From Clostridiales bacterium (GTDB taxonomy: Bacteria > Bacillota > Clostridia > Christensenellales > CAG-917), in NCBI GenBank assembly GCA_012800805.1, contig JAAZIO010000171.1:1-11820 (forward strand): a stretch of DNA of 11,820 nucleotides. The letters are read 5' to 3'. Within the stretch, counting starts at the first letter, position 1, and each line of letters begins with the position of its first letter. Shown here in pieces: positions 1 through 11,820 of the stretch. The translations under genes were made by a program, and so were the position numbers. Below the pieces are notes generated by a model. The model saw only the letters and a list, made by a program, of their open reading frames with translations, was not told the DNA's origin and ran no database searches.

Positions 1-480
1 AAAGAACTTAACTTTGTAAGAAACAATACCATAAAATCCGTAACGGCCGACCTTGAGCATTTCTCGTTTAATACCGCCGTCGCCCGTCTTATGGAGTTTG
101 TAAACGCCCTTTACGCCTACGACAGCAAGGTAGAGGTTAAAAACGAGCTGTTTACGGAAAGCATAAAAGACCTTATACTCCTGTTTGCGCCGTTCGCGCC
201 GCACTTTAGCGAAGAGCTAAACGAAATGATGGGCGGAAAGGAGTCGGTATTCAACCAAAGGTATCCCATCTATGACGAAAAGGCTCTTAAGCTTGACGAG
301 GTGGAATACGCCGTTCAGATAAACAGCAAAATAAAAAATAAAGTAATGATAAGCTCTGACGCGTCAAACGAGGAGATTGAAGCGATAGCAAAAGAGGCGG
401 TAAAAGAGTTCCTTAACGGACAGACAGTCGTAAAGGCGATTATCATTCCGGGACGACTTGTCAACCTCATCGCAAAATAA
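1..480 (+). CDS. leuS: Leucyl-tRNA synthetase, C-terminal fragment (5' end outside window)
   Basis: The frame is open from the first base and ends with TAA at 478-480, giving the last 159 residues of a class I leucyl-tRNA synthetase, the cytoplasmic enzyme that charges tRNA-Leu. The visible part is the anticodon-binding helical domain (NTAVARLMEFVNALY and LLFAPFAPHFSEEL are typical of LeuRS) and the small C-terminal domain ending in VVKAIIIPGRLVNLIAK. The catalytic HIGH and KMSKS motifs would lie upstream. The ATG at 91 is an internal Met, not a start, since the family sequence continues to the left edge. serS follows after 9 bp, which suggests co-transcription of the two synthetase genes. 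Nothing in the visible part looks damaged. Confidence 0.95.
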   Translation, partial: KELNFVRNNTIKSVTADLEHFSFNTAVARLMEFVNALYAYDSKVEVKNELFTESIKDLILLFAPFAPHFSEELNEMMGGKESVFNQRYPIYDEKALKLDEVEYAVQINSKIKNKVMISSDASNEEIEAIAKEAVKEFLNGQTVVKAIIIPGRLVNLIAK

Positions 481-489
481 GGAGAGACT

Positions 490-1749
490 ATGTTAGATTT
501 AAAAAGACTTTGCGACAACATCGATGAAATAAAAGCGGCGCTTGGCAACCGCAGCGGCAAATTCCCGATAGACGAGGCGGCGGAGCTTGCTAAAGAAAGA
601 AGAAGCGTAATTGTTGAGGTTGAAAGCCTGAAAGCGGAAAAGAACAAGGTTTCTGCCGACATTGCTTTATTGAAGAAAGAAAAAAAGGACGCCGACGCGC
701 TGATTGCAAGAATGCGAGAGGTAGGCGACAGTATTAAAGAGCTTGATAAAAGATTATCCGATATCGAGGAAAAGCTTTCCAATCTCATGTATTCAATACC
801 CAATGTGCCTCACTCAAGCGTTCCCGTAGGAAAAGACTCCGACGAAAACGTCGAAGTGAGACGCTTCGGCGAACCGAGGAAATTCGGCTTTGAACCTAAA
901 GCGCACTGGGATATAGGAACAAACCTTGACATACTTGACTTTGAAACAGCGGGCAAAATAACCGGCGCCAGGTTTACGGTATACAGAGGCTTTGGCGCAA
1001 AGCTTGAGCGCGCCGTTATAAACCTCATGCTTGACACCCATGCCGAAAACGGCTATACCGAGATTTTCCCGCCGTTTATGGTCAACCGCGACTCCATGTT
1101 CGGAACGGGCCAGCTCCCCAAGTTCGAAGAGGATATGTTTAAGGTTTCGGGAACCAACTATTACCTTATTCCCACCGCCGAAGTTCCCGTCACCAACCTT
1201 CACAGGAGCGAAATTTTGGAGGCGGAGCGTCTTCCGATTAAATACTGCGCGTATACCGCCTGCTTTAGAGCGGAAGCGGGAAGCGCGGGCAGAGACACAA
1301 GGGGGCTTATAAGACAGCACCAGTTCAACAAAGTGGAGCTTGTCAAATTTGCGCACCCAGAACGCAGCTACGAAGAGCTTGAAAGCCTGACAAGGGACGC
1401 AGAGCGCATACTGCAAAAGCTTAACCTTCCCTACCGTGTCGTAACACTTTGCACGGGCGACTTGGGATTTTCTTCCGCAAAAACCTACGACATAGAAGTG
1501 TGGCTGCCAAGCTACGGCAGGTATGTGGAGATTTCCTCATGCTCCAACTTTGAGGACTTCCAGGCAAGAAGAGCGCAAATCCGCTTTAAGGAAAACGGAA
1601 AGACAAGGCTTGTCCATACTCTCAACGGAAGCGGCCTTGCCGTGGGAAGAACGGTTGCCGCAATCCTTGAAAACTACCAAAACGAGGACGGCAGCGTGAC
1701 TGTGCCCGAGGCTCTTAGGCCCTATATGGGAACGGATATTTTAAAATAA
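490..1749 (+). CDS. serS: Seryl-tRNA synthetase
   Basis: A full-length 419-residue class II enzyme that activates serine and charges tRNA-Ser (also the first step for selenocysteine). Residues 1-100 form the charged heptad-like arm that binds the long variable arm of tRNA-Ser. The catalytic core carries TAE at 229-231, motif 2 around 257-280 ([21 protein letters not shown] region), [10 protein letters not shown] at 352-361, and motif 3 around 377-395 ([13 protein letters not shown]). Length is normal for bacteria. The start at 490 is supported by a GGAGAG ribosome site at 481-486 and by the family-typical opening MLDLKRL. The gene follows leuS by 9 bp and ends 6 bp before a terminator hairpin. 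Confidence 0.98.
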
Positions 1750-1755
1750 ATAATT

Positions 1756-1779
1756 AAGGCGCCCGATGGGCGCTTTTTT
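1756..1779 (+). terminator. Rho-independent terminator after serS
   Basis: GCGCCC (1759-1764), loop GAT, GGGCGC (1768-1773), then a six-T run (1774-1779) with weak A-T/G-T extension of the stem. It sits 6 bp after the serS stop and should end the leuS-serS transcript. The 3' arm can also take part in a second, mutually exclusive hairpin: GCGCTTT (1770-1776) with AAAGCGC (1780-1786), loop TTT. Confidence 0.85.
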
Positions 1780-1786
1780 AAAGCGC

Positions 1787-1820
1787 TTTACATGGCATTT
1801 TTAATGTGATTTACATGGCA
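1787..1820. repeat. Pair of 11-bp direct repeats TTTACATGGCA
   Basis: TTTACATGGCA occurs at 1787-1797 and again at 1810-1820. The start-to-start distance is 23 bp, about two helical turns, so both copies face the same side of the helix. This fits a tandem operator, but a small local duplication is equally possible. No other copy was noticed in the window. Confidence 0.5.
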
Positions 1821-1929
1821 CTAAAATATGATTTGTAATTTTTTAAGCCAGTATTTTGTTTTATATATAAAAAAATCTACTAAGCTAAAGGTTAATAATT
1901 TTTATCTGAAACTTTCCTTTTTTAAATGA

Positions 1930-1946
1930 CTAATATTTATATTTAG
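1930..1946. promoter_or_regulatory. AT-rich dyad sharing a 13-bp core with the tupA promoter region
   Basis: The sequence CTAATATTTATATTTAG contains the inverted pair AATA-TTTA-TATT. Its 13-bp core TAATATTTATATT (1931-1943) is identical to bases 5036-5048 upstream of tupA. It lies about 190 bp before the aor start. A shared tungstate-responsive operator is possible, but chance identity in AT-rich DNA cannot be excluded. Confidence 0.35.
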
Positions 1947-2021
1947 TTTAGTTATCATATAATTCAAAGCATTTATCTGCTTAAAGGCTAAATCATTATA
2001 TGGTTATACGATTTTTTTCGG

Positions 2022-2050
2022 TTCATCTTGTAATTTCGTCACAATATAAT
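2022..2050 (+). promoter_or_regulatory. Candidate distal aor promoter with perfect -10
   Basis: A consensus TATAAT at 2045-2050 lies 17 bp after a weak -35 (TTCATC, 2022-2027). Transcription would begin near 2056-2058, at the GGGG that opens the hairpin at 2056-2079. The -10 is convincing but the -35 is poor. Confidence 0.4.
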
Positions 2051-2055
2051 ATTAA

Positions 2056-2079
2056 GGGGCAATTTCTAAAAGAAATCCC
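2056..2079 (+). other. Small hairpin ahead of aor
   Basis: ATTTCT (2062-2067), loop AAA, AGAAAT (2071-2076), flanked by GGG (2056-2058) and CCC (2077-2079) that can extend the stem past a GCA bulge. If the TATAAT at 2045-2050 is used, this would form the very 5' end of the aor mRNA and could stabilise it. As DNA it could be an operator next to the TTGACA at 2083. Confidence 0.4.
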
Positions 2080-2082
2080 GGG

Positions 2083-2111
2083 TTGACATTTTTGGCAATT
2101 TTTGTTAAACT
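2083..2111 (+). promoter_or_regulatory. Candidate proximal aor promoter
   Basis: A consensus -35 TTGACA (2083-2088), a 17-bp spacer, then TAAACT (2106-2111) as a -10 matching four of six consensus positions. The start point would be about 18 bp ahead of the aor ATG, leaving a short leader with TAAGGA (2119-2124) and GAGGG (2128-2132) as ribosome-site candidates. Confidence 0.5.
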
Positions 2112-2135
2112 TTTAAAATAAGGATAAGAGGGATT

Positions 2136-4091
2136 ATGAGTAAATATGGCGGATACCAAGGCAAAATTTTAAAAATAGATTTGTCAACCCGAAATATTTC
2201 GGATTACGAAATAACCGACAGCGAACGCGAGCTGTATCTTGGCGGAAAAATTCTTGCCGCAAAAATCATCTACGACAACATTAAAAGAAAAATTGACGCG
2301 TTTGACCCTGAAAATTTGCTTGTCATAACAACGGGGCCGCTGAACGGGCTGCTTGCGCCCTGTTCGTCGCGCTTCAACATCTCGGGAATTTCTCCCCTTA
2401 CGGGGCTTTTGACCTCGTCAAACTGCGGCGGAACATTCGGCATGAAACTTAAAGCCGCGGGCTATGACGCTCTTATAGTTACGGGAAAGAGCAAAGAGAG
2501 AATCTATATTGAAATTAACGATGATAAAGTTGAGTTTAAAAACGCCGACAGCCTTTGGGGAAAAGAATGCATGGCAACTCAGGAAGAGCTGCAGAACATG
2601 CAGGCAAATCCAAAGCTCAAGACGGGCAAAATTGTCATCGGACCTGCGGGAGAAAATCTTGTAAGATACGCCTGTATACTGAGCGACGAGAGAGCGGCGG
2701 GAAGAGGCGGCCTGGGCGCTGTCATGGGCGCAAAGAATCTAAAGGCAATTACCGTTCAGGGCACTCATAAAATTGAGGTAAAGGAAAAAGAAAAATACCA
2801 AGCTCTTATAAAAAAGTGGATTGAATATTTAAGAAAACACCCGCTTACGGGAAATCAGCTTCCAAGGCTTGGCACTGCGGGGTTGATTGCTCCAATGCAG
2901 GCAAAGAATATTCTGTCAACCAAAAATTTTTCAAGCGGAAGGTTTGATAAATTTGAGAGCGTCTCAGGTGAAGTGCTTGCCGAAAAATACCTTGTTAAAA
3001 ACTCGGGCTGCATATCCTGCCCCATTCACTGCACGAGGGTGGTAAGCGTAAACGGCAAGAATGTCAAAGGGCCCGAGCTTGAAACTCTTGGGCTTTTGGG
3101 ACCAAACATCCTAAACGACAACCTGGAGGCTATTTTAAGGTGGAACTACCTTTTAGACGAGCTGGGCATGGACACCATTTCCTTTGCTGGCACTCTGTCG
3201 TTTGCCATGGAACTGAACGAAAAAGGCATGTGGGACAACGGCCTTGAGTTTGGCAAAATCGATAAAATAGACGAGCTTATACACGATGTAGCATACAGAA
3301 ACGGCGAGGTTGCCTATTATATAGGCGAAGGCTCACGGATAGTTTCCAAAAAATTCGGCGGAAGCGAGTTTGCGGGAAATGTCAAAGGCATGGAGCTTGC
3401 GGCCTACGAGCCGAGGGCGGCGGTTGGCCAAGGTCTTGGTTATGCGGTGTCAAACCGCGGCGGTTGCCACTTGAACGGCGGCTACAATGTCATTCTTGAA
3501 GGCTTGGGGCTGTCGGCTAACCAGTATACGCCAAAAGGCAAAGCCTCCTTTACAATGATGTTCCAAGACCTGATGGAAGCGGTGTCCGCGGGAGGCAGCT
3601 GTCTGTTTACGACATACGCGATATTTCCGCCGTCGCTTATCGAAAAGCCCAACTCAAAGCTCACGAGGTTTATAAACAAGGCGATACCTCACCTAGGGAG
3701 CGCGGTTGCTTTGGCTAACAGGTTCCCCGGCATTCTCTCGCTAAACCTTCCCACGCTTTTCCCTCATCCCCTTGCCATAAGTTACGCCACGGGAATGAAG
3801 CTTAATTTTGGAAAGCTTAAAAGAATCGGTGAGAGGGGCTACAACCTTGAAAGAATAATTAACCTGACGCTTGGGATGACCTGCGAGGACGACTCGCTCC
3901 CTAAGCGTCTGACTGACGAAAGGCAGCAGCCTGACAATAAACGCTCTAAAGTTCCGCTTAAAAAACTCAAGAAAACATACTACAGAGTAAGAGGCTGGGA
4001 CAAACTCGGCAGACCCACTAAATCTCTTATCAGACGCCTCAGACTTCCAAAAGACAGCGCGGCGCAGATTTATGGCGCCAAAGCAAATTAA
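2136..4091 (+). CDS. aor: Tungsten-containing aldehyde:ferredoxin oxidoreductase family protein
   Basis: This 651-residue protein belongs to the AOR family, cytoplasmic enzymes with a tungsten bis-pyranopterin centre and one [4Fe-4S] cluster that oxidise aldehydes (or related substrates) with ferredoxin. The N-terminal domain begins GGYQGKILKIDLST. RAAGRGGLGAVMGAKN at 187-201 is the pterin-binding glycine-rich segment. The cluster ligands appear as C292, C295 and C299 (GCISCPIHC) plus C489 (SAGGSCLFT). ELETLGLLGPN at 315-325, YEPRAAVGQG at 424-433 and RGGCHLNGGY at 441-450 are further family blocks, and the C-terminus has DDSLPKRLTDE and the RGWDKLGRPT motif. It opens the block containing moaD-like, thiF-like and tup genes, which strongly suggests tungsten rather than molybdenum. 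The natural substrate cannot be told from sequence, and no ferredoxin-like partner gene is adjacent. Confidence 0.95.
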   Translation: MSKYGGYQGKILKIDLSTRNISDYEITDSERELYLGGKILAAKIIYDNIKRKIDAFDPENLLVITTGPLNGLLAPCSSRFNISGISPLTGLLTSSNCGGTFGMKLKAAGYDALIVTGKSKERIYIEINDDKVEFKNADSLWGKECMATQEELQNMQANPKLKTGKIVIGPAGENLVRYACILSDERAAGRGGLGAVMGAKNLKAITVQGTHKIEVKEKEKYQALIKKWIEYLRKHPLTGNQLPRLGTAGLIAPMQAKNILSTKNFSSGRFDKFESVSGEVLAEKYLVKNSGCISCPIHCTRVVSVNGKNVKGPELETLGLLGPNILNDNLEAILRWNYLLDELGMDTISFAGTLSFAMELNEKGMWDNGLEFGKIDKIDELIHDVAYRNGEVAYYIGEGSRIVSKKFGGSEFAGNVKGMELAAYEPRAAVGQGLGYAVSNRGGCHLNGGYNVILEGLGLSANQYTPKGKASFTMMFQDLMEAVSAGGSCLFTTYAIFPPSLIEKPNSKLTRFINKAIPHLGSAVALANRFPGILSLNLPTLFPHPLAISYATGMKLNFGKLKRIGERGYNLERIINLTLGMTCEDDSLPKRLTDERQQPDNKRSKVPLKKLKKTYYRVRGWDKLGRPTKSLIRRLRLPKDSAAQIYGAKAN

Positions 4092-4124
4092 AAATCTTTA
4101 GCCAATCGGCTTATTGAGGTGAAT

Positions 4125-4361
4125 ATGATAAAAGTAAATTTTTTCGGGGTTTTAAGGCTGGACTATAAGGTCAGCAGCATGGATGTGGAATGCTCTAAAA
4201 ACGTAACCGAACTGCTTGAGCGTATCTCAAGCCAAAAAAGCATTCCCATCGACAGGCTTATAAGCTGTTCGTTTTACATAAACGGCAAGCCCGCAACCAT
4301 TCGTTCAAGAGTATTTGACGGCGACGAAGTCATGGTTATGTCGCCTGTAGCCGGAGGATAG
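4125..4361 (+). CDS. MoaD/ThiS-like sulfur carrier
   Basis: A 78-residue ubiquitin-fold protein ending in VMSPVAGG. The C-terminal Gly-Gly is the hallmark of MoaD and ThiS, whose terminal glycine is adenylated and thiocarboxylated to deliver sulfur, in MoaD's case for the dithiolene of molybdopterin. The ATG at 4125 is preferred over an in-frame GTG at 4119, because GAGGT at 4116-4120 makes a ribosome site for the ATG and overlaps the GTG. It lies 33 bp after aor and 2 bp before the ThiF-like gene, its expected activating enzyme. A MoaD-type gene next to AOR is a recurring arrangement in tungsten users. A ThiS role is less likely since no thiamin genes are present. Confidence 0.85.
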   Translation: MIKVNFFGVLRLDYKVSSMDVECSKNVTELLERISSQKSIPIDRLISCSFYINGKPATIRSRVFDGDEVMVMSPVAGG

Positions 4362-4363
4362 CG

Positions 4364-5008
4364 ATGTTTAATATCGAGCCCGCGGCGGCGGCCGAACTGC
4401 TGAGGTCCAAGACCGCTTTCATTGCGGGGCTTGGAGGACTTGGCGGTTATGTCGCCGAAGAGCTCGCCCGCTCGGGTGTCGGTAAAATCATAGCCTATGA
4501 CGGCGATGTGTTTCAAGAGAGCAACTTAAACCGCCAGCTGCTCTCTAATAAACTATTGCTTGGAAAAAGCAAATTTGAGGCGCTAAAGGAGCGCGTTGAA
4601 AGAATATCCGATACCAAAGTCGAGGGCGGGCAGGTTTTTATATCAGAAGATAACATTGATGAGCTCGCCTGCGGATGCGATATCATTATCGATTGCTGCG
4701 ACAATGTGAAATCAAGATTCGCTCTGCAATCTTATGCGGAAAAAAAGGGGCTTTTTTTGGTTCACGGGGCGGCTTGCGGATACCTTGGGCAGGTGTCCGT
4801 CATAAGCCCGGGCAGCGGGACTCTTAAAAAAATATATCCTAAAAGCGAAGGCACGGTAGGGCACACTCCCGCTCCCGCTCCCGCGATTGTCGGAAGCATT
4901 GAAGCGAGCGAGGCTTTAAGGGTTTTGCTTGGTCTTCCTTCCCCCATTTTGGACAAACTTTTGCTTATTGATTTATCTTCTCTTACTTTTGTAACTCTTA
5001 GCCTTTAA
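4364..5008 (+). CDS. ThiF/MoeB/HesA-family sulfur-carrier adenylyltransferase
   Basis: A 214-residue E1-like enzyme expected to adenylate the C-terminal glycine of the adjacent MoaD-like protein. The Rossmann nucleotide loop GLGGLG is at 22-27, followed by YDGDVFQESNLNRQ at 45-58 (D46, N54, R57, Q58 in conserved positions), K68/K70, and DCCDN at 110-114 with the Mg-binding-type Asp113. The protein is shorter than E. coli-type MoeB: it lacks the paired CxxC zinc cysteines and has no C-terminal rhodanese domain. Where MoeB has its first zinc pair and crossover region, this protein has TVGHTPAPAPAIVGSIEASEA (164-184). The GGAGG at 4354-4358, inside the moaD-like 3' end, fixes the ATG at 4364. 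It could equally be called HesA-like. Confidence 0.85.
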   Translation: MFNIEPAAAAELLRSKTAFIAGLGGLGGYVAEELARSGVGKIIAYDGDVFQESNLNRQLLSNKLLLGKSKFEALKERVERISDTKVEGGQVFISEDNIDELACGCDIIIDCCDNVKSRFALQSYAEKKGLFLVHGAACGYLGQVSVISPGSGTLKKIYPKSEGTVGHTPAPAPAIVGSIEASEALRVLLGLPSPILDKLLLIDLSSLTFVTLSL

Positions 5009-5012
5009 AAGC

Positions 5013-5050
5013 TTGATTATTTTTTCGTTTTAGCGTAATATTTATATTAC
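5013..5050 (+). promoter_or_regulatory. Candidate tupA promoter with overlapping palindrome
   Basis: TTGATT (5013-5018) can act as a -35, with -10 choices TAATAT (5036-5041, 17-bp spacer) or TATATT (5043-5048). A palindrome GTAATA-TTTA-TATTAC covers 5035-5050 and so overlaps either -10, the classic placement for a repressor. The core TAATATTTATATT recurs at 1931-1943 upstream of aor. A tungstate- or molybdate-sensing repressor is an inference only. Confidence 0.5.
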
Positions 5051-5148
5051 TCCGATTTTGCGCGCCTAAGGGCAAAGCCTATGGACGCAAAACGATAGGG
5101 CTTTGAGGGAAACCTCCACGCCTTCCATTATTTGAAAAGGAGTTACAT
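5051..5148 (+). ncRNA. Structured tupA leader, riboswitch candidate
   Basis: Three pairings are visible in this 98-nt leader. TTTTGCG (5056-5062) pairs with CGCAAAA (5086-5092). CAAAGCCTAT (5073-5082) pairs with ATAGGGCTTTG (5095-5105) with one bulged G, crossing the first stem so that the two form a pseudoknot or alternate. GAGG-GAAA-CCTC (5105-5116) is a GNRA-capped hairpin. The blocks AAGGGCAAAGCC (5068-5079), GGACGCAAA (5083-5091) and ATAGGGC (5095-5101) recall the c-di-GMP-I (GEMM-I) aptamer core from memory. The usual GAAA-capped first hairpin is reduced to CC-TAT-GG, and I see no match to the 3' part. A Moco/Tuco-type sensor is an alternative. The ribosome site AAGGAG is at 5137-5142. 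Confidence 0.45.
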
Positions 5149-6138
5149 ATGAAAAGAAGACTTTTTGCACTTGCGCTTGTGCTTACGCTTGCGCTTTTCG
5201 CCTTTGTCCTTACGGCCTGCAATGATGAACCACCATCCGCGGTCCAAGACAAAATCCCCAACCTTACAATTTTATACGAACAGGATAGCGACATGCTAAA
5301 CACCTACTCGATGATTGCGGTAAGTCCCGACGCGCCTTTTAACAACCAGTCCGGAGCGGCTGTTAAGATTAACACCTCGGGCGCCGACGCATTCATTAAT
5401 TGGATGAGCCTCGCCTCAACAAGAGAGCTTATAAAAAATTACGGCTACAGCACCTATGGCGACTACCTCTTCTACCTTCTTGAAGACGCTCCCACAGTTG
5501 ATGTAACCATCCCCAACGCGACCGCGGAAACAAAGGTAATCCGCCTGTCCACCACAACATCCGTAAATGACAGCGGCCTTATGGATTATCTTGTCCCCGT
5601 CTTTGAAAACACCTACGGATATGATGTTCAAATCTACTCCGCGGGAACGGGCGCGGCCATCAACGCGGCAAAAGCAGGTAACGCCGATTTAATCCTTGTC
5701 CATTCCAAGTCCCAAGAAGAAGCTTTCGTAAACGCCGGCTTTGGCAGAGTTGTTTCGGGCTTTGATAAAGAAAGAGTTTCTTTTATGTATAACTTCTTCG
5801 TCCTCGTCGGCCCCACCACCGACCCCGCGGGCGTTAAGGAAGCTCCCAGCGTAAAAGATGCTTTCAATCTGATTGCCGAAGGCGGTTATAAATTCATCTC
5901 AAGAGGCGACGGAAGCGGCACCCACACTAAAGAGCTTACTCTTTGGCCGAAGAATCTCGGAATAACCTCCGACATCGACGGCACCGACCCCTTAGTTGAA
6001 GACAGTATGACTTATGAATGGTATGTTTCCGCAGGTCAAGGTATGGGAGCTTGCCTTATGATGGCTAACGAGAAAAACGCTTATGTTCTTTCAGACAAGG
6101 CGACCTACCTTGCATTCAAAAACTTTGTGGAAAAGTAA
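5149..6138 (+). CDS. tupA: Tungstate ABC transporter substrate-binding lipoprotein, apparently circularly permuted
   Basis: A 329-residue lipoprotein: KRR, a hydrophobic stretch, and lipobox LTAC with Cys24 as the lipidated residue. It should capture tungstate outside the membrane and pass it to TupB. The TupA signatures are all present: LSTTTSVNDSG (133-143), SAGTGAAI (164-171), DLILVHS (180-186), SRGDGSGTH (251-259), GQGMGA (296-301) and YVLSDKATYLAF (312-323). In the family as I know it, that last block is followed by a strand like LxILxExDxxLxNxYxVIAVxP, a FIxWL helix and a GxxLF tail. Here that part is instead at residues 38-109 (LTILYEQDSDMLNTYSMIAV, ADAFINWM, TYGDYLFYL), before the TTTS block, and the protein stops at FKNFVEK. 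A linker of about 16 residues (113-128) joins the two parts. AAGGAG at 5137-5142 supports the start. Confidence 0.9.
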   Translation: MKRRLFALALVLTLALFAFVLTACNDEPPSAVQDKIPNLTILYEQDSDMLNTYSMIAVSPDAPFNNQSGAAVKINTSGADAFINWMSLASTRELIKNYGYSTYGDYLFYLLEDAPTVDVTIPNATAETKVIRLSTTTSVNDSGLMDYLVPVFENTYGYDVQIYSAGTGAAINAAKAGNADLILVHSKSQEEAFVNAGFGRVVSGFDKERVSFMYNFFVLVGPTTDPAGVKEAPSVKDAFNLIAEGGYKFISRGDGSGTHTKELTLWPKNLGITSDIDGTDPLVEDSMTYEWYVSAGQGMGACLMMANEKNAYVLSDKATYLAFKNFVEK

Positions 6139-6141
6139 GCC

Positions 6142-6861
6142 TTGGGCGCAATCACTAAAGCATTCAACTTAATACTTTCAAATAATCCAACGCTAAACGA
6201 AATTATTTTCACCACATTAAAAATGGCGTTAATAAGCTCCGCGCTGTCGCTCCTTATCGGGGCGCCCGCGGGGCTTATTTTGGCTTATAAAGATTTCAAG
6301 GGCAAAAAAGCGGTGCTGGTGATATTAAGAACACTAATGGGCCTTCCGCCCGTTGTTGTCGGTATCGTTCTTTATGTGCTTTTTTCGGGCACGGGAATAT
6401 TCGGACGGCTCAACTTAATATTTACCGTTGAGCTAATGATAATTGCCCAGGTCGTATTGATTGCACCGATTGTGGCGGGCATGACTGAAACTGCGGCTAA
6501 ACAGCCATGCATGATGATGAAAGAGACCGCAAAGGGACTTAAGATGAAAGGCGGTAAGGTATTTTTGCTGTCGCTTTCAGAGAGCAGATACCAGCTTGTC
6601 GCCGTTTATCTATTCGCGTTTGCAAGAGCGATATCCGAAGTCGGCGCGGTTCAGATAGTAGGCGGCAACATTCTTCACAAAACAAGGGTAATGACCACTA
6701 CCATAGCCCTAAACTACAACACGGGCCAGTTCACATACGCGGTTGCGCTGGGAATAATTTTATTGATTCTCACTTTTGCGATAAATTTAATTGCTGCGCT
6801 TATCCAGTTTTCCGCAAGCAGGGCCCAAAGAAGGCGGAGGGGTAATGAAAATAACGGCTAA
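6142..6861 (+). CDS. tupB: Tungstate ABC transporter permease
   Basis: A 239-residue inner-membrane permease of the TupB type. Hydrophobic segments lie near 25-48, 56-81, 93-115, 150-175 and 198-225. The family blocks LMGLPPVVVGIVLYVLFS (65-82) and AQVVLIAPIVAGMT (102-115) are clear, and the cytoplasmic EAA-like coupling loop is at 128-145 (ETAKGLKMKGGKVF), where TupC should dock. The start is TTG at 6142, 3 bp after the tupA stop. It is chosen because TupB proteins have about 25 residues before the first membrane segment and because the next in-frame ATG (6223) would remove them. A weak GGAAAAG (6129-6135) precedes it. Translation is probably coupled to tupA. Confidence 0.93.
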   Translation: MGAITKAFNLILSNNPTLNEIIFTTLKMALISSALSLLIGAPAGLILAYKDFKGKKAVLVILRTLMGLPPVVVGIVLYVLFSGTGIFGRLNLIFTVELMIIAQVVLIAPIVAGMTETAAKQPCMMMKETAKGLKMKGGKVFLLSLSESRYQLVAVYLFAFARAISEVGAVQIVGGNILHKTRVMTTTIALNYNTGQFTYAVALGIILLILTFAINLIAALIQFSASRAQRRRRGNENNG

Positions 6862-7489
6862 GGTGATATACAACGGTTCTACCGTCCTTGATGTAAAGGA
6901 TGTCTGCTTTGAATTGGGGAAAAAATACGCTCTTATCGGTCCCAACGGCTCGGGCAAATCAACCTTTTTAAAGTGCATTGCGGGGCTTATCCGCTTTGAC
7001 GGCGAAACTGAGGGTTTTGACGGTGCGGTTTATATGCCTCAAAACAGCTTTGCTTTTTCAATGTCGACTTTATCAAACGTGGCGCTTGCGGGAAAAAATA
7101 AAGCATCGATAAACAAAGAAAAGGCCAAAAGGCTTCTTAAAAAGCTGGAAATTGGCCACCTTGCCAAAAAGAACGCGGTTTCTCTTTCGGGCGGCGAAAA
7201 ACAGCGCATGGCGCTTGCAAGAGTTCTGCTGGATAATCATTTGGTAATACTTCTTGACGAGCCCACGGCGTCGTGCGACGCCAAATCCTCTTTGATTTGC
7301 GAAAGGGTTATTGACGAGTATGTAAATGAAAGCAAGGCGGCGCTGATATTTGCGACGCACTCTATAAAGCAGGCTAAAAGGCTTGCGGACGAGTTTTTGC
7401 TGTTTGAGGAAGGTAAAATCACCTTAAGAGGAAAAACAGGTGAGCTTGACAGCCTTAAAAACGGCTTTGTTGAATGTATGATTAAATAA
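6845..7489 (+). CDS. tupC: Tungstate ABC transporter ATP-binding protein
   Basis: A 214-residue ABC ATPase that powers tungstate uptake through TupB. Motifs: Walker A GPNGSGKST at 32-40, Q-loop Gln66 (MPQN), signature LSGGE at 114-118, Walker B VILLDE at 134-139 with catalytic Glu139, and switch His172 (ATHS). It is a minimal, single-domain ATPase without the C-terminal regulatory (MOP) domain of some ModC proteins. The ATG at 6845 is preferred to the 18-codon-longer open frame, because GGAGGGG (6836-6842) lies just ahead and the shorter product has normal family length. It overlaps tupB by 17 bp. The gene ends the block and a strong terminator follows. Confidence 0.95.
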   Translation: MKITAKVIYNGSTVLDVKDVCFELGKKYALIGPNGSGKSTFLKCIAGLIRFDGETEGFDGAVYMPQNSFAFSMSTLSNVALAGKNKASINKEKAKRLLKKLEIGHLAKKNAVSLSGGEKQRMALARVLLDNHLVILLDEPTASCDAKSSLICERVIDEYVNESKAALIFATHSIKQAKRLADEFLLFEEGKITLRGKTGELDSLKNGFVECMIK

Positions 7490-7505
7490 AGGGATTATTT
7501 AAAAT

Positions 7506-7535
7506 AAAAACGAAACGCCTTGCGTTTCGTTTTTT
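7506..7535 (+). terminator. Terminator after tupC
   Basis: A 13-bp perfect stem, AAAAACGAAACGC (7506-7518) with GCGTTTCGTTTTT (7522-7534), has a CTT loop and a run of six T (7530-7535). It begins 16 bp after the tupC stop. The A-rich 5' arm means it could also terminate leftward transcription, although the minus-strand operon ends about 320 bp away. Confidence 0.9.
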
Positions 7536-7855
7536 ATTTAAGTTTATTATATAATCTTAAATCTTTTGTTATATCGTCTTTTATTGTTGCTTTATCTTCC
7601 GTTTGCTTTAATCTTTCGTTATGTCGTTATTAGTTGCTCTATCTTCCGTTATATCGTTGTTTAATTAGTTGCCCAAAAGTTTTATCGTTTTTATTGGTTG
7701 CTCTATCTTCTGTTATATCGTTTTTTTAGCTTTAATAATCTTTATGAAATTACTTTTTAGTTATTTCCTTTTGTCCTAATCTTTTGTGTTTTTTCTGTTT
7801 GTCATTTATTTAGTTTATTATGGCTACGAGTAACTAAAGGCTTTTTTAGATGTAA
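7536..7855. other. Intergenic spacer between convergent tup and moa operons
   Basis: About 320 bp, strongly T-rich on the plus strand, with no credible ORF on either strand. Its middle (7568-7721) is made of degenerate tandem repeats. No clear hairpin terminator for the minus-strand MOSC gene was found here apart from the bidirectional-looking one at 7506-7535. Confidence 0.7.
7568..7721. repeat. Degenerate ~31-33 bp tandem repeat
   Basis: Units begin with GTTATATCGT or a close variant at 7568, 7618, 7648, 7679 and 7712, giving spacings of 50, 30, 31 and 33. The first gap holds an extra 17 bp. Three units also contain TTGCT(C/T)TATCTTC (around 7587, 7634 and 7698). The whole period is repeated, with no unique spacers, so it is a decayed minisatellite rather than a CRISPR array. 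Function unknown. Confidence 0.65.
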
Positions 7856-8299
7856 TTATTCTTTTACTATTTCGATTTCATCCCCGGGTTTTATTTCCCC
7901 GCCTTTTAAGACGATTGTGAATATCCCCTCTTTCGGCATTACGCAAATGCCGATTTTTTTTGAAATTTCGCAGCCTTCGTGCGCGTGGCACTTCTTTCCT
8001 ATCTGGCTGACTTCATGCAAAGTTTCTCCTATTTTAAGCTTATTTCCAACGCTAAGCTTAAAAAGCTCTATGCCCTCGGTTGTGATGTTTTCTGCAAATT
8101 TGCCGGTGCAAAGCCCGTCTAAGCCATACTCTTTCATCTTGTTTATGCTCTCAATGCCAAGCAGACTGACCTGCCTTATTCCCGGGCCGGCATGGGCGTC
8201 ACCCAAAACGCCGAAATTTTCAACAAGCGTCGCCTTATCCACTGGATGCTTTGCGACACCCTTTTTTTCGCTTATGTTTACGGCTATTACCTTTGCCAT
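7856..8299 (-). CDS. MOSC-domain protein of the molybdenum/tungsten cofactor operon
   Basis: A 147-residue stand-alone MOSC domain, a beta-strand fold related to the C-terminus of Moco sulfurase and thought to handle sulfur or cofactor. GVLGDAHAG is at 30-38, the cysteines C104, C110 and C119 lie in KKCHAHEGC and GICVMP, and GIFTIVLKGGEIKPGDEI at 125-142 is the typical C-terminal block. Small MOSC proteins like this are common beside moaA/moaC in anaerobes, but their exact reaction is not established. The start is the ATG at 8299, supported by AGAGAGG six bases upstream. The open frame continues 17 codons further only because it overlaps moaC. One base separates it from the moaC stop. Confidence 0.88.
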   Translation of the reverse strand: MAKVIAVNISEKKGVAKHPVDKATLVENFGVLGDAHAGPGIRQVSLLGIESINKMKEYGLDGLCTGKFAENITTEGIELFKLSVGNKLKIGETLHEVSQIGKKCHAHEGCEISKKIGICVMPKEGIFTIVLKGGEIKPGDEIEIVKE

Positions 8300-8300
8300 T

Positions 8301-8771
8301 TTAAACCTCTCTTTTAAAGTCCCCGCTTTTACCGCCGGTCTTTTCAACAAGTTTGATGTCCGTAATCGTCATTTTTTTGTCCGCGGCCTTTGCCATGTCG
8401 TAAATCGTTAGAAGAGCCGCGGATACCGCGTGAATAGCCTCCATCTCGGCGCCCGTAACGCCCTTGCATCTCACTTCGGAACGAGCGGTTATTCCGCCCT
8501 CGAAAAAATTAAAATCGATGTCCACATAATTTAAATTGATGTTATGACAAAGCGGAATTATTTCGGCAGTCTTTTTTGCCGCCATGATGCCGGCGACCTT
8601 TGCCGTAATAAGAGCGTCGCCTTTTTTTAGCGCCCCTTGCTTTATTAGCTCAAGCGCCTCTTTTGATATTAAAATTTTTCCTTCCGCGCGGGCGGTTCTT
8701 TCGGTGATTCCTTTTTGTCCAACATCCACCATCTGTATCTGCCCGTTTTCGTTCAAATGCGTCAGTTTCAT
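8301..8771 (-). CDS. moaC: Cyclic pyranopterin monophosphate synthase
   Basis: A 156-residue cytoplasmic enzyme that converts the 3',8-cyclo-GTP made by MoaA into cyclic pyranopterin monophosphate, the first stable pterin intermediate. Conserved blocks: MVDVGQKGITERTA (14-27), GIMAAKKTAEIIPLCHNI (61-78), KGVTGAEMEAIHAVS (103-117), and DMAKAADKKM with KTGGKSGD (125-151), which carries the catalytic-type Lys and Asp residues. Length is normal. The ATG at 8771 lies one base after the moaA stop, and the ribosome site GGCGGA is formed by the 3' end of moaA, so the two are probably translationally coupled. Confidence 0.97.
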   Translation of the reverse strand: MKLTHLNENGQIQMVDVGQKGITERTARAEGKILISKEALELIKQGALKKGDALITAKVAGIMAAKKTAEIIPLCHNINLNYVDIDFNFFEGGITARSEVRCKGVTGAEMEAIHAVSAALLTIYDMAKAADKKMTITDIKLVEKTGGKSGDFKREV

Positions 8772-8772
8772 A

Positions 8773-9729
8773 TTATCCGCCTATTTTTTTCATCGGTCTT
8801 GATTGTATCATATCGTTTTCTATATGATGTTTTAATGGTTTTTTTGAAACGACGCTTAAAATAAATTCTTTTATGTCACCGCCGCTTCTTAAAACCTCTT
8901 TTATGTCGAACTGCCCGCCGCCGTGCAGACAATTTAAAATTTTCCCGTCCGCCGTCAGCCTGACACGGTTGCAATAGCCGCAGAATTTGCGCGATAGGGG
9001 CGCTATTATGTCTATCCTTTCGCCCGTCGGGAAGATGTATGAATTATAGTTTTTGCCGCTTAAATCCTCTTTTACCTCGTCCGCAGGCTTTAGGGCGTAT
9101 TTTTCTATAAGTTCCGACTGAGGCATAAAGCCGCTTTTTGCAAAATCCGCCTGGTTTGAAAAGGGCATAAGTTCGATTACCCTAAACTTTAGCCCTCGCT
9201 CTTTGCAAAAGACAGCTATATTTTTGATGTCGTTATCGTTTATGCCTTTTAAAAGCACGGTGTTTATCTTAATGCTTTTAAAGCCCTGTTTTTGAGCTTC
9301 CTCTATACCGCTCAGCGCCTCAAAAAGTTCCCCTCCGCGCGTAATGAAGCGGTAGATTTCCTCATTTACCGAGGGCAGGCTGATGTTTAGCTCAGATACT
9401 CCGCTCTCTCTAATAATTTTTGCAAGCTCTTTAAGCTTTGTGCCGTTTGTCGTAAGTCCCACTCTTTTAAAGCCAAGAGAGCAGATGCTCTTAATAATTT
9501 CAACCGCGCCTTTTCTTAGCAGCGGCTCCCCTCCCGTAAAACGGATTTTTTCAATACCAAGCTCTCTGAAGGCTTTCGCTATTTCGTAGAACTCCTCGTT
9601 TCGCAAAATTTCGGAGTGCGAGAGCGTGTCCACCCCGTCTTCGCCCATGCAAAAAAGACATCTCAGATTGCACTTGTCGGTTAGAGATATCCTAAGATAA
9701 TCTATTTTTCTTCCGTATGAATCAACCAA
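8773..9729 (-). CDS. moaA: GTP 3',8-cyclase (radical SAM)
   Basis: A 318-residue radical-SAM enzyme that begins pterin cofactor synthesis by rearranging GTP. The N-terminal cluster motif CNLRCLFC gives Cys20, Cys24 and Cys27. FTGGEPLLR is the SAM-binding glycine motif, TTNGTKL and LNISLPS follow, and the second, GTP-binding cluster is FCGYCNRVRLTADGKILNC. The C-terminus MKKIGG carries the conserved tail Gly-Gly. I place the start at TTG 9729: AGAGG lies seven bases ahead, and the protein then opens VDSYGRKIDYLRIS, as the family does. The upstream ATG at 9756 would add nine residues with no ribosome site and lies in a promoter-like TATACT. It heads the moaA-moaC-MOSC operon. Confidence 0.96.
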   Translation of the reverse strand: MVDSYGRKIDYLRISLTDKCNLRCLFCMGEDGVDTLSHSEILRNEEFYEIAKAFRELGIEKIRFTGGEPLLRKGAVEIIKSICSLGFKRVGLTTNGTKLKELAKIIRESGVSELNISLPSVNEEIYRFITRGGELFEALSGIEEAQKQGFKSIKINTVLLKGINDNDIKNIAVFCKERGLKFRVIELMPFSNQADFAKSGFMPQSELIEKYALKPADEVKEDLSGKNYNSYIFPTGERIDIIAPLSRKFCGYCNRVRLTADGKILNCLHGGGQFDIKEVLRSGGDIKEFILSVVSKKPLKHHIENDMIQSRPMKKIGG

Positions 9730-9845
9730 TTTTGAACCTCTTTTATAGTATAGCATAAAACGACATTTATGAAAACGAAAATAAAAATCAAAAATACAAT
9801 AGTGTGTATTACTGCACTGTTTTTGCGGTTGGATTTTAATATTAA

Positions 9846-9985
9846 CTAGGTAAAATCCTTTATGATGTTGATAAGTCGGCTTTGCTTTAAAGCGAATGAT
9901 TATTGGCTAGGTAAACCCTTTCTGACATTGTTCAGACGGATTGTTAACATTAGCTAGGTATTAACCTTTAATTGATTTTTGAGGC
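9846..9985. repeat. Three degenerate CTAGGTA repeats upstream of moaA
   Basis: CTAGGTA occurs at 9846, 9907 and 9954, each followed by 3-5 bases, CCTTT and then TGA. After about ten more bases each copy has CGG, followed by CTTT in the first and third. On the minus strand, the direction of moaA, each reads AAAGG-N5-6-CCTAG, a short dyad. Spacings are 61 and 47 bp. They lie roughly 115-255 bp before moaA and could be operator copies or leader RNA elements. No function is assigned. Confidence 0.55.
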
Positions 9986-10013
9986 GGCTTTACTTTCTAA
10001 TTTATTTGCAAAT

Positions 10014-10038
10014 AAAAAAGGCATTTTCAAATGCCTTT
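10014..10038 (-). terminator. Terminator for moeA
   Basis: On the minus strand, AAAGGCATTT pairs with AAATGCCTTT (plus-strand arms 10017-10026 and 10029-10038) around a two-base loop. The hairpin is followed by six T, the complement of A10014-10019. It lies about 90 bp past the moeA stop and should keep moeA and moaA transcripts apart. Confidence 0.85.
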
Positions 10039-10079
10039 AGCGATTTATTAAAGGTTTTTAACACCCTATTGTTTCTAAT

Positions 10080-10189
10080 ATCCGATATCCTAAACTCAGC
10101 CTCCCGCACTGGCGGCAATCTAAAATCACTCTATTATTTCGATTTTACCGATGTCCGTAAATTCATAGCCTCCCGCATTAGAAGCAAGC
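10080..10189 (-). repeat. Decayed tandem copy of the moeA 3' tail
   Basis: The end of moeA encoding SNAGGYEFTDIG (within 10147-10189) is echoed 69 bp downstream, in the same frame but after the stop, at about 10080-10121. That stretch would read AASAGG, stop, V, stop, DIG. The pair share AGCCTCCCGCA exactly (plus strand) with similar sequence on both sides, broken by small gaps. It looks like a remnant of a second copy of this domain or a local duplication. Confidence 0.45.
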
Positions 10190-11820
10190 GACATAAATTC
10201 GTTTGATTTTATATATTCGATAAACATTTTTACCCTGTCGTCGCTCAATGTATCATAGCTTAAAAGGAAATCATAGCTTTCCTCAAGGAGCGGATAAAAC
10301 TCAAGCCCAAACGCTTTAGCCGCGCTGTAAACGCCGATTCCCGTATCGAACTCTCCCCCCGCTACCGCCGCGGCTACGGAAAGATGCGTGGTGAATTCCT
10401 TGTCGTAGCCGTTTATGTCCTCGGGGTCAATGCTTTCATTCTTTAAAAGGTAATCGGTTAAAAGTCTTGTGCCCGCTCCAGACTGGCGGTTGGCAAAGCG
10501 GAGTTTTCTTTCCTTTACCTCTTTTAAGGACATAACTTTTTCGCCCTTTTTGCAGTAAAACCCCTGTATTCTGTTAACTCCCTTAATGAGAGCCATTTTT
10601 TTGCCTTTGAAATACTTTTTAATAAACGGTATGTTATATTCCCCGCTTTCGGCGTCAAGCAGATGTATCGGCGCTATATGGCAAGCCCCCTTTAAAAGGG
10701 CGGAAATACCTCCAAGGCTTCCAACATGAGCGGAGGAGAGAGGAACCTCGCATGATATCAAATCAATTATCATGTCATAGCTTCCTATAAGCACGAGTTT
10801 TTCTTTTATTTCGCCAAGCGGTTTAAGAAGCGACACGGGTAAGGTTTCGCCCGCCTCGTATCCCTCGCAAAGGCGCGGAATATATAAAAGACCGTCCGCT
10901 TTGACCATGCTCATGACCGCGGCGGCGCCCCTGTCAAGCGGGGTCATTACAAGCTTTCCGTTGACCTCGCCAAGGCTGACTCTTACAAATTCGAGCGACT
11001 TAAACGACGACGTCACCCTCCTTGTTAGCGTTGCCTCGGCGGTTTCAAGTTTTTCCTCTTTTTTGCCCAAAAGCCTTTCAATCAAGGGTTTTACCACATG
11101 CATAAAGACAAGCTGAGCCGATACGGGATATCCCGGTATGCCGATTACGGGCTTGCCCTTTACTTCCGCAAGTATCGTCGGCTTTCCCGGTTTTATCGCA
11201 AGGCCGTGGCAGTATACCGTCCCAAGCTCCGAAAGAACCGAAACGGCATAGTCTTTTGTGCCGGCGCTTGAGCCTGCGTTGAGCAGCACCATGTCGTTTT
11301 CCTCAGCCGCCTTTAGAACCGCATTTTTCAAAAGCTCTTTTTCATCAGGGACTATATCGTATCTTTTGGGTTCGGCTCCAAGCTCATGGCACATGGCGGA
11401 GAAAACTTTGGTGTTCGACTCCATAAGTTTTCCGCTCTTAAGCTCGCTAATATCCTCTATAAGCTCGCCGCCCGTGGGTATGATGCCCACTTTTGGTTTT
11501 TTCGTCACCTTAACAAAGCCGCTCGTAGAGGCAATAAGGCACCCTATATCGATTGCCCTTATTTTGTAGCCTTGAGGAAACAGCATTTCAAAGGCGGAAA
11601 CGCTCTCGCCAACAACCCTGATGTTTTGAAGCGGACGCGCGGGTTTTATAAGTTTAACCTTGCCCTCCCCCGCGTCTATGACATCTTCTATCATTACGAC
11701 CGCGTCGTAGCCGCTCTGAATGGCTACGCCCGTGTTTATATACTCAAAATCCTTTTTTAAAAACAGCTCTACTGGCTCGCGCTCGGTTGCGGAAAAAGTG
11801 TTTTCGACCTTAACCGCTAT
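10126..11820 (-). CDS. moeA: Molybdopterin molybdenumtransferase MoeA fused to a PBP-like domain (5' end outside window)
   Basis: The frame is open to the right edge, so 564 residues are visible and the start is missing. The first part is the MoeA N-terminal domain (INTGVAIQSGYDAVVMIED). The molybdopterin-binding domain follows at about visible residues 110-250: PTGGELIE, SNTKVFSAMC, LNAGSSAGTKDYA, IKPGKPTILA and GIPGYPVSAQ. Next comes the MoeA C-terminal beta domain, to about 335. The remaining ~225 residues are a periplasmic-binding-like fold of the LysR-substrate/ModA kind (IGSYDMIIDLIS, RQSGAGTR, DTGIGVYSAAKAFGLEF, NAGGYEFTDIG). It has no export signal in view and would act in the cytoplasm. 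MoeA inserts the metal into molybdopterin; the fused domain may present or sense the oxyanion, which is inference. This MoeA-PBP fusion is known in anaerobes and archaea. Confidence 0.93.
   Translation of the reverse strand: MAVKVENTFSATEREPVELFLKKDFEYINTGVAIQSGYDAVVMIEDVIDAGEGKVKLIKPARPLQNIRVVGESVSAFEMLFPQGYKIRAIDIGCLIASTSGFVKVTKKPKVGIIPTGGELIEDISELKSGKLMESNTKVFSAMCHELGAEPKRYDIVPDEKELLKNAVLKAAEENDMVLLNAGSSAGTKDYAVSVLSELGTVYCHGLAIKPGKPTILAEVKGKPVIGIPGYPVSAQLVFMHVVKPLIERLLGKKEEKLETAEATLTRRVTSSFKSLEFVRVSLGEVNGKLVMTPLDRGAAAVMSMVKADGLLYIPRLCEGYEAGETLPVSLLKPLGEIKEKLVLIGSYDMIIDLISCEVPLSSAHVGSLGGISALLKGACHIAPIHLLDAESGEYNIPFIKKYFKGKKMALIKGVNRIQGFYCKKGEKVMSLKEVKERKLRFANRQSGAGTRLLTDYLLKNESIDPEDINGYDKEFTTHLSVAAAVAGGEFDTGIGVYSAAKAFGLEFYPLLEESYDFLLSYDTLSDDRVKMFIEYIKSNEFMSLASNAGGYEFTDIGKIEIIE

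Follow-up and report, generated by a model that had tools for sequence, protein, structure and literature searches.

A tupA-type gene of a Clostridiales bacterium encodes its C-terminal part before the core, and relatives carry two further permuted orders

Introduction

Does the lipoprotein encoded beside tupB and tupC in this DNA follow the chain order of ordinary TupA, and if it does not, how might its own order have arisen? We analyzed a stretch of 11,820 nucleotides from a Clostridiales bacterium, called the window below, whose tupA-type gene had earlier been read from the letters alone (the sequence-only reading) as circularly permuted. The exchange of order is confirmed below. Judged from sequence comparison, it is quite probable that this protein, with its circularly permuted chain, works as the tungstate-binding lipoprotein of a TupABC importer, and that the permuted forms come from one tandem fusion.

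Layout of the window

The + strand carries, in this order, two genes that we take from their look to be synthetase-like (the first present as its end only), a gene for an aldehyde ferredoxin oxidoreductase (AOR) family protein, a MoaD-like and a ThiF/MoeB-like gene, and tupA, tupB and tupC (Table 1). The aldehyde ferredoxin oxidoreductase family is tungsten-using. On the - strand are a MoaC/MOSC-type gene, genes for MoaC and MoaA, and one for a MoeA that ends in a fused PBP_like domain (PF12727; window 10126-11820, open at the window edge). The sequence-only reading had described an intact lipobox and intact ligand signatures in one frame, and these are indeed present, with Cys24, TTTS, H185, R252, T258 and D316 all encoded in it.

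Table 1. Features of the permuted tupA-type gene and its + strand neighbors in the window.
Feature	Positions	Strand	Details
tupA-type gene, circularly permuted, CP1 order A-B-linker-core-preA	5149..6138	+	329 aa, single frame
Signal peptide and lipobox VLTAC, lipidation Cys24	5149..5220	+	from sequence; modeled helix at 2-22
Moved block A+B, residues 31-112, homologous to the canonical TupA C-terminus	5239..5484	+	
Linker from the old C-end (B) to the old N-end (core), ~residues 113-134	5485..5550	+	
Core with ligand residues T135-S138 (TTTS), H185, R252, T258	5551..6075	+	ligand roles after PMC5517513
preA block (AYVLSDKATYLAFK) with D316, new C-terminus	6076..6135	+	
Molybdenum/tungsten cofactor riboswitch RF01055	5038..5158	+	70.6 bits; without stem P3; overlaps the tupA start codon
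TupB-type permease	6142..6861	+	NF041773 144 bits (below cut-off 320); NF038017 185 bits (above cut-off 100)
TupC-type ABC ATPase	6845..7489	+	start assumed to be the ATG inside ORF 6791-7489
Aldehyde ferredoxin oxidoreductase family protein, upstream of tupA	2136..4091	+	
MoaD-like and ThiF/MoeB-like genes, between the AOR gene and tupA	4119..5008	+	

Chain order of the window protein

Four solved chains match the window protein by sequence comparison, and in the three alignments examined the match consists of two blocks in swapped order. Residues 23-201 of D. alaskensis TupA (5my5) correspond to residues 126-324 of the query, and residues 203-261 to query residues 32-98. Taken alone, the second block scores weakly against distant solved chains (1.3, 8.4 and 13.8 bits; best i-E 0.23). 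The match to a close canonical relative (G007) is clear: a segment corresponding to query residues 120-327 is followed directly downstream by one corresponding to residues 33-113 (68.8 bits). Against a rotated profile, the window protein reads positions 205-291 first and then positions 1-206. When the mature protein (residues 25-329, end gaps charged) was rotated, end-to-end alignment scores rose against all six canonical relatives tried, from 270-474 unrotated to 520-853 at the best rotation. For all six the best rotation starts at residue 113-128, close to the residue ~129 at which the sequence-only reading had placed it.

The swapped blocks, the reading of the rotated profile and the rotation scan thus confirm the order. 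In the window protein, a lipoprotein of TupA type, the C-terminal part (~36-112) is placed before the core, and the two-block swap bears out the earlier assignment of residues 38-109 to the ordinary C-terminal segment. As expected of a natural permutant, both parts are homologous to those of the unpermuted protein, their order is exchanged and the old chain ends are joined. The window protein is homologous to the TupA proteins of D. alaskensis (5my5) and G. sulfurreducens (3lr1) over the core and the C-terminal part after rotation, and differs from them in that the last quarter and the core are exchanged, as well as in inserts that are common to its close canonical relatives. The best Pfam and NCBIfam matches span only residues 124-325, and family models take such permuted proteins for truncated ones.

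Four chain orders and their cut sites on the fold

For comparison among relatives we distinguished three blocks beside the core: preA (AYVLSDKATYLAFK), A (the LTILYEQDSDMLNTYSMIAV stretch) and B (ADAFINWM...LFYL). The canonical order is core-preA-A-B, and that of the window protein, here called CP1, is A-B-linker-core-preA. Relatives carry two further permuted orders, beyond what the sequence-only reading foresaw. CP2 (genomes G002, G010 and G015) is B-linker-core-preA-A, and CP3 (seven genomes of family f24) is preA-A-B-linker-core. Signal peptides precede all four orders.

According to PMC5517513, lobe A of D. alaskensis TupA comprises A2-R76 and Y201-E251, and lobe B comprises A91-Q200. We mapped the cuts from the 5my5 alignment, using the TTTS motif to set the offset, which is 23. 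The CP1 cut falls at ~residues 178-186 of D. alaskensis TupA (lobe B), the CP2 cut at 208-214 (lobe A) and the CP3 cut at 162/163 (inside lobe B). Since the chain crosses the hinge at 200/201, the window cut lies near the hinge and not at it. The earlier placement of the break at the hinge therefore needs correction, the cut mapping inside lobe B, ~15-20 residues before the crossing. From the same mapping, the lipid anchor appears to have moved on the fold, as the sequence-only reading had held: it would enter at lobe B instead of lobe A, and this attachment to the membrane would be the feature that changed.

Occurrence in other genomes

CP1 was found in 24 genomes of six families, the window and incomplete copies counted, and in two named Lachnospiraceae MAGs; three genomes have CP2 and seven CP3. 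It is not the usual order of TupA. Among the 90 ORFs of a first set, 11 are CP1 (window counted), 3 CP2, 7 CP3 and 69 canonical, a class that was assigned by default to ORFs with no exchanged block and includes a few gapped, cut or more distant paralogues. Matches were found in 12 of the 43 genomes of the window's family (window counted), two of them CP1, three CP2 and seven canonical (one a fragment). Family f24 has matches in 9 of 40 genomes (one CP1, seven CP3, one canonical), f10 in 12 of 103 (11 CP1, including one degenerate, one cut and one fragment, and one canonical) and f58 in 8 of 200 (three CP1, one of them cut, three canonical and two weak partial). The corresponding figures are 22 of 119 for f34 (four CP1, 16 canonical, one fragment, one weak) and 5 of 13 for f107 (three with CP1, one of these split by an in-frame TGA, and two with canonical genes only). 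One f107 genome (G1549) carries both a canonical and a CP1 gene (L158, L155).

A search of the class matched 48 of 391 genomes, window counted, and three others of these are CP1. In the phylum, 190 of 398 genomes match, the window's own included. Apart from the window's, none of the phylum matches listed starts before query residue 72, and nearly all start from 113 onward and so cover the core only. We saw no permuted order other than the window's among these listed matches; the 29 loci that were read are all canonical, and so, on reading, is the oddest row (G1054).

Some genes have unusual features. A CP1 gene in G365 (L037) has degenerate ligand motifs (TTTALVESG, SRGDFSATH) and neither tupB nor tupC in its 1.5-kb flanks, and is perhaps a paralogue with another role. 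The CP1 gene of G1551 (L154) is split by one in-frame TGA, which may reflect a sequencing error, a pseudogene or recoding. At L038 (1423-3189) and L121, canonical TupA and a second domain share one ORF, in frames of 595 and 631 aa; the second domain of L038 is Peripla_BP_2 (PF01497, 114 bits), and that of L121 is alike by look. Near the canonical tupA genes of L049 and L098 lie ORFs with an extra N-terminal part joined to a TupA-like domain. From its look, the extra part is presumably a ModE/LysR-type DNA-binding domain.

Evidence for function

The ligand residues of D. alaskensis TupA, as named in PMC5517513, are Thr9-11, Ser12, His59, Arg118, Thr124 and Asp170. All of their equivalents are present in the window protein (T135-137, S138, H185, R252, T258 and D316), which has the same TTTS, H, R, T and D residues as TupA. 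In an alignment of 28 sequences none of these positions varies except D316. D316 sits in the block moved by CP3. As with the window gene, tupB and tupC adjoin 32 of 36 permuted genes (20 of 21 in the first set, 12 of 15 in the second); the four lacking them are L037 and three genes at contig ends. The window protein scores 148 bits against the equivalog model NF041772, whose cut-off is 400 bits. This cut-off does not discriminate here, because three canonical-order controls also fall below it (170, 182 and 218 bits).

The riboswitch upstream exceeds the RF01055 cut-off of 36 bits, and its 3' end seems to hold the tupA ribosome-binding site. It was found in 13 of 16 relatives, with all four orders among them, and three of the 16 showed none. 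Its discoverers tie the motif lacking P3 to the tungsten rather than to the molybdenum cofactor (PMC2408646).

The structure model of the window protein has a mean pLDDT of 90.1; taken by tens of residues, the values are 95-98 in the linker (residues 111-130) and 89-98 in the moved block. In an order-bound Foldseek comparison the nearest solved folds are 3lr1 (best), 3muq, 5my5 and 3kn3, each over ~200 columns. The fold would be the ordinary two-lobed TupA fold. For CP3, modeled from a 16-row alignment, residues 21-54 have a pLDDT below 50 and the N-terminal block is too uncertain to serve as evidence; in a similar alignment, this block was aligned to linker residues.

The dN/dS (NG86) of the moved block is low, at ~0.07-0.19. 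All 11 permuted pairs whose dS was usable have dN below dS, by a rough method in which many dS values exceed 1, the pairs overlap and a twelfth pair is saturated. An unmoved stretch before the core gave a dN/dS of ~0.8 in one canonical pair (~20 codons). We set aside the possibility that the gene is a non-functional relic, on account of the low dN/dS.

The ligand residues, the low dN/dS and the riboswitch of tungsten-cofactor type point to a tungstate binder that is likely working, in agreement with the earlier expectation of a functional protein. Under control of the riboswitch, the lipoprotein would catch tungstate in its cleft and pass it to TupB/TupC, to supply the tungstoenzyme encoded upstream.

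Trees, junctions and linkers

In a tree of 52 rows, 39 rows (7 canonical, 22 CP1, 3 CP2 and 7 CP3) form one supported clade (100/100). Over all columns the permuted forms group together (84/65), and so do CP2 and CP3 (98/96). The core columns alone place the permuted forms in one clade (95/85) and CP1 in one group (93/84). The moved block alone unites the same 39 rows (100/99) and leaves the permuted forms ununited, and a constraint that unites them is not rejected (AU p 0.164). An 83-row tree, built without L071, L048, L055 and L051 (canonical ORFs that are gapped or cut) and without the second, distant ORFs of L049, L095 and L098, gave a clade of 21 permuted and seven canonical rows (100/99) with no resolution of the branching among them. 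The 52-row trees further omit L037 (degenerate), L105 (cut at a contig end), L122 (a fragment), L154 (split by TGA), most of the distant canonical rows, and the newly fetched canonical rows except L121. In the all-column tree of 52 rows, CP1 genes do not sort by family. L043 (f107), for instance, groups with L029 and L118 (f10; 100/96), which suggests transfer between families.

Each permuted order lacks one junction that the other two have: preA-A in CP1, A-B in CP2 and core-preA in CP3. The spacer at the preA-A junction, D(K/R/Q/A)(L/I)(P/S)xL (for example DKLPNL and DKIPNL), occurs in all seven canonical members of the clade, all seven CP3 and all three CP2 proteins, and in none of the remaining 62 canonical ORFs. 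The window protein, cut at this junction, retains the second half at its N-terminus (QDKIPNL). Because the spacer is specific to the clade, the preA-A junction was inherited in CP2 and CP3 and not re-made.

The linkers from B to the TTTS strand of the core are 23 aa long in CP1, 26 aa in CP3 and 28 aa in CP2. In each of six comparisons their likeness across orders beats 999 or more of 1000 shuffles, with relatedness within groups left uncorrected. The 21 permuted proteins of the first set entered this test and 20 were scored, L037 giving no match.

Origin of the permuted orders

The simplest history that we infer from the sequences starts with one tandem fusion. Its product, core-preA-A-B-linker-core-preA-A-B, would have followed the original signal peptide and been trimmed at three different places in different lineages to give CP1, CP2 and CP3. 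It is favored because a single ancestor with all the junctions needs one fusion and three trimmings. Trimming would have taken place behind the lipobox, since all four orders begin with a signal peptide and the riboswitch precedes the gene in 13 of 16 relatives. The course proposed by the sequence-only reading, in which the gene was duplicated and then lost its outer parts, survives as the best model; the partly duplicated gene that such a course might leave behind was not seen among 152 ORFs (some the same gene twice). In this set no doubled block was found in TupA, and a diverged second copy could escape this test, because only short stretches of the window protein served as probes. The only double match was in L109, a protein with weak partial TupA resemblance.

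The permutations might instead have arisen three times from the clade's canonical genes, through a separate duplication and trimming each time, with linkers that are convergent or made from shared ends. The absence of any intermediate among the 152 ORFs and the shortness of the linkers would fit such a course, as would the moved-block tree, in which the permuted forms are not united and CP2 stands apart at low support (87/46). We consider it rather unlikely, given that the core tree unites the permuted forms, that CP2 and CP3 group at 98/96, and that linkers resemble one another across orders beyond nearly all shuffles, strongly so between CP2 and CP3. It is more doubtful still that the ends moved stepwise, with CP1 formed first and CP2 and CP3 re-permuted from it. 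CP1 is the most widespread order found, and in the moved-block tree the window protein and L027 (also CP1) lie beside CP3 (90/88), yet CP1 is a single group on the core. CP2 and CP3 moreover retain the spacer at the very junction where CP1 is cut, and re-making it would take a second fusion of exact length.

Two further explanations would deny that the family's own chain has been permuted at all. An N-terminal block from another gene that mimics a lost C-terminus, an idea discussed by the authors of the TpMglB-2 study (PMC4990184), is very improbable here. The moved-block tree joins the same 39 permuted and canonical rows in one clade, which makes the block a part of this family and residues 36-112 no unrelated domain. 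An assembly or annotation artefact might be suspected in a draft genome as fragmented as the window's (208 contigs, 73% complete), but is scarcely credible. The frame is uninterrupted within an operon, and the same order recurs in other genomes of six families, with several copies on contigs longer than 100 kb (L114, 601 kb; L028, 288 kb; L025, 960 kb). At ~44-61% identity, these CP1 relatives are not copies.

On balance we lean toward a single tandem-fused tupA in an ancestor inside the window's class, which would have given rise to at least three permutants beside the canonical form, all with the same signal peptide and mostly with the same riboswitch. Permutation by duplication would then have been caught at genus-to-family depth, with the anchor at three points of the fold.

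Discussion

The window protein is most likely TupA by descent and by function, and not by chain order. We found no permuted TupA in the open-access literature. A naturally permuted binding lipoprotein of an ABC importer is known in TpMglB-2 (Tp0684) of Treponema pallidum and also in Gram-positive relatives, according to PMC4990184. As described there, TpMglB-2 is a Type I sugar binder with one permuted order and a permuted part poorly conserved relative to the canonical one, whereas here a TupA-type protein has three permuted orders and a moved part that is clearly homologous. The window protein does not belong to Type Ic or Cluster Bc, which have a Type I, Cluster B fold; its best solved matches, in both sequence and fold, are TupA-type.

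Among DNA methyltransferases, permuted orders are old and divergent. Their circular motif orders have been explained by permutation by duplication, with intermediates, in PMC3320104. In contrast, the orders described here differ between genera of one bacterial family, and intermediates were not found.

Four orders in one close clade, with the same operon and mostly the same riboswitch, mean that the steps of permutation can be ordered, and the presumed ancestor of the permuted forms could be built and tested. The natural variants let the effect of the tether point of a binding lipoprotein be measured. With close relatives cut at two further places, the family offers an unusually clear view of protein ends on the move.
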